From Arthrobacter zhaoxinii (GTDB taxonomy: Bacteria; Actinomycetota; Actinomycetes; Actinomycetales; Micrococcaceae): a stretch of DNA of 64,000 bases. The number at the start of each line of letters is the position of its first letter. Positions within the stretch are counted from its first letter, which is position 1. Below are positions 1 to 64,000 of this stretch, one piece after another. The translations under genes were made by a program, and so were the position numbers. The stretch covers positions 1 to 64,000 of the forward strand of contig NZ_CP104275.1 in assembly GCF_025244925.1 (NCBI RefSeq), written 5' to 3'. The notes under the pieces were generated by a model. The model was not told the DNA's origin and searched no databases. It saw only the letters and a program-made list of their open reading frames with translations.

Positions 1-259
1 GGCTGAAAAGTCCGCTTGCTCACGGTAGTTACTCCAAGACAATCTTGAGTCGCGCCGGCACTTGTTGCGACAAGGGGGAAGAACAAGCGGCGCTTTTTTC
101 ATGTGTCTGTCTGTACTCGCCCGGACCTGGACCCTGATTTCCAGAACCCCTGCAGGGCATGTGTGAGTACAGATAGCAGACACAAAGGACTACTTCACGT
201 TAGGGGAGACAGGGGCGCCAGTCAAACCAGGATCCGGACTGCATCCGGCGGGCAGCTAT

Positions 260-491
260 ACCGGGTTGTGGACAGGCTGTGGACAGTCTGTGGACAAGCC
301 GCACCCCGGCTGTGTACCGAGGTTTTTCAACAGTTGTGGACAACTACTGTGGGTATCTTCCCGCACCAGGCTCTGTGAGGCGCCCGACAGGCGCTTGTTC
401 CAGCGGATTTCCAGCTACCACCAAGCGAAATCATCCTCTAGGCTTGGCGACGGGTACTTTATCCACTATCTGTGTATAACTCTGTGGATGA
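260..491. promoter_or_regulatory. DnaA-box field upstream of dnaA (origin-proximal, likely autoregulatory)
   Basis: This gene-free stretch before dnaA holds a cluster of 9-mers matching or close to the DnaA box. TGTGGACAG lies at 267-275 and 278-286 and TGTGGACAA at 289-297, so the three are phased exactly 11 bp apart. TGTGGACAA recurs at 335-343, TTATCCACT at 459-467, TGTGTATAA at 471-479 and TGTGGATGA at 483-491. DnaA binding here would fit dnaA autoregulation and origin assembly, which is known for other bacteria and inferred here. Bases 1-259 show no gene or recognisable signal on either strand. Confidence 0.8.
444..472 (+). promoter_or_regulatory. Candidate dnaA promoter
   Basis: A -35-like TTGGCG (444-449) and a -10-like TATCTG (467-472) are separated by 17 bp. 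The -10 region coincides with the DnaA-box-like 9-mer at 459-467, so a DnaA-bound site would occlude it. Matches to consensus are only partial (4/6 and 3/6), so this is a suggestion from sequence alone. Confidence 0.35.
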
Positions 492-558
492 AGTGCCGGG
501 GTCCCCACCGGGATCCCGAGTTTTCTTAGACAGCCGCAGGGCGTCATGAGAGGTTTTT

Positions 559-1980
559 GTGGGTACGGACGAAATCAACGATGTTGGCAGCTCCTGGCGC
601 AAGGTCATTCGGACTCTGGAGTCCGATGACCGGGTAACTCCCCGACAGCGTGGATTCGTTGTGCTGGCACAGGCCCAGGGCCTGATCGGCACCACCCTTC
701 TGGTAGCGGTTCCCAACGAACTGACCCGCGAAGTACTGCAGACACAACTGAAGAACATCCTCGACGAGGTTCTCCGAGGCGTCTTCCAGGCTGATATCCA
801 GTGTGCGTTCGTCATTGATTCGGACCTCACGCCGGTGGCGGAGGCGGAGCCCGAGCCCGAGGAACAGCCGGCGGCCCCGAGCCCGGTGCCTTCCGGGGAA
901 AGCGGCGCACCCTCCCCGACGCCGCCGAGCACCAGCCAGGAATTCGGCCGGCTCAATCCCAAGTACGTCTTTGAGACCTTCGTGATCGGGTCCTCGAACC
1001 GGTTTGCGCATGCCGCAGCCGTTGCTGTGGCGGAGGCTCCGGCCAAGGCCTATAACCCCTTGTTCATCTACGGGGACTCGGGGCTGGGCAAGACCCACCT
1101 CCTTCACGCCATCGGCCATTACGCACGCCACCTCTACACGGGGATCCGCGTTCGGTATGTGAATTCGGAGGAGTTCACCAACGACTTCATCAACTCCATC
1201 CGGTACGACGAGGGCGCCAGCTTCAAGCAGCTCTACCGCAATGTGGACATCCTGCTGATTGACGACATCCAGTTCCTGGCCAACAAGGACGCCACCCAGG
1301 AAGAGTTCTTCCACACCTTCAATGCCCTGCACAATCACAACAAGCAGGTCGTCATCACCTCCGACCTTCCGCCAAAGCAGCTCTCCGGGTTTGAGGAACG
1401 GATGCGGTCGCGGTTCGAGTGGGGCCTGCTGACAGACGTCCAGCCGCCGGAACTTGAGACCCGCATCGCCATCCTTCGAAAGAAGGCAATCGGCGACAGC
1501 CTGAGCGCGCCGGACGACGTCCTCGAATACATCGCGTCCAAGATCTCCACCAACATCCGGGAACTGGAGGGTGCGCTGATCCGGGTGACCGCCTTCGCCA
1601 GCCTGAACCGGCAGCAGGTGGATGTGGGGCTGGCCGAGATTGTGCTGAAGGACCTGATTACCGACGACGGCGCCCAGGAGATCACTGCCGCGTCAATCCT
1701 CGGGCAGACCGCCGCCTACTTCCAGATCAGCCTGGAGGAACTTTGCAGCAAGTCCCGGACCCGCACGCTGGTCACTGCCCGGCAGATTGCCATGTACCTC
1801 TGCCGCGAGCTGACCGACATGTCACTTCCCAAAATCGGCCAGGAACTGGGTGGACGCGACCACACCACCGTGATCCACGCAGACCGGAAAATCCGCGAGC
1901 TGATGGCTGAGCGCCGGGCGATCTACAACCAGGTCACCGAGCTGACCAACAGGATCAAACAGCAGCAGCGGGAGGCCTGA
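559..1980 (+). CDS. dnaA: Chromosomal replication initiator protein DnaA
   Basis: DnaA binds the 9-mer boxes on both sides of its gene and melts the origin in its ATP form. The 473-residue product has the four-domain plan: an N-terminal domain I to about residue 88, a Pro/Glu-rich linker (about 92-128), the AAA+ core with Walker [10 protein letters not shown] (172-180) and Walker B LLIDDIQ (about 232-238), and the C-terminal DNA-binding domain with the signature DHTTV. The start is a GTG at 559 and the length is normal for actinobacteria. It is the first gene of the conserved origin cluster, with DnaA boxes both upstream and downstream. Confidence 0.98.
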
Positions 1981-2581
1981 GACAGCCGGGAAGAGGGCCC
2001 CGAAGGGGCTCGAATTAACATTTGTGGACAAGGGTGTGGATAACCCGGTGGACAACCCGTGGTTACGCACACTTCCCTGTGGATACGCGGAATCCTTAAA
2101 AAGTTTCCAACAGCCCGGAGCGCAGCGGCTGCGGAGCGTCCACAGGTTATCAACAGGCTTAAACAGCCGGGATGCCCCGGTGCAGGCGGTTATCCACAGT
2201 ATCCACAGGAGTTATTAACACTACGGACCTTAAGCAATTGGGTTCCACCAAATAACAACTAAGCTTTCGACACCCTCGAACCGACCCAACATCTCAACCC
2301 CAAAAATCTCATTGACCGGACCAGTCACCACCGGACCGCCGGCCCTTGGAGTTGATACCGGTACAGCAGGCCAGTCGACGGGGCTAAGCTGTCACAGAGT
2401 ATGGTTGTCATTCGCAGATACACCCGTACGGTCCGGCAGCCGGGGCGAAATCCCCGGTATCCGCCTCCGGACCGGACCCGTCCGCGGATGCTTCAACCCG
2501 TTCCACCACACACGGTTCACACCGAGCCCAAGACAAAATCAGTTGTACTGAGAAGTACGTTGCGAAAGGCGGCACCCTTCA
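1981..2581. other. oriC: Replication origin oriC (dnaA-dnaN intergenic region)
   Basis: A 601-bp gene-free stretch between dnaA and dnaN contains a dense set of DnaA boxes. They are TGTGGACAA (2023-2031), consensus TGTGGATAA (2035-2043), GGTGGACAA (2048-2056), TGTGGATAC (2079-2087), TTATCAACA (2147-2155), consensus TTATCCACA (2190-2198) and GTATCCACA (2199-2207). Left boxes point one way and right boxes the other. A-rich tracts at about 2094-2108 and 2211-2280 are candidates for the unwinding element. The last 300 bp (about 2281-2581) hold no boxes and no ORF that looks coding; the dnaN promoter must lie there but none stands out. Position and box content make oriC very likely. Confidence 0.92.
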
Positions 2582-3706
2582 GTGAAGTTTCGAGTTGAGC
2601 GGGATGTCCTGGCCGAGGCCGTTACGTGGACAGCACGTTCCCTGTCCCCGCGCCCCCCGGTTCCGGTCCTTTCGGGACTGCTTATCAAGGCTGAAAACGG
2701 CTCCCTGAGCATCGCCAGCTTCGATTACGAAATTTCTGCCCGCCTGCAGATCCCTGCCGACATCAGCGAAGAAGGCACCATCCTCGTCTCCGGCCGCCTG
2801 CTGGCTGAGATCTGCCGGAGCCTTCCCTCGGCGCCGGTGGAAGTGGAAACCGACGGAGCCAAGGTCACGCTCACCTGCCGCAACAGCCGGTTCAACCTCG
2901 CCACCATGCCTGAAGCGGAATATCCGGAACTGCCGGCCCTTCCCGAGGTGAGCGGCGTCGTCGACGGCGACGCTTTTGCCCAGGCCGTGTCGCAGGTCAT
3001 CATTGCCGCCAGCCGGGATGACACTCTGCCCATCCTCACCGGTGTTCGCATGGAAATCGAGGATGACCTCATCACGTTCCTGGCCACGGACCGGTACCGT
3101 CTGGCGCTTCGGGAACTGTCCTGGAAGCCGGCCACTCCGGGAATTTCCACCAGTGCCCTCGTGAAAGCCAAGACCCTCAACGAAGTCGCCAAGACTCTCG
3201 GCGGAGCCGGGGACCTCAACATCGCCCTGTCCGACGACAGCGAGCTCATCGGTTTTGAGAGCGGCGGACGGCGCACCACGTCACTGCTGGTGGACGGCGA
3301 TTACCCCAAGATCCGGTCACTTTTCCCCGAAAACACGCCTATCCACGCCACCGTGGAAACCCACGCACTGGTGGAAGCCGTACGCCGCGTCTCCCTCGTC
3401 GCCGAGCGGAACACCCCCGTCCGGCTGGCCTTCACCGACGGCCAGCTCTCCCTTGACGCCGGTACCGGTGAAGATGCCCAGGCCTCCGAAGCTCTGGAAG
3501 CCGCACTGGTCGGCGATGACATCACGGTTGCCTTCAACCCGCACTACCTGAGCGAAGGCCTGAGCGCGTTCCCGAGCAAATATGTCCGCTTCTCCTTCAC
3601 CACGCCGCCCAAGCCGGCCGTGATTTCGGCCCAGGAAGAGCTCACCGGCGATGACCAGGCGGACTACCGCTACCTGCTGATGCCGGTGCGTCTCCCGAAC
3701 CAGTAG
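2582..3706 (+). CDS. dnaN: DNA polymerase III beta subunit (sliding clamp)
   Basis: DnaN forms the ring-shaped processivity clamp of DNA polymerase III and is also a docking platform for ligase and mismatch repair proteins. The 374-residue product has the three-repeat architecture of the family; it begins MKFRVERDVLAEA and ends with the conserved YLLMPVRLPNQ segment that lines the peptide-binding pocket. The start is a GTG at 2582. It lies downstream of oriC. recF follows after 189 bp, and that gap contains no gene. Confidence 0.98.
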   Translation: MKFRVERDVLAEAVTWTARSLSPRPPVPVLSGLLIKAENGSLSIASFDYEISARLQIPADISEEGTILVSGRLLAEICRSLPSAPVEVETDGAKVTLTCRNSRFNLATMPEAEYPELPALPEVSGVVDGDAFAQAVSQVIIAASRDDTLPILTGVRMEIEDDLITFLATDRYRLALRELSWKPATPGISTSALVKAKTLNEVAKTLGGAGDLNIALSDDSELIGFESGGRRTTSLLVDGDYPKIRSLFPENTPIHATVETHALVEAVRRVSLVAERNTPVRLAFTDGQLSLDAGTGEDAQASEALEAALVGDDITVAFNPHYLSEGLSAFPSKYVRFSFTTPPKPAVISAQEELTGDDQADYRYLLMPVRLPNQ

Positions 3707-3895
3707 TCCACCGCCGCCGCCCGCCGATCCACCTGCAGTTCGCTGCCGGAGAAAGCGGGCGGAGGCGTAAAAAATCCGGCGTAACAATGCCGATGTAACA
3801 CAATTTGACATTGTCTGTCCGGGGTAGGTGCCTGCCAGCCGGCATGTGAGCGGCAGCCAGACAGGTTGAACGGACAGGAGAGAGGACCAGGACCG

Positions 3896-5080
3896 ATGTA
3901 CGTTGACCACCTGTCCCTGACCGGTTTCCGCAGCTATGCGCAGCTGGATGTTCGGTTGGAACCGGGTGTCACCGTGTTCGTGGGCCCCAACGGCACCGGC
4001 AAAACCAACATTGTCGAGGCCATCGGCTACCTGGCCACGCTCTCCTCCCACCGTGTAAGCACGGATGCCCCGCTGGTGAATTTCGATGCGGCCCAGGCAC
4101 TGATCCGGGCGCGGCTGGTGCGCGGCCCGCAGGCCACCGGCGTGGAGCTGGAGCTGAACCCCGGCCGAGGCAACCGGGCGCGGATCAACCGGGCCAATCC
4201 GGTCCGGGCCCGCGACATCCTCGGCCTGTGCCGGACCGTGCTTTTCGCCCCGGAGGACCTGGCGCTGGTCAAAGGCGATCCCGGCAGCCGCCGCCGTTTC
4301 CTGGATGAGCTGATTGTGTCCCTGGTGCCGCGCCATGCAGCCACGCGCGCGGATTATGAGCGCGTACTGAAACAGCGGAATGCACTGCTGAAATCCGCCC
4401 GCGCTGCCGGCCGTTTCAGCTCCGCCCACGAAGCCACGCTGGATGTCTGGGACCAGCACATGGCCGTGGCCGGTGCCCAGCTGGTTGCGGCGCGGCTCGA
4501 AGCCCTGCAGCGGCTGCAGCCGCATCTGCAGTCCGCCTACCGCGATCTGACCGACGGCTCCAAGACTGCCCGGGCCATCTACCGCTCCACGCTGCAGGGC
4601 GCAGTGAACGACGACGGCGCAGTGGAGGCAGCGCAGGATCCGGACGAGCTGTATGCCCTGGACATACCGGAACTGACCGATCGGTTCCTGCAGGCCTTTG
4701 CCGCCAACCGGCGCCGCGAACTGGACCGCGGGATCTCCCTGGTGGGCCCGCACCGGGATGAACTGGAACTCGTCCTGGGACAGGCCCCCGCCAAGGGGTA
4801 TGCCTCCCACGGGGAAACCTGGTCCTTCGCACTGGCTCTTCGTCTGGGGTCCTATTACCTGCTGACCAGCGATGACCCCACCCCCGGCGCGGGGCCGATC
4901 CTGATCCTGGACGATGTGTTTGCCGAGCTGGATGTGCAGCGCCGGCAGCGGCTTGCCGGCATTGTTGCCGGTGCCGAGCAGGTGCTGGTCACGGCGGCCG
5001 TAGGCGATGACATTCCGGAGGCACTGGCGGGACGCGTCATCAACGTGGTTCCGGGAGGCGTCAGTGTGCCCGTCTCCTGA
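3896..5080 (+). CDS. recF: DNA replication/repair protein RecF
   Basis: RecF is an SMC-like ATPase that loads RecA at gaps with RecO and RecR. The 394-residue protein starts [14 protein letters not shown], has Walker [10 protein letters not shown] (residues 30-38), and ends with the Walker B/signature region [11 protein letters not shown]. The ATG at 3896 is preferred over an in-frame TTG at 3866 because a GGAGAGAGGA purine run (3877-3886) sits about 10 nt before it and the family begins at MYV. The following dciA starts inside its 3' end, so the two are probably translationally coupled. Confidence 0.96.
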
Positions 5081-5603
5081 GCGCGTGCTCCCCGGCGAGG
5101 AGCCCGAGGACCGGCCCGATGCCGCCCGGGAGCAGCTCAACCGCATGCGCCAGGCCGCACAGGCCCGCGGAAACCAGCGCACCCCCGCAACCCGGCGCAA
5201 GACCGGCCGCAGCCGGCAGACCCCCTTTATCCCGGGAGAGTACGTCGGCCGGGACCCGCAGGGTCTGGGCAACGTCTTCACCCGCTTCGTGAACGAGCGC
5301 GGCTGGAACTCTCCGGTTGCCGTCGGATCCGTGATTTCCCGTTGGGAAGAGCTTGTGGGCAGTGAAGTGAGTGCCCACTGCAAGCCGGAGTCCTTCTCCG
5401 ACACCACCGTCCAGGTCCGCTGTGACTCGACGGCCTGGGCAACTCAGCTTCGGCTGCTGCGGGACACCCTCATCGCCCGGTTCGACGCCGAACTGGGCTC
5501 CGGCGTCGTCACCAAGATCGAGGTCATCGGCCCGGCGGCGCCGAACTGGCGCAAGGGACTGCGAAGCGTCAAGGGCCGCGGTCCGCGCGACACCTACGGG
5601 TAA
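5064..5603 (+). CDS. dciA: DciA-like protein (DUF721), predicted replicative helicase loader/operator
   Basis: The 179-residue product ends in a DUF721/DciA domain (about residues 65-160, with WEELVG, ALRLL-type helix and the terminal NWRKG) after a basic, disordered N-terminus rich in Arg and Gln. DciA proteins are the ancestral loaders of DnaB helicase, shown for proteobacterial and mycobacterial members; here this is inferred from family and position. The start is the GTG at 5064, with GGGAGG at 5053-5058; a longer in-frame start at 5007 lacks a good ribosome site. It overlaps recF by 17 nt. Confidence 0.88.
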
Positions 5604-5795
5604 GGCGAATGACCCGCCGCCGTCTTCCCTTTGCAGCGGCAGGGCGCGGAAACCCGGCCCGTACAGGAGCCGGTTAGGGGCCGGAGAACCCCCTGGTGGG
5701 TATCCGTCCCTATCCGGGGCGCTCCGATTCGCTTCAAACCGTCATTGGTGGCCTGTCAGAGGGTGTTTTGGACAGGTTTGCCGCCCGCGGCGCGG

Positions 5796-5801
5796 TAGAA
5801 T
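5796..5801 (+). promoter_or_regulatory. Candidate -10 element of gyrB
   Basis: TAGAAT at 5796-5801 is a good extended match to the -10 consensus, 72 bp before the gyrB start in a 269-bp gap. An upstream TTGGAC (5768-5773) is 22 bp away, longer than optimal, so the -35 assignment is uncertain. A separate promoter for gyrB after the dnaA-dciA cluster would be expected from the size of the gap. Confidence 0.35.
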
Positions 5802-5845
5802 TGAGAGTGGAGATGCCTGTCCGCTGGGGAGGCTTCAATTTCTGA

Positions 5846-7930
<2,085 letters not shown>

Positions 7931-8004
7931 GCGATTCGGGGCCGGCGCCAGCTGCCGGCGGCAACGCATGTGGACTTTAGCGACTTAGAAACGGAAGCAG
8001 AACT

Positions 8005-10646
<2,642 letters not shown>

Positions 10647-10650
<4 letters not shown>

Positions 10651-11156
10651 GCTCGACCAACCCAAGCCCCAGGTCGTCCTCGGGCGGCGGGCCGCGGGTA
10701 AAGACCCCGGCCCGGCCCGCCCAGCGTCCTGCAGGGGGTCAGAGCGCCTCAGGCAACCGCGAGCCGCTGGTCAAGCCCGCTCCGAAGGCCAAGGCCCGCA
10801 AGGCCAGGCTCCTCGTCAGCAAGGTTGATCCCTGGTCCGTCCTGAAGATGGCGTTCCTGCTTTCCGTGGCTCTTGGCGTGGTCACCGTGGTGGCGGCAAT
10901 CGTGCTGTGGTCCGTGCTGGACCTGACCGGCATTTTTGACCGCGTCAACACGCTGCTGGGAGAGATTGCCGGCAGTGAATCCGGCGGTTTCGACCTCCGC
11001 GACTTCGCCTCGCTGGGACAGGTGGTTTCCTTCGCCACCATCATCGCCGTGGTGAACGTGCTGCTGCTGACGGCACTGTCGATGCTCTCCGCCGTGCTCT
11101 ATAACATCGCCTCCACGCTGGTGGGCGGCATTGGTGTTACCCTCACGGACGACTAG
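10647..11156 (+). CDS. DUF3566 membrane protein downstream of gyrA
   Basis: The 169-residue protein has a Pro/Lys/Arg-rich cytoplasmic N-terminus (about 1-60), one membrane helix at about 66-89 and a second at about 128-155. This matches DUF3566 proteins that directly follow gyrA throughout actinobacteria (Rv0007 in M. tuberculosis). The molecular role is not established. The GTG start sits in a GTGA overlap with the gyrA stop codon, indicating translational coupling. The good ribosome site GGAGG lies within the gyrA 3' end. Confidence 0.88.
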
Positions 11157-11162
11157 TTTCCT

Positions 11163-11202
11163 GCCGTTCCGGAGGCACCTGACAGGGGGTCTCCGGAACG
11201 GC
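11163..11202 (+). terminator. Hairpin after the gyrA-DUF3566 unit
   Basis: GCCGTTCCGGAG (11163-11174) and CTCCGGAACGGC (11191-11202) form a perfect 12-bp stem with a 16-nt loop just after the stop codon. There is no U-tract, so it may be a weak or Rho-assisted terminator, or a 3' mRNA stabiliser. Confidence 0.5.
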
Positions 11203-11215
11203 CGAGGAACTCGAT

Positions 11216-11244
11216 TTGGCGCGGGGCCGAAGGTGCGGTAATGT
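11216..11244 (+). promoter_or_regulatory. Candidate promoter of tRNA-Ile
   Basis: TTGGCG (11216-11221) and TAATGT (11239-11244) are separated by 17 bp. The predicted start would lie about 20 nt before the mature tRNA 5' end at 11270, a normal leader length. Matches to consensus are partial. Confidence 0.4.
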
Positions 11245-11269
11245 TTTATCTCGGCCCGAGAAGGTATCG

Positions 11270-11343
11270 GGGCGCATAGCTCAGGCGGTTAGAGCGCTTC
11301 GCTGATAACGAAGAGGTCCCAGGTTCAAGTCCTGGTGCGCCCA
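11270..11343 (+). tRNA. tRNA-Ile (anticodon GAT)
   Basis: A 74-nt cloverleaf can be folded: acceptor GGGCGCA with TGCGCCC, anticodon stem CTTCG with CGAAG, anticodon GAT at 11304-11306, T-loop GTTCAAGTC. The discriminator is A and CCA is not encoded. tRNA-Ile(GAT) after gyrA is the usual actinobacterial arrangement. Confidence 0.97.
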
Positions 11344-11388
11344 CGGAACACCTTGCAAAAGGTGGACCACAACGGCAAGGAGATTTCC

Positions 11389-11508
11389 GTGAAAAAGTTG
11401 CTGGCAGCTACGGCGGCGGCCGCTGCGGGAATCTTTGCCTTCAAGAAGTGGCAGGAAACTGCCGCTGAAAAGACCGTTTGGAAGGAATCGACCGACAAGG
11501 TCGACTGA
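11389..11508 (+). CDS. DLW-39 family small protein
   Basis: A 39-codon gene lies between the two tRNAs. GTG at 11389 follows AAGGAGA by 6 nt. The product begins MKKLLAAT, has a short hydrophobic Ala-rich segment (about residues 5-18) and an amphipathic charged tail ending in VWKESTDKVD. Exact length, position after gyrA and the Trp-containing tail match the DLW-39 family of 39-residue actinobacterial proteins, although the name-giving DLW reads TVW here. Function is unknown; a membrane-associated peptide is the most one can infer. Confidence 0.85.
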   Translation: MKKLLAATAAAAAGIFAFKKWQETAAEKTVWKESTDKVD

Positions 11509-11575
11509 CTGACAAAGGGTTAATCTGGTTATAACCTTCGGCAACGGTAGGTTATACTGGATAAGTTCTCCCTTC

Positions 11576-11648
11576 GGGGGCATGGCGCAATTGGTAGCGC
11601 ACCTGCTTTGCAAGCAGGGGGTTCGGGGTTCGAGTCCCCGTGCCTCCA
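11576..11648 (+). tRNA. tRNA-Ala (anticodon TGC)
   Basis: A 73-nt cloverleaf: acceptor GGGGGCA with TGCCTCC (one G-U), anticodon stem CCTGC with GCAGG, anticodon TGC at 11609-11611, T-arm with GTTCGAGTC. CCA is not encoded. A -10-like TATACT at 11553-11558 precedes it, so it may have its own promoter. Confidence 0.97.
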
Positions 11649-11660
11649 CCGAATATATAG

Positions 11661-11690
11661 AAGGTCCCCGCTCTCCGGAGCGGGGACCTT
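11661..11690 (+). terminator. Terminator hairpin after tRNA-Ala
   Basis: AAGGTCCCCGCTC and GAGCGGGGACCTT form a perfect 13-bp stem with a 4-nt loop, 12 nt after the tRNA. It is followed by a moderately T-rich stretch (CTGCGTTTCT). Confidence 0.75.
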
Positions 11691-11773
11691 CTGCGTTTCT
11701 GCCCGGTTCTCCCCGCACCGCCGGCTCCTGTCACCGCGCCGATGCCACGGCAGCCCTGCACTAGTGTTGGCCT

Positions 11774-12700
11774 GTGAATGTTTTCCTTGCGGTGGTAGGC
11801 GTGCTGGGCGTTTCCGCATCGGGCCCCATCATGGCCGCGACTGCCGCCCCTGCCCTGGCCATAGCCTTCTGGCGCAACGCCCTCGGAGCAGTGCTCATGG
11901 GCACTCCCGCTGTGCTGGGCCGCCGCCGGGAGTTCGGCAGGCTGACCGCACGCGACTATAAATGGACCGCCGTGGCCGCAGTGGCCCTTGCGTTTCACTT
12001 CGCCTGCTTCATTACGTCCCTGCAACTGACATCGGTTGCTGCAGCCACTGCGCTGGTGTGCCTGCAGGCGGGCTGGATTGCCCTCTTCAATGTGCTGCGG
12101 GGCATCCGGGTCCCGCCGGTAGTCCTGGCAGGACTTGCCGCCGCATTTGCCGGCGTGGTGGTTATTTCCGGGTTCGACCTGGGCCTCTCGGAGGAAGCAC
12201 TGTTAGGCGATGTGCTGGCCGTGGCCGGCGGCGTCCTCGCCGCCGTCTACACAATCGCAGGAGGCAAGGCCAGAGAGTCTATGTCCACCGGCACCTATAC
12301 AACCCTCTGCTACGGCGCCTGCGCCGTACTGCTCCTTGCCCTCTGTGCCGCCTTTCGGCAGCCGATCGTGGGTTTCCCACCGGCGGCCTGGTTGGGCATC
12401 CTCGGGGTGACTGTAGTGGCGCAGATTCTGGGCCACACGGTATTCAACCACCTGCTGGCCGTGATCAGCCCTCTGGTGGTCTCCATGATCATCCTGCTGG
12501 AGATCCCGGGCGCAGCCATCCTGGCAGCTGTCTTCCTCCATGAGCAGCTTCCCGCCGGCACATATGCAGGCCTGGGACTGATCCTGGCGGGACTAACGGT
12601 GGTAGTGGCAGGCCAGGGCAGGATCCGGCGGCAATCCGGAGTCAAGGAGCAGCCGGTGGTGCCTCCGGCCCCGCCTGCCCTGGGCGGGGACGCCCTGTAG
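11774..12700 (+). CDS. DMT superfamily transporter (EamA family)
   Basis: The 308-residue protein is almost entirely hydrophobic, with about ten predicted membrane helices in two EamA repeats. Features include an early FWRNALGAVLMG segment after helix 2 and the second-half LEIPGAAILAA with HEQLPAGTYAGLGLILAG, a typical RhaT/EamA ending. These are small-molecule exporters or permeases of the inner membrane; the substrate cannot be told. The start is GTG at 11774. A strong hairpin at 12717-12751 ends the unit. Confidence 0.85.
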   Translation: MNVFLAVVGVLGVSASGPIMAATAAPALAIAFWRNALGAVLMGTPAVLGRRREFGRLTARDYKWTAVAAVALAFHFACFITSLQLTSVAAATALVCLQAGWIALFNVLRGIRVPPVVLAGLAAAFAGVVVISGFDLGLSEEALLGDVLAVAGGVLAAVYTIAGGKARESMSTGTYTTLCYGACAVLLLALCAAFRQPIVGFPPAAWLGILGVTVVAQILGHTVFNHLLAVISPLVVSMIILLEIPGAAILAAVFLHEQLPAGTYAGLGLILAGLTVVVAGQGRIRRQSGVKEQPVVPPAPPALGGDAL

Positions 12701-12716
12701 GCCGCCGCCAACGCAT

Positions 12717-12751
12717 AAAGGAGGGCCCCGCCATTGGCGGGGCCCTCCTTT
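12717..12751. terminator. Bidirectional terminator between convergent genes
   Basis: AAAGGAGGGCCCCGCC (12717-12732) and GGCGGGGCCCTCCTTT (12736-12751) form a perfect 16-bp stem with a 3-nt loop. It lies between the convergent DMT transporter gene and the minus-strand 342-residue gene; T and A flanks at both feet allow use from either side. Confidence 0.85.
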
Positions 12752-12800
12752 GATGGTCGTCCCGGGACCGGCGGTTCAGCCGGTGCCCGAACGGGTTCTG

Positions 12801-13829
12801 CTACTTGCCGGTGTTGTTCTCCGAGTGGGCGCCCGAGGGCTTTGCAGCTCCCTTGGCGTCACCGGCGGTTCCCTTGGTGTGCTTGCCGGCGTCAGAGTCC
12901 TTCTCGCCGGAACGGGCGGCAGCGCGCTCGGCGGCCTCCTTGATGCTGGCTACGGTTTCCGCTGTATCGGACGCAGCCGGAGCGGAAGTCTCCGTGGCCT
13001 TGGCAGCAGGCTTGGCTGCCGCCGTCGGCTTGGGAACCTCAACCTTGGCCGTAGCCGCAGGCTTGGTGGCTGCGGCCGAGGAGGAACCCGTGCCTGCAGG
13101 GGCCGTTGCCGGAGTGGTGGCGGCGGCGGGCTTGGCTGCTGCCGGAGCCGCGGCCGAAGTGGTGGCCGGAGTGGTGGCGGCGGGCTTGGGCGCCGGCGTC
13201 TTCCACGGGTCCTCGACCGGACGGGAAGCGCGCCAGGCGGCTACGCCGGCGGTCACTGCAGCTGCAATGATGCCAAAGACCAGCCAGCCCTTGCCGCCGC
13301 CCTTCTGGCTCTTGCGGGCTTCCTTGGCAGCCTGTGCAGCAGCCTTCTGGGCCCGCTTCAGGGCCTTCTTGTTGCCGGTGACCTTGGCAACGGCCGTCTG
13401 CACGGGCACGTTGGCCGCGGTCAGGCTGCGCGAAACGCTGTCTGCGGCGGTACCGATGCGCGTGGAGAGGGCGGGAATGTAGTCGTCGACAACCCGGTCC
13501 TTGGCAGTGTTCAGTGCCGGGGTTGCCCGGTCCAGGGTGCCCTGGATGCGAGGAGTGGCTTCATCCACAGCGTGGCTGATGCGCGGCCCAACCTTCTCGA
13601 GCCCGCCCTGAATGCGGGGCGTCACGGTGGCTACACCCTGGGCGATTTCGTCGGCAGCGCGCTTGATGCCGTCCTGGATCTTCGGGGATGCGGTTTCGAT
13701 CCCCTTTTCGATGCGCGGAACGGCCCAGTCTCTGGCTGCTTCGACCTTGGGTGATGCCCAGTCGCGGGCAGTCACGATGCCTGCTGCGACGTTGGCTTCG
13801 AGGTCATGGGTGATGCGGTCCTTCTTCAA
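12801..13829 (-). CDS. Repeat-rich single-span protein with Ala/Pro-rich tail (unknown function)
   Basis: The 342-residue product is not recognised as a named family. Residues 1-130 are amphipathic and contain degenerate short repeats (ARDWA, TPRIQG, ASPKIQDG, TPALN), suggesting a long helical rod. A Lys/Ala-rich stretch (about 150-178) precedes one membrane helix (about 182-200, GWLVFGIIAAAV). About 140 residues of low-complexity Ala/Pro/Thr/Lys sequence follow. The start is a TTG at 13829 with GGGAGGT upstream. The order basic-helix-spacer suggests an inner membrane protein with a disordered envelope tail; this is inference. Confidence 0.65.
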   Translation of the reverse strand: MKKDRITHDLEANVAAGIVTARDWASPKVEAARDWAVPRIEKGIETASPKIQDGIKRAADEIAQGVATVTPRIQGGLEKVGPRISHAVDEATPRIQGTLDRATPALNTAKDRVVDDYIPALSTRIGTAADSVSRSLTAANVPVQTAVAKVTGNKKALKRAQKAAAQAAKEARKSQKGGGKGWLVFGIIAAAVTAGVAAWRASRPVEDPWKTPAPKPAATTPATTSAAAPAAAKPAAATTPATAPAGTGSSSAAATKPAATAKVEVPKPTAAAKPAAKATETSAPAASDTAETVASIKEAAERAAARSGEKDSDAGKHTKGTAGDAKGAAKPSGAHSENNTGK

Positions 13830-13981
13830 AACTACCTCCCGGGATAGTTGTCGTTTCAGCCTTAGCCTACGTGTTCCGGCTGGTCTCTGCTATTAGGTGC
13901 CCTGGCAGGGCGCGGTTTTCACTGTGCGCTGAACAAGGCCGTTTCCGCCCGCACGCAGAAGTGCCGTGGAACAATGGGCTT

Positions 13982-14524
13982 ATGACTGCTATTCCTACAG
14001 CAAAAGCAACCATCCACACTTCCATGGGCGACATCAGTGTCAACCTCTTCGGAAACCACGCCCCCAAGACGGTCAAGAACTTCGTCGGCCTGGCTACCGG
14101 CGAGATCGAGTGGACCGATCCGGCGACGGGCGAAAAGACCAACCGCCCGCTCTACGACGGAACGATCTTCCACCGCATCATCAAGGACTTCATGATCCAG
14201 GGCGGCGATCCCCTGGGCCGCGGCACCGGCGGACCGGGTTACCAGTTCGATGACGAGATCAACCCTGATCTCGACTTCTCCGCCCCGTACAAGCTGGCCA
14301 TGGCCAACGCAGGCGTGCAGATGGGCCGCGGCACCAACGGCTCGCAGTTCTTCATCACCTCCGTGCCCACCACGTGGCTGCAGGGCAAGCACACCATCTT
14401 CGGTGAGGTTGCCGACGACGAATCGCGTGCACTGGTTGATCAGCTCAACGCTGTTTCCACCGACGGCCGCGACAAGCCGACCGAAGACGTGGTCATCAAC
14501 AGCATTACCGTCGAGCAGCTCTAG
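13982..14524 (+). CDS. ppiA: Peptidyl-prolyl cis-trans isomerase (cyclophilin)
   Basis: The 180-residue protein is a single-domain cyclophilin that interconverts prolyl peptide bonds. Conserved active-site segments are FHRIIKDFMIQGGD and GSQFFIT, with the substrate-pocket Trp in TTWLQGKHTIFGEV. No signal peptide is seen, so it is cytoplasmic. The ATG at 13982 matches the family length; longer in-frame starts at 13871 and beyond read through non-conserved sequence. A PpiA gene at this distance from gyrA is common in actinobacteria (Rv0009). Confidence 0.93.
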   Translation: MTAIPTAKATIHTSMGDISVNLFGNHAPKTVKNFVGLATGEIEWTDPATGEKTNRPLYDGTIFHRIIKDFMIQGGDPLGRGTGGPGYQFDDEINPDLDFSAPYKLAMANAGVQMGRGTNGSQFFITSVPTTWLQGKHTIFGEVADDESRALVDQLNAVSTDGRDKPTEDVVINSITVEQL

Positions 14525-14537
14525 CCTGCTCGAAGAT

Positions 14538-14570
14538 GCCCCGGCCGGATTCTCCGGCCGGGGCCTTTCT
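14538..14570 (+). terminator. Intrinsic terminator of the cyclophilin gene
   Basis: GCCCCGGCCGGA (14538-14549) pairs perfectly with TCCGGCCGGGGC (14553-14564) across a 3-nt loop, followed by CTTTCTT. Confidence 0.8.
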
Positions 14571-14590
14571 TCAATCCGGGAGTTCCAGCA

Positions 14591-15451
14591 ATGTCATATG
14601 GAGTGCCGGCCGAGGTGCCGGATTCGCAGGTGCCCGTGTGTCCCCGCCATCCGGACCGGGTCAGCTACATACGCTGCCAGCGCTGCGGGCGCCCGGCCTG
14701 CCCCGAATGCCAGAAGAATGCCGCCGTGGGTGTGCAGTGCATTGATTGCTTCAACCAGCAGCGCAAGGACCAGCCGGCCTACCGCACCTCCTTTGGAGGC
14801 CGCGTTGCCGGCAATGGAAAACCCGTGGTTACCATCACGATCATGGCTGTCTGCGCCGTCGCCTACGTCCTTCAGCTGCTGCTGCCGGAATTCACGCGCA
14901 CCTTCTTTTACGCCCCCGTACTGACGGACTCCCAGCCGTGGCGGATGCTCACCTCGGCGTTCCTGCATTCCCAGGGCAGTCCCATTCACATTGCCTTCAA
15001 CCTCTATGCCCTCTGGTTCCTGGGCAGCAGCCTGGAACCACTGTTCGGCCGCGCCCGCTTCGCCCTGCTCTATCTGATTTCCGCAGTAGGGGGCTCCGTG
15101 GGCGTGATGTACCTCGGAGAGCCCGTCACAGCCGTGGTGGGGGCCTCCGGCGCTGTCTTCGGCCTCTTTGGTGCACTGTTCGTCGTGATCCGGCAGCGGC
15201 GCGGGGAACTGCGGTCCCTGCTGGTCCTGCTGGCGGTGAACCTGGTCCTGGGGTTCGTAGTGCCCGGGATCGCCTGGCAGGCCCATGTAGGCGGTCTGCT
15301 GACCGGCGCGGCCTGTGCAGCCATTCTGGCGTATACACCGAGGAGCAGGCACCGAACGGCCATTCAGTTCGCCGGACTGGCGGGGATTGTGCTGCTGCTT
15401 GTCGCGGCGGCGGTGCTCTGGCAGGCCCCCGTACGGATCATCCCGGGGTAA
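14591..15451 (+). CDS. Rhomboid family intramembrane serine protease with N-terminal Cys-rich module
   Basis: Rhomboids cleave transmembrane helices within the bilayer. The 286-residue protein has the catalytic serine S186 in GASG and histidine H232 in WQAHVGG, with about six or seven membrane helices from residue 77 on. An N-terminal soluble module has C17, H20, C29, C32, C37, C40, C50 and C53, a B-box-like pattern likely to bind two zinc ions. This two-part architecture is common in actinobacterial rhomboids such as Rv0110. A substrate is not suggested by neighbours. ATG start at 14591. Confidence 0.92.
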   Translation: MSYGVPAEVPDSQVPVCPRHPDRVSYIRCQRCGRPACPECQKNAAVGVQCIDCFNQQRKDQPAYRTSFGGRVAGNGKPVVTITIMAVCAVAYVLQLLLPEFTRTFFYAPVLTDSQPWRMLTSAFLHSQGSPIHIAFNLYALWFLGSSLEPLFGRARFALLYLISAVGGSVGVMYLGEPVTAVVGASGAVFGLFGALFVVIRQRRGELRSLLVLLAVNLVLGFVVPGIAWQAHVGGLLTGAACAAILAYTPRSRHRTAIQFAGLAGIVLLLVAAAVLWQAPVRIIPG

Positions 15452-15471
15452 CCGGCCCTTCCCGAAGAGAA

Positions 15472-15503
15472 CTGTGCCCGCTGCTTCCCTGCAGCGGGCA
15501 CAG
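15472..15503 (+). terminator. Hairpin after the rhomboid gene
   Basis: CTGTGCCCGCTGC (15472-15484) and GCAGCGGGCACAG (15491-15503) form a perfect 13-bp stem with a 6-nt loop 21 nt after the stop codon. The following bases GCGTTTA make a poor U-tract. Confidence 0.6.
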
Positions 15504-15533
15504 GCGTTTAACGGCGCCCACACTGCTGCAAAG

Positions 15534-15751
15534 TTATCCACAGGGATACCCACAGTGTTAATAACCTACATGGTTGTAGTTTCCGGATCCTGAGCCGGAT
15601 CCACAGGGTTATCCATAGGCTGGGAAGACTTACACACATGTAATTCCACAGCTGTGGATAACCCGCTTCCCTTTATTTGCAAGGAAGTTCGAGAAGTAAC
15701 CCACAGAGTTACCCACACCTGTGGATAACTCCGTGCACAACCTGTGAACAA
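15534..15751. promoter_or_regulatory. Extra-origin DnaA-box cluster
   Basis: The 393-bp gap between the rhomboid and crgA genes carries a second dense set of DnaA boxes, about 13 kb from oriC. Exact consensus sites are TTATCCACA (15534-15542), TGTGGATAA (15653-15661) and TGTGGATAA (15720-15728). Near matches are ATACCCACA (15546-15554), TTATCCATA (15609-15617), TAACCCACA (15697-15705), TTACCCACA (15709-15717) and TGTGAACAA (15743-15751). Density equals that at oriC. Possible roles are DnaA titration, DnaA reactivation, an auxiliary origin module or DnaA control of crgA; sequence alone cannot choose. Confidence 0.85.
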
Positions 15752-15786
15752 CAGGAAAAAACGGGGATAGCGGCATCCGGGGGCAC

Positions 15787-15826
15787 AAAAAAGGCTTCCC
15801 GGTGCCGAAGACGGCACGGGAAGCCT
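15787..15826 (-). terminator. Intrinsic terminator of crgA
   Basis: On the minus strand AGGCTTCCCGTGCCG pairs with CGGCACCGGGAAGCCT (one bulged base) and is followed by a run of six T (complement of 15787-15792). It lies about 20 nt after the crgA stop. Confidence 0.88.
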
Positions 15827-15844
15827 GACCTGCAAGCGGGAGGG

Positions 15845-16093
15845 TCAGCGCCAGCGCGGAGTCATCAGGAAGCCCAAAATCGCGATGCCGAAGCCCACCA
15901 GGATGTTACGGCCACCGAAAGACGGCACAGGGTACTGGCCCTGGGTGACGTAGTACGTAATGATCCACAGCAGACCCAGAATCATCAGGCCGAACATCAC
16001 CGGTTTGTACCAAACCGGGTTTTCTTTGGGAGTCGACACGGTTTTGGCCGGGGCAGGGCGGGAAGCCTTCTTGCGGGACTTGGACTCAGGCAC
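15845..16093 (-). CDS. crgA: Cell division protein CrgA
   Basis: CrgA is a small septal membrane protein that interacts with FtsZ-ring and peptidoglycan synthesis proteins in actinobacteria. The 82-residue product has a basic N-terminus (PESKSRKKASRP), the conserved NPVWYKPVMFGLM entering helix 1, and a second helix ending FLMTPRWR, the family hallmark. The GTG at 16093 is chosen because AGGAGG (complement of 16098-16103) is 4 nt upstream; an in-frame start 30 codons earlier adds non-conserved sequence. It neighbours the envelope-growth operon at 18-27 kb and follows a DnaA-box cluster. Confidence 0.93.
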   Translation of the reverse strand: MPESKSRKKASRPAPAKTVSTPKENPVWYKPVMFGLMILGLLWIITYYVTQGQYPVPSFGGRNILVGFGIAILGFLMTPRWR

Positions 16094-16295
16094 GGATCCT
16101 CCTAGCGGAACCGGCTCTGCAGACGCCGGTGGTTGTAGTGATGGTCGGGGACAACCGCAGCCCGCAGGAGAAGTCTCCTTCACCGCACAGACCTGTTAGG
16201 GTCATCCCTATTCTGATTATCCTAGCGAATTCCCCGGCCAAGCTGGCGCCGGTTCCCTGACGCCGCGAAATACCGGCACCGCCATAAGGAGAGCA

Positions 16296-17093
16296 TTGGC
16301 TGAGCCATCCGTCACCACCATGCAGCGCCGCCGCGGGCGCCGCACTTCCTCCCGCCGTCCGGCAGGGAAAGGGAGGATGGTGGTACAGGTCATCGGTGAG
16401 CTACTGATAACACTGGGGATTATCCTTGCCCTGTTTGTTGCATGGCAGCTCTGGTGGACCAACCTCGAGTCAAACCAGGCACAGCAGGAAGCCATTGACG
16501 GGTTGTTTGAGGACTTTGACCTGCCGGCAGCACCGGCCCCGGCTGCTTCGCCCCAGGACTACGGGGAACCGGTGGTGATGGAACCGATGAGTGCGGAAGG
16601 GACGACGTTCGCCGTCGTCTACGTGCCCCGCTTCGGCGAGCAGTATTCCACACCCGTGACCAGCGGGGTGGGAACGGCGGTGCTGGACACCCTCGGGCTG
16701 GGGCACTACCCCGCAACCGCCATGCCCGGTGCCGTGGGGAACTTCGCGGTAGCCGGCCACCGGCAGACCCATGGCAAGGCACTGGATCCCATCCACACCC
16801 TGGTACCCGGCGACCATATCTATGTGCAGACCGCGGACGGGTACTACGACTACGTCTACCGCAATACGCAGATAGTGCTTCCGGACCGGGTTGATGTACT
16901 CGCCGCCGTCCCCACGGAGCCCGCAGCGGTCCCCAGCGAGCGGTTCCTCACCCTCACCAGCTGCAATCCGCGCTTCGGGTCGCAGGAACGCATTATTGCC
17001 TATGCCCTGATGGACTCCTGGCAGCCCTTGTCTGCTGGTCCGCCGGCGGCAATCGCCGACGTCGTTGCCGCCAATGCCTCCGGAGGTCGCTAA
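16296..17093 (+). CDS. Class E sortase
   Basis: Sortases cleave a C-terminal sorting signal and attach the protein to the cell wall; class E enzymes usually prefer LAXTG-type signals. The 265-residue protein has a basic N-terminus, one membrane helix (about 30-52) and the catalytic triad H155 (AGHRQTHG), C223 (LTSCNPRFG) and R232. The TTG start at 16296 has AAGGAGA about 5 nt upstream. No gene in the window obviously encodes a sorting-signal substrate. The next small gene begins 1 nt after its stop, so they are co-transcribed. Confidence 0.92.
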   Translation: MAEPSVTTMQRRRGRRTSSRRPAGKGRMVVQVIGELLITLGIILALFVAWQLWWTNLESNQAQQEAIDGLFEDFDLPAAPAPAASPQDYGEPVVMEPMSAEGTTFAVVYVPRFGEQYSTPVTSGVGTAVLDTLGLGHYPATAMPGAVGNFAVAGHRQTHGKALDPIHTLVPGDHIYVQTADGYYDYVYRNTQIVLPDRVDVLAAVPTEPAAVPSERFLTLTSCNPRFGSQERIIAYALMDSWQPLSAGPPAAIADVVAANASGGR

Positions 17094-17094
17094 A

Positions 17095-17265
17095 ATGTAC
17101 GGATGGTTGTTCCGGCACCTTCCCGGTCCGTTGTGGTTCCGGGTCCTTCTTTCCGCGGTGTTGATTGCCGCGGCAGTGCTGGCCCTGATGGAGTATGTTT
17201 TCCCATGGCTTGCCGAGACCAGCTTCCTTCCTTCTTTGACGGATTCAACGATTGGCGGTTCCTAG
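17095..17265 (+). CDS. Small membrane protein between sortase and amidotransferase genes
   Basis: The 56-residue product starts MYGWLFRHLPGPLWFR and has one membrane helix (about residues 16-38, VLLSAVLIAAAVLALMEYV), followed by a short outside tail. The ATG at 17095 follows GGAGG and comes 1 nt after the sortase stop. A family name is not recognised with certainty; such proteins recur at this position in Arthrobacter-type genomes as far as I recall. Function unknown. Confidence 0.75.
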   Translation: MYGWLFRHLPGPLWFRVLLSAVLIAAAVLALMEYVFPWLAETSFLPSLTDSTIGGS

Positions 17266-17269
17266 CACC

Positions 17270-17908
17270 ATGAGCACCCGGATCCTGGTGGTCGACAACT
17301 ACGACAGCTTTGTTTATACGCTGGTGGGCTACCTTCAGGAACTCGGCGCCCAGACCACGGTCATCCGCAACGACGACCTGAGCGTCGAGGATGCTGTGGA
17401 ACTGGCCGCGCGCCATGACGGAGTGCTGGTATCTCCGGGGCCGGGGACACCGGGTGAGGCGGGGGTATCCGTGGACCTGATCCGCTGGTGCGGAGCCACC
17501 GCCACCCCCATGCTGGGTATCTGCCTTGGCCACCAGGCACTGGCAGAGGCCTTCGGCGGCACGGTCACTCACGCGCCCGAACTGATGCACGGGAAAACCT
17601 CGCTCGTGGAACACGGCGGTGAGGACGTCTTTGCGGGGCTGCCCAGCCCGCTCACGGCCACCCGCTACCATTCGCTGGCCGCTGTTGCCGACAGCATTCC
17701 CGCTGAGCTGCGAGTCACCGCACGGACCGCAAGCGGCATCATCATGGGGCTGCGGCACGCGGCGGCACCGCTGTCCGGAGTGCAGTTCCACCCGGAATCC
17801 GTCCTCACCGAGGGCGGCTACCAGATGCTGGGAAACTGGCTGGAATCAGCTGGTCTGGCAGGAGCGGCGGCCCATGCCGCCACGCTCAGCCCGCTCATCA
17901 GCAGTTAG
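17270..17908 (+). CDS. trpG: Glutamine amidotransferase, anthranilate/aminodeoxychorismate synthase component II
   Basis: The 212-residue class I amidotransferase releases ammonia from glutamine for chorismate amination, in tryptophan or folate synthesis. The nucleophile is C85 in GICLGHQ, with H174 and E176 in FHPES and the oxyanion segment SPGPGTP. The ATG at 17270 starts MSTRILVVDNYDSF, the family start. No component I gene is present, so it may serve both pathways (TrpG/PabA). It converges with pknB, a classic actinobacterial neighbour, with only 43 bp between them and no clear terminator. Confidence 0.92.
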   Translation: MSTRILVVDNYDSFVYTLVGYLQELGAQTTVIRNDDLSVEDAVELAARHDGVLVSPGPGTPGEAGVSVDLIRWCGATATPMLGICLGHQALAEAFGGTVTHAPELMHGKTSLVEHGGEDVFAGLPSPLTATRYHSLAAVADSIPAELRVTARTASGIIMGLRHAAAPLSGVQFHPESVLTEGGYQMLGNWLESAGLAGAAAHAATLSPLISS

Positions 17909-17951
17909 GCACCCCGCAGGCGGCCGGCGGCGTTCCGCAGACACTGACTGC

Positions 17952-19856
17952 CTAGCGCCGTCCGGGCGGGGTGGCTGACGGGCTGGACGGCGACGGCGAC
18001 GGTGAGGACGTCGGCTGGGGCGTCGGCTCCGGAGCCGGTGCCTTGGCAACCGTCAGAATCACGGTACTTCCCGGGGCCACATTGGTGCCGAAGGGGAGGC
18101 TCTGCAGGATGACCGTCCCCGGCGCCGCGTCGGAGGTTTCGACATATGTCACCTTGGACGTCAGAAGCAATGAGGGATCGGCCAGTGTTGCTTGAGCCAG
18201 GTCAACCGGAGAATCTACGAGATTGGGAACGGTTACCAGTCCGGTGGAGACCACGATGACCACTTCGCTGCGCGTGGGGACGGTCTCGCCGATAGCGGGA
18301 TCGGTGGCGATCACGCGTCCCCGCTCCATGGTGGAGCTGTTGGCCTCGGTCGTGGCCCCGCCCTTAAGCCCGAGCCCGCGAAGCTCATCCCGGGCACCGG
18401 ACTCTGTCATTCCAACGAGATCCTGGGGAATGGTCACGGCGGATGGTCCCTGCGAGACGTAGAGCGTGATGCCCTCGTCCTTGGCGACATCCGCACCGCC
18501 CGCCGGGCTGGTGCGGACGGCCAGGTCCTCGGCCACGCTGTCGCTGTATTCCTCGCTGATGCGGGGCGGCTGGAAGCCGGCACCGATAATCTCGTTCATC
18601 GCCTCGGTCTGGGATTTCCCCTCAACCTCGGGAACGGTCGCGGTAACGGGGGCGGGAGGTTCGGCGGTGAGAATGTTCCACCCGACAAATCCGCCGACGG
18701 CGAGGACCAGGACGAGCAGGATGCTGAAGACCGTGATCCAGGCCCTCCGCCGCGCCTTTTGCTGGGGGTCGCGGTCACCGGTGGACCCGATGGCCAGAAC
18801 TGTGCTGTCCTCGTCCTCCCGGGAATGATCATCTTCCGTCAGGAGCGAACCCCCGGCGAGGACCTTGGCCATGGCCCGTGTGCGGGGCTCGTCGTCAGCG
18901 GAAACGGTGACGGCAGCCGTGGCCGGTGCCGCCGGACCGCGCACGGGGATCGCCTGCGTGGCAGCGGTGACGGGGCCGCCGTCGCGCGCCGAAAGCAGGG
19001 CTTCGCGGAATTCCCGGGCCGTCTGGTAGCGGTGGTCGCGGTCCTTGGCCAACCCGCGTTTCAAGACGTCGTCCAGGGCTGCCGGAACCTCGGGGTTCAG
19101 GCTGCTGGCGGTGACGGGCTGTTCACGCACGTGCTGGTAGGCGACGGAGACGGGGCTGTCACCGATGAACGGAGGCCTGCCCGTGAGCAGTTCGAAGAGC
19201 AGGCAGGCAGCGGAGTAAAGATCGCTGCGGGCATCCACGGTTTCACCTCTGGCCTGCTCGGGCGAGAGGTACTGCGCCGTGCCGACCACGGCCTGTGTCT
19301 GGGTCATGGTGGCGGCTGAATCCGCCATGGCACGCGCGATGCCGAAGTCCATGACCTTCACGCCGCCGTCGGCCGTCACCATGACATTGGCCGGCTTGAT
19401 ATCCCGGTGGACAATCCCCGAGCGGTGGCTGTAATCCAGTGCAGCGAGGACACCGAGGGAATAGTCAATGGCCTCCCCGATGCTGAGTCCCTCCGCCTTG
19501 ATCAAATCGCGAAGTGTGCGGCCCGGAACATACTCCATCACGATGTACGGCAGCCGCACGTCGTCGCGCGGGGAGGTCGACTCCTGGTCCCCGGTGTCGT
19601 ATACGGACACTACGGAGGGATGATTCAATCCGGCGACGGCCCGGGCCTCGCGGCGGAAACGGGACTGGAACAGCGGATCCCGGGCCAGATCGGGGCGCAG
19701 TACCTTGATGGCCACGGTCCGGCCCAGCCGGATGTCCCGCCCAAGGTAGACGTCGGCCATTCCGCCGCGTCCAATGAGTTCACCTACCTCGTAGCGCCCG
19801 TTCAGGACGTTATCGGTGTTGAGGGTGGGCTGCCCTCGAAGGAATTCTGCGCTCAT
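17952..19856 (-). CDS. pknB: Serine/threonine protein kinase PknB with three PASTA domains
   Basis: PknB senses muropeptides or lipid II through extracellular PASTA domains and phosphorylates division and wall-synthesis proteins. The 634-residue protein has a Hanks kinase domain (22-288) with K51, HRD D152 and DFG D170, a Thr-rich activation loop, a juxtamembrane region, one membrane helix (about 372-394) and three PASTA repeats (about 403-470, 472-538, 541-604), ending in a Pro/Ser tail. M. tuberculosis PknB has four repeats. It is the last gene of the pstP-rodA-pbpA-pknA-pknB operon, 6 nt after pknA. Confidence 0.95.
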   Translation of the reverse strand: MSAEFLRGQPTLNTDNVLNGRYEVGELIGRGGMADVYLGRDIRLGRTVAIKVLRPDLARDPLFQSRFRREARAVAGLNHPSVVSVYDTGDQESTSPRDDVRLPYIVMEYVPGRTLRDLIKAEGLSIGEAIDYSLGVLAALDYSHRSGIVHRDIKPANVMVTADGGVKVMDFGIARAMADSAATMTQTQAVVGTAQYLSPEQARGETVDARSDLYSAACLLFELLTGRPPFIGDSPVSVAYQHVREQPVTASSLNPEVPAALDDVLKRGLAKDRDHRYQTAREFREALLSARDGGPVTAATQAIPVRGPAAPATAAVTVSADDEPRTRAMAKVLAGGSLLTEDDHSREDEDSTVLAIGSTGDRDPQQKARRRAWITVFSILLVLVLAVGGFVGWNILTAEPPAPVTATVPEVEGKSQTEAMNEIIGAGFQPPRISEEYSDSVAEDLAVRTSPAGGADVAKDEGITLYVSQGPSAVTIPQDLVGMTESGARDELRGLGLKGGATTEANSSTMERGRVIATDPAIGETVPTRSEVVIVVSTGLVTVPNLVDSPVDLAQATLADPSLLLTSKVTYVETSDAAPGTVILQSLPFGTNVAPGSTVILTVAKAPAPEPTPQPTSSPSPSPSSPSATPPGRR

Positions 19857-19862
19857 GGTCTC

Positions 19863-21797
19863 TTAGTTACTGCCTGTAGGGCCGGTCATGCTGGCGCCGC
19901 CGGGCTGGCTCAGCTCGGAGCCGGCCCCGGTGCCTGTTCCGGTTCCTGCGCCATTGCTGTTGTCGTTGTTGCCGTTGGTGCCGGCGTTCCCGTTGTTCCC
20001 TACATTGCCGTTGTTTCCGTTGTTCCCGGAGTTGCCGTTATTACCCGTGGTGCCGGGAGAGGCAGGCGTTGTGGACGGAGCCGGGGTGGGCTGGGTCGGG
20101 GCAGGAGGCGGGCTGGGAACAGCCGGGACAGCTTCAGCAATGTAATAGGTGACGGAAGATCCGCTCGGCAGGGTGGTTCCCTCACCAGGTTCGACCCCTA
20201 CTACCGTGCCCGGTGCGGCTGAATCGGTCTGCTGGGTGCCGCCGTTGACCGGTACCAGGCCGGCATTGACGATGAGCTGACGTGCGTCGGCTTCCCGCTG
20301 TCCGGTCAGGGCAGGAACAGAGACCATTTCCGGTCCGGAGGAGTACGTAATGGTGACGGCATCTCCGCGCTCCAGGGAGCCCGATGGATTGACCTCGATC
20401 ACGATACCTTCCGGGACATCCGCATCAGCGACCGGCAGCCGCTGGACCTGGAGTCCCAGGGCAACCAGCTCTCCGTACACATCATTGACGGGCCTGCCCG
20501 CATAGGCGGCCGAATCGACAACAATTTCGCTGGGCGTCTCTGACGGGGTCTTGGAAGGCGAGGGGCTGCGGGACGGGCTGGCAGCCGACGAACTCGCAGC
20601 CGGGGCCGGATCTTCGTCACTTTCGGAGCCCGTGAGGATGAAGAAAGCTACGACGCCGGCCAGGATCAGCAGGAGCAGGGCAATCAGCGGAATCGTCCAG
20701 GGGCTCCGGCGCTTTTCCTCCGGAGCATCCCCCGGCCCGACGTCGTCGTAATCGACATCGTCTTCGTCAGTCCACTCACGGGACGCAGCGAGTTCACCCG
20801 TGCGGGCGTCGTCTGCGGCCACGGTGGCGCCGGCGACCGTGGGCAGGGCCGACGTCGACGGCGTGGTGTCCACCACGCGGGTAACCGAAGTGCCGGTGGT
20901 GGGGACCGGGGCAGTAACCGCACTGGCGGAGGAGCCGAAGAGCAGCATGCCCGGGACGGCTTCCTGCGCGGCATTGATGTCCCCGCGGCGGATGGCGGCG
21001 ACGGCCAGGGCCAGCGACTCGGCGTCCGCGGGGCGGTCCGCCGGATCCTTGGCCAGCATGGACATGATCAGGGCGCGGACCGGTTCCGGAATGGTCTCAG
21101 GCAGCGGCGGAGGCGTGTCGTTGACCTGCGCCAGGGCAATCGCAATCTGGGATTCACCGGAGAACGGACGGCGGCCGGCAAGCAGCTCGTAGCCAATGAC
21201 ACCAAGCGCGTAGATGTCGCTGGAACCCGTAGCCTGCTGTCCCGTTGCCTGTTCCGGAGCCAGGTACTGGGCCGTGCCCATGACCTGTCCGGTGGCGGTC
21301 AGCGGTACCTGGTCGGCAAGGCGGGCAATGCCGAAGTCGGTGATCTTGACCTTGCCGTCGGGCATGATGAGCAGGTTGCCCGGCTTCACGTCCCGGTGCA
21401 CCAGGCCCTGGTTGTGCGCTACGGCCAGCGCCGTGGCGACCTGCCCGATGATGGACAGGGTCCGGTCCGGGGAGAGCACCTTGTCGCGCTCGATGATGGT
21501 GGACAGCGGCTGTCCGGGAACGAGTTCCATGACCAGGTAGGCGGAACCGTCCTCTTCGCCGTAGTCAAAGACATTGGCGATCCCGGGATGGTTCAGCAGT
21601 GCCGTGTGCCGGGCCTCCGCCCGGAAACGGTTAAGGAAGCCCGGATCCCCGGTGTACTCCTCCTTGAGGATCTTGATGGCAACAATGCGGCCCAGGACCA
21701 AGTCCCGTGCCTTCCAGACCTCGCCCATACCGCCGATGGCAATACGGTCGGTCAGCTGGAATCTGCCGCCTAAGGTGATACCCGATGTAGGCCTCAC
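19863..21797 (-). CDS. pknA: Serine/threonine protein kinase PknA with two PASTA domains and an Asn/Gly-repeat tail
   Basis: The 644-residue protein has an N-terminal kinase domain (about 12-270) with K42, HRD D136 and DFG D154, an acidic linker, one membrane helix (about 368-389), two PASTA repeats (about 425-489 and 492-556), then a Pro/Thr stretch and an Asn/Gly-rich low-complexity tail (about 584-613). By position it is PknA, which in mycobacteria lacks PASTA domains. The GTG start at 21797 overlaps the pbpA stop in a GTGA, so earlier in-frame starts, which read antiparallel frames of pbpA, were rejected. Confidence 0.92.
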   Translation of the reverse strand: MRPTSGITLGGRFQLTDRIAIGGMGEVWKARDLVLGRIVAIKILKEEYTGDPGFLNRFRAEARHTALLNHPGIANVFDYGEEDGSAYLVMELVPGQPLSTIIERDKVLSPDRTLSIIGQVATALAVAHNQGLVHRDVKPGNLLIMPDGKVKITDFGIARLADQVPLTATGQVMGTAQYLAPEQATGQQATGSSDIYALGVIGYELLAGRRPFSGESQIAIALAQVNDTPPPLPETIPEPVRALIMSMLAKDPADRPADAESLALAVAAIRRGDINAAQEAVPGMLLFGSSASAVTAPVPTTGTSVTRVVDTTPSTSALPTVAGATVAADDARTGELAASREWTDEDDVDYDDVGPGDAPEEKRRSPWTIPLIALLLLILAGVVAFFILTGSESDEDPAPAASSSAASPSRSPSPSKTPSETPSEIVVDSAAYAGRPVNDVYGELVALGLQVQRLPVADADVPEGIVIEVNPSGSLERGDAVTITYSSGPEMVSVPALTGQREADARQLIVNAGLVPVNGGTQQTDSAAPGTVVGVEPGEGTTLPSGSSVTYYIAEAVPAVPSPPPAPTQPTPAPSTTPASPGTTGNNGNSGNNGNNGNVGNNGNAGTNGNNDNSNGAGTGTGTGAGSELSQPGGASMTGPTGSN

Positions 21798-23233
21798 TTG
21801 TTCAACACCGCCTCTAGGAGTTTCTGCGCGCTTGGAGTGGTCAATTGGGCACCGGTGGCCAGGTCCACGTCTTCCATGACAACGGAAATGGCGACCTGGG
21901 GATCGTCGGCCGGAGCGAAACCGGTGAACCAGGCATTGTCTCCCCGGCCGTCTACCTGGGCCGTGCCGGTCTTGCCGGCCACCTGGAAGCCAGGAACCTG
22001 GGCGGACTTGGCCGAGCCGTTGTCTACGACGCCGACCATCCACTCGGTGAGCTGGCGGGCTGTGTCGGGGCTGATGGAAGTGTTCAGTTCAGTGGGTTTC
22101 GGTTCGTCAATCACGGACAGATCAGGAGCGCGGACGCTGCGGATCAGGTTGGGGGTCATCTGTACGCCGTTGTTCGCGATCGCCGCGGAGATCATGGCGA
22201 CTTCCAGCGGGGTGGCGGTCACGCTGCCCTGGCCGATGGAGGCGAGGGCCAGCTGGGCCTCGTCCTCGTTGTCGGGGAAGTGGCTCGCCACGACCTCGTT
22301 GGGGATGGCCAACGGGGTGTCGAAGCCGAACTTCTTGGCCTGCGCCGCAATATTGTCCTGCCCGAGGTCCAGCGCCACCTGCGCGAAGACCGTATTGCAG
22401 GACCACGCAAGAGCAAAGGCGAAATCCGCCTCGGACCGGGCAGAACAGGCGCCCGTGGTGAAGTTCGGGAGCGAGATGTTGGTTCCGGGCAGCGGCAGCT
22501 CGGGCGGATTCGGAATCACCGAGTCGGCGTCATACTTGCCGGACTCCAGCGCCGCCGCCGTGTCGATGAGCTTGAAGACCGATCCGGGAGCCAGCAGCGA
22601 CTGGGTGGCCGGGTTCAGGTAGGGAGACAGTCCCGGCGTGGAAGTCAGTGCATCCATATTGGCTCCGAGCAGTGCGGTGTCATGCCCGGCCAGGAGATTG
22701 GTGTCGTAGCTGGGCTTGGACACCATGGCAAGGATGTCACCGGTCTTGGGATCCATCATCACAATGGTTCCACGCTGTCCGTCCGGAATGAGGTCGTAGG
22801 CCAGCTGCTGCAGCTCCGGGTCGATCGTCAGTTCCACCGAAGCGCCCTGGCTCTGGGCACCGGAGAAGAGGGCGACCAGCTTGTCGTAGAACTGCTGGGA
22901 GCTGTTGCCGGACAACTCGGCATTCATGTTCATTTCCAGCTGGGTGGTCCCGTTCAGGTTGAAGAACCCGGTCAGGTGCGAATACAGCTCGGGGCTGTTG
23001 TAGACCCGCTGGTAATTGAACTCGTCATTCGAGGGGACGGACTCAGCGATGGCCTTGCCATCGACCAGGATGGAGCCGCGGGGTTCCCCGAAGTCGCGGT
23101 AAATGCCCCGGTTGTTGTTCGGGTTGGTGTTGAGTTTGTCGGCGGCAAAAAACTGCACATACGTCAGCGAACCGAGAATGAGCACGAACATTGCCAGGGC
23201 CACTACCCAGCTGTTACGGATGGCCTGGTTCAT
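21794..23233 (-). CDS. pbpA: Penicillin-binding protein 2-class transpeptidase PbpA
   Basis: PbpA cross-links septal and polar peptidoglycan and works with the adjacent RodA/FtsW-type glycosyltransferase. The 479-residue protein has an N-terminal membrane anchor (about 10-29) and the penicillin-binding motifs SVFK (S218 nucleophile, K221), SCN (278-280) and KTG (421-423). The ATG at 23233 overlaps the end of rodA by 4 nt. As in other actinobacteria it should be a target of PknA/PknB signalling, judged from gene order. Confidence 0.95.
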   Translation of the reverse strand: MNQAIRNSWVVALAMFVLILGSLTYVQFFAADKLNTNPNNNRGIYRDFGEPRGSILVDGKAIAESVPSNDEFNYQRVYNSPELYSHLTGFFNLNGTTQLEMNMNAELSGNSSQQFYDKLVALFSGAQSQGASVELTIDPELQQLAYDLIPDGQRGTIVMMDPKTGDILAMVSKPSYDTNLLAGHDTALLGANMDALTSTPGLSPYLNPATQSLLAPGSVFKLIDTAAALESGKYDADSVIPNPPELPLPGTNISLPNFTTGACSARSEADFAFALAWSCNTVFAQVALDLGQDNIAAQAKKFGFDTPLAIPNEVVASHFPDNEDEAQLALASIGQGSVTATPLEVAMISAAIANNGVQMTPNLIRSVRAPDLSVIDEPKPTELNTSISPDTARQLTEWMVGVVDNGSAKSAQVPGFQVAGKTGTAQVDGRGDNAWFTGFAPADDPQVAISVVMEDVDLATGAQLTTPSAQKLLEAVLNK

Positions 23234-24645
23234 TCGTCTCCTTCCTTAGTGGAACGCCGGGAACGTGCGGTAGCGCCGGACCGGGATTCGGACATGGCCG
23301 GAACCATGTCGGTGGACAGCGGACCGGTAGGCGTGGGCCTGCGGGCAGCATCGGAGATCATGAGCAGGAGCGCCACGATGATCCAGTTGGCCAGCAGCGA
23401 CGATCCGCCTGCGGACATAAACGGGGTGGTCAGGCCGGTCAACGGGATCAGCCGCGTCACGCCGCCGATCACCACGAAGCACTGCAGGGCGATGATGAAC
23501 GACAATCCGCATGCCAGGAGCTTGCCGAAACCATCCCTGGTGCCCAGGGCGGCGCGGAAGCCGCGGGACACCAGCAGGACGTACATCAGGACAATCGCAA
23601 AGATGCCGATCAGGCCCAGTTCCTCGCCGAGGGCGGCAATAATCATATCGCTGTTCGCGAAGGTCACCAGATCCGGGCGGCCCTGTCCCAGGCCGGTGCC
23701 GACAAGCCCGCCGCTGGCCAGGCCGAAGAGGCCCTGCACCACCTGGTAGCTGCCGCCGACCCCGTTGTAGACCTCCGGATCGAAAGCGTTCAGCCAGCCG
23801 TGGATGCGCCGCTGCAGGTGGCTGAACAGCTGGAGGGCGACGAATCCGCCCGCCGCCAGCAGGCCCAAGCCGATCAGCACCCAGCTCACGCGGCTTGTGG
23901 CGACGTAGATCATGGCCATGAACAGGCCGAAGAAGAGGATGGACGAACCAAGGTCCCGCTGGAACACCAGCACGCCGATGCTGACAAGCCAGGCAACGAC
24001 CATGGGGCCCATGTCCTGCATACGCGGGAACTGCAGCGGCCCCACTTTCCTGCCGGCGAGCAGAATGAGGTCACGGTTGGTGGATAGATACCCGGCGAAG
24101 AATATGGCCAGGGTGATCTTGGCGATTTCACCGGGCTGGAAAGTCCCGATGCCCACGTTGATCCAGATTCGCGCGCCGTTGATTTCCTGCCCCAGACCCG
24201 GCATCAGCGGAAGCAGCAGGAGGATGGCGCTGACTATCAGGGAGATGTAGGTGTAGCGGCGCAGGATCCGGTGGTCCTTGATGATGAACAGCACGGCGAT
24301 TCCGGCCGCCACGGCTACGGTGCTCCACAGGAGCTGCCGGTCCGCCGCATCGTCGCCGTTGGTGATGTCCAGCCGGTGGATCATGGCCAACCCGATGCCG
24401 TTGAGCGCCGTGACGATCGGAAGTATTACCGGATCGGCATACTTGGCGCGGAAGCGCAGCACGAGGTGGAAGACGATTACCAGGGCCATCAGGGTGCCAC
24501 CCTGGACCCAGAAGTCCGAATCGAAGGCGCGGTCCTCGTCGAGGCCGACAATCATGTTCGCGCCGACCCCTACCAGCAGGGCAACGAGGAGCAGGAGCGC
24601 TTCGATGTTGCGGCGCGGCTTAGGCACGGTCTGGATGTCCGACAC
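23230..24645 (-). CDS. rodA: SEDS-family peptidoglycan glycosyltransferase RodA/FtsW
   Basis: SEDS proteins polymerise lipid II into glycan strands together with a class B PBP, here PbpA. The 471-residue protein has about ten to twelve membrane helices and conserved SEDS segments: GARIWI, FQPGEIAKI, VFQRDLGSS, and near the C-terminus GLTTPFMSAGGSSLLANWI. A charged Ser/Arg-rich tail follows. The GTG start shares its first base with the TAG stop of pstP. It belongs with PbpA as a cognate synthase pair. Confidence 0.94.
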   Translation of the reverse strand: MSDIQTVPKPRRNIEALLLLVALLVGVGANMIVGLDEDRAFDSDFWVQGGTLMALVIVFHLVLRFRAKYADPVILPIVTALNGIGLAMIHRLDITNGDDAADRQLLWSTVAVAAGIAVLFIIKDHRILRRYTYISLIVSAILLLLPLMPGLGQEINGARIWINVGIGTFQPGEIAKITLAIFFAGYLSTNRDLILLAGRKVGPLQFPRMQDMGPMVVAWLVSIGVLVFQRDLGSSILFFGLFMAMIYVATSRVSWVLIGLGLLAAGGFVALQLFSHLQRRIHGWLNAFDPEVYNGVGGSYQVVQGLFGLASGGLVGTGLGQGRPDLVTFANSDMIIAALGEELGLIGIFAIVLMYVLLVSRGFRAALGTRDGFGKLLACGLSFIIALQCFVVIGGVTRLIPLTGLTTPFMSAGGSSLLANWIIVALLLMISDAARRPTPTGPLSTDMVPAMSESRSGATARSRRSTKEGDE

Positions 24646-26144
24646 TACCGCTCACCTCCGCAGGCATTGTTCTGTTCGGTTCCCGGCGCAGACGTCGCAC
24701 CCGGCGTAGGTGCTGCGGTCGGGGAAGGGGTGTCGGCCGGAGGGCACAGCACTGCCTTGGCAGTGTCGCGCAGCTCGCTGACAATTTCCCCGGCATGCTC
24801 CAGGTCCCGGGCCGGAAGGGTGTCCTCCACCCGGTTGCGGTGATACTCGGAGAGGCTGTCCACCGGAATATCGGAAATATCGGTGACGTGCGAGAGCTGG
24901 ATAGGTCCAACCGTCTGGGAGACACCGTTGTAGATTGCAACCCGGTTGTCATAGGACCCCACGTAGTAGCGGGTCTGTGTCCAGGTGTAGCCCAGCCACA
25001 CCACGACGACCAGCAGGAGGGCGACGACGGTCAGGAAGGCGGGCAGCAGCCAGCGCTTCCAGCCGGCACGGGGCGAATCCCCGTCTTCCTGCTGCGGCTG
25101 CTCGGTTCCCGCCTTGTGGGTCAGCATGCGGGCAGCCCGGCGTTCAGCCGACCGCTTGGTGACGATGGGGATCTCGCCGGTCTCGGTAGCCAGCGAGGCA
25201 GCACCAACCAATACGTGGGGGCGGGAGGAGAGGTCCTGGCGGATCAGGGCCGCGCGTTCCCGCTCGCTCTCGGGGTCTTCGGAGGCGGGGGCGGCCTCTG
25301 CCTCGGGTGCATCTTCCAGCGCGGGCGGTGCCGCAGCGGTCACAGCTGAGGTGCGGGGGCCGTGGTCGCGGGAGGGCACTTCGGAGAGCCGCGCAGTGGC
25401 GGGTACGGAGCCGGCGTCGGGATCTTCGGTGATTTCGATGACCGCCACCGTGACATTGTCCGGAGAACCGCCGGCCAGGGTCAGCTCAACCAGGGTGTCC
25501 ACGCATTCCTGCAGGTCCTGGGTGGAACTGAGGACTCCCTCAATGTCGGAGTCCCGCAGAACCGCCGTAAGCCCGTCGGAACACAGCAGCCAGCGTTCTC
25601 CCGGCTCCACGTCGAAGGTAGCCAGATCCAGTTCCGGGCTGGCGTCGACGTCCCCGAGCACACGCATCAGCACGTTCTTGTGCGGGTGTACTTCAGCCTC
25701 TTCAGGCCGCAGCCGGCCTTCGTCGATCAGCCGCTGTACGAAGGTGTGGTCAATGCTGATCTGTTCGAACCGGCCGTCTTTGAGCCGGTAGGCACGGGAA
25801 TCACCGATATGCGCCAGTGCCAGGCGCTGCTCGTGCAGCAGCAGTGCCGTGACCGTGGTTCCCATGCCGGAGAGCTGCGGGCTGGTGGTCACCAGTTCGG
25901 ACAGAAGCGAATTTGCCGCCTGGATTTCATCGGCAAGGACCGTCAGGGGTTCGTCCTCGTAGACAGGACTGTCCAAATGGACCAGATCGAGCACGGTGGA
26001 GGCGGAGGCGACGTTGCCCCCGGCATGTCCGCCCATGCCGTCGGCAACCACGGCGAGGTAACGGCCTACGTAGGCGGAATCGTCATTCTTGAAACGAACC
26101 ATGCCGACATCGGACCGTGCTGCATATCGAAGAACCAGGGCCAC
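24645..26144 (-). CDS. pstP: PP2C-type serine/threonine phosphatase PstP
   Basis: PstP reverses phosphorylation by the PknA/PknB kinases. The 499-residue protein has a PPM/PP2C catalytic domain (about 5-235) with metal-binding aspartates in VVADGMGGHAGG (D35), LAHIGDSRAY, CSDGLT and GSPDNVTV. A long acidic and Ala-rich linker, one membrane helix near residue 355 and an extracellular domain ending in a Pro/Thr-rich tail follow. The start is a GTG at 26144, 2 nt after fhaB. One phosphatase and two kinases in one operon make a closed signalling unit. Confidence 0.95.
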   Translation of the reverse strand: MALVLRYAARSDVGMVRFKNDDSAYVGRYLAVVADGMGGHAGGNVASASTVLDLVHLDSPVYEDEPLTVLADEIQAANSLLSELVTTSPQLSGMGTTVTALLLHEQRLALAHIGDSRAYRLKDGRFEQISIDHTFVQRLIDEGRLRPEEAEVHPHKNVLMRVLGDVDASPELDLATFDVEPGERWLLCSDGLTAVLRDSDIEGVLSSTQDLQECVDTLVELTLAGGSPDNVTVAVIEITEDPDAGSVPATARLSEVPSRDHGPRTSAVTAAAPPALEDAPEAEAAPASEDPESERERAALIRQDLSSRPHVLVGAASLATETGEIPIVTKRSAERRAARMLTHKAGTEQPQQEDGDSPRAGWKRWLLPAFLTVVALLLVVVVWLGYTWTQTRYYVGSYDNRVAIYNGVSQTVGPIQLSHVTDISDIPVDSLSEYHRNRVEDTLPARDLEHAGEIVSELRDTAKAVLCPPADTPSPTAAPTPGATSAPGTEQNNACGGER

Positions 26145-26146
26145 CG

Positions 26147-26632
26147 TCAGGGCCTCAATTCAATGACCGTCTTACCGATGCGGATGGGTACACCGGGTTC
26201 GACGGGCAGCGCCCGGGTGAGTTGGCTTCCGCCAAGGTAGGTTCCGTTGGTGGAGCCGAGGTCCTCAACGAACCAGCGGCTGCCCTGGGGGAAGAGCCGG
26301 GCATGGCGGCCGGAGGCGTAATCGTCTTCCAGGACGAGCGTTGCCTCCTGCGCGCGGCCGAGGAGGATGGGGCTGGCGGACAACTCCAGAGTGGTGCCGC
26401 GCAGCGGGCCTTCTGTGACGACCAGTTCGCGGGGCGTCACCTTGCTGGGAGCCGGTGCCCGCTTTTCAAGGGTCGGGTCCTTACGGATCTGGCGCGCCGT
26501 GGGGGTTCCGGTCCGGTTACGGCTGCCGACGGTGAGGTCGCGCCGGATGGCGCCTACCACGCTGATGACCATGATCCACAGCAGGATCAGGAAGCCGTAG
26601 CGCAGGAGCGTTTCGGTTAATTCGCTGAGCAC
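26147..26632 (-). CDS. fhaB: FHA-domain membrane protein FhaB (FipA-like)
   Basis: The 161-residue protein has an N-terminal membrane helix (about 12-29) and a C-terminal FHA domain (about 70-158) with the phosphothreonine-binding motifs LGRA, SGRHARL and STNGTYL. FHA domains read phosphothreonines written by PknA/PknB; the mycobacterial equivalent (FipA, Rv0019c) links FtsZ and FtsQ. The GTG start shares one base with the TAG of fhaA. Confidence 0.93.
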   Translation of the reverse strand: MLSELTETLLRYGFLILLWIMVISVVGAIRRDLTVGSRNRTGTPTARQIRKDPTLEKRAPAPSKVTPRELVVTEGPLRGTTLELSASPILLGRAQEATLVLEDDYASGRHARLFPQGSRWFVEDLGSTNGTYLGGSQLTRALPVEPGVPIRIGKTVIELRP

Positions 26633-27363
26633 TAACGTCCCCCGGTCCGGACGGGCAGCAGCCGAAAGACAATTCGGGTGCGCCCCATGGCAATGGTGGA
26701 TCCGTCGGTAAGCACTGCTTCACCTTGAACTTTCTGGCCGTTGACGAAGCTGCCGTTGGTGGAGCCCAGATCGATGGCGCGGCTGGCCCCGTTCTCGGTG
26801 CGGATCTCCAGGTGACGGCGGGAAACTCCTGTGTCGTCCACGAGGATGTCGGCTTCTGAGGAGCGTCCCAGGACCACGGACGGCGCGTTGAGGGTGTAAC
26901 GCTGGCCGTCTACATCCAGGACGGGCTGCATCCGGGCCGAGGGTCCCTGCCGCGGCGCCGGGGGAGAGGGGACCCGGGACTGTGCCGAAGAGGCCTTCTC
27001 GGTGGACGAATCCACTTCGAGTACCCCTGCTTTAAGGGACGAATCCCGGGTGAAAGAGACCCGGACCGGGCCTTGGAGTGTGTAGGACTGGCTGCGGGCG
27101 TGCTTGATGACGACGTCGCAGAGTTCTTCAGCCAGCGGCGCGCCCCACTTCTGCGCCTGGGTGAAGTCTGAATTGGAAAGCCGCACCGTAAAGACATTTG
27201 GTGCCAGGGTACGGCCCTGGCCCAGGACCATGGATCGCTGGTCGAGTTCCCTGCGGAGTGCGATGGCAAGTTCCAGGGGTTCAACACGGCCGGACGAACC
27301 GGATGAGAAAGCACCGCGGACGATCTTTTCGATTCCGCGTTCGACATTGTCGAGTAAGCCCAT
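26632..27363 (-). CDS. fhaA: FHA-domain protein FhaA (DUF3662 plus FHA)
   Basis: The 243-residue protein has an N-terminal DUF3662 domain (about 1-115, starting MGLLDNVERGIEKIVRGAF), a Pro/Ser linker, and a C-terminal FHA domain (about 155-240) with G166-R167, S181-H184 and N203. In mycobacteria FhaA binds phosphorylated MviN and regulates peptidoglycan synthesis at the pole. The M. tuberculosis protein is about twice as long, the difference being its linker. The ATG at 27363 follows AAGGAGA; a longer start 40 codons upstream is unsupported. First gene of the operon. Confidence 0.93.
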   Translation of the reverse strand: MGLLDNVERGIEKIVRGAFSSGSSGRVEPLELAIALRRELDQRSMVLGQGRTLAPNVFTVRLSNSDFTQAQKWGAPLAEELCDVVIKHARSQSYTLQGPVRVSFTRDSSLKAGVLEVDSSTEKASSAQSRVPSPPAPRQGPSARMQPVLDVDGQRYTLNAPSVVLGRSSEADILVDDTGVSRRHLEIRTENGASRAIDLGSTNGSFVNGQKVQGEAVLTDGSTIAMGRTRIVFRLLPVRTGGR

Positions 27364-27804
27364 GTCCGTCTCCTTCCGTGTCCTGTCCGATGAATTGCGG
27401 CGTCCGCTGCATCTGCCCCCGGCACCGCGGTGCGGGCGGAAATGCCCGCCGGGACTGGTGGAGGACTGGTTCCGGCAGGGCACAGGTACATGCGTCCACT
27501 CCGATACTACTGGTGAGCACAGATAAATGTCTTACCGCGGTCCCGAGCGTCCCCCGCGCCGCAGGATGCCGATCTGCGGCAGGAAGGCGGAGCAGGGAGG
27601 CCCCGGCGGGGCCACGGATGCAGGCCGGTTTTCCCTGTAAAACCGCGGGTTTCGAGCGGGTTTAGAAGCCGTTTAGGTGTTTGGCCCAAATGCCGGTATG
27701 CTTGATTCTGCTGTTCCCGAGGAAACGGAACGGATCACCGCAGTACATGGTCAGCTAGGACCGCTGAGGTTATCCACACAAGTTCTCCACGGGAAACCAT
27801 TTAT
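27364..27804. other. Gene-free region between fhaA and tRNA-Leu
   Basis: This 441-bp stretch has no ORF with coding character. It contains a candidate minus-strand promoter for the fhaA operon (27504-27533) and one exact DnaA box TTATCCACA at 27770-27778, 27 bp before the tRNA. The rest is GC-rich with no recognised element. Confidence 0.6.
27504..27533 (-). promoter_or_regulatory. Candidate promoter of the fhaA-fhaB-pstP-rodA-pbpA-pknA-pknB operon
   Basis: On the minus strand AAGACA (complement of 27528-27533) and TAGTAT (complement of 27504-27509) are separated by 18 bp. Transcription would start near 27497, giving a leader of about 130 nt. Matches are 4/6 and 4/6; no other candidate in the gap is better. 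Confidence 0.35.
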
Positions 27805-27887
27805 GCGCGAGTGGCGGAACGGCAGACGCGCTGGCTTCAGGTGCCAGTGTCCGAAAGGGCGTGGGGGTTCAAATCCCCCCTCGCGCA
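27805..27887 (+). tRNA. tRNA-Leu (anticodon CAG)
   Basis: An 83-nt class II tRNA: acceptor GCGCGAG with CTCGCGC, anticodon stem CTGGC with GCCAG, anticodon CAG at 27838-27840, a variable arm around GTCCGAAAGGGC, and T-arm GGGGGTTCAAATCCCCC. CCA is not encoded. A tRNA-Leu just upstream of fhaA is conserved in actinobacteria. Confidence 0.97.
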
Positions 27888-27899
27888 CATAGATAAAGC

Positions 27900-27934
27900 A
27901 GAACCCCGGTCACATGGCCGGGGTTCTTCTTTTT
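27900..27934 (+). terminator. Intrinsic terminator of tRNA-Leu
   Basis: GAACCCCGG (27901-27909) pairs with CCGGGGTTC (27918-27926), followed by TTCTTTTT. It sits 13 nt after the tRNA. Confidence 0.88.
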
Positions 27935-27976
27935 GTCCGAAAGACCTGCCGCTCAGCTCGCAGGCACATCGGGGCC

Positions 27977-28012
27977 GGACAACCCCCGGCAGGACAACCC
28001 CCGGCAGGACAA
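27977..28012 (+). repeat. 15-bp tandem repeat
   Basis: The unit GGACAACCCCCGGCA occurs at 27977-27991 and 27992-28006, followed by a partial third copy GGACAA (28007-28012). It lies between two terminator hairpins and is not in a gene. Confidence 0.9.
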
Positions 28013-28049
28013 GAGGGACCGTGCAGTGACTGCGCGGTCCCTCTCTTTT
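28012..28049 (+). terminator. Second hairpin downstream of tRNA-Leu
   Basis: AGAGGGACCG (28012-28021) pairs with CGGTCCCTCT (28035-28044), followed by CTTTT. It backs up the first terminator and separates the tRNA from the convergent DUF5997 gene. Confidence 0.75.
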
Positions 28050-28078
28050 ACAGGTCCTGTGTGTACCGGACGGCTGCT

Positions 28079-28468
28079 TTAGGCGCCTGCGGCCTTTTTC
28101 GCTTCAGCTTCCTTTACCCGCTGGGCTTCGGCACGAACGGCAGCAAAGCTGGCGCGTTCTTCCACCAGCCATGCCGGCGGCTCGGCCAGCAGTGCCTTGA
28201 TTTCTTCGGTGGTCAGCGCTTCGGTCACGCCGGCGCGGGTCAGGCCGCCGATCGAGACGTTGAGTTTCTGCGCCACGACGGGGCGCGGGTGCGGGCCGTT
28301 GCGGCGCAGTTCGTTGAGCCACTCGGGGGGATTGGACTGCAGTTCGTCGAACTGGGCCCGCGAAATAGGCCCGTCCTGGAAGTCCTGCGGCGCTGCAGGC
28401 AGGTAGATGCCCAGTTTCTTGGCTGCCGTGGCAGGCTTCATGGATTGGGGAGATTTCTCGGTGCTCAT
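28079..28468 (-). CDS. DUF5997 family protein
   Basis: A 129-residue cytoplasmic protein without membrane segments. It begins MSTEKSPQSMKPATAAKKLGIYLPAAP, contains the conserved PPEWLNELRRNGPHPRPVVAQKL segment and repeated short helices, and ends in an Ala/Lys/Glu-rich helix. I recognise this as the DUF5997 pattern, often found next to a LysR-type substrate-binding protein; function unknown. The ATG at 28468 is the conserved start; an in-frame start 25 codons earlier would overlap the divergent gene. It and its neighbour are divergent with 53 bp between starts. Confidence 0.75.
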   Translation of the reverse strand: MSTEKSPQSMKPATAAKKLGIYLPAAPQDFQDGPISRAQFDELQSNPPEWLNELRRNGPHPRPVVAQKLNVSIGGLTRAGVTEALTTEEIKALLAEPPAWLVEERASFAAVRAEAQRVKEAEAKKAAGA

Positions 28469-28521
28469 ATTCCAAGGGTATCCGCCAGACGGGCCCCCGC
28501 CCTGTGGGCTAAGGTGTTCTG

Positions 28522-29265
28522 ATGCCCACAGACACATCAGCACCCCTGCAGGGGTCGACGTCGCGGCCGCTGACCGTGGCCTACGTACCGGGCGTGACGC
28601 CGGGCAAATGGATTACCCGCTGGCGGGAACGGCAGAACCAGGAACTGCGCACTTTCCAGTGCGAGGAACCCGCAGCCCTGGAGGAACTTGCCTCCGGCCG
28701 GGCGGATCTGGCCTTTATCCGCATTCCTGCCGAAGGTTTTGCACGCCCGGACGGCGTGAACATGATTCCCCTTTATGAAGAGCAGCCGGTGGCCGCTGCC
28801 TCAAAGGAGCACCCACTGGCTGCCTTCGACGCAGTTGAGCTGGCTGACCTCGACGGCGAAACGATCCTGGACATCGACGAGATGGGAGGAGCACCAGTCG
28901 CGCTGGAAGTCGCGGCGGCCGGCAGCGGCATTGTGATCCTGCCCATGTCCGTAGCCCGTCTGTACTCCCGGAAGGACATTGAAGCGCGGCCGGTGAACGG
29001 CGTTCCGGCAACACGGATCGGCATTGCCTGGCTGCAGGATCGGGACGAGCCCGACATCGAAGAGTTCGTCGGCGTGGTGCGGGGACGGACCGCGAACAGC
29101 TCCCGCCAGCCCTCCATCCAGGCCGAACAGAAGTCTTCGGCGAAAAAGCGCACCAAGGAACGCCAGACGCGAAGCGGGCCCAAACCGGCCACGAAGTCAG
29201 GCGGCCGTCCAGGGGGCAAGGCCAAGGGTGGCGGCAAGGGCGGGAAACCACGCCGCAGCCGGTAG
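28522..29265 (+). CDS. LysR-type substrate-binding domain protein lacking the HTH
   Basis: The 247-residue protein reads directly into a LysR effector-binding fold (about residues 17-195: LTVAYVPGVTPGKW, EEPAALEELASGRADLAFIRIP, AAAGSGIVILPMSVARLY). There is no N-terminal winged helix. Instead a very basic Lys/Arg/Gly-rich tail (about 205-247) follows. It could be a ligand sensor that uses the tail to bind nucleic acid or a partner, perhaps the divergent DUF5997 protein; this is inference. The ATG at 28522 has weak upstream purines, but no upstream HTH-coding sequence exists since DUF5997 occupies that side. Confidence 0.8.
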   Translation: MPTDTSAPLQGSTSRPLTVAYVPGVTPGKWITRWRERQNQELRTFQCEEPAALEELASGRADLAFIRIPAEGFARPDGVNMIPLYEEQPVAAASKEHPLAAFDAVELADLDGETILDIDEMGGAPVALEVAAAGSGIVILPMSVARLYSRKDIEARPVNGVPATRIGIAWLQDRDEPDIEEFVGVVRGRTANSSRQPSIQAEQKSSAKKRTKERQTRSGPKPATKSGGRPGGKAKGGGKGGKPRRSR

Positions 29266-29290
29266 GCCACCACCCTTCCGGCACGGCTGA

Positions 29291-29565
29291 CACCGCCCGG
29301 AGCCGGGGGTACCCTTTGGCGGGGATCCGGGGCTGCTGCGCGAGCCCAGCGACAATCCGGTTGCCGAAGCCTACCGGTCGGGGCCGTATCGGGAACGGCT
29401 GCCTGTCCTGGTCCTCGGGGTTCCCGATGTGCAGTGCAGGCCGAGTACGAGAGGATCAGGGGGTTAGGCGTCCAGTTCCTCGGGGAGCCGACCCTGGATT
29501 CGACGGGCGCGCAGGCCGTTTTCGACGACAGCTGCGGCAATTACCTCCAGCTTCACCAGGACTAA
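29291..29565 (+). pseudogene. Remnant of a VOC (glyoxalase/bleomycin resistance) family gene, frameshifted
   Basis: From 29291 one frame reads GDPGLLREPSDNPVAEAYRS and on to VPDVQ, then a different frame continues AEYERIRGLGVQFLGEP and ends FDDSCGNYLQLHQD before TAA at 29563-29565. Together they are the C-terminal half of a VOC-domain protein. The break is a 5-bp tandem duplication, TGCAG at 29430-29434 and 29435-29439; removing one copy joins the frames. A stop (29288-29290) precedes the 5' part and no N-terminal half is visible, so the gene is both truncated and frameshifted. Confidence 0.8.
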
Positions 29566-29753
29566 AGCGAGGGCCAATCGAGATGCTGCGCCGGCGCTGC
29601 CCCGGCCGCCTTTTCACCGCTTAGGAGTACCCCGAAAGGGAAACTCCCACGGTGTCTTGCTGTGTCATTGGGTCCGGAACAAACCCGTGGGATAGATTTT
29701 GCTCTTGCAGATGGAGGGTGAGGGCCACCCTGCTACGACAAGGGGGGGTAAAA

Positions 29754-30134
29754 ATGAGCGAGGACACTTTTCTCGCCTTGATCCTGATCCCGTTCGGGGT
29801 GCTGGTTATGGTTCCCGGGCTGCTGGTCTACAACGGACGGTTCCGGCACTACCGGAAGGGCCTGAATACCATGTGGACCGGGGAACCGGCCCTCGCCAGC
29901 GCCTATCTCGGTGCTGCCCTTGCCGGCATCCCCGTCATGGGCATGGTGATCAGGTCTGACAACTTGCAGATGTTCGGCCTGTTGTTAGTCCCCGCTGTTT
30001 TCCTGTCCCTGGCCATCGGGATACTTGGAAACCTCTGGATGCCGCGTTTTATGAAACCTCGCTGGATCAAGGAGGCGGACGATGCCGCCAAGCGGCAGCG
30101 GCGGGTCGCAAAGGCCCTGGCCAGCACCCGCTAG
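29754..30134 (+). CDS. Small integral membrane protein (unknown function)
   Basis: The 126-residue product starts MSEDTFLALILIPFGVLVMVPGLLVY and has about three membrane helices (about 5-23, 46-64, 72-93), then a basic cytoplasmic tail (KRQRRVAKA). The ATG at 29754 has a purine run AGGGGGGG about 7 nt upstream. No family is recognised. Its stop overlaps the end of the convergent antiporter gene by 4 bp. The 188 bp before it hold the end of the VOC remnant's flank and no recognised signal. Confidence 0.65.
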   Translation: MSEDTFLALILIPFGVLVMVPGLLVYNGRFRHYRKGLNTMWTGEPALASAYLGAALAGIPVMGMVIRSDNLQMFGLLLVPAVFLSLAIGILGNLWMPRFMKPRWIKEADDAAKRQRRVAKALASTR

Positions 30135-31861
30135 CGCTCCCCCAGCCGCGGCCGCAGGCGGGATTCCTCCAAATCCAGCAGGCGCTGTGCCTCCGCAAGG
30201 GTCCGCGAAGCAAAACGTCCCTCCCGGCGGGCCAGGAGCAACTGGTCCCGTTCGGCCTCGACGACGGCGCGGCGCAGCGCCCGGTACTGGAGCTGCGGCG
30301 TCGGCTCCTCGTTGGCCCCGAGCGCCCGCACCCGCTCCCAGGCGAGCTCGCTGCGCAGGAAGGTGCTCTGCCGCACCCTTTCCACGACATCCGGGTCCAC
30401 CTCCTGAGCCACGTCCAGGCATTCTTTGGGCTGCTCCAGGACCGTGAGTCCGGCACCGCTGAGCTCGTCGAGCAGCCTGGCCAGCTCGCGCTGGTCCGTG
30501 GCCACATCCCTGCCCTGGACGCCCAGGACGCGGATCAGCCACGGGAGGGTGAGGCCCTGCAGCAGCAGGGTTGCCACGGCGACGGTGAAGGCGATCAGTA
30601 CCAGCTGCTCGTGATACGGGGTCTGCTCCGGCAGGGACTGGGCCGCGGCCAGGGTCACCACGCCGCGCATGCCGGACCAGGAAATCACCATGCCGCCGCG
30701 CCAGCCCAGACCTTCGCGGTTCAGCTGTTCGACGTCGGCCCGGCGCCGCAGGTAGAGCAGCTCGGCCCGCCGGTGCCGCCGGCGCTGCCGCTCATCCTTC
30801 AGCCCGCGCGCCTTGATCCGGTCCAGGCCGAGCCGGAACCGCTTGGTCCGCCGGGCCTGATGCCGGACCTTCAGCCGCAGCAGGTAGATCAGCGGCGTCA
30901 CCCACGCGAAGCGCAGCAGGATCAGCAGCATAGTGGTGGCAAGACCGATGAGCACTGCATCGAGGACAGGAAGAAGACTGGTGTCGACGTTCTCCACCAG
31001 ATGGCGCAATTCCAGCCCCATCAGCAGGAACACGCCGTTTTCCAGCAGGAACTGGATGGTCCGCCAGTTGATGCTGTCATTGATCCGGGCCTGCGCCGTG
31101 AACGCGGACGCGCTTCGGTGCCCGGTGTACAGCCCTGCAACCACCACGGCGAGCACACCGGATGCCCCGGCTTCCTCCGCCGGAATGAAGGCAAGGAACG
31201 GGACCACGAAGGAGATTGCGGTGTCCAGCACCGGATCGGAGAGTTTTGACCGGACGAAGACGGTGGCCGCGCCTACCAGCAGGCCAACGAGAACGGCAAC
31301 GACGACGGCGAAACCGAAGTCGCCGATGCCGGCCCAGATGCTGGACAAGCCGCCGGCAGAAGCTGCGACGGCGGAGCGCAGCAGCACCAGGGCGGTGGCA
31401 TCGTTGACCAGGCCTTCGCCTTCGAGCACCGTGACCAGGCGCGGAGGCAGGCCCAGCTTCTTTCCGATTGAGGTGGCCGCAACGGCGTCGGGCGGGCTGA
31501 CGACGGCGCCCAGGGCCACCGCGGCGGCGAAGTTCAGGTCCGGCAGCAGCAGGTAGAGAAGCAGGCCCGTGGAGAAGGCGGAGAAAAGCACGAGGAAGAC
31601 GGAGAGCGAGGAGATCGCGCCGATGTTCCGTCGGAAGTCCACCACGGGGACATTCACCGCCGCGGCGTAGAGCAGCGGGGGCAGCACACCCATCAGGATC
31701 CACTCGTGCGGAACCGAGAACTCAGGGACGCCCGGCGTGTAGGACAACGCCAGGCCCACCACCACCAGGATCAGTGGTGCAGCTATCCCAAGACGCCTGG
31801 AGAAGGCAGCTACGGTGACAATGACGGCAACGCCCGCCACGGAAACAAGACCCAATTCCAC
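30131..31861 (-). CDS. Na+/H+ antiporter, CPA1 family
   Basis: The 576-residue membrane protein has about twelve helices in residues 1-420 and a soluble C-terminal region with Arg-rich helices. CPA1 hallmarks are present: the ion-binding segment around ALGAVVSPPDAVAATSI, EGEGLVNDATALVLL and the later SWSGMRGVVTLAAA. It exchanges cytoplasmic Na+ (or K+) for protons and supports pH and salt tolerance. The start is GTG at 31861. It lies 49 bp downstream of the DUF457 hydrolase gene on the same strand, so they may be co-transcribed. Confidence 0.9.
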   Translation of the reverse strand: MELGLVSVAGVAVIVTVAAFSRRLGIAAPLILVVVGLALSYTPGVPEFSVPHEWILMGVLPPLLYAAAVNVPVVDFRRNIGAISSLSVFLVLFSAFSTGLLLYLLLPDLNFAAAVALGAVVSPPDAVAATSIGKKLGLPPRLVTVLEGEGLVNDATALVLLRSAVAASAGGLSSIWAGIGDFGFAVVVAVLVGLLVGAATVFVRSKLSDPVLDTAISFVVPFLAFIPAEEAGASGVLAVVVAGLYTGHRSASAFTAQARINDSINWRTIQFLLENGVFLLMGLELRHLVENVDTSLLPVLDAVLIGLATTMLLILLRFAWVTPLIYLLRLKVRHQARRTKRFRLGLDRIKARGLKDERQRRRHRRAELLYLRRRADVEQLNREGLGWRGGMVISWSGMRGVVTLAAAQSLPEQTPYHEQLVLIAFTVAVATLLLQGLTLPWLIRVLGVQGRDVATDQRELARLLDELSGAGLTVLEQPKECLDVAQEVDPDVVERVRQSTFLRSELAWERVRALGANEEPTPQLQYRALRRAVVEAERDQLLLARREGRFASRTLAEAQRLLDLEESRLRPRLGER

Positions 31862-31910
31862 ATATCAACATTAGCCCCGCTGCGGTGGCGGTCGCTGGCG
31901 GAGGGTCGGG

Positions 31911-32687
31911 TCAGGAGTAGGGGGACCAGCCGGTCAGGGCGGTCATGCCGTCTATGGTGACACCGAAAATCGCGTAGATGGTCACCGGCACCATCAACGC
32001 CCACTCCCGCCAGGATCCGGCCGCGCCGATCAGCGGCAGAGAGAAGGCCCCGCTGCTCCGCCAGAGCTTGCTGACCACTGGAAAGCGGACGAGCGAACGC
32101 GGCCGTTTGATCCGAAGCGGCCACAGGATCATGACCCCTTGATGGGTGAGGAGGTCGCCGACAATATGGACCGCCACGCCCAGCCCTACCGCAACGGGCA
32201 GCCAGTCGTTGTTTTCCGGGGCATACACGGCAATGAACGCCGAGAAAGCCAGGGCAAGGAACCAGCTGCGGGCCGGACCGCCGGCTATCTTCAGCGCCTT
32301 GAAGGCGAATCCCATCAGCAGCACGGACAGGATCCCCGCCCCCAGCGCTACGGAGCCGAAGACGGGTACGTCGGTGGTGATCCTGCCCAGCGCCGTCGCC
32401 AGTGCCACGAACACGGCCAGGCCGAGCAGGGAATGCGTGCCTCGGCGGTGCCCGCCGCTGACGGTTTCCGTCATGCGGGCGAGGATTTTCGTGATCGGCG
32501 GAAGGGAATGCGCAATGGTGCCGCTGTGATGATCGAGGTCCGGCAGCAGCGCCGCTCCGGCCGTCAACAGGGCGCCGGTGACGACGCCGAGCGGCGTCAC
32601 CGGATACCAGCCGAAGGCGTGCGGAGCGGTGGATGCGACGGCTACCCAGGCCGCGGCGCCGCTAGCGGCATGGTGGCCACCCATCAT
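31911..32687 (-). CDS. Membrane-bound metal-dependent hydrolase, YdjM/DUF457 family
   Basis: The 258-residue protein has several membrane helices and conserved metal ligands: an early MMGGHHAASG, DLDHHSGTIAHSLPPI, HRRGTHSLLG, then HIVGDLLTHQGV. This His/Asp pattern is characteristic of the YdjM (LexA-regulated inner membrane) hydrolase family. The substrate is unknown; membrane lipid or phosphoester hydrolysis is plausible. ATG at 32687. Confidence 0.85.
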   Translation of the reverse strand: MMGGHHAASGAAAWVAVASTAPHAFGWYPVTPLGVVTGALLTAGAALLPDLDHHSGTIAHSLPPITKILARMTETVSGGHRRGTHSLLGLAVFVALATALGRITTDVPVFGSVALGAGILSVLLMGFAFKALKIAGGPARSWFLALAFSAFIAVYAPENNDWLPVAVGLGVAVHIVGDLLTHQGVMILWPLRIKRPRSLVRFPVVSKLWRSSGAFSLPLIGAAGSWREWALMVPVTIYAIFGVTIDGMTALTGWSPYS

Positions 32688-32800
32688 GGTTGAAAAGTCC
32701 TTCCAGAGGGCGGTGCAGGCGCCGAAGAGTTTAGTGCAGCTATCTATTTTTCCACGGTTTCCTGCAGCCGGCGTTCACTCCGGACCGGCGGCGTCAGCGG

Positions 32801-33319
32801 TCAGGCGGCGGCGAACCCCAGATGGTAGAGAATGGCGTCCACGATTTCGGTCGGGGTATTTGTAATCTCGATCTTGAGGCCTGCCTCATCCGCGGACAGC
32901 GGCTCCAGGGTGTTCAACTGCGAGGGGAGAAGCGACGGGGGCATGAAGTGTCCGCTGCGTGTTTTCATGCGTTCGGCAAGCAGTTCCCTGTCTCCGTCCA
33001 GATGTACGAAGGTGACCGCTCCCGGCGCCTGGGCAAGGACGTTTCGGTAAGTGCGTTTCAAGGCCGAACAGGTGACGATGGTGGAACGGCTGTTGGCTTC
33101 CTGTATGCCCATCCAGTCGCGGATGGCGTGGAGCCACGGCCACCGGTCGTCGTCATCGAGCGGGACGCCGGCGGACATCTTGGCGATGTTGGCTGCGGGA
33201 TGGAACTCGTCCGCTTCGGCAGCGATCCAGCCGAGGCGTTTGGAGAGCAGGTTGGCGACGGTGGTTTTGCCCGAGCCGGCAACGCCCATGATGACGAGGT
33301 GCTGTGCAGTGGGGGACAT
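32801..33319 (-). CDS. gntK: Gluconokinase
   Basis: The 172-residue P-loop kinase phosphorylates gluconate to 6-phosphogluconate for entry into the pentose phosphate or Entner-Doudoroff route. Walker A is GVAGSGKTT (12-20); conserved segments ADEFHP, MSAGVPLDDDDRWPWL and CSALKRTYR are typical of GntK. ATG at 33319 with GGAGATTG upstream. It is divergent from the FadR-type regulator at 33565, which likely controls it. No gluconate permease gene is next to it, so uptake must be encoded elsewhere. Confidence 0.94.
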   Translation of the reverse strand: MSPTAQHLVIMGVAGSGKTTVANLLSKRLGWIAAEADEFHPAANIAKMSAGVPLDDDDRWPWLHAIRDWMGIQEANSRSTIVTCSALKRTYRNVLAQAPGAVTFVHLDGDRELLAERMKTRSGHFMPPSLLPSQLNTLEPLSADEAGLKIEITNTPTEIVDAILYHLGFAAA

Positions 33320-33513
33320 TCAATCTCCTTGGGGACGCCATTGTCAGGGTGTGGACCGGCTTGCCGCTCGGTGGCATAAAGGTATCACCAACGCAGTGGG
33401 AATTCCCCGGACCAACGGCTTGGGCAAAGAACTGGACTGCAGAGGGCCAAGGGGCGGACGCTAGGCTGGAGCAGGTTCCTGGTAGGAGAACCGCTGACCA
33501 AATAGCCGCTTCT

Positions 33514-33537
33514 CTATATGCACTTTGGAGAATATAG
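33514..33537. promoter_or_regulatory. Inverted repeat before the FadR-type regulator gene
   Basis: CTATAT (33514-33519) and ATATAG (33532-33537) form 6-bp arms 12 bp apart, 27 bp before the regulator start. It is AT-rich against a GC-rich background and may be an operator or part of the promoter in the 245-bp divergent gap. The rest of the gap shows nothing definite. Confidence 0.35.
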
Positions 33538-33564
33538 CGCCTGAACCCCGGAAAGACGCGAATT

Positions 33565-34269
33565 ATGAGTGAATCCGCCGGCGCGCCGGCTGCGGTCCTG
33601 AATGCCCGGATCATCGAAACGCTGGGCCGGGACATTGCCTCTGGCGTGCTCGCACCGGGGGATCGGCTGACGCTCGAAGGGCTCCAGCAGGAGTTTGGTG
33701 TTTCCCGCACCGTGGTCCGCGACTGCATGCGGATCCTGGAGTCCATGAACCTGGTGTACTCCAAGCGACGGGTCGGCATAGTGGTGCAGAAACCCGAGGT
33801 GTGGAATGTGTTCGATCCACGCGTGATCAAATGGCGGCTTGCCGGACCCGGCCGGGCCGAACAATTCCGGACGCTGACCGAGCTGAGGGTGGGAGTGGAG
33901 CCGGTGGCGGCGGCTGCTGCCGCCCGGAACGCCGCGCCGGATGAACGCGCCCGGCTGGTGGAGCTGGCCGAAGCGCTCAGGAGGCTCGGGGAAGCAGGGG
34001 ACCTGGACGCGTTCCTGCAGACCGATGTCGAATTCCATACGTTGCTGCTGCGTGCCAGCGGCAACGACATGTTCGCTTCCCTGCAGGACGTGGTCGCCGA
34101 GGTGCTCGCCGGCCGCACCCATCAGGGACTGATGCCGCCGCATCCGACCGAGGAGGGTCTGCGGGGGCATCTGCTGGTGGCTGAAGCCGTTGCCGCGGGG
34201 GACGGTTCCGCTGCACTGGCTCATATGACCAATCTGCTGGAAGAGGTGCGGCAGGCCGTCGTCGGCTAG
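33565..34269 (+). CDS. GntR-family (FadR subfamily) transcriptional regulator, probable gluconate regulator
   Basis: The 234-residue protein has an N-terminal winged helix (about 10-75: LGRDIASGVLAPGDRLTLEGLQQEFGVSRTVVRD and so on) and a C-terminal all-helical FCD domain with metal-binding residues in DVEFH and later HLLVAEAV. FadR-type proteins bind small carboxylic acids and repress neighbouring catabolic genes. Divergent orientation with gntK points to gluconate or 6-phosphogluconate as effector; this is inferred. ATG at 33565. Confidence 0.9.
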   Translation: MSESAGAPAAVLNARIIETLGRDIASGVLAPGDRLTLEGLQQEFGVSRTVVRDCMRILESMNLVYSKRRVGIVVQKPEVWNVFDPRVIKWRLAGPGRAEQFRTLTELRVGVEPVAAAAAARNAAPDERARLVELAEALRRLGEAGDLDAFLQTDVEFHTLLLRASGNDMFASLQDVVAEVLAGRTHQGLMPPHPTEEGLRGHLLVAEAVAAGDGSAALAHMTNLLEEVRQAVVG

Positions 34270-34327
34270 CCAGCGCACCCCCGGGCACGGGCCCGGCCGC
34301 GCCTGGAAAACCCCCGTAGACAGCAAA

Positions 34328-34362
34328 TGCCGGCGTACCCCGCGGAACGGGGCACACCGGCA
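34328..34362. terminator. Possible terminator between convergent regulator and dps genes
   Basis: TGCCGG (34328-34333) and CCGGCA (34357-34362) enclose an inner CCCCG/CGGGG pairing with one internal mismatch. Location between convergent stops favours a terminator; the U-tract is absent. Confidence 0.4.
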
Positions 34363-34379
34363 AGGGAAGCTAAGCAGTC

Positions 34380-34877
34380 CTAGCGGGTCGGCTCCATGTT
34401 GCTGTCTTCGGGGGTGACCACCGAGGCGGTGGCGGAGATGTTCTCGGCGTCGACCATCCAGGCGTACTGCTCCAGCTTGGCAATGAAGCCGTGCAGGATA
34501 TCCGCGGTGGTCGGGTCTTCTTCGTCGACCTGATCATGGACGTCGCGCATCGTCTTGACGACGGCGTCGAGCATGGCGACCACGTGCGTTACGGTGTCGC
34601 GGGTGTCCACCAGGCCGGCGGGGAACGGGGGCAGGCTGGTGCCGTTGGCCACCGCGACGCTGCGGCCGTCCGGCACTGCGCGGAGCGCGCGCATGCGTTC
34701 GGCCAGTTCATCGGCGAAGATGCGTGCATCGTCAATGATCTCGTCAAGCTGCAGGTGCAGATCCCGGAAGTTCTTTCCCACCACGTTCCAGTGGGCCTGC
34801 TTGCCCTGCAGGTGCAGTTCGATCATGTCCACCAGGACGGCCTGCAGATTTGTGGCCAGCTCTTCAGATGCCTTCAT
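34380..34877 (-). CDS. dps: Dps-family ferritin-like DNA-protection protein
   Basis: The 165-residue protein forms a dodecameric shell that oxidises Fe(II) with peroxide and can coat DNA in stress. Ferroxidase ligands fit the Dps pattern: H29 (KQAHWNVVG), H41 (LHLQLDE), D56 and E60 (ADELAE). The ATG at 34877 is preceded by GGAGG; an in-frame TTG 4 codons upstream lies in the ribosome site and is rejected. Divergent from the SRPBCC gene across a 283-bp gap in which no clear operator was found. Confidence 0.94.
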   Translation of the reverse strand: MKASEELATNLQAVLVDMIELHLQGKQAHWNVVGKNFRDLHLQLDEIIDDARIFADELAERMRALRAVPDGRSVAVANGTSLPPFPAGLVDTRDTVTHVVAMLDAVVKTMRDVHDQVDEEDPTTADILHGFIAKLEQYAWMVDAENISATASVVTPEDSNMEPTR

Positions 34878-35160
34878 GTTTTCCTCCAATGTTGACGAAA
34901 AATGAGTACTGAATGCACCCTCCGAAGAGTCCGGTACTGCGTCCGGACACGGTCCGGATCCGGGGCTTCGGCGGATGGATTGTTCCCCAGCCTAACCCCG
35001 GGGCACTGCCCGTGCCAGAATGGCCCGGCTCCCGGGGAAGCTACTATAAGCAACCTTACTTCCAGTTGAAGTGCCTTGTCCTCCTGTGTACGGTGAGGAA
35101 ATCGGGGCTCGTGGGAACGGGCCCGGCCAGACGCAGGATTCGCACTACCGGAGGGACCAG

Positions 35161-35751
35161 ATGACCACCGTAGAAGAGTCAATCAACGTTTCAGTACCCG
35201 TCACCACTGCCTACAACCAGTGGACGCAGTTCGAGTCCTTCCCGCATTTCATGGGCGGCGTAGTCTCCATCACGCAGCTTTCGGACACCACCACCCACTG
35301 GGTGACGAAGGTGGCCGGAGTCGAGCGGGAGTTTGACACCGTAATTACCGAACAGCATCCGGATGAGCGGGTTGCCTGGAAGAGCACGGACGGAAAGTCC
35401 CATGCGGGCGTCGTGACGTTCCACCGTCTGGGCGATTCCGAGACCCGGGTGACTGTCCAGCTGGACTGGGATCCCGAAAACTTCCTCGAAAAGCTCGGTT
35501 CCGTGGTCGGTGCCGATGACCGTCAGGTGAAGTCGGATCTGGCACGCTTCAAGGAGTTTATTGAAAGCCGCGGTTCCGAGACGGGCTCGTGGCGGGGCAA
35601 CGTGGATGCCCCGGGCAACGCCGCAACCGGTGCATCCGGCACGGCTGCAACCGGGCCCACCTCGACCGACACGGAGCGGCTTGCCGCTCCTCCCGAGGCG
35701 GATCCGGCGATGGATGACCCGGAGTCGGGCGGCCCCCGGGCGGGCTTGTAG
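35161..35751 (+). CDS. SRPBCC family protein (polyketide cyclase/dehydrase-like)
   Basis: The 196-residue protein has a START-like fold (about residues 3-140) with the usual opening VEESINVSVPVTTAYNQWTQFESFPHFM and a central DERVAWKSTDG. A hydrophilic Thr/Ala/Gly/Pro-rich tail follows. Such proteins are frequent near stress genes in actinobacteria, but the ligand is unknown. The ATG at 35161 follows GGAGGGACC. Confidence 0.85.
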   Translation: MTTVEESINVSVPVTTAYNQWTQFESFPHFMGGVVSITQLSDTTTHWVTKVAGVEREFDTVITEQHPDERVAWKSTDGKSHAGVVTFHRLGDSETRVTVQLDWDPENFLEKLGSVVGADDRQVKSDLARFKEFIESRGSETGSWRGNVDAPGNAATGASGTAATGPTSTDTERLAAPPEADPAMDDPESGGPRAGL

Positions 35752-35764
35752 CTCCACCGGCTTT

Positions 35765-35813
35765 TTAACCACGAACTGCGGATGCCGCCAAGGCATCCGC
35801 AGTTCGTGGTTAA
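35765..35813. terminator. Long perfect hairpin between convergent genes (bidirectional terminator)
   Basis: A 22-bp arm (35765-35786, starting TTAACCACGAACTGC) pairs perfectly with 35792-35813 across the 5-nt loop GCCAA. TTTTT lies at the left foot (35762-35766), giving a U-tract for minus-strand transcripts. It separates the SRPBCC gene from the convergent oxidoreductase, 7 bp from the latter's stop. Confidence 0.85.
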
Positions 35814-35820
35814 GGGAGGC

Positions 35821-37305
35821 TCAGGCGGGATCGAGGTCCTTTACTGCCGGTCCTTCAAGCAGGGTTCCCGTGGCGCTGAAACGGGAGCCGTGCAGCGGGC
35901 AGTCCCAGGACTGCTCGGCGTCGTTCCAGTTCAGGACGCCTTTCAAATGCGGGCAGACGGCCGACGCCCGGCTGGTTTTGCCGGCCACCGTGCAGGTTCC
36001 CACCGGCTTCCCGTGCTCCCGCGAGACCACGCCCTGCCCCTCCGGCGGTGCCGCTTCGGCGCTGTTGGCCAGGCCGGCAGCCCAGCCGGTGAGCATCGAA
36101 AGCCCCACCTCGGCGTTGTCCTTCAGGGTGGACGCGGCATCCAGCGGGGCCACCCGCGGCTTATACAGTTCCCGGGCCCACGGATTCTCTCCGCCGAGAA
36201 TCTCCGCGCTCAGGGCCAGCGAAGCCGCAACGGCATTGGTCATGCCCCACTTGTTGTAGCCGGTGGCGGCGTAGATGTGGGCACCCATCAGCGGCAGCTG
36301 GCCTACGTACGGCAGGCTGCCTGCCGGCGAGTAGTCCTGGGCGGACCAGGCATAACTGGCAGCGCTTCCCACCGCGAAGTTCTCCACGGTCCAGTCCACC
36401 AGGTCATCCACCAGTTCCTGGGTGTGCTTCTTCCGTCCGACCGTGTGCCCGTTGCCGCCGGCCAGCAGGTAGGAGATGCCGTTGGACTCCGCGGTCCGCA
36501 GCGAGCGGGTGGGTGAGTCAACGGAGAGGTACATTCCCTGCGGCACCGCGCCGGTCACCGGCAGGGCGACGGCGTAGGAACGCTCCGGCTTCAGGACCGC
36601 GAAGTAGCCGCCGCGGTCCAGGATCGGGATGCCCGTGGCGAGCACCAGATGCCGGGCGCCCACCTCACCGTGGTTGGTAAGGACCTTGATGCCGTTGCCG
36701 TCCTCGTGGCGGGCACCGGTCACCCGCACCCCTTCGATGAGGCTGCCGCCGTGGGCACGGAAATCCTGGGCCAGGCCGGCGAGCACGGTCAACGGGTGGA
36801 TCTGGGCCTGGTCCCGAAGCCGCAGCGCGCCGGTGGTTTCAAATGGCAGCTCCGTATCCGTGGTGAACTCGACGTCGAGTCCGGCCGCGGAAGCCGCCTC
36901 CTGTTCCTTCCGCAGGCTCTTGAGCCCCTGCGCGGTCGTGGCGTAGGTGTAGGCATCCCGAAGCTCGTAGCCGATACCGTTCTCGTCGCAGAAGCGCAGC
37001 AGCCAGCTTTGCCCCTGGCGGTTGGCTTCGACATACTGGCGGGCGATTTCCGCATTGTGGTGCGACGTGATGCTGGACAGCTGCGTCCCCTGCAGCAGGG
37101 AGACCTTGGCGGTGGTGTTGCCGGTGGAGACGGCCCCCACCGTACGGGCTTCCAGGACGGCCACGCGCTGTCCGCTGCGGGCCAGCAGCGCCGCCGTGGT
37201 CAGACCGGTGAGACCGGCGCCGACCACCACGGTGTCGTAGGACGCCCCGGGGTCGAAGGGATCAGTGGATATAACGGGCGCGGTATCGAGCCATAGAGAT
37301 TTCAA
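35821..37305 (-). CDS. FAD-dependent oxidoreductase fused to a C-terminal Rieske domain
   Basis: The 494-residue protein joins a DAO-type FAD domain (GAGLTG at 29-34; later DYSPAGSLPYVG and YNKWGMTNA) to a Rieske [2Fe-2S] domain with ligands C451/H453 (CPHL) and C469/H472 (CPLHG). The architecture equals Bacillus YhfW; the physiological substrate is unknown. The TTG at 37305 is chosen because GGAAGGA lies 6 nt upstream and it follows the SDR stop by 1 nt; longer starts would run into the SDR gene. Second gene of the SDR-oxidoreductase operon. Confidence 0.88.
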   Translation of the reverse strand: MKSLWLDTAPVISTDPFDPGASYDTVVVGAGLTGLTTAALLARSGQRVAVLEARTVGAVSTGNTTAKVSLLQGTQLSSITSHHNAEIARQYVEANRQGQSWLLRFCDENGIGYELRDAYTYATTAQGLKSLRKEQEAASAAGLDVEFTTDTELPFETTGALRLRDQAQIHPLTVLAGLAQDFRAHGGSLIEGVRVTGARHEDGNGIKVLTNHGEVGARHLVLATGIPILDRGGYFAVLKPERSYAVALPVTGAVPQGMYLSVDSPTRSLRTAESNGISYLLAGGNGHTVGRKKHTQELVDDLVDWTVENFAVGSAASYAWSAQDYSPAGSLPYVGQLPLMGAHIYAATGYNKWGMTNAVAASLALSAEILGGENPWARELYKPRVAPLDAASTLKDNAEVGLSMLTGWAAGLANSAEAAPPEGQGVVSREHGKPVGTCTVAGKTSRASAVCPHLKGVLNWNDAEQSWDCPLHGSRFSATGTLLEGPAVKDLDPA

Positions 37306-37306
37306 G

Positions 37307-38104
37307 TTATCCTTCCCGCCAAACAGACGAAGTGATGTGGGAGCCGGCCTGCGGTCCCATCTGGAGCATGCCGCCGTCGACGGCCCAGGAGGCACCGGTG
37401 ACGTAGGACGACGCCGGTGAAGCCAGGAACGCAACGACGTCGGCGATTTCGGCGGCGTAGCCGGGCCGGCCGAGGGGAATCCCGGGACGGTCCTCCGCCC
37501 TCGGATCGGAATCCGTCTGACCGGTCATGGGCGTGGCGATTTCTCCGGGGGCCACCGCATTGGCGGTTATCCCGTAGCTTCCCAGCTCCAGCGCAATGGT
37601 CTTCATCAGCCCGCCCAGGCCGTGCTTGGACGCGGTGTACGCGGCGGCACCCACCCGGGGCTGATGTTCGTGGACGCTGGTGACTGCGATCAGCCGGCCG
37701 CCGTTGCCAGCCGCGACCATGCGCTGCGCGGCCCGCTGCAGGCAGACAAACGCGCCGCTGAGGTTGGTGTCCATCGTGTTCCGCCACGCGTCATAGGTCA
37801 GGTCCAGGAACTTCTGCCCGTCACCGGTCCCGGAGTTGTTGACGAACACGTCCAGACCGCCCAGCTCCTCCGCCAGGGAATCCACCACCGCCGCGCAGGC
37901 CGGCAGATCGGTGGTGTCCAGACGGGCGACGACGGCGGTACGGCCGTGCGAGCGGACCTCCGCCGCGGTGTCCTCGGCGCCCTGTTCGTCGGAATGCCAG
38001 GTGATGCCTACATCCATTCCGGCCTTCGCCAGCGCTACCGCTGTGGCACGGCCGATGCCGGAATCCGATCCGGTGACTATTGCCCTTCCAGGCGAAAACA
38101 CCAT
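37307..38104 (-). CDS. Short-chain dehydrogenase/reductase
   Basis: The 265-residue SDR has the NAD(P) motif TGSDSGIG near residue 12, NNSG, the catalytic serine in VTSVHEH and the YTASK motif. A classical SDR length and C-terminus (YVTGASWAVDGGM) support oxidoreductase activity on an alcohol or ketone. The ATG at 38104 is preceded by GAGGGGG. It is probably co-transcribed with the downstream FAD/Rieske protein, suggesting a shared redox pathway. Confidence 0.9.
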   Translation of the reverse strand: MVFSPGRAIVTGSDSGIGRATAVALAKAGMDVGITWHSDEQGAEDTAAEVRSHGRTAVVARLDTTDLPACAAVVDSLAEELGGLDVFVNNSGTGDGQKFLDLTYDAWRNTMDTNLSGAFVCLQRAAQRMVAAGNGGRLIAVTSVHEHQPRVGAAAYTASKHGLGGLMKTIALELGSYGITANAVAPGEIATPMTGQTDSDPRAEDRPGIPLGRPGYAAEIADVVAFLASPASSYVTGASWAVDGGMLQMGPQAGSHITSSVWREG

Positions 38105-38228
38105 TGGTACCCCCTCGTCGAAAGTCAGTATGCTTCCCACCTTGCCCCAATCGTGCAAGAGTTTAAAGTCCTGATCACCTAATCCTCCCGGCCCGGCCTT
38201 CCGGTGCTTGCGGAGCAGAGGAGTCATC

Positions 38229-38729
38229 ATGGCATACTCCAGTTACAGTTCAGGCGGCCTTACCTCCCGGCGGACCAATGCGCAGAAAGCAGCCATGGTT
38301 TTCGGGATTGTTTTCCTGCTGATCGGCGTCCTGGGGTTCATTCCCGGGGCCACCATCAATTACGGCCAGCTGTACTTCTCCGGTTACGCCTCCGAGGCCG
38401 CACTGCTGGGAATCTTCCAGGTGTCGATACTGCATAACGTTGTCCATATGCTGCTGGGATTCGCCGGGCTTGCCATGGCGAGAAAGCATTCCTCGGCCAG
38501 GCTCTACCTGCTGGGCGGGGGCATTCTCTATGCCCTGCTCTTCATCTACGGGCTGCTCATCCCGCTGGAATCAGACGCCAACTTCGTCCCGTTCAACACG
38601 GCGGACAACTGGCTGCACGCGGTCCTGGCCGTGGTTATGATCCTGCTGGGCGTTTTCCTTGGCCGGCAGAGCGAACCGAGCTCCTACCGGAGCAACCCGA
38701 ATCCCGGTGAAGGGTCAATTCCCAACTAG
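38229..38729 (+). CDS. DUF4383 membrane protein
   Basis: The 166-residue protein has a Ser/Tyr/Gly-rich N-terminus and four membrane helices (about 22-42, 60-85, 92-112, 130-150) with the family segments HNVVHMLLGFAGLAMA and NTADNWLHAVLAVVMI. DUF4383 proteins are common small actinobacterial membrane proteins without known function. The ATG at 38229 follows AGAGGAG by 5 nt. Confidence 0.85.
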   Translation: MAYSSYSSGGLTSRRTNAQKAAMVFGIVFLLIGVLGFIPGATINYGQLYFSGYASEAALLGIFQVSILHNVVHMLLGFAGLAMARKHSSARLYLLGGGILYALLFIYGLLIPLESDANFVPFNTADNWLHAVLAVVMILLGVFLGRQSEPSSYRSNPNPGEGSIPN

Positions 38730-38766
38730 GTTTCCGCGGGATGCCTGCCCCGGTTAGCGTGGAAGC

Positions 38767-39006
38767 ATGGACACACAGGAGATTCAGCACCGGATCCAGG
38801 AACTCGTCGAGAAGGAGCAGGCCCTGCGCGAGGTGGATCCCGCTGCAGAGCCGGAAAAACATGCCGCAGAGCTGCGCCGGATAGAGGAACAGATCGACCA
38901 GTACTGGGATCTGCTCCGCCAGAGGCGCGCCAAGGCCGACGCCGGGCAGGACCCGGACGAGGCGCAGGAGCGCCCCGTGGGCGAAGTCGAGGGCTACCGC
39001 CAGTAG
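38767..39006 (+). CDS. DUF2630 family protein
   Basis: A 79-residue, highly charged helical protein (IQHRIQELVEKEQALRE, LRRIEEQIDQYWDLLRQRRAK) ending in an acidic, disordered EVEGYRQ tail. Length and the DQYWDLLRQRRA segment match DUF2630. It is probably a coiled coil; function unknown. ATG at 38767, 37 bp after the DUF4383 gene on the same strand. Confidence 0.82.
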   Translation: MDTQEIQHRIQELVEKEQALREVDPAAEPEKHAAELRRIEEQIDQYWDLLRQRRAKADAGQDPDEAQERPVGEVEGYRQ

Positions 39007-39036
39007 GGTTCCGGCCCCGCATTGACCGCCCGTCCG

Positions 39037-39342
39037 CTAGGACCGGCTGCTGCCGCCGGCCTTGCTGTCCGCTGCCGCCGGGTCCTCCCCGCCGGTCACC
39101 TGCCGCAGCAGCGTGGCCGCACCGACGCTGCGGCGGAACCGGCTGTCCCCCCGGAAGGTTTCCCCGAGGGCCCAGAGAATCAGGCAGCCTTTGCTGAGGC
39201 TCTTCAAAAGTTCGGCGTTCCGCGGCGTCAGCGCCATCATCGACGCCGCGCCGAACACCCCCCAGCCGATGAGCGGCCCGTTGGGCACCTTAAAGATTGT
39301 CTGCCGGCCGAACTGATCCGTGAAGAAATTGCGAGATGCCAT
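39037..39342 (-). CDS. Small protein downstream of ku (unknown function)
   Basis: The 101-residue product starts MASRNFFTDQFGRQTIFKVPNG, has one possible membrane helix (about 23-43, LIGWGVFGAASMMAL) and an amphipathic middle, with a Ser/Gly-rich end. It begins 5 nt after the ku stop and so is in the same operon. No family is recognised. An association with end joining is suggested only by position. Confidence 0.6.
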   Translation of the reverse strand: MASRNFFTDQFGRQTIFKVPNGPLIGWGVFGAASMMALTPRNAELLKSLSKGCLILWALGETFRGDSRFRRSVGAATLLRQVTGGEDPAAADSKAGGSSRS

Positions 39343-39347
39343 GGTGT

Positions 39348-40277
39348 CTAGGCGCCTTTCCGGGTTTTAGCGGTGCTCTTTGAAGCCGCAGTCCTGGACT
39401 TGGCCGGGGCCTTCTTGGCGCCGTCGTCGTCCTCTTCGTCCTTGGACTTGGACTTGGACTTGGAATCCTTGGTTCCGGCCCCGGCCTTGGCTCCGCGGTT
39501 CTTCTCCACGCTGCGGCGCAGGGCCTCCATGAGGTCCAGGACCTTGCCGCCCTCATCCTCCTCGGATTCTGCACCGAAGGTTTCCTCCGTGTCGAGCGAA
39601 TCCCCCTGTTCAAGCTTCGCGTCGATGAGGGTTTTCAGCTGTTCCTGGTAGTCGTCGGTGAACTCGGAAGGGTCGAAGTCGCCGCTGAAGGAATCCACGA
39701 GGGCCGCAGACATTTCCAGCTCTTTGGCGGAGATCCGCACCTTTTCATCCAGCGAGGGGAAGCTGGCCTCCCGGACCTCGTCCTCCCACAGCAGCGTCTG
39801 CAGGGTCAGCACATCACCGCGTACCCGCAGTGCGCCCAGCCGGCTCTTCTGCCGGAGCGAGAACTGCACCACGGCCGTGCGGTCGGTGTCCTCAAGGGTG
39901 CGGCGCAGCAGGACGTAGGATTTTGTCGACTTGGAGTCCGGCTCAAGGTAGTACGTGCGGTCAAACAGGATGGGGTCCACCTGCTCGCTGGGCACGAATT
40001 CCACGACGTCGATTTCCCGGCTTTTCTCCACGGGCAGGGAGGCCAGATCCTCGTCGGTGAGGACGACTGTCTGTTCGCCGTCGTCGTAGGCCTTGGCAAT
40101 GTCCTTGTATTCCACCACCTCGCCGCAGATCTCGCAGCGGCGCTGGTAGCGGATGCGCCCGCCGTCCTTGCCGTGCACCTGGTGAAGGCTGACGTCGTGG
40201 TCCTCGGTGGCGGCATAGACCTTGACCGGCACGTTGACCAGCCCAAACGCAATGGCGCCTTTCCAGATCGCTCTCAT
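39348..40277 (-). CDS. ku: Non-homologous end joining protein Ku
   Basis: Ku binds DNA double-strand ends as a homodimer and recruits LigD, encoded at 47285-49936 on the other strand. The 309-residue protein starts MRAIWKGAIAFGLVNVPVK and has the core segments RCEICGEVVEYKDIAKAY, EFVPSEQVDPILFDRTYYLEPD and KSYVLLRRTL. The C-terminus is a long Lys/Ser/Asp-rich extension (about 250-309), as seen in Ku proteins with extra DNA-binding tails. It follows a hydrolase gene by 15 nt. Confidence 0.96.
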   Translation of the reverse strand: MRAIWKGAIAFGLVNVPVKVYAATEDHDVSLHQVHGKDGGRIRYQRRCEICGEVVEYKDIAKAYDDGEQTVVLTDEDLASLPVEKSREIDVVEFVPSEQVDPILFDRTYYLEPDSKSTKSYVLLRRTLEDTDRTAVVQFSLRQKSRLGALRVRGDVLTLQTLLWEDEVREASFPSLDEKVRISAKELEMSAALVDSFSGDFDPSEFTDDYQEQLKTLIDAKLEQGDSLDTEETFGAESEEDEGGKVLDLMEALRRSVEKNRGAKAGAGTKDSKSKSKSKDEEDDDGAKKAPAKSRTAASKSTAKTRKGA

Positions 40278-40292
40278 GTAGTCCAGTGAACA

Positions 40293-41243
40293 CTAACTTC
40301 CGGTTCCGTTGCCAGAGCCGGGTTTCCCTGCGCGTGCCTCCCGCAGATGGTCCCACAGCAGCCGGTACACCCTTGGATCGTCAAAATAGGCGGTGTGGGA
40401 TTCCGGAAAAGGTTCGCCGGAGTCCACCTCGCTGTCGGTCACGTTCACCTCCCGGCCCGCGAAAACACGTTCCGCGCAGAAGGAAAGCAGGTCACGCTCG
40501 TCCCAGAAGTTCAGCCAGGGGACGGCCGGACCCGTGCCGGCGCGGACCGGTCCCAGATAGGCAAGGGCGTCGAGGAGGTAAAACCACGGGGCGGGGGAGC
40601 CCACGGTCACCAGCAGATCCACCCTGGAACCAGCTGCATCGGGGGAACTGAGCAGGTCAACGGCTGCCACCGAGCCGAGGCTGTGGCCAAACAGCACCAC
40701 CGGAGCGTCCTGGTCCGTGCCGTGAAGGGTGTCGGCAATGCGGGCACGGGCTGCAGGACCGTGGCGCAGATAGAAGGCGATCTTGCCGAAAAAACCTCCG
40801 GCCGCGTCGGTCAGGCGGATCCGGTGCCGGATTCCCGTATCCGTGAGCACCCCCAGAACCAGGTCCTGCAGCGTTTCCCCCAGGAACGCGGCGTCCGGCC
40901 TGGCAGGCGGAGCACCGGCGGAGGCTGCCCGCTTCAGCGGATCCGCCGCACCCAGATCCATGCCGAAGAGCGCCAGCGCCAGGGAAGCATCGGATACCCC
41001 CGGCGGATCGTCGGCGACATACCGCGGGGGCAGAGCCGGGACAAAACTGACGTCATCGGGCGCGGCTGCTGCCCAGTCAACGGCCAGCACCCGGTAATCG
41101 GACAGCCCCGGCACCCCGGCAACCTGCTCCCGGATCTTGTCCGCGAGCCCGGGGTTGGGCCGGCCGGTTCCAGGCAGGAAAACCAGGGTTCCGGGCTTTT
41201 CGGGCGGTCCGAGGGGGACGGGCTCCACGGCTGCCTCCTTCAT
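40293..41243 (-). CDS. Alpha/beta-fold serine hydrolase (putative)
   Basis: The 316-residue protein has a lipase-like nucleophile elbow GHSLGS, with FWDERD and ESHTAYF as likely acid and histidine contributors, and no signal peptide. Its opening LVFLPGTGRPNPGLADKIREQV and long middle insert do not match a family I can name. It is 15 nt upstream of ku on the same strand, so co-transcription is likely. A repair role should not be assumed. Start ATG at 41243. Confidence 0.7.
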   Translation of the reverse strand: MKEAAVEPVPLGPPEKPGTLVFLPGTGRPNPGLADKIREQVAGVPGLSDYRVLAVDWAAAAPDDVSFVPALPPRYVADDPPGVSDASLALALFGMDLGAADPLKRAASAGAPPARPDAAFLGETLQDLVLGVLTDTGIRHRIRLTDAAGGFFGKIAFYLRHGPAARARIADTLHGTDQDAPVVLFGHSLGSVAAVDLLSSPDAAGSRVDLLVTVGSPAPWFYLLDALAYLGPVRAGTGPAVPWLNFWDERDLLSFCAERVFAGREVNVTDSEVDSGEPFPESHTAYFDDPRVYRLLWDHLREARAGKPGSGNGTGS

Positions 41244-41389
41244 TGCGGCGGCACCTTCACCGACCGTTGATGCAGTGGTTTAGGCGCAATAGGGACACTT
41301 TCACATGCCGCCGTTCCGGCCGCCAGCGAGGGGAGGGACGGACAGAGCCCCGCCGGCATGGAATCCGGCCCGGGACGCCGGCGCGGGTA

Positions 41390-42040
41390 TCAGCGGGGAA
41401 CGGCAGCGACGGGGCTAAAGACGCGGGTCTGCATAATCACGTCACCCGGCCCCTGCAGATCAACCACCAGGCCTTCCCCGCTCTTGATCGAGTTAAGGAT
41501 GCCTGCCGACTTGCGGGTCCTCATCTGGACGCTCGACTCCCAGCCGACAAGGTGGCCGGTGTCCAGGGTGAACCCCTCACCTGCTTTCAGGGAGATAACA
41601 TCCAAGGCACCATACGAGGAAACCAGTAGGTTCCCCTGGCCGTTGACCCTCAGGACAATCAATCCCGACCCCGAGAACATGCCGTTCAGTGAGGCATCCG
41701 GGCCCACATCAAGGTTTCCGTCATTCGCCAGCCAGGCTCCCTTCGTCAAGCGGAACCCCGTGGCGTTGTCCACACCGACGGAAACCACGTCTCCGACGCT
41801 GTTGGAAATCACATCGACCCACCCGCCATGGGCGGGGGCGGTGAACACGGTGGTGTGGAAGCTCTCCCCACCCATCATTTTTCCCAGGCCCTTCATAAAG
41901 CCGCCGTCAGCCTTTGCAGTAAGCGTCACTCCGAAGGAATGAGCCATCATTGCTCCCGGCTGCACTTTTATTGCCTCGTGCGGTGCAAGAAAGCAACGGG
42001 CTACGGCGTAGGCCGGGCTGTGACGGATGTCTACTTTCAC
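41390..42040 (-). CDS. AIM24 family protein (TIGR00266-like)
   Basis: The 216-residue protein has the beta-rich AIM24 pattern: VQPGAMMAHSFGV, GGFMKGLGKMMGGESFHTTVFTAPAHGGWV and GLVVDLQGPGDVIMQTR. The family occurs widely in bacteria and as mitochondrial AIM24; biochemical function is unknown. GTG start at 42040 after AGAGGT. Divergent from soxR, 162 bp apart. Confidence 0.87.
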   Translation of the reverse strand: MKVDIRHSPAYAVARCFLAPHEAIKVQPGAMMAHSFGVTLTAKADGGFMKGLGKMMGGESFHTTVFTAPAHGGWVDVISNSVGDVVSVGVDNATGFRLTKGAWLANDGNLDVGPDASLNGMFSGSGLIVLRVNGQGNLLVSSYGALDVISLKAGEGFTLDTGHLVGWESSVQMRTRKSAGILNSIKSGEGLVVDLQGPGDVIMQTRVFSPVAAVPR

Positions 42041-42202
42041 GATTACCTCTTAGATAGGGGATTTACTGGTCTGAGCTGCGAATATAACTGCCCGAACCCC
42101 AAGTGTCGGGTTCCGCGGACCGGCGCGCCCGCACAATTGCCTCCGGCAAGTCAGCCGGTGCAGCGGGCGGATAATGGGGTGCAGTCAAGGAAAGGCGCTG
42201 CC

Positions 42203-42661
42203 GTGGAAACGAATACACCCGGAGCCGGACCGGCACGCGCTGAACTGTCCGTGGGACAGGTGGCCGAGCGCAGCGGGGTCAGTGTCTCCGCCCTGCACTT
42301 CTACGAGCGGCAGGGACTGCTCTCCAGCCGCCGGACCCAGGGAAACCAGCGGCGCTATGACCGTTCGGTGCTTCGCCGGGTGGCGGTGATCCGCGCTGCG
42401 CAGCAGGCGGGCATCCCGCTGGCCGTGATCAACCGGGCCTTTGCAGAGCTTCCACCGGACGGAGTGCCGGACCAGGCTGACTGGCAGCGCCTTTCGGCAG
42501 CCTGGCAGCAGGAGCTCAATACCCGCATCCGGCACCTGCAGGCATTGCGTGACCGGCTGGGCGGGTGCATCGGCTGCGGCTGCCTCTCGCTGGCCCAGTG
42601 CCGTTTTGTGAATCCAGACGATTCGGGCACAGGTACCGGTGCCCGGGCGTTTGACCTCTGA
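42203..42661 (+). CDS. soxR: Redox-sensitive transcriptional activator SoxR
   Basis: SoxR is a MerR-family activator whose [2Fe-2S] cluster is oxidised by redox-cycling compounds or nitric oxide. The 152-residue protein has the MerR winged helix (VGQVAERSGVSVSALHFYERQGLL, about 17-40), a dimerisation helix, and the cluster ligands C122, C125, C127 and C133 in CIGCGCLS, with the same spacing as E. coli SoxR. The GTG at 42203 is chosen on family length and the AAGGAAAGG upstream; a much longer in-frame extension reaching back over the AIM24 gene is rejected. A SoxR box follows at 42673-42690. Confidence 0.95.
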   Translation: METNTPGAGPARAELSVGQVAERSGVSVSALHFYERQGLLSSRRTQGNQRRYDRSVLRRVAVIRAAQQAGIPLAVINRAFAELPPDGVPDQADWQRLSAAWQQELNTRIRHLQALRDRLGGCIGCGCLSLAQCRFVNPDDSGTGTGARAFDL

Positions 42662-42668
42662 AGGCGAT

Positions 42669-42699
42669 TTGACCTCAACTATGGTTGAGGTTCTAGCGT
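42669..42699 (+). promoter_or_regulatory. SoxR operator and promoter of the flavin reductase gene
   Basis: CCTCAACTATGGTTGAGG (42673-42690) is an 18-bp palindrome whose outer 6-bp arms equal the E. coli soxS box (CCTCAA and TTGAGG). It sits between TTGACC (-35, 42669-42674) and TAGCGT (-10, 42694-42699), separated by 19 bp, the overlong spacer typical of MerR-type promoters. It begins 8 bp after the soxR stop and points to the flavin reductase start at 42741. Confidence 0.9.
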
Positions 42700-42740
42700 T
42701 GAGGAATGCCCACCACGGGCTGGTCTGCGGAAGGACTCTG

Positions 42741-43292
42741 ATGACGCGGGATACGGCTCTGTGCGAGCGGAATGTAACGGATGCATTCAAGGACGCCTTT
42801 CGGGCACATCCGGCGGGCGTGGCCATCATTACGGCCGACGGCGGCAGCGGCCCGGTGGGGCTGACCGCCTCCTCGGTGTCTTCAGTATCAGCGGAACCGC
42901 CGATCCTGTCCTTTTCCCTGGCCTCGACCCATGGGACGGCCGGGGTGATTGCCGGCGCCGAGACCGTCGTCGTCCATCTGCTGGGTGCTGACAATGCAGC
43001 GCTGGCAGCACTTTTCGCCCGGCAGGGCGCGGACCGCTTCGGCTCCACGCCAACCCGTACGCTGCCCGGAGGCGAACCCCTCCTGGAGGAAGCTCCGGTG
43101 GCGCTGCGCTGCCGGATCGACGGCAGGATCCCCGTGGGCAGCTCCATCCTGATTGCTGCCACCGTGCTGGAGATCCTGCCCGGCGGCACGGACCAGGAAC
43201 CGCTGGTCTATCACAACCGGACCTATCACCGCCTGGGCGGGCACTCGGTGCTGGGCCAGGCCGGGCAGATTGCTTCCGGAAGCGGCCGATAG
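42741..43292 (+). CDS. Flavin reductase family protein (FMN-binding)
   Basis: The 183-residue protein has the flavin reductase-like fold: FRAHPAGVAIITADG, GLTASSVSSVSAEPPILSFSLA (flavin-binding), HLLGADNAALAALFA and DRFGSTP. It likely reduces FMN with NAD(P)H, or supplies reduced flavin to a monooxygenase. The ATG at 42741 follows GGAAGGAC and lies about 36 nt after the predicted SoxR-dependent start. Direct SoxR control resembles the Streptomyces SoxR regulon, which includes flavin-using enzymes; the link here is inferred from the operator. Confidence 0.9.
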   Translation: MTRDTALCERNVTDAFKDAFRAHPAGVAIITADGGSGPVGLTASSVSSVSAEPPILSFSLASTHGTAGVIAGAETVVVHLLGADNAALAALFARQGADRFGSTPTRTLPGGEPLLEEAPVALRCRIDGRIPVGSSILIAATVLEILPGGTDQEPLVYHNRTYHRLGGHSVLGQAGQIASGSGR

Positions 43293-43357
43293 CGGATAAT
43301 CGGGTTCAGGCCCGTCCGACGACCGTCGGCGGGAACAACCCACCGGAAGGCAGGGCG

Positions 43358-43576
43358 ATGGCAAAGAAAAAATTCAAGGACCTGAGCAGCGGACAGAAAA
43401 AGGGCTTCGGAGCCCTGGCCGGAGTCCAGTTCCTGCTCGCCGGCGCCGCGCTGCGGGATTTGAAGAAGCGGCCGAAGGACCAGATCCGCGGCAGCCGTGG
43501 TTGGTGGATGGCGGCGTGCGGCATCAACTTCGCCGGTCCCATCGCCTACTTCCTCTTCGGGCGCCGGTCCGCCTAA
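43358..43576 (+). CDS. PLDc N-terminal domain small membrane protein
   Basis: The 72-residue product has a basic start (MAKKKFKDLSSGQKKGFGAL), a first helix (about 18-32), the loop KRPKDQIRGSRGWW and a second helix ending GPIAYFLFGRR. This matches the PLDc_N family of two-helix proteins. Function unknown. The next gene starts 3 nt after its stop, so they form one unit. Confidence 0.82.
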   Translation: MAKKKFKDLSSGQKKGFGALAGVQFLLAGAALRDLKKRPKDQIRGSRGWWMAACGINFAGPIAYFLFGRRSA

Positions 43577-43578
43577 CC

Positions 43579-44244
43579 ATGGTGCGTTCGCGCAGCACCG
43601 GAACCAAACCGCCGGTCCTTGAGCCGGTCCGCCCGCAGGACCTGACCGACGGTGCCGGCGTTCCGGTGGGCAGCCACCAGGAAGCGGTGGCCTATAACGG
43701 AGAATCCTTCGCCGGTTTCGAGCTGCGCGGGGCAGTGTTCTCCGAATGCAGCCTCACCGGAGTGTCCCTGGACAACGCCGACCTCACCGCCGCCCGGTTT
43801 CTGGAATCAACTCTGGAAAACCTGTATGCCCCGGTGTTCCGGGCGGCACGAACCACCTTCCGGGACGTGGAGATTTCCAATCCGCGCCTGGGGTCCGCTG
43901 AGCTTTACGGCGGCAGCTGGAACTCTGTCCGGGTTGACGGCGGAAAGATCGATTTCCTCAACCTGCGCGGCTGCACGCTGACCAACGTGCTGTTCTCCGA
44001 CTGCATCATCGGGGAGCTGGACCTGGACGGTGCGCGGCTGAACCGGGTGGCATTCCGCGGTTGCCGCATTGACTCGCTGCTGCTGGGAAGCGGCGGCACG
44101 GCGGTGGATGCGGACCTGCGCGGGTCCGCGTTCCGCAGCATCACCGGACTTGCCGGCCTCAAGGGGTTCACCGTGGATGAAGAGCAGCTTATGCTGCTGG
44201 CTCCGCTGCTCGCGGACCAGCTGGGCCTGCGGGTGGAAGCCTAG
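43579..44244 (+). CDS. Pentapeptide repeat protein
   Basis: The 221-residue protein contains pentapeptide-type A(D/N)LXX repeats over about residues 45-200 (FELRGAVFSECSLTGVSLDNADLTAARF, LDGARLNRVAF, ADLRGSAFR), predicting a right-handed quadrilateral beta-helix. Some family members mimic DNA and protect gyrase (Qnr, MfpA); repeat sequence alone does not show that here. ATG at 43579, 3 nt after the PLDc_N gene. Its stop overlaps the L,D-transpeptidase gene end by 4 bp. Confidence 0.88.
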   Translation: MVRSRSTGTKPPVLEPVRPQDLTDGAGVPVGSHQEAVAYNGESFAGFELRGAVFSECSLTGVSLDNADLTAARFLESTLENLYAPVFRAARTTFRDVEISNPRLGSAELYGGSWNSVRVDGGKIDFLNLRGCTLTNVLFSDCIIGELDLDGARLNRVAFRGCRIDSLLLGSGGTAVDADLRGSAFRSITGLAGLKGFTVDEEQLMLLAPLLADQLGLRVEA

Positions 44245-45470
44245 GGCTGTCCCGCGTACTGGTCCCAGGGGATGTTCCAGTCGCCGTAGCCGTCACCGAT
44301 GGGCACCGGACCGGCTTCGGTGTTCAGCACCTGCACCACGTCGCCGGCGTCGAAGTTGTCGTAGAAGTACTTGGCGCCCTCGGCCGACATCCCCACGCAG
44401 CCGTGCGAAACATTGATCCGGCCCAGGGCTCCCACGGCGCCGTCGAGGGCCTGGTGGACAAAGACACCGCTGTTGGTCAGGCGGCTGGCCCAGGACGCGT
44501 CGAACGGCTCGTAGTAGTCGGGGTCTCCGGGTGACAGGCCGATGCTTTCCGCACGGAAGGGCAGCTTCTCATGCTGGCTCACGACCACCTGGTAGCCGGA
44601 CGGCGAGGGCCAGGCGGGTTCGCCGAGGGTGACCGGGAAGGTGCGGACCAGCTGCCCGTCGAGGAACACCTGCATGGTCTTGGTGTTGTTATCCACCACG
44701 GCCAGGCGGGTGTTGTGCGTGTTGAAGGTGCGGGTTTCGTTGAAGTTGCCGATCATGCCGTTGCCGAAGTCCACACCGAACAGCTGCATGTCCACGGTGA
44801 CGGCGCTGTTGGGTGCCCAGAAGGCCTCCGGCCGGTAGCGGACTTTGTTGTCCGTGATCCAGTAGAACGCACCGGTCTGGCCCGAAGTGCTGGTGATCTT
44901 GATGGCCTGCTCCACCGCGTCCTTATTAAGCACGGGTTCACTGAAGGTGATGTCGATGGGCTGGCCGACGCCCACACTGGCGGCGTTCTGCGGGTACATA
45001 AAGGCATTGGCTTCATTTGCGGGAAGCACTGTTTCGAAGCCCTGCCTGCGGGTGGTCTCCTTGCCGGCGGAATCCGTAAGGACCACTTCGAAGCCGTACT
45101 TGGTGTTGAACGCCAGCGGAGCCTCGGCGGTCCACACGGCGCCGTCGGCGGACATCACGCCGGGAACAGGCTCGCCGCCGGCTTCCGGCTTCAGGGTCAC
45201 CTTCTTGATTTCCGCATTGGTGGCGGTGACGGAGGGCGTCTCGGCCGGGTTGACGCCCACGGCGCCGTCAGCGGGCGTGGTGGTGATGGACACCGGGGCG
45301 GCCTGCTTGGACGGCGCAGCCGACGACGATGAACCGGCGTTGGAGGAGGGACCGGCGCCGGGGGATGACCCCCCGGAGTTGTCCGGGGAGCAGGCGGTTC
45401 CGCCGCCCAGAACCAGCACGGTGGCTACTGCTGCGGCTATTGGCCACTTGCGGCTTTTTCTGTCCTGCAC
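44241..45470 (-). CDS. Lipoprotein L,D-transpeptidase (YkuD) with Ig-like domains
   Basis: L,D-transpeptidases form 3-3 cross-links in peptidoglycan. The 409-residue protein has a lipoprotein signal (VLVLGGGTAC, lipidated C27), a Ser/Pro linker, two Ig-like domains (about 55-250) and a C-terminal YkuD domain with H356 and C358 in SHGCVGMS. This matches mycobacterial Ldt proteins. GTG start at 45470. The 147-bp gap upstream is AT-richer than average and may hold its promoter, but none is clear. Confidence 0.94.
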   Translation of the reverse strand: MQDRKSRKWPIAAAVATVLVLGGGTACSPDNSGGSSPGAGPSSNAGSSSSAAPSKQAAPVSITTTPADGAVGVNPAETPSVTATNAEIKKVTLKPEAGGEPVPGVMSADGAVWTAEAPLAFNTKYGFEVVLTDSAGKETTRRQGFETVLPANEANAFMYPQNAASVGVGQPIDITFSEPVLNKDAVEQAIKITSTSGQTGAFYWITDNKVRYRPEAFWAPNSAVTVDMQLFGVDFGNGMIGNFNETRTFNTHNTRLAVVDNNTKTMQVFLDGQLVRTFPVTLGEPAWPSPSGYQVVVSQHEKLPFRAESIGLSPGDPDYYEPFDASWASRLTNSGVFVHQALDGAVGALGRINVSHGCVGMSAEGAKYFYDNFDAGDVVQVLNTEAGPVPIGDGYGDWNIPWDQYAGQP

Positions 45471-45617
45471 AGCCAGGTCCCCTCAAAGTATCCGCCGGGA
45501 CCGTCAAGCAGACGGAGACCGGCACTATTACAGCTGAGCCGGCTGGTCCGGCGCCTATTATCCTACCGATGATATTAGCTTCCCGGGATATCCAGGACAC
45601 CGTTATGGAATTGTCGC

Positions 45618-47117
45618 CTAACCGGCCGTTGGCTCACTTGCCGGCGGGGTCAGCCGCGCCGCCTGCCGGATGATGTTTTTCGCCATGGAGGGAAAGATCA
45701 GGCCGTGGAAGGGGGCAATGAGCCACCAGTACAGCTTCCCGGCCAGCCCCTTCGGGAAGTAAACGGCCCGCTGCCGGTACAGGCTGCCGCCGTCCCCGTC
45801 CGGGTCCACGCGCATCTCCAGCCAGGCCTTGCCCGGGACCCGCATCTCCGCGCGCAGCCGGAGCAGGGTGCCGCGCTCCAGCAGTTCCACCCGCCACCAG
45901 TCCACCACGTCTCCGGTGAACAGGGTGGTGGGGTTGCGCCGGCCGCGGGTCAGGCCGGCTCCGCCCACGGTCTTATCCAGGACACCGCGGATGGCCCACG
46001 CCATGGGCAGCGAATACCAGCCGTTGCGGCCGCCCACCCCCTCGATGACCTGCCAGACCGCCGCCGGATCGACGGCCGCACGGCGCTGCCGGGAATCCAC
46101 ATAGACCGTCTGGCCGGCCCAGTCCGGGTCGCTGGGCAGCGGATCGGATGCCAGGTCGGCAGACGCGGAGGCATTGGCCCACGTGGTTTCCACCTCGCCG
46201 CGCTTTTCCTTGCCCAGCGCCCGCTTCACGGCGTCGTGGTAGTCGGTCAGCCCGCCGTCGGGCAGCGGCAGGTACCGGTCAATGTCGTGTTCCTTGGCGA
46301 CGGCGTCGTGCTGCAGGGACTCTACGAGCGGCAGCGCCATGGCACGCGGAATCGGCGTCACCAGGGCCACCCAGTGTCCGGCCAGCCGCGGGGCGGGCAG
46401 CGGCAGCGCATAAATGCGCCTGCGGGGCAGCCCGGCTTCCTCTGCGTACCCGTTCATGATCTCTGCGTAGGTGAGGACTTCCCGTGAGCCGATGTCGAAG
46501 GTCCGGTTCACCTCGGCGGGAATGTCCACGGCGCGCACGAGGTAATGCAGCACGTCGCGGACGGCAATCGGTTCGATCCGGCGCCGCACCCAGCTGGGTG
46601 CCGGCATGACGGGCAGTGTTTCGGTGAGGTGCCGGATCATTTCGAAGGACGCAGACCCGGACCCGATGACGACGCCGGCCTGGAACACCACCGCCGGCAC
46701 CTCGCCTTCGAGGAGGATGCGTCCCACCTCGGTCCGGGATTTCATGTGCGGTGACAGTTCGCCTTCGGGATGCAGGCCGCCGAGATACACGATCCGTTTC
46801 ACGCCCGCTTCCGCGGCGGCGTCGGCCACCAGATGGGCGATGGCGGACTCCTGGCTGCTGAACCCTTTGCCGGAGGCCATGGAGTGCACCAGGAAATACA
46901 GGGTGTCGATGCCGGTGAACGCCGCCGCGGCGGATTCCCGGTCCGAGAGGTCGCCCTGGACAATCTCGACGTCGGACGCCCACGGCACATCGGAAAGTTT
47001 TTCGGGGGACCGGGCCAGGACCCGGACCTGGTGGCCGTCCTCGAGGAGCAGCGGAACCAGCCGCCCGCCGATGTATCCGGTGGCACCGGTGACCAGGACC
47101 TGCTGGCGTTCTGTCAT
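45618..47117 (-). CDS. NAD(P)-binding epimerase-like protein with C-terminal DUF2867 domain
   Basis: The 499-residue protein joins an N-terminal atypical SDR domain (VTGATGYIGGRLVPLLLEDGH, residues about 7-290) to a C-terminal DUF2867 domain (about 335-480, with LFTGDVVDWWRVELLERGTLLRLRAEM). It is cytoplasmic or membrane-associated. The family is common in actinobacteria and of unknown substrate. The ATG at 47117 is preferred over an upstream in-frame start at 47132 because GTTGGGGAAATG precedes it. Confidence 0.88.
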   Translation of the reverse strand: MTERQQVLVTGATGYIGGRLVPLLLEDGHQVRVLARSPEKLSDVPWASDVEIVQGDLSDRESAAAAFTGIDTLYFLVHSMASGKGFSSQESAIAHLVADAAAEAGVKRIVYLGGLHPEGELSPHMKSRTEVGRILLEGEVPAVVFQAGVVIGSGSASFEMIRHLTETLPVMPAPSWVRRRIEPIAVRDVLHYLVRAVDIPAEVNRTFDIGSREVLTYAEIMNGYAEEAGLPRRRIYALPLPAPRLAGHWVALVTPIPRAMALPLVESLQHDAVAKEHDIDRYLPLPDGGLTDYHDAVKRALGKEKRGEVETTWANASASADLASDPLPSDPDWAGQTVYVDSRQRRAAVDPAAVWQVIEGVGGRNGWYSLPMAWAIRGVLDKTVGGAGLTRGRRNPTTLFTGDVVDWWRVELLERGTLLRLRAEMRVPGKAWLEMRVDPDGDGGSLYRQRAVYFPKGLAGKLYWWLIAPFHGLIFPSMAKNIIRQAARLTPPASEPTAG

Positions 47118-47284
47118 TTCCCCAACATACACACGCGCTGCCCCCGGTGGTCAGGGCCGCGGGACGCTGTGCGCGAAACGCCGCGAACCTCCGTGCCGTT
47201 TCCGGCAGCGTCATTCCGGAACGATTGATAAGCCCCCTGATGAAATGCTGGTATTTGTCCGGTATCCCGGTAAGACTAGGGGGC

Positions 47285-49936
47285 ATGGCGACAGGCGGAG
47301 GTAAGCAGCAGGAAACCGTCAGCGTGGAGGGGCACCGGCTCCGTTTGACCAATCTGGACAAGGTGCTTTATCCGGAAACGGGGACCACCAAGGCGGATGT
47401 GATTTCCTATTACGCCGCCGTGGCCGAGTTCATGCTGCCGCACTCGCGCAACCGCGCCGCCACGCGCAAACGGTGGGTGCACGGCGTGGGGACGCCCGAG
47501 CACCCCGGCCAGGTGTTCTTCCAGAAGAATATTGAAGACTCCGCTCCGTCCTGGGTAAAGCGGTTCTCCATTGAGCACAAAACCTCCACCAATACCTACC
47601 CACTGGTGAATGACCTGGCCACGCTGACCTGGCTGGCCCAGTCCGCCGCCCTGGAAATCCATGTGCCGCAGTGGCAGTTCGGGCCGCGCGGCAGGATCGG
47701 CAATGCGGACCGGATGGTGCTGGACCTGGACCCCGGTGAAGGCGCGGGCCTGGCTGAATGCGCTGAAGTGGCCCGCCTGGCCCGGGTCATCCTCGCCGAC
47801 ATGGGCCTGGATGCCCGGCCCGTGACCAGCGGCTCCAAGGGCATCCACCTTTACGCCGCACTGGACGGCAGCCAGAGTTCCGACGACATCAATGCCGTCG
47901 CCCACGAACTGGCCCGCGCCCTGGAGGCCGACCATCCGGACCTGGTGGTCAGTGACATGAAGAAGGCGCGGCGCCTGGGCAAGGTGCTGGTGGACTGGAG
48001 CCAGAACAACGGCAATAAAACCACCATCTGCCCGTACTCGCTGCGTGGCCGGTTCACTCCCACGGTGGCCGCCCCGCGGACCTGGGAGGAACTTGAGGAC
48101 CCGCATCTGGCGCAGCTGGATTATCTGCAGGTCCTGGACCGCGTCGGCAGCGGCTCCGATCCGCTCGCCGGAATGGAGAGCGGCGCCTTCGCGGAAGAGT
48201 CGCTGGAGGAGGCCACGGCGGACTCCGGGGAGGCGTCCGGGGCGGTCCGGTCCGCGGGCGGCGGCACGGACCGGCTGATCAAGTACCGGAGCATGCGCGA
48301 CGCTGCGAAGACGCCGGAGCCGGTCCCGGAGGAGGCGTCCACTCCTTCGGAGGGCAACAGCTTCGTCATCCAGGAACACCATGCCCGCCGGCTGCACTGG
48401 GATTTCCGTCTGGAGCACGACGGCGTGCTGGTGTCATGGGCGCTGCCCAAGGGGCCGCCGTCGACCTCCGGAAAAAACAATCTGGCCGTGCAGACCGAGG
48501 ATCACCCGCTGGATTACGGGAAGTTTGAGGGACATATTCCCAAAGGGGAATATGGCGGCGGGGATGTCACCATCTGGGATCACGGCACCTATGAGCGGGA
48601 AAAGTGGCGGGACGGCAAGGAAGTCATCGCCGTGCTGCACGGCCAGCCCGACGGCGGCCTCGCCCGCGAAGGGGCAGCCGACCGGCGCTACGCGTTGATC
48701 CACACCGGCTCGGGCGGCGACAAGGCGAACAACAACTGGCTGATCCACCTCATGAAGAACCAGCCGAAGCCCGGCGAAAAGGGGACCCCCGAAGCTCCGG
48801 CCAGCCCCTCGGCCGCTGCTACTGCTGACACTCCCGAGGAAACACCGGAATCGCCCACGGAGTCCGTGGCCGCTGCCGCCCGGACCCGGCCGGCCACCGC
48901 CGCCGCCCCGGCAAAAACCGCCTCCGTCGACGTCGGGAAGGTAGCCCGCGACGCGGACGACGCGTCGGTGCCCGCCGTCGACCCGATGCTGGCAACGCTC
49001 GGCAGCCGGGCGGAAATCAACGACGACGACGAGTGGGCCTTCGAAATGAAATGGGACGGTGTACGCGCCGTCGTCACGGTGACGCCGGAAGGTACCCGGC
49101 TTCTCTCCCGCAACGGGAACGACATGACCGCCGCCTATCCGGAACTGCAGGACCTCAGCGCGCACCTCAACGGAGAGCGGGCCGTACTGGACGCCGAAAT
49201 TGTTGCGCTGAACAAGGCCGGCCGGCCGGACTTCGGCCTGCTGCAGCCCCGCATGCACCTGACCAAGCCGCGGGAAATCGCCGCCGCCGCCGGGCGGACA
49301 CCGGTGCACCTGATGGTCTTTGACCTGCTCTGGCTGGACGGAAATTCGCTGGCGGACCTCACCTATGAACAGCGCCGGGAAATCCTCGAGCAGGCCGTCG
49401 AACCCGTTCCCGACGGGCATCTCCAGGTGCCGCCGGCACTGGACATGTCCATGGATGAAGCGGTGGCAGCCAGCAAGGAACTCGGTCTGGAAGGGGTGAT
49501 GGCCAAGCGCCGCAGCAGCACCTATGCCCCCGGCCGGCGTTCCAAGAACTGGGTGAAGCTGAAGAACCAGCTCACGCAGGAGGTAGTGGTGGTGGGCTGG
49601 CGGCCGGGGCAGGGCAACCGGCAGAACAAGGTCGGTTCCCTCCTGGTTGCCGTTCCGGACGGGGTGGACCTGAGATATATCGGACGGGTGGGGTCCGGCC
49701 TGAGCGAGAAGGACCTCGCAACCATCGGTCCGCGCTTGAAGAAGATGTCCCGCAAGACGGCGCCGCTGGATGACGTGCCCTCGGCTGATGCCTCCGATGC
49801 CCAGTGGGTACGGCCCGCGCTGGTGGGTGAAGTGACCTTCTCCGAGCGCACCGGCACCGGAAAACTCCGCCATCCCGTCTGGCGCGGCCTGCGCCCGGAT
49901 AAAAAACCGTCCGACGTCGTGGTGGAGACCGCCTAG
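47285..49936 (+). CDS. ligD: ATP-dependent DNA ligase D (polymerase, phosphoesterase and ligase domains)
   Basis: LigD completes Ku-dependent end joining. The 883-residue protein has the actinobacterial domain order. A primase-like polymerase domain (about 15-290) carries D147 and D149 in DLDP. A 3'-phosphoesterase domain (about 355-495) has H365, H371, D373 and R375. An Ala/Thr/Pro linker leads to the ligase domain (about 565-883), with the adenylated lysine K589 in MKWDGVR. The ATG at 47285 is chosen for the family start; an in-frame one at 47147 adds 46 non-conserved residues. ku is 7 kb away. Confidence 0.96.
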
Positions 49937-49973
49937 GCGCACCACGCTGACCCCGACCGGAAAGGACCCTTCG

Positions 49974-52454
49974 ATGACTGAGACCAGTGCCGCCCCGCCG
50001 GACCGCATTCCCGGCACCGAACCGCATCCAGACAGCGCCCTGGACGGCGTGGACGCCTGGTGGCGGGCCGCGAACTACCTCTCGGCCGGGCAGATTTACC
50101 TGCGGGATAACCCGCTGCTGCGCCGGCCACTGGAAAAATCCGACGTCAAGGCGCGGCTGCTGGGGCACTGGGGGACCACTCCCGGGCTGAACTTTATCTA
50201 CGCCCACCTGAACCGGCTGATCCGCGAGCAGAAACGCAGCGTCCTGTTCATTACCGGACCCGGGCACGGCGGCCCTGCCAATGTCGCGAATGCTTGGCTG
50301 GAGGGCACCTACTCCGAGATTTACAGCCATGTGGGCCGTGACGAAGAGGGCCTGCGCACCCTGTTCCGGCAGTTCTCCTACCCCGGCGGAATCCCCAGCC
50401 ACGCTGCGCCGGAAACCCCCGGCTCCATCCACGAGGGCGGCGAACTGGGCTATTCCCTGGCCCACGCCTACGGGGCGGTCTTCGACAACCCGGACCTGGT
50501 GGCTGCGACGGTGATCGGCGACGGCGAGGCCGAAACCGGTCCGCTGGCCGCCAGCTGGCATTCCAACAGCTTCCTTGACCCGGCGGTGGACGGAGCGGTG
50601 CTGCCCATCCTGCACCTGAACGGCTACAAGATCGCCAACCCCACCATCCTGTCCCGGATGCCCGAGGAACAGCTGCTGAAACTGCTCGAAGGCTACGGCT
50701 ACCGCCCCTACGTGGTGACAGTGGAGGACCCGGCCGCCGTCCGGCAGGCGCACGAGGACTTCGCCGCCGTGCTGGAGACCTGCCTGGCGGAAATCACCGC
50801 CATTCAGGAGCCGTACCGCACCGGCGAAAAGACGGCAGTGACCCCGGACGTCCCCGGCGCCGACGCGGTGGAGCAGCACGCTCCCCGCTGGCCGATGATC
50901 GTGTTCCGTTCACCCAAGGGCTGGACCGGTCCCGCCGTCGTCGACGGGCTGCAGGTCGAAGGCACCTGGCGGGCCCACCAGGTCCCGCTGTCCGAGATCC
51001 ATGACAACCCGGAGCATCTGGCCCAGCTGCAGGAATGGCTGCAGTCCTACCGTCCCGGGGAACTGTTTGACGCCGAGGGCCGGCTTGCCGCAGAGCTTGC
51101 CGCCCTGGCCCCGGAAGGGGACCTGCGGATGAGCGCGACGCCGTACGCCAACGGCGGGCGCCTGCTCCAGGACCTGCACCTGCCGGACTACGCCGACCAT
51201 GCGGTGAAGATCGACCATCCGGGCTCCGAGCAGGTCAGCCCGATGTATAACCTGGGCGGCTACCTGCGCGAAGTGATCCGGAAGAACCCGTCCAACTTCC
51301 GGATCTTCGGCCCGGACGAAACCGCGTCCAACCGGCTGCAGGCCGTCTATGACGTCACGGACAAGGCCTGGCAGCAGCGGATCGACGAACTCGACGAGCA
51401 TCTGGCCCGCAGCGGACGCGTGGCCGAGGTGCTCAGCGAGCACCTGTGCGAGGGCTGGCTGGAAGGCTACCTGCTGACCGGCCGGCACGGCGTGTTCAAC
51501 TGCTACGAAGCATTTGTGCACATTGTGGATTCCATGTTCAACCAGCATGCCAAGTGGCTGAAGGTCAGCCGCGGGCTGAGCTGGCGCCAGCCGGTCGCCT
51601 CGCTGAACTACCTGCTCTCCAGCCACGTCTGGCAGCAGGACCACAACGGGTTCTCGCACCAGGATCCGGGTTTTATCGACCATGTGGTGAACAAGAAGGC
51701 AGACGTCATCCGGGTCTACCTGCCGCCGGACGCCAACACCCTGCTGGCCGTGGCCGGGAACATCCTGGACAGCCGGGACCGGGTCAACGTGGTGGTGTCA
51801 GGCAAGCAGCCGGCCCCGGTCTGGCTGGATCCGGAGCAGGCGCTGCTGCACGTGGAGCGCGGCGTCGGGATCTGGGACTTTGCCGGCAGCGAAGGTTCCG
51901 GTCCCGGCGTCCGGACCGACCCCGACGTTGTCATGGCCTGTGCCGGCGACGTGCCCACCCTGGAGACCGTGGCAGCCGCGGCGCTGTTGAAGGAACAGCT
52001 GCCGGAGCTGAAAATCCGGGTGGTCAACGTGGTGGATTTGATGGTGCTGCAGGACCCGCGCGAGCATCCGAACGGGCTGCCGGACCGGGATTTCGACACC
52101 CTGTTCACCCAGGATCGGCCGGTGATTTTCGCCTATCACGGCTATCCCTGGCTCATTCACCGCCTGACCTACCGGCGCACCAACCACGACAACCTGCACG
52201 TGCGCGGCTACAAGGAGGAAGGCACCACCACCACGCCGTTCGACATGGCCATGCTGAACCAGATTGACCGGTTCCAATTGGCCATCGACGTGCTGGACCG
52301 GGTAGCGTCGCTGAGATCGACGCAGGCGTCCTTCCGGCAGCATTTGCAGGACGAACGGGCACGTGCCCGGCAGTACACCCGCGACGAAGGGCAGGATCCG
52401 CCGTACATCACCGGCTGGAACCTGCAGGAAGCAGAGCAGGACACGGCCGGCTGA
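49974..52454 (+). CDS. xfp: Phosphoketolase (xylulose-5-phosphate/fructose-6-phosphate)
   Basis: The 826-residue thiamine diphosphate enzyme splits xylulose 5-phosphate or fructose 6-phosphate with phosphate to acetyl phosphate. Characteristic segments: GHWGTTPG (64-71), GPGHGGPAN (95-103), GDGEAETG (182-189) and, later, [12 protein letters not shown]. Length is normal. ATG at 49974 with GGAAAGGA upstream. It is a short distance (37 bp) after ligD on the same strand. An acetate kinase or phosphotransacetylase partner is not in the window. Confidence 0.96.
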
Positions 52455-52551
52455 TTTTCCCGGCCGGACGCGGTACGCAGAAGCTTCGGCGGAGCCCGTC
52501 AAGGGCAGCCCGCCGTGGAAAAGTACGATCCATCCATCGAAGGAGAGTTCA

Positions 52552-53019
52552 TTGACCACTGATCAGACGAGCGTTGTAGTTTCCCGGGTCATCGATGCCT
52601 CGGCAGCAGACATTTTCAACCTGTTGTCCAACCCCGAGCGCCACCACGAGCTGGACGGCTCCGGCATGGTGGTTTCGGACGAGAAGACCGACCGCATCAC
52701 GGCTTCCGGCCAGGTCTTCACCATGAACATGCACAACGAAAAAATGGGCGACTACCAGACGGAAAACCACGTCACCGGGTACGACCATAACAAGCTGCTG
52801 GCCTGGCAGACCGCTCCGGCCGGCACCGAACCCAAGGGTTGGCAGTGGGTCTGGGAACTGCAGGCCGACGGCGCCGACTCCACCGAAGTCACGCTGACCT
52901 ACGACTGGTCCCACGTCACGGACAAGGAAACCCTCAAGAAGGTCTCCTTCCCGATGGTGTCCAAGGATGACCTCGAGGAATCCCTGAACAAGCTCGCCGC
53001 AGCGGTTTCCGGCGCGTAA
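52552..53019 (+). CDS. SRPBCC family protein
   Basis: The 155-residue START-like protein begins LTTDQTSVVVSRVIDASAADIFNLLSNPERHHELDGSGMV, with a typical C-terminal helix FPMVSKDDLEESLNKLAAAV. The TTG at 52552 is chosen because AAGGAGAG (52540-52547) precedes it. It is followed by a very stable hairpin (53029-53076). Ligand unknown. Confidence 0.88.
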   Translation: MTTDQTSVVVSRVIDASAADIFNLLSNPERHHELDGSGMVVSDEKTDRITASGQVFTMNMHNEKMGDYQTENHVTGYDHNKLLAWQTAPAGTEPKGWQWVWELQADGADSTEVTLTYDWSHVTDKETLKKVSFPMVSKDDLEESLNKLAAAVSGA

Positions 53020-53028
53020 GGGCTTTCT

Positions 53029-53076
53029 ACGACGGCGGCCGGTGCCTTCCTTCGGGAGGGTGCCGGCCGCCGTCGT
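53029..53076 (+). terminator. Extended hairpin with C(UUCG)G tetraloop
   Basis: The 14-bp arm ACGACGGCGGCCGG (53029-53042) pairs with 53063-53076, continuing through two G-U pairs and CCTTCC/GGAGGG to a TTCG loop (51-54 of this line, flanked by C and G), the most stable tetraloop class. It ends the SRPBCC unit. The same 14-base arm recurs at 53596-53609. Confidence 0.8.
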
Positions 53077-53126
53077 TGTGTGGTGCCGCTGTTCTGCCGC
53101 CGTGCCCTCCGGCTAAGGTGTGCCGC

Positions 53127-53579
53127 ATGATCCGGGAAGGAACGCCGCAGGATGTCCCCGCCCTGGCACGTCTGCGGGCAGCGTGGACGGCAGAAGCCTC
53201 GATCGAGCCGGGGTGTGCGGAACCTGCTGAGGAGTTCATCGAGGCCTTCCGCACCTGGCTCGCAGCCAACCCGCGCACGTTCTTCGTGGCCGAAGCGGAC
53301 GCCGGTGACGCCCTGATCGGCATGCTGAACCTGTCGATCTTCGAGCGGATGCCGAAGCCCGGCAGACCGGCGTCCGTCTGGGTCTATCTGGCCAATGCCT
53401 ACGTGCTGCAGGCACACCGGAACGCCGGCGTGGGCAGCGGTCTGCTTGCTGCGGCCGTCGGGTATTCACGGAGTCTCGGGGCGGCGCGGATTGTCACCTC
53501 GCCCTCGCCGGCGTCGAAGGACTTCTACGCCCGGCACGGCTTTGAACCGGCGGAGGAGCTGGCCGTCTACCGGTTCTGA
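53127..53579 (+). CDS. GNAT family N-acetyltransferase
   Basis: The 150-residue protein transfers acetyl from acetyl-CoA. It shows the GNAT core with AYVLQAHRNAGVGSGLLAAAVGYSRSLGAARIV (the acetyl-CoA-binding Q/RxxGxG/A type loop) and a C-terminal FYARHGFEPAEELAVYRF. Substrate unknown. ATG at 53127. It is bounded on both sides by hairpins sharing an identical arm (53029-53076 and 53596-53643). Confidence 0.9.
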   Translation: MIREGTPQDVPALARLRAAWTAEASIEPGCAEPAEEFIEAFRTWLAANPRTFFVAEADAGDALIGMLNLSIFERMPKPGRPASVWVYLANAYVLQAHRNAGVGSGLLAAAVGYSRSLGAARIVTSPSPASKDFYARHGFEPAEELAVYRF

Positions 53580-53595
53580 CCCCGGGCGCGAAACG

Positions 53596-53643
53596 ACGAC
53601 GGCGGCCGGCACCTTCCATGGGGAAGGCACCGGCCGCCGTCGT
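53596..53643. terminator. Hairpin between convergent GNAT and SDR genes, arm identical to the one at 53029
   Basis: ACGACGGCGGCCGG (53596-53609) pairs with 53630-53643; two mismatches, then CCTTCC/GGAAGG close a 4-nt loop ATGG. It lies between the GNAT stop and the SDR stop, fitting a bidirectional terminator. Confidence 0.8.
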
Positions 53644-53662
53644 GCTTATCTGCGGTGAGTGA

Positions 53663-54661
53663 TTAGACCGCGGACCAGCCGCCGTCGGAGGGCAGGATGG
53701 CGCCGTTGATGTTCACGCCGTCATCACTGAGCAGGAACGTGATGGAGGCCGCGAGGTCCTCCGCCGAGGCCAGGCCCGGAATGTTGACGCGTGCCGGGGA
53801 CAGGCGTGCCTCGCCGTACTCGCTGGTCTTGCCGCCCATCGGAATGCCGGTGGCTACGCCGCCCGGAGCCACGGCGTTTACGCGTATGCCTTCACGGGCA
53901 TACATAAACGCAGTGCTGCGGGTAATGCCCACCACGGCGTGCTTGGACGCCGTGTAGGCCACGCCGGAAGCGGAGCCGCGCAGGCCGGCCTCGGAGGTGA
54001 TGTTCACAATCGAGCCCTTGCGGGCTTCGAGCATGGTCGGCAGCACGGCGCGGGTCAGGCGCATCAAGCCTTCCACGTTGACGGCGAAGATCTTCTGCCA
54101 CATGGCATCGGAGACCTCGTGCAGCGGGGAGAAGTCGTCATTGATGCCGGCCACGTTGGCCAGGCCGTCAATCTTGGTGCCGGCAGCGGCCATGATGCTG
54201 TCGATGGCGGCGGCGTCAGTCAGGTCGCCTGCAACCGGAACAATGGCCTCGCCCAGCTCTTCAGCGAGTTCCTTGATCTTCACCTCGGCGATGTCGACGG
54301 CAATCACGCGGCCGCCTTCACGGGCGATGCGGCTGGCGGTGGCACGGCCGATGCCGGAACCGGCGCCGGTGACAATCACGGTGCGGCCTTCGAAGCGGCC
54401 TTCAACGGTCGGCAGGACGGTTTCGGCGATCTCGGGCATCACGCCGCCGTTGGCCTGCTTCACGAGTTCATCCACGGCAGCCTGCGGGAACTTGCCCTGG
54501 CTGAGGTCAACCAGCTGCTGCAGCTTCATGGTCAGGGCGGGGCCGAGCGTGTTCTCGTCGCTACCGGCCTGCGCGAGGAAACCGCGGATGGCGGGTCCGC
54601 CGGCGGGGTGGTCGAGCCACTGCTGGACGGTGTTCTGGGCGGTGATGGGCGAATTGGCCAC
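53663..54661 (-). CDS. Short-chain dehydrogenase with an N-terminal helical extension
   Basis: The 332-residue protein has an SDR domain from about residue 90 with TGAGSGIG (98-105), S223, Y236 and K240 (YTASK) and the ending ILPSDGGWSAV. The first 85 residues form a separate predicted helical module (QQWLDHPAGGPAIRGFLA and QGKFPQAAVDELVKQANGG). It resembles, from memory, the short C-terminal module of some actinobacterial GH3 glycosidases. GTG start at 54661. Divergent from a LacI-family regulator that probably controls it. Confidence 0.88.
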   Translation of the reverse strand: MANSPITAQNTVQQWLDHPAGGPAIRGFLAQAGSDENTLGPALTMKLQQLVDLSQGKFPQAAVDELVKQANGGVMPEIAETVLPTVEGRFEGRTVIVTGAGSGIGRATASRIAREGGRVIAVDIAEVKIKELAEELGEAIVPVAGDLTDAAAIDSIMAAAGTKIDGLANVAGINDDFSPLHEVSDAMWQKIFAVNVEGLMRLTRAVLPTMLEARKGSIVNITSEAGLRGSASGVAYTASKHAVVGITRSTAFMYAREGIRVNAVAPGGVATGIPMGGKTSEYGEARLSPARVNIPGLASAEDLAASITFLLSDDGVNINGAILPSDGGWSAV

Positions 54662-54730
54662 GAACCGGTCCTTTCGATCGGGAAGCGGCCGTAATCTGCG
54701 GCCGCAGGTATCGGCAGCTCGCCACGATGG

Positions 54731-54742
54731 TTACACGTGTAA
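54731..54742. promoter_or_regulatory. Palindrome, candidate LacI-family operator
   Basis: TTACACGTGTAA is a perfect 12-bp palindrome with a central CpG, the form typical of LacI-family operators. It sits in the 187-bp divergent gap between the SDR gene and the LacI-type regulator gene. No -10/-35 pair could be set reliably on either strand. Confidence 0.65.
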
Positions 54743-54848
54743 GTTGCCTGTATCGTCAGACTACCGGAGAAACCTCCGGAGGATAAGGGGCCTTGCGTCA
54801 CCGTGTTTCGGGCGGGTCGCCGGAGGCCGAAGCGACAGAGGGACTTCA

Positions 54849-55838
54849 ATGAACCGCAGGGTTACGTCCAACGACGTCGCGCAGGCGGCGGGCGTCTCCC
54901 GCGCCACCGTCAGCTACGTACTGAACGGACGCACCGGGCAGAGCATCTCGGCGGTAACCCGGGACCGGGTGCTCGACGCGGCCCGGGACCTCGGCTATGC
55001 GCCGTCGACCGCCGCCCGCACCCTGCGCCGCGGCCGCAGCGACCTGGTGCTGATGCTGCTGCCGCCTGAACCCCTGGGCCGCGCCCTGGCGATCATCATC
55101 GACGCCGCCTCCGAAGAGGTGGAACGGCAGGGACTGCGGCTGGTGGCGCACCGGCTGCCGGCACAGGGGGGAGCGCCGTCCCTGGTGCAGTCGCTGGCGC
55201 CGGCAGCGCTGATCCTCATCACTCCGCTCCCGGAGCAGGAACTGGCAGCCCTGGCGGCAACTGGTCTCCGGGTGGCGTCCCTGCACCAGGCGCAGGAGAA
55301 CCCCCTGGCACCGGACCTCGGCATCGGAGCGCGGCAGGTGCAGCACCTGGCCGAGGCCGGACATCAGCGGATCGGCGTGGCGGTGCCGCCGGAGTCCGGT
55401 TACGCCTGGCGGGTGGACGTCCGGCTGGCCGCCATCGAGGACGCCTGCGCCCGGCTGCATCTGCCGCCCCCGGTGGTGGCGCGGCTGGGCCTGGACGCCG
55501 GGGAGGCAGCCGCCGTCGTCGGCCGCTGGCTGGAGGGCCCGCAGCCGGTGACCGCAGCCTGCGCCTTCGACGACGAGCATGCCTTCGCGTTGCTGGCCGG
55601 GCTGGCGGCACACGGCCGGACCGCCCCGGAGGACCTGGCCGTCATCGGCGCCGAAGACATCCCGCTGGCCTCGCTGGCAGTGCCTCCGCTGACGAGCGTG
55701 TCGGTAGATGCCCAGTCGCTGGGGAAGCGGTTCGCGCGGATGGCCGTGGCCTCCCTGGACCTGCCGGAAAACGGCGCAGGAGATGCGCAGCCGGCGGGCC
55801 TGCCGCCGGTTCGCCTGGTGCGGCGTGCTTCGGCCTGA
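54849..55838 (+). CDS. LacI-family transcriptional regulator
   Basis: The 329-residue protein has an N-terminal LacI HTH (VTSNDVAQAAGVSRATVSYVLNG, about 5-27), a hinge with ARTLRRGRS, and a periplasmic-binding-like effector domain (about 60-315). Near the effector C-terminus it reads AVIGAEDIPLASLAVPPLTSVSV, as usual. The sugar or other ligand cannot be told. The ATG at 54849 is preferred; the frame is open upstream for 280 codons because it runs antisense through the SDR gene. Confidence 0.92.
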   Translation: MNRRVTSNDVAQAAGVSRATVSYVLNGRTGQSISAVTRDRVLDAARDLGYAPSTAARTLRRGRSDLVLMLLPPEPLGRALAIIIDAASEEVERQGLRLVAHRLPAQGGAPSLVQSLAPAALILITPLPEQELAALAATGLRVASLHQAQENPLAPDLGIGARQVQHLAEAGHQRIGVAVPPESGYAWRVDVRLAAIEDACARLHLPPPVVARLGLDAGEAAAVVGRWLEGPQPVTAACAFDDEHAFALLAGLAAHGRTAPEDLAVIGAEDIPLASLAVPPLTSVSVDAQSLGKRFARMAVASLDLPENGAGDAQPAGLPPVRLVRRASA

Positions 55839-55872
55839 CAAGGCTGTCGCAGAAACCCCCGCACGGAACCGC

Positions 55873-56934
55873 TCAGCCGTGCGGCCAGTCCGCCACCGCC
55901 TGCGCAATGGCCCGCCGCTTGGCTGCCGAGACCCGTTCCACCAGGTCGATGACCGGTTCCGGGGTGGCCCGGGAGGAGGTGCGGGGCAGCCGCCAGGTGC
56001 CCACCACCACGCCGTCGTCGAGGACAGCGGGACGGAAGACGCCGTTGCCGCCCGGGACAATAGCGGCCAGCATCGCCGGGCCGGCAACCAGGGAGCGGTC
56101 CGCGTACCCGAGGATCCACTCATCAAACGCCGGCACCAGTGACACTCCGGAAGGCTCCGGAATCTCCGGCTCACCGATGATCCACGCCGGCCGACCGTCC
56201 ACTTCCACCTGGACCAGGTCCTCAATGCCGGCTGCCGCCTTCCGCACCATGGTTTTGGGCAGCTTGGTCCACCACGCCGGATCGTTCTCCGTGACCGGGC
56301 CCCGGGCGAGCACGAAGCCGCGGATCACCGCGGACAAGTCGGCATCGTTGGCAGAATCCGGGTCGGCAGCGGCCGGTGCCGTAAGGGTGAGGAGCTGCTC
56401 CGAACTGCCCGGAGAAAACCGTCCCCAGTGCGCCAACCCCTCCACGGAAAGGTGCATAAGCAGGTGATAGCCCCGGCCCTCGGAGGTGGGGATTCCCGCC
56501 GCTTCCCAGAGCTCCAAAACTTCCGAGCGCCGCAGGGGACGCCCGCCCAGAGCCTCCTGCAGGATGTCCCGGCCCCGCGCCAGAACCGATTCATCGAGGC
56601 CCAGCTCGGACCGCCGCCGCGCCGCCATGTTGCGGATCCGCTCCGCCGTAAAAGACAACAGTGTCGCCAGATGTTCCGGGGTGGTGGCGAACAGGGTGCC
56701 GCGCATGGGCCAGCCGCGCACCAGTTCGCCCCGGTCAAAGGCGTCCCGGACATCCTGGACGGTGGTTCCCGGGCGGGAGCGGACGGCAATGGCACGCAGA
56801 ACGGCCGGCAGGTCCTGCCCCTGCAGCGCCACCGCGCGGCGCACGACGTCGGCCGGGGAAAGGTCCGAACCGTCCAGCAGTTGCGATTGCCGCCGCATCC
56901 GCCGCGCATCCTGTCCTGAAAGTTTCCTGGCCAC
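55873..56934 (-). CDS. Winged helix DNA-binding protein, AlkZ/YcaQ-like (HTH_42)
   Basis: The 353-residue protein fits the HTH_42 family of DNA glycosylases that excise bulky or cross-linked bases (AlkZ, YcaQ). It carries the QxQ catalytic-type motif at 38-40 (ALQGQD), the family segment RGWPMRGTLFATTPEHLATLL, and the later LVPAFDEWILGYADRS. Glycosylase activity is inferred from family; many homologues are uncharacterised. GTG start at 56934. It converges with the LacI gene with only 34 bp between stops. Confidence 0.85.
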   Translation of the reverse strand: MARKLSGQDARRMRRQSQLLDGSDLSPADVVRRAVALQGQDLPAVLRAIAVRSRPGTTVQDVRDAFDRGELVRGWPMRGTLFATTPEHLATLLSFTAERIRNMAARRRSELGLDESVLARGRDILQEALGGRPLRRSEVLELWEAAGIPTSEGRGYHLLMHLSVEGLAHWGRFSPGSSEQLLTLTAPAAADPDSANDADLSAVIRGFVLARGPVTENDPAWWTKLPKTMVRKAAAGIEDLVQVEVDGRPAWIIGEPEIPEPSGVSLVPAFDEWILGYADRSLVAGPAMLAAIVPGGNGVFRPAVLDDGVVVGTWRLPRTSSRATPEPVIDLVERVSAAKRRAIAQAVADWPHG

Positions 56935-57008
56935 GAGGCAAAGCTATGCGCCCCGGCAGTGCCGGGCAAGGTTCCGGGAATTAACGCCGGAGCGGCCGGC
57001 GCCTGGTC

Positions 57009-58118
57009 TTACTGCTCGGATTCCCTTGCCCGGTAAAGCTGCATCTGCCGGTAGCGGCGGCCCAGGGATTCCCGGCGGGGTTTGGCCGGGGCGTCCTCCG
57101 GCTCCGCCGTGAGGTCAATGTGCTTCCTGCCAAAGCGCCAGAGCAGCAGGTCATCCAGCAGCCGGTCCGGGCCGGGGGAGTACCGGTGGTCCAGGGCGGC
57201 CCGGACCTTGGTGATGGCGTCCGCCTGCAGCAGATCGGCCAGGTCCATGGTGGTCTTCATCCCGTGCGCAGCCAGCATTTCCGCGGCCCAGCCCCAATCA
57301 TCTCCGGACTTCCGGTTAACGTGCGGCAACAGGGTCATCCACACATCCCGGATCCGGTTCGGGGTCAGCGGTGCGCTGCCCTGGCCCTCCTCGTCCCAGT
57401 ACCCGGTGACGGTTTCATAGCGTTCGTGCAGCTCGGCGAAGGCGGTCTCCACCGTCTCCAGCATGGCGGCCGTGGCCGTGAACTGGCGGTCGAAATAGGG
57501 GTTCCAGGCCCGCGGATCACCGGCCTTGAAGCGGATGTCGTGCTCGATTTCAGACCAGGCGTGGGCCAGCACGGTGCGGATCTGCACCTCGAACAGGTAA
57601 CTGCCGTTGGGACGCTGATCCGGTTCCAGCAGCTTATGGAACTGCCGCACGGTCTCATTCTGGATGGTCCGCAGGATCAGGTGCCGGCTGGAGTAGCCGT
57701 AGGTACCGGATTCGATGGAGCCGATATCCTTCTCACGGTCGCCGCGGCAGTCGAACTCCGCCCGCTGGCGCTTGATCAGGTTGGCCGCTTGATCCACCTC
57801 GTGCGGCAGCGTCATGATGATCCGCAGGCCCACCAGATCAATCAGGTTCCGCAGCGGATCCGGGAACAGCAGGGTGGGAAGTTCCCCGGGGTGTTCCGGC
57901 GGCAGCATCCGGGAGGCCTTGTCCCGGAAGGATTCCACCGTCTTGGTGCGCGAGGCAACAAACAGCGGCTTCACCGGGCTGTCGGCAAAAACGGCGCGCA
58001 GGTTCGCTTCCATTTCTGCGGTGACCGCTTCCAGTCCCGGCCGGACCCGGGCATATTCATCGGTGCTGGCCTGGACTGTGGGCCGCAGCCGCTCATCCAG
58101 TGTGTCCCACGCGCTCAA
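57009..58118 (-). CDS. RelA/SpoT-domain (p)ppGpp synthetase-like protein
   Basis: The 369-residue protein has a RelA_SpoT synthetase domain (about 50-210) with the conserved blocks SRTKTVESFRDKASRM, DLVGLRIIM, GYSSRH, FEVQIRT and HAWSEIEHDI. There is no HD hydrolase domain and no TGS/ACT region, so it is a monofunctional synthetase type. A C-terminal part of about 150 residues (helical, Arg-rich end) is longer than in small alarmone synthetases. TTG at 58118 with AAAGGAA 8 nt upstream. Confidence 0.88.
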   Translation of the reverse strand: MSAWDTLDERLRPTVQASTDEYARVRPGLEAVTAEMEANLRAVFADSPVKPLFVASRTKTVESFRDKASRMLPPEHPGELPTLLFPDPLRNLIDLVGLRIIMTLPHEVDQAANLIKRQRAEFDCRGDREKDIGSIESGTYGYSSRHLILRTIQNETVRQFHKLLEPDQRPNGSYLFEVQIRTVLAHAWSEIEHDIRFKAGDPRAWNPYFDRQFTATAAMLETVETAFAELHERYETVTGYWDEEGQGSAPLTPNRIRDVWMTLLPHVNRKSGDDWGWAAEMLAAHGMKTTMDLADLLQADAITKVRAALDHRYSPGPDRLLDDLLLWRFGRKHIDLTAEPEDAPAKPRRESLGRRYRQMQLYRARESEQ

Positions 58119-58222
58119 AGCTGTATTCCTTTCCCCTGCCTGTCGCCCCCTACGGCACAGTGTTTTTTCTACACGGCGATAGGCTCCCTATCAGATTAAG
58201 CCCGCGAGCAGGAAGGATCCTC

Positions 58223-58975
58223 ATGCCGGTGACAGCCTTGCATGTTTCCTACGGTCCGGACCCGGACCAGTACGCCGAGCTCACGCTCCCCGGCTCCGCG
58301 GCACGCGCCGTGGTGGTCATCATCCACGGCGGCTACTGGCGTGCGGCCTACGACGCCGAGCTGGGCCGGCCGCTGGCGGCAGACCTGGCCGCGCGCGGGT
58401 TTGCGGCCTGGAACCTTGAGTACCGGCGGGCCGGCAAAGGCGGGGGCTGGCCGGAAACGTTCGAGGATGTCTGCGCAGGGATCGACGCACTGGCGCCGGC
58501 TGCCCGGGAGTACGACGTCGATCTCTCCCGGGTGGTCCTCCTGGGCCACTCCGCCGGGGGCCACCTGGCCGTGCTCGCTGCCGCCCGCACCGACCCGCAC
58601 GTCCTACCGGCCGGCGTCGTCAGCTCCTCCGGTGTCCTTAACCTGGCCGAGGCCCATGAGCTGGGCCTGAGCGACGGGGCGGTGCGGAACTTCCTCGGCT
58701 GCACACCGGAAGAGGATCCCCGGCGTTACCGGGATGCCGACCCCATGCATGCCCTGCCGCTGCAGGTTCCGGTCTGGGCGCTGCACGGCGAGGAAGACAG
58801 CACTGTGCCGCTGAGCTCCTCCAGCAGCTGGGTGGATGCCGCCCGGGCCAGCGGAACCCGGGCACAGCTGCGCATGATCCCGGGGGACCATTTCGCAATG
58901 ATTACCCCCGGCACCAAGGCATGGGACGCCGTCGTCGACGTGGTCTGCGAGGCCGCCGGAATCCCTGCCGTTTAA
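58223..58975 (+). CDS. Alpha/beta hydrolase, kynurenine formamidase-like
   Basis: The 250-residue protein has the HGGYW motif (35-39) characteristic of arylformamidase/kynurenine formamidase, nucleophile S110 in GHSAGG, D192 and H223. The formamidase would hydrolyse N-formylkynurenine in tryptophan breakdown; other small-ester hydrolases share the motif, and no other kynurenine gene is nearby. The ATG at 58223 follows GGAAGGA by 5 nt. Confidence 0.82.
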   Translation: MPVTALHVSYGPDPDQYAELTLPGSAARAVVVIIHGGYWRAAYDAELGRPLAADLAARGFAAWNLEYRRAGKGGGWPETFEDVCAGIDALAPAAREYDVDLSRVVLLGHSAGGHLAVLAAARTDPHVLPAGVVSSSGVLNLAEAHELGLSDGAVRNFLGCTPEEDPRRYRDADPMHALPLQVPVWALHGEEDSTVPLSSSSSWVDAARASGTRAQLRMIPGDHFAMITPGTKAWDAVVDVVCEAAGIPAV

Positions 58976-59009
58976 GGAAACAAAAAGAGTGCTCTGTTAG
59001 GTTGGCGGT

Positions 59010-59918
59010 GTGCTTACAGTTATTGGCGAAGCCCTTGTGGATGAAGTAGTCAGCGACACGGCGCCGCGGCGGTCGCACCCCGGCGGCAGTCCGCTGAATG
59101 TGGCGGTGGGCGTGGCACGGATGGGCCGGCCGGTGCAGTTTGTGGGCCGCTTCGGCTCGGACACCTACGGCGCGATGATCGCCGAGCACCTCCGCAGCAA
59201 TTCGGTGCTGACCGCCTTCGAAGCCGATGAGCTGCCTACCAGTGTGGCCACGGCCGTGCTGGATCCGGCCGGCGGCGCCCGCTACACCTTCGACCTGGAA
59301 TGGACGCTGCCCGGCCTGGACCTTCCGGCACTGCTGGACGGCACCACCATGCTGCATACCGGCTCCATCGCATCCATGCTCTCGCCGGGTGCCGGACACG
59401 TGCTGCACGCCGTGGAACGGGCACGGCCCGGATGCACCATCACCTATGACCCGAACTGCCGCCCGACAATCATCACCGACGTCTCCTATGCCCGGGAACA
59501 GGCCGAAAAATTCGTGGCACTGGCCGACGTCGTCAAGGCCTCCGACGAGGACCTGCGATGGCTTTACCCCGACGAACCGGTGGAGGAATCCGCGCGGCGC
59601 TGGCTCGCGGCCGGCCCCTCCATAGTCGTGGTCACGCGGGGCTCGAAGGGGCCGTGGGCCGTGGCCGCGGCCGGTGAATGCGAAGTGGCCGCACCGGCCG
59701 TCACCGTCGTGGACACCGTGGGTGCGGGGGATTCCTTTATGTCCGCCCTGCTGGTGGGGCTGATGGACCGGGAGCTCGACGGCGGTGCCCGCCGCAGCGA
59801 CCTTGCCCGGGTCAGCGTGGAGGAACTCCGGGAGCTGATCTCCTTCGCCGCCCGCGCTGCCGCCGTCACCGTGTCCCGTGCCGGGGCCAACCCGCCGTAC
59901 CGCCGCGAAGTCCTCTGA
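59010..59918 (+). CDS. PfkB family carbohydrate kinase (fructokinase-like)
   Basis: The 302-residue ribokinase-fold protein has the PfkB signatures GGSPLNVAVGVARMG (N-terminal) and DTVGAGDSFMSALL (C-terminal, catalytic Asp). It phosphorylates a sugar such as fructose; specificity is not certain. GTG at 59010. It follows the hydrolase gene by 34 bp. Confidence 0.9.
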   Translation: MLTVIGEALVDEVVSDTAPRRSHPGGSPLNVAVGVARMGRPVQFVGRFGSDTYGAMIAEHLRSNSVLTAFEADELPTSVATAVLDPAGGARYTFDLEWTLPGLDLPALLDGTTMLHTGSIASMLSPGAGHVLHAVERARPGCTITYDPNCRPTIITDVSYAREQAEKFVALADVVKASDEDLRWLYPDEPVEESARRWLAAGPSIVVVTRGSKGPWAVAAAGECEVAAPAVTVVDTVGAGDSFMSALLVGLMDRELDGGARRSDLARVSVEELRELISFAARAAAVTVSRAGANPPYRREVL

Positions 59919-59987
59919 CTCCGGCGCCGCAACCCTAGCTGCGTATGCCCGCAGTGCCGTAATACCCATGATCTGAGAGGAAAAACA

Positions 59988-60524
59988 GTGGAAAGCCGAG
60001 ACCCGTACGAGGCCCTCCCGCAGGTGCCCGAGTTCACCGTCGAGAGTGAGGAATTCGCGAACGGAGCCACGTTCGCACCGGCCCAGTACAGCGCCAAGAT
60101 GGGGGTAGCCGACGGCAGCGATGCCTCGCCGCAGCTTTCCTGGGCCGGGTTCCCGGAGCAGACCCGCAGCTTCGCCGTCACCATGTACGATCCGGACGCC
60201 CCCACCGCCAGCGGCTACTGGCACTGGGCCGCCTTTAATATTCCGGCGTCGGTCACCGGACTCGCCGCGGATGCAGCCAACACGGGACAGATGCCCGCCG
60301 GCAGCGTGCAGCTGGCCAACGACGCCGGATTTGCCGGCTTTGTGGGCGCGGCCCCGCCCGCCGGACACGGACGGCACCGCTACTTCGTGGTGGTCCACGC
60401 CGTGGATACGGAGAATCTGGACGTCCCGCCGGACGCCACCCCGGCTGCCCTGGGCTTCGCCCTCTTCACCCACACCCTGGCGCGGGCCACGATGATCGGC
60501 ACCGCGGAAATCCCCGGGGACTAG
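59988..60524 (+). CDS. YbhB/YbcL family (PEBP, Raf kinase inhibitor-like) protein
   Basis: The 178-residue protein has the PEBP pocket motifs SWAGFPEQTRSFAVTMYDPDAPTASGYWHW and GAAPPAGHGRHRYFVVVHAVD. Bacterial members bind small ligands; function is unknown. GTG start at 59988 after GAGAGGAA. The 69-bp gap before it has no clear terminator. Confidence 0.92.
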   Translation: MESRDPYEALPQVPEFTVESEEFANGATFAPAQYSAKMGVADGSDASPQLSWAGFPEQTRSFAVTMYDPDAPTASGYWHWAAFNIPASVTGLAADAANTGQMPAGSVQLANDAGFAGFVGAAPPAGHGRHRYFVVVHAVDTENLDVPPDATPAALGFALFTHTLARATMIGTAEIPGD

Positions 60525-60599
60525 GTTCCGTGCAGGCCGCGCACCCTGCGGCCTGCACCGTGTCGATTCAGCGCTGATCCCGGAAGTAAGCTGGATGCC

Positions 60600-61451
60600 A
60601 TGCAGGGACAGCGGGGGCCGGTACGGCTGATAGCAAGTGACATGGACGGCACCATCGTGGGTGCGGACAACAGCATCAGCGACCGGACCGTCAGGGCCTT
60701 CCGGGCCTGCATGGCAGCGGGCATCGACGTCGTCTTCGTGACGGGACGCCCGCCCCGCTGGCTGGATCCGCTCCGCGAGCGGATCGGGCACGAGGGTACC
60801 GTGATCTGCTCCAACGGGGCCATCACCTATGACCTGGCAGCCGAGCAGGTCCTCTCCACCCGGCTGCTCCCGCTTGAACAGATGTTCGCTGCCGCGGAAG
60901 TCATCAGGGACCTTTTCCCGCGGGCACGTTTCGCGGCGGAAACGGTGGACGGGCTCCATCTGGAGGACGGCTTTGTCGATACCGGATCCCTCGAACTCCT
61001 CGGCGGCATCATTCCCGGACCGCTGCACGAATCCCTCGCGGGCTCACCGGGTGTGGCGAAATTCCTCGCCCGGGGAGGCGACATCTCCCCGGATGAGTTC
61101 CTGCGCCGGGTAGCGCCGGCCGTGTCGAAGCTGGTGGAGACCACGCACTCGGCACCGCGGATGCCGTTGCTGGAAATGTCCCTGCCGGGCCTGAACAAGG
61201 CCGCGACGCTGGCCGCCTATGCCAAGGGGAAGGGTATTGACGCGGCAGAGACCATAGCTTTCGGCGACATGCCCAATGACATTTCCATGCTGGGATGGGC
61301 TGGCCGGGGCTACGCGATGGCCTCCGGACACCCTGCCGCCCGCGAGGCGGCGGCCTACACCGCGCCCGGCTTTACGGACGACGGCGTGGCAGTGATCCTT
61401 GAGCAGCTGCTCGATGTTCGGGAAGCCGCCTCAGGAGCTGGTGCGCGGTAA
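60600..61451 (+). CDS. HAD family hydrolase (Cof-type phosphatase)
   Basis: The 283-residue protein has HAD motif I SDMDGT (D14 nucleophile, D16), motif II VTGR, a Cof-type C2 cap, the lysine NKAATLAAYAKGKG and motif IV GDMPNDISM. Such enzymes dephosphorylate sugar phosphates or flavin/cofactor phosphates. ATG at 60600. Its last 80 bp overlap the convergent PAP2 gene. Confidence 0.92.
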   Translation: MQGQRGPVRLIASDMDGTIVGADNSISDRTVRAFRACMAAGIDVVFVTGRPPRWLDPLRERIGHEGTVICSNGAITYDLAAEQVLSTRLLPLEQMFAAAEVIRDLFPRARFAAETVDGLHLEDGFVDTGSLELLGGIIPGPLHESLAGSPGVAKFLARGGDISPDEFLRRVAPAVSKLVETTHSAPRMPLLEMSLPGLNKAATLAAYAKGKGIDAAETIAFGDMPNDISMLGWAGRGYAMASGHPAAREAAAYTAPGFTDDGVAVILEQLLDVREAASGAGAR

Positions 61452-62151
61452 TCACCACCGCCAGCCAGGCGGCTCCGAGCGTCCAGGCCACCAGGACGTC
61501 CGTCAGCCAGTGATGGCCGAGGTAGACCCGGCTCATGCCCACCGCGAACGTAAAGGCCGCTGCCGCCAGGACAACAGCTGCTTTCGCCCGGCGATTATGC
61601 ACGTGCAGGATCACCAGATAGGCCAGGATCCCCGCGATAACAATCGAGTTCAGGGTGTGTCCGCTCGGGAACGAGGCGGAGGATTCATACGGGGGCACGG
61701 CGTCGGCCAGGGCCGGCCGGGTCCGCCCGATGAGTGCCTTTCCGGTCACCGTCATCAGCAGGGAACCGCCGGCTGCAGCGGCCGTGAGGATCAGCGGGGT
61801 CCAGGAACGCCAGCGCAGGCACATCAGCAGCACCACGAGTCCGGCAATGATCGGCATGCCGACAGTGCCTGCCAGGTTGGTGAAGCCGGTGACGGCTGCA
61901 TCGAGTTCCGGGTTGCGCAGCTGCAGCGCCTGATCCAGGGCCGGCCGGTCCAGCCCGGCGATGCCGTCGGCATCCGTGACCGAGTCATAGACCTCTGCGG
62001 ACACCAGGGTGAGGGCCAGTGCTGGAACCAGGCCGGCAGCCAGAATGACCAGCAGGGTCACGTGCGGCGAGGTTGCACGGGTGATCGCATGCAGCAGGCG
62101 GCGCAGCGGATTTTCGGCGGGGGCGGGGCGCTGCACGGGGTCCGGGGTCAT
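61372..62151 (-). CDS. PAP2-type membrane phosphatase
   Basis: The 259-residue protein has about six membrane helices and the three phosphatase motifs KALIGRTRP, PSGH and SRVYLGHHWLTDV. PAP2 enzymes recycle undecaprenyl pyrophosphate or hydrolyse phosphatidate; which applies here is unknown. ATG at 62151, overlapping the upstream esterase gene's stop by 4 bp. The 3' end overlaps the HAD gene by 80 bp tail to tail. Confidence 0.92.
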   Translation of the reverse strand: MTPDPVQRPAPAENPLRRLLHAITRATSPHVTLLVILAAGLVPALALTLVSAEVYDSVTDADGIAGLDRPALDQALQLRNPELDAAVTGFTNLAGTVGMPIIAGLVVLLMCLRWRSWTPLILTAAAAGGSLLMTVTGKALIGRTRPALADAVPPYESSASFPSGHTLNSIVIAGILAYLVILHVHNRRAKAAVVLAAAAFTFAVGMSRVYLGHHWLTDVLVAWTLGAAWLAVVITAHQLLRRLPEHRAAAQGSLPRRRP

Positions 62152-63467
62152 GGATCAAGTATGCCAAGCCGGCCGGACAGCCAGTCCAGGTTGTTCTCCA
62201 GCCCGGCCCGCCAGACCTGCCAGGAATGGCCGCCCGGAAGTTCCTGGAGCTGTACGTCCGCACCGGCGGCCCGGGCCGCCTCGTACACCTGCCGCCCTTC
62301 CGGCGCGTAGACCCTGTCTTCGCGTCCGACGACGACGACGCCGGCGAGTTCCGGGAAGGGCATCCGGCGGAACCGGTCCACGGCGTTCTGTTCTGCAAAG
62401 GCCTGCTCGTCTCCGCCGAAGTAGGTGTCCAGCAGCGCCTGGTGGCCCTCGGCGTCGGTGGGCTCGTTTTCCCCGGCGATGTCGAGGAACGTCGGGTAGA
62501 CGTCGGGATGGTTGGCGGCCAGCTGCACCGCGCACGTGCCGCCGAAGGAATACCCGGCGACGGCCCACTGGCGGGCGCCGGCCGTCCCTGCCCCCAGCTG
62601 CTGCTGGACCCAGGCGGGAAGGTCCCGGGCCAGGTAGGTGGCCGAGTCGCTGACCGAGGTGTCCAGGCACAGCGGCCAGTCGGGGTTGGAGTCGTTGCTG
62701 GCGTCCGGCATCACCACAACCGGCGCCAGGCCGGCATGGCGGGAGGCAAAGCCGTCCATCATTTCGGCTATCCGGCCGCTGACCAGCCAGTCATTCGGCG
62801 AACCGGGCTGGCCGTGGATCAGGACCAGCACGGGCAGGCTGACGGCGCCGGGATCGGCGAGGTACGCCGGCGGGAGGTAGATCAGAGCAGGGTGGGAGGC
62901 ATAGCCGGAGGCTCCCGCAGGGATCTCCGCGCGGTACACCTGTCCTTCCCCGGGCATGTCCGGCGGCGGGGACCAGTCCTGTTCGGAGGCAGCGGGCCGG
63001 TCCATGCCGGCGGCGGCGGGCCGGGGCAGCGGATCATCAGTCGCTGACGGAGGATCCAGCAGGGACCGCACCGTAGGGTATTGGGCGTAGGCAAGGTTCA
63101 CCGTGCAGGCCAGCGCTCCCAGCAGGGCCAGTGCGGCCAGGACCCCGGCGGTCCGGCGGAGGGCCGGGGTCCCCGGGGCCGCCACCTGCCGAAAGGCCAG
63201 CTGGAAGCCCAGGACCGCCAGGGCGCTGTAGGCGTAAAGCGTCCGCGGCAGGGAAGTATTCCACCAATGGAATATATGTTCGGCGAGCACGTAGAGCAGC
63301 GCCGTGCTGCCCGCGGCCACCACGGCGAAGACCAGGATGGTGCGCAGTCCCAGCTTCCTTCCGGCTATTCCGAGCCACAGCAGGGCGACGACGCCCAGGG
63401 CCAGGAAAAGGGTCGGGAGGAACCCGTCAACCAGTGACAGGGACAGCACGGCCTGCGGCGGCCTCAT
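62148..63467 (-). CDS. Membrane-anchored alpha/beta esterase (EstD/mycolyltransferase-like fold)
   Basis: The 439-residue protein has about four N-terminal membrane helices (residues 1-140), then a Pro-rich stretch and an extracellular esterase domain (about 165-439) with nucleophile GYSFGG, the acid GREDRVY and GGHSW. The fold is that of the antigen 85/esterase D group. Substrate unknown. ATG overlaps the downstream stop of the DUF2156 gene in an ATGA, so the esterase, PAP2 and DUF2156 genes form one minus-strand operon. Confidence 0.85.
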   Translation of the reverse strand: MRPPQAVLSLSLVDGFLPTLFLALGVVALLWLGIAGRKLGLRTILVFAVVAAGSTALLYVLAEHIFHWWNTSLPRTLYAYSALAVLGFQLAFRQVAAPGTPALRRTAGVLAALALLGALACTVNLAYAQYPTVRSLLDPPSATDDPLPRPAAAGMDRPAASEQDWSPPPDMPGEGQVYRAEIPAGASGYASHPALIYLPPAYLADPGAVSLPVLVLIHGQPGSPNDWLVSGRIAEMMDGFASRHAGLAPVVVMPDASNDSNPDWPLCLDTSVSDSATYLARDLPAWVQQQLGAGTAGARQWAVAGYSFGGTCAVQLAANHPDVYPTFLDIAGENEPTDAEGHQALLDTYFGGDEQAFAEQNAVDRFRRMPFPELAGVVVVGREDRVYAPEGRQVYEAARAAGADVQLQELPGGHSWQVWRAGLENNLDWLSGRLGILDP

Positions 63468-64000
63468 CCGGTGCGGTCCACGATCCGGCGGGCCAGCGAC
63501 AATCCCTGGCTGAACGACAAATCGGGGACATATGCCCGGGTCAGGGCGTTGGCGATGGCCGGCAGGGACGCCGGATCCAGATAGGTCATGAACAGCGGCA
63601 CGTATTCCGGGCCGAACTTGGCTTTGAAGGCCAGCAGGGACCGGAATCCGTACACGGGTTCCAGCGTGGCCCCCAACCGGTCCAGCAGCCGTTCCATGAC
63701 GGGCGGCCCTTCCTCCGCGCCGTCGTCGTTACCGGGTGCACGGGCAAGCGGCGCTCCGGACAGGCTGAGGAAGGAAAAGCCTTCGTCCTGGAGGGACAGG
63801 GCAGCGGAGGCGATGAGGAAGTCCATCCCCAGCCGGAAGCCGCTGCTGCGCCGGCGCATAAAATCCAGGGTCCAGCCCGCAACGGATCCGTCGCGGTACA
63901 CCGGGAGCCAGGACGTCACTGCATGCACGGTGCCGTCTGAGTCGACGGCCAGCAGGCACCGCACCTCCGGATCGTCCACTTCTTCCAGCCCGCCCAGCGT
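63464..64000 (-). CDS. DUF2156 protein, C-terminal part (MprF/LysX-like aminoacyl or lysyltransferase domain)
   Basis: The frame stays open to the window edge at 64000, so the 5' part is missing and no start can be set. The 178 visible residues include LLAVDSDGTVHAVTSWLPVYRDGSVAGWTLDFMRRR and later MERLLDRLGATLEPVYGFRSLLAFKAKFGPEYVPLFMTYLD, typical of the GNAT-like DUF2156 domain of phosphatidylglycerol lysyltransferase-type proteins. A role in modifying membrane lipids is plausible but the specific substrate is not. Confidence 0.82.
   Translation of the reverse strand, partial: TLGGLEEVDDPEVRCLLAVDSDGTVHAVTSWLPVYRDGSVAGWTLDFMRRRSSGFRLGMDFLIASAALSLQDEGFSFLSLSGAPLARAPGNDDGAEEGPPVMERLLDRLGATLEPVYGFRSLLAFKAKFGPEYVPLFMTYLDPASLPAIANALTRAYVPDLSFSQGLSLARRIVDRTG

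What the first reader, a model, noticed from the sequence alone, without database searches (positions are those of the whole stretch)
15534..15751. Dense DnaA-box cluster outside oriC, between rhomboid and crgA genes
Three exact boxes and about five near-matches occupy 220 bp, about 13 kb from the oriC field. Box clusters away from the origin can titrate or reactivate DnaA (datA and DARS in E. coli) or regulate the adjacent gene; crgA is a cell-division gene, so a replication-division link is possible. Box directions are mixed: three leftmost forms are TTATCC-type, others TGTGGATAA-type.
Basis: partly seen in the sequence, partly recalled or inferred. Interest (0 to 1): 0.7.

Follow-up and report, generated by a model that had tools for sequence, protein, structure and literature searches.

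The report
Ancient DnaA-binding control site beside crgA
A short non-coding stretch near the replication origin, dense in binding sites for the replication starter protein DnaA, turns out to be an old, precisely arranged element kept next to the same gene in many families of actinobacteria, and its counterpart in mycobacteria is already known to bind DnaA.

Summary
The cluster is real: 3 exact and 8 near DnaA boxes in 218 bp. It is a composite element: tandem boxes, a reversed box, then a palindrome TTACA-N4-TGTAA in nearly fixed register. A 33-bp core occurs once in each of 29 of 29 genomes of the genus. A model from family loci has its best hit within 2 kb of crgA in 87 of 113 class-level genomes (148 searched). 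A second model has a hit within 400 bp of crgA in 20 of the 22 genomes outside the class that matched at all. The mycobacterial counterpart, Rv0010c-Rv0011c, binds DnaA in vitro, its M. smegmatis homologue in vivo, and its palindrome is recurrently mutated in clinical strains; the authors saw no counterpart in other species (PMC7738170). The gap is convergent with strong hairpins at both ends, and in one family the element has parted from crgA, so control of crgA is less likely, though the old linkage stays unexplained. Best reading: an oriC-proximal locus controlling DnaA, working like datA or DARS. Binding here is inferred; what reads the palindrome is unknown.

The parts
14591..15451 (+). 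rhomboid-family membrane protein gene, left neighbour, reads towards the cluster
   Evidence: ORF; Pfam PF01694; homologue in 61 of 61 family genomes sampled
15472..15503 (.). strong hairpin after rhomboid; scored as terminator-like only for the - strand, no clear T run on the + strand
   Evidence: scan; RNA folding -30.2 kcal/mol, z -6.8
15534..15542 (+). DnaA box 1, exact
15546..15554 (+). DnaA box 2, two mismatches, 12 bp after box 1 (13 bp in many relatives)
   Evidence: aligned with box 2 of relatives
15556..15564 (-). DnaA box 3, reversed, weak (TTATTAACA), ends 1 bp before the palindrome
   Evidence: reversed box-like sequence before the palindrome in most rows of A2
15566..15579 (.). 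first palindrome CTACA-N4-TGTAG
   Evidence: alignment A2
15597..15617 (+). second tandem box pair (two mismatches; one mismatch)
15630..15643 (.). second palindrome TTACA-CACA-TGTAA
   Evidence: CTTACANNNNTGTARTTC occurs once in this genome
15630..15662 (+). 33-bp core: palindrome plus a head-to-head box pair; one copy per genome in 29 of 29 genomes of the genus with at most 2 mismatches
15653..15661 (-). DnaA box, exact, reversed
15697..15751 (.). right-hand box group (forward 15697 and 15709; reversed exact 15720; reversed 15743)
   Evidence: partly conserved in two congeners
15784..15832 (-). hairpin followed by six U at the 3' end of crgA, my reading as its terminator; not listed by the consensus scan
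   Evidence: RNA folding -29.5 kcal/mol, z -5.7
15845..16093 (-). crgA, right neighbour, reads towards the cluster (start codon GTG at 16093 is my reading)
   Evidence: PF06781 match 15848-16090

Best explanation
The gap holds an oriC-proximal DnaA-control locus. Several DnaA molecules assemble on tandem and opposed boxes held in nearly fixed register with a palindrome, which is read either by an opposed pair of DnaA molecules on weak half-sites or by a dedicated dimeric partner. The complex changes how much active DnaA reaches oriC. Because the site lies close to oriC and is duplicated early after firing, I think a sink or inactivator (datA-like, about 0.35) more likely than a reactivator (DARS-like, about 0.2). 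Shown here: the sequence architecture, its conservation and its position. Shown elsewhere: DnaA binding at the mycobacterial counterpart. Inferred: binding in this organism and any effect on DnaA.
For: Box excess and clustering. One 33-bp core per genome in 29 of 29 genomes of the genus, the window's own and one of the same species included. R1 hits in 61 of 61 family genomes, partly by construction since R1 was built from such loci. Best R1 hit within 2 kb of crgA in 87 of 113 class-level genomes with a listed hit and a placed crgA, 85 of 111 outside the window's family, 24 families in all. In 60 crgA 3' gaps: palindrome core in 29 against a shuffle mean of 0.035, 69 exact boxes against 0.21. 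R2 hit within 400 bp of crgA in 20 of the 22 genomes outside the class that matched, in 6 of their 8 families. Palindrome in 80 of 80 mycobacterial loci fetched, with an exact box within 50 bp in 78. In PMC7738170 the Rv0010c-Rv0011c gap is one of five DnaA-bound regions by IDAP-seq, is shifted by DnaA in EMSA, its homologue is bound in M. smegmatis ChIP-seq, and clinical changes in it reproduce dnaA-mutant phenotypes. Median distance to dnaA 20.6 kb, 48 of 61 within 40 kb. Four of the five mycobacterial DnaA regions have box clusters in this genome; the fifth was not looked for.
Against: No DnaA binding has been shown in this organism. dnaA mutants in PMC7738170 showed no change in initiation rate, and its discussion says the same of the site mutants, which simple titration does not predict. 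31 of 60 gaps read lack the palindrome core and 18 of 60 lack any exact box; the gaps read of families f18 (3), f19 (2) and f20 (4) have exact boxes but no palindrome core. 31 of 148 class genomes and 210 of 246 phylum genomes had no match at the cut-offs used. Linkage to crgA outside the class suggests that the neighbour may matter. The palindrome half-site departs from a DnaA box and its reader is unknown; HigA2 binds the mycobacterial one in vitro.
Confidence: 0.6

Rival explanations
1. DnaA bound here regulates crgA or the left neighbour, for example as a transcription roadblock at the 3' end of crgA, linking replication to division.
For: Linkage to crgA in the class and outside it. In all 20 cases outside the class the hit is on the 3' side of crgA, in 18 of 20 in the same orientation as in the window (exceptions G221, G281), and in three only 1, 9 and 11 bp from the crgA match. 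DnaA complexes can stop transcription in one orientation (recalled; a title in the reference list of PMC10950094).
Against: 3' ends of both genes here with strong hairpins at both ends; no sigma-70-like promoter found by a simple scan; the left gene varies (rhomboid in most loci; thiolase in L078, L081, L113, L115 and in the region of L213, L218, L220, Pfam; no rhomboid match in the mycobacterial loci L204, L206-L208); in 7 of 12 f25 genomes with a hit crgA lies more than 9 kb away; Rv0010c and Rv0011c expression unaltered in mycobacterial dnaA mutants.
Confidence: 0.17
2. A chromosome-organisation or origin-tethering site: the palindrome is read by a nucleoid or segregation protein and the DnaA boxes couple it to replication.
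For: Close to oriC, one copy of the core per congeneric genome, intergenic, palindrome part of the core invariant in 29 of 29.
Against: It does not resemble parS (consensus recalled, no search made); composite copies also lie upstream of dnaB in two genomes, a known type of DnaA target.
Confidence: 0.12
3. An accessory replication origin or unwinding element.
For: Tandem boxes followed by an AT-richer stretch in the family units.
Against: No DnaA-trio run beside any box; but the same pattern finds none at dnaA-dnaN either, so this test does not discriminate. That oriC is at dnaA-dnaN is general knowledge, not tested here.
Confidence: 0.06
4. Chance or compositional clustering.
For: None found.
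Confidence: 0.01

Closest known systems
Mycobacterial Rv0010c-Rv0011c DnaA interaction site (PMC7738170)
   Same: Intergenic, on the 3' side of crgA, close to oriC, box cluster plus a palindrome; named mycobacterial loci carry palindrome and box in the same order.
   Different: Left neighbour is not rhomboid and, from the gene names, reads the other way; palindrome is ATCACA-N4-TGTGAT-like instead of TTACA-N4-TGTAA; here the unit is repeated. M. tuberculosis itself was not among the 80 loci fetched, so the identity of the two palindromes rests on position and motif.
Escherichia coli datA
   Same: Non-coding box cluster near oriC with a second protein's site at constrained spacing (passages of PMC4585315).
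   Different: The second site is for IHF; [quoted passage not shown] no sequence homology claimed.
Escherichia coli DARS1 and DARS2
   Same: Core of three DnaA boxes; flanking DNA or other sites also needed.
   Different: datA, not DARS, is the one described as always close to oriC; ADP release untested here.
Streptomyces coelicolor DnaA-box clusters (Smulczyk-Krawczyszyn 2006; not read, seen only as cited in PMC10950094)
   Same: Actinobacterial box clusters called analogous to datA in PMC10950094.
   Different: Their places were not seen, so overlap with this gap is unknown. Genomes of f20, which I take to be Streptomyces from size alone, have 3-4 exact boxes beside crgA but no palindrome core in the four gaps read.

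Membership tests
Rv0010c-Rv0011c-type DnaA site | Position on the 3' side of crgA near oriC | tested here: met
   crgA 15845-16093 (-), cluster 15534-15751, 13.8 kb from the dnaA C-terminal match
Rv0010c-Rv0011c-type DnaA site | DnaA boxes plus palindrome in the same order | tested here: met
   Alignment A2 with loci of the mycobacterial family; named loci
Rv0010c-Rv0011c-type DnaA site | DnaA binding in vitro and in vivo | not testable with these tools
   Shown for mycobacteria only (PMC7738170)
datA | Box cluster close to oriC, early duplicated | tested here: met
   early duplication follows from position
datA | IHF-binding site at constrained spacing | tested here: inconclusive
   A palindrome is at constrained spacing, but no search for an IHF-type site was made
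[quoted passage not shown]
   needs biochemistry
DARS | Three-box core that reactivates DnaA | not testable with these tools
   three box-like sites precede the palindrome; activity untested
oriC / basal unwinding element | DnaA-trio run next to a box | tested here: inconclusive
   none at the gap, and none at dnaA-dnaN with the same pattern

The most novel reading that the evidence does not exclude
A composite DnaA-control element older than the split between this class and at least one other lineage of the phylum: DnaA boxes in nearly fixed register with a palindrome read by an unidentified dimeric partner, serving as the actinobacterial counterpart of datA or DARS, with the mycobacterial drug-tolerance hotspot as one instance of it.
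Probability: 0.45. Interest if true: 0.85.

Novelty: new variant of a known kind. Interest (0 to 1): 0.75.

Why it matters
How actinobacteria keep DnaA in check is, to my knowledge, largely open. A single non-coding element kept in order and place across many families, and mutated repeatedly in clinical tuberculosis strains (PMC7738170), gives a defined target: it can be studied in harmless soil relatives, and its palindrome is a bait for an unknown partner of DnaA.

Tried and rejected
DnaA-trio or second-origin reading: no trio run near any box with at most one mismatch, but none at dnaA-dnaN either, so uninformative. Rfam: 14500-16600 searched at E up to 1 gave five matches, all under their gathering scores and all left of the cluster. 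Palindrome as a regulon motif: CTTACANNNNTGTARTTC found in 6 of 23 relatives, once each; too strict to find every element, and I did not check where the other five lie. HigA2 as general reader of the palindrome: it binds the mycobacterial site (passages of PMC11205783); its distribution was not tested. Extra R1 or R2 hits in 17 fetched places: two lie upstream of dnaB (L231, L234), two have crgA in the locus (L236, L237), L239 lies 20 bp from a PF06781 match, L223 lies close to dnaA by coordinates; the other 11 were not identified. A Pfam check of a suspected sortase fragment in L213 gave nothing.

Paper searches: 17 and 18 returned no paper; 30 led to PMC7738170; others gave listings of which I opened PMC13270200, PMC4585315, PMC11205783, PMC13121528 and PMC10950094 for passages only. 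In the listings and passages seen I met no description of the element outside mycobacteria; most listed papers were not opened.

Weaknesses and corrections: I entered wrong genome sizes for G137 and G186; one search leaves these two out (61 of 63 kept). Sizes of G129, G134, G144 and G174 were rounded; only the distance of G134 depends on it. The 63 genomes were picked by hand as those with element hit and dnaA on one contig, five of them f25 genomes with the element away from crgA. Hits and crgA places were copied by hand into; both printed lists were cut, so 114 of 117 genomes with a hit were covered and one (G125) had no printed crgA place. The palindrome pattern was written after reading, so that count is post hoc, and the 60 gaps were picked by me (33 families, hits and non-hits). 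One search took the first in-frame start codon in mycobacterial loci, which misplaced the start in most; one search replaces it. Model searches of more than 40 genomes use stricter filters that lose weak matches.

Full report
Observation. The window holds dnaA, dnaN, recF, gyrB and gyrA (gene names from reading the ORFs) and, 13.3 kb from the dnaA-dnaN boxes, the gap between a rhomboid gene (PF01694) and crgA (PF06781). In 15534-15751 there are three exact TTATCCACA, two sites with one mismatch and six with two. The window has 6 exact TTWTCCACA against a shuffle mean of 0.43. The genome has 32, and only two places hold three within 250 bp: this gap and the gap between rplI and dnaB.

Anatomy. 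Both neighbours end at the gap: rhomboid reads in from the left, crgA from the right. Hairpins of about -30 kcal/mol stand at both ends. That of crgA is followed by six U; that of rhomboid has no clear T run on its own strand, and the consensus scan scored it only for the other strand and did not list the crgA one. Between them relatives share a 50-bp unit: box, 4 bp, box, a reversed weak box, then TTACA-N4-TGTA(A/G)TTC. The window has two such units, with palindromes at 15566 and 15630, and a right-hand box group. A 33-bp core (15630-15662) occurs exactly once in each of 29 of 29 genomes of the genus, the window's own and one of the same species included, with 0 to 2 mismatches; its first 22 bases are the same in all 29. 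In an alignment with two congeners the core is identical while spacers differ in length.

Spread in the class. R1, a sequence-only model of 32 units from the family, matched 61 of 61 family genomes (partly by construction) and 117 of 148 class genomes. Of the 30 loci returned, two from the window's own genome or family, 22 have both rhomboid and crgA, 2 crgA only, 4 rhomboid only and 2 neither. With crgA placed independently by PF06781 (146 of 148 genomes), the best hit lies within 2 kb of crgA in 87 of 113 genomes; outside the window's family 85 of 111; at E up to 1e-6, 24 of 29; 24 families have at least one. I then read 60 crgA 3' gaps from 33 other families, one to four each, with and without hits. 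Of these, 29 hold the palindrome core against a shuffle mean of 0.035 (largest 1 in 200 shuffles), and 42 hold at least one exact box; 69 exact boxes in all against 0.21. The other 31 gaps lack the core; the nine gaps read of f18, f19 and f20 have boxes without it.

Spread outside the class. R2, built from 48 units across the class, matched 36 of 246 phylum genomes at E up to 1e-4; 22 of the 36 are outside the class, in 8 families. In 20 of these 22, in 6 families, a hit lies 1 to 375 bp from crgA, on its 3' side; in three of the 20 it is the genome's second-best hit. G316 (hit 1.1 kb from the dnaA match) and G325 are the exceptions. In 18 of 20 the orientation relative to crgA is that of the window. 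The 210 genomes without a match were not examined, so how widely the element occurs outside the class, and in how many classes, is open.

Independence from neighbours. The left gene differs: rhomboid in most loci, thiolase in L078, L081, L113 and L115 and, farther off, in L213, L218 and L220, not rhomboid in four mycobacterial-family loci. In one family of small genomes (f25), 7 of 12 genomes with a hit have crgA more than 9 kb away; in three the element stays with rhomboid (L036-L038), and in two it lies beside gyrB and a response-regulator gene (L059, L061). The crgA gaps of two such genomes (L119, L120) hold no box or palindrome core. In 61 genomes with both on one contig the median distance to dnaA is 20.6 kb; 48 are within 40 kb, the largest is 132 kb.

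Link to experiment. PMC7738170 (abstract, sections 7 and 9 and passages seen) mapped DnaA in M. [quoted passage not shown] ChIP-seq in M. smegmatis gave homologues of the same five. That Rv0011c is CrgA is recalled; the paper text does not use the name. The authors report recurrent clinical mutation in a palindrome 65 bp upstream of the Rv0010c start, longer cells in three mutants of the site, and no obvious correspondence in other species. In the 80 mycobacterial crgA loci fetched (best 80 of 305; M. tuberculosis not among them; at least two from one genome) a palindrome of the class type is present in 80 of 80, mostly as ATCACA-N4-TGTGAT. It ends 68 bp before the conserved start of the next gene in 73 of 80, close to the 65 bp of the paper. 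I take the two palindromes to be the same; this was not checked in M. tuberculosis itself. PMC11205783 (passages) reports HigA2 binding to an ATCAC-type palindrome at Rv0010c and calls it the same as the DnaA interaction site.

Mechanism. The evidence favours a DNA-level DnaA-control locus over a gene-regulatory site. Position near oriC suits a sink or inactivator such as datA (passages of PMC4585315). Against a plain sink stands the unchanged initiation rate reported for mycobacterial mutants. The palindrome may be two weak DnaA half-sites or the site of a partner; I cannot decide. Composite copies upstream of dnaB in two family genomes suggest that the palindrome goes with DnaA sites rather than with crgA alone.

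Limits. No binding was tested.

Noticed in passing
L001 10065-10310 (G000:C1:3423064-3423309): A second box cluster, three exact boxes within 96 bp, between rplI and dnaB; matches the mycobacterial DnaA site upstream of dnaB.
   Followed up: partly
window 267-491: Nine DnaA-box-like sites (at most two mismatches) upstream of dnaA, where DnaA is expected to regulate its own gene.
   Followed up: no
L231 about 1094; L234 about 1093: Composite box-palindrome element upstream of dnaB in two family genomes.
   Followed up: partly
L059, L061, L119 9459-9508: In small genomes of family f25 the element lies beside gyrB and a response-regulator gene instead of crgA.
   Followed up: partly
L095, L096, L097, L121: Four f20 gaps (large genomes) keep 3-4 exact boxes beside crgA but no palindrome core: apparent loss or replacement of the palindrome.
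   Followed up: no
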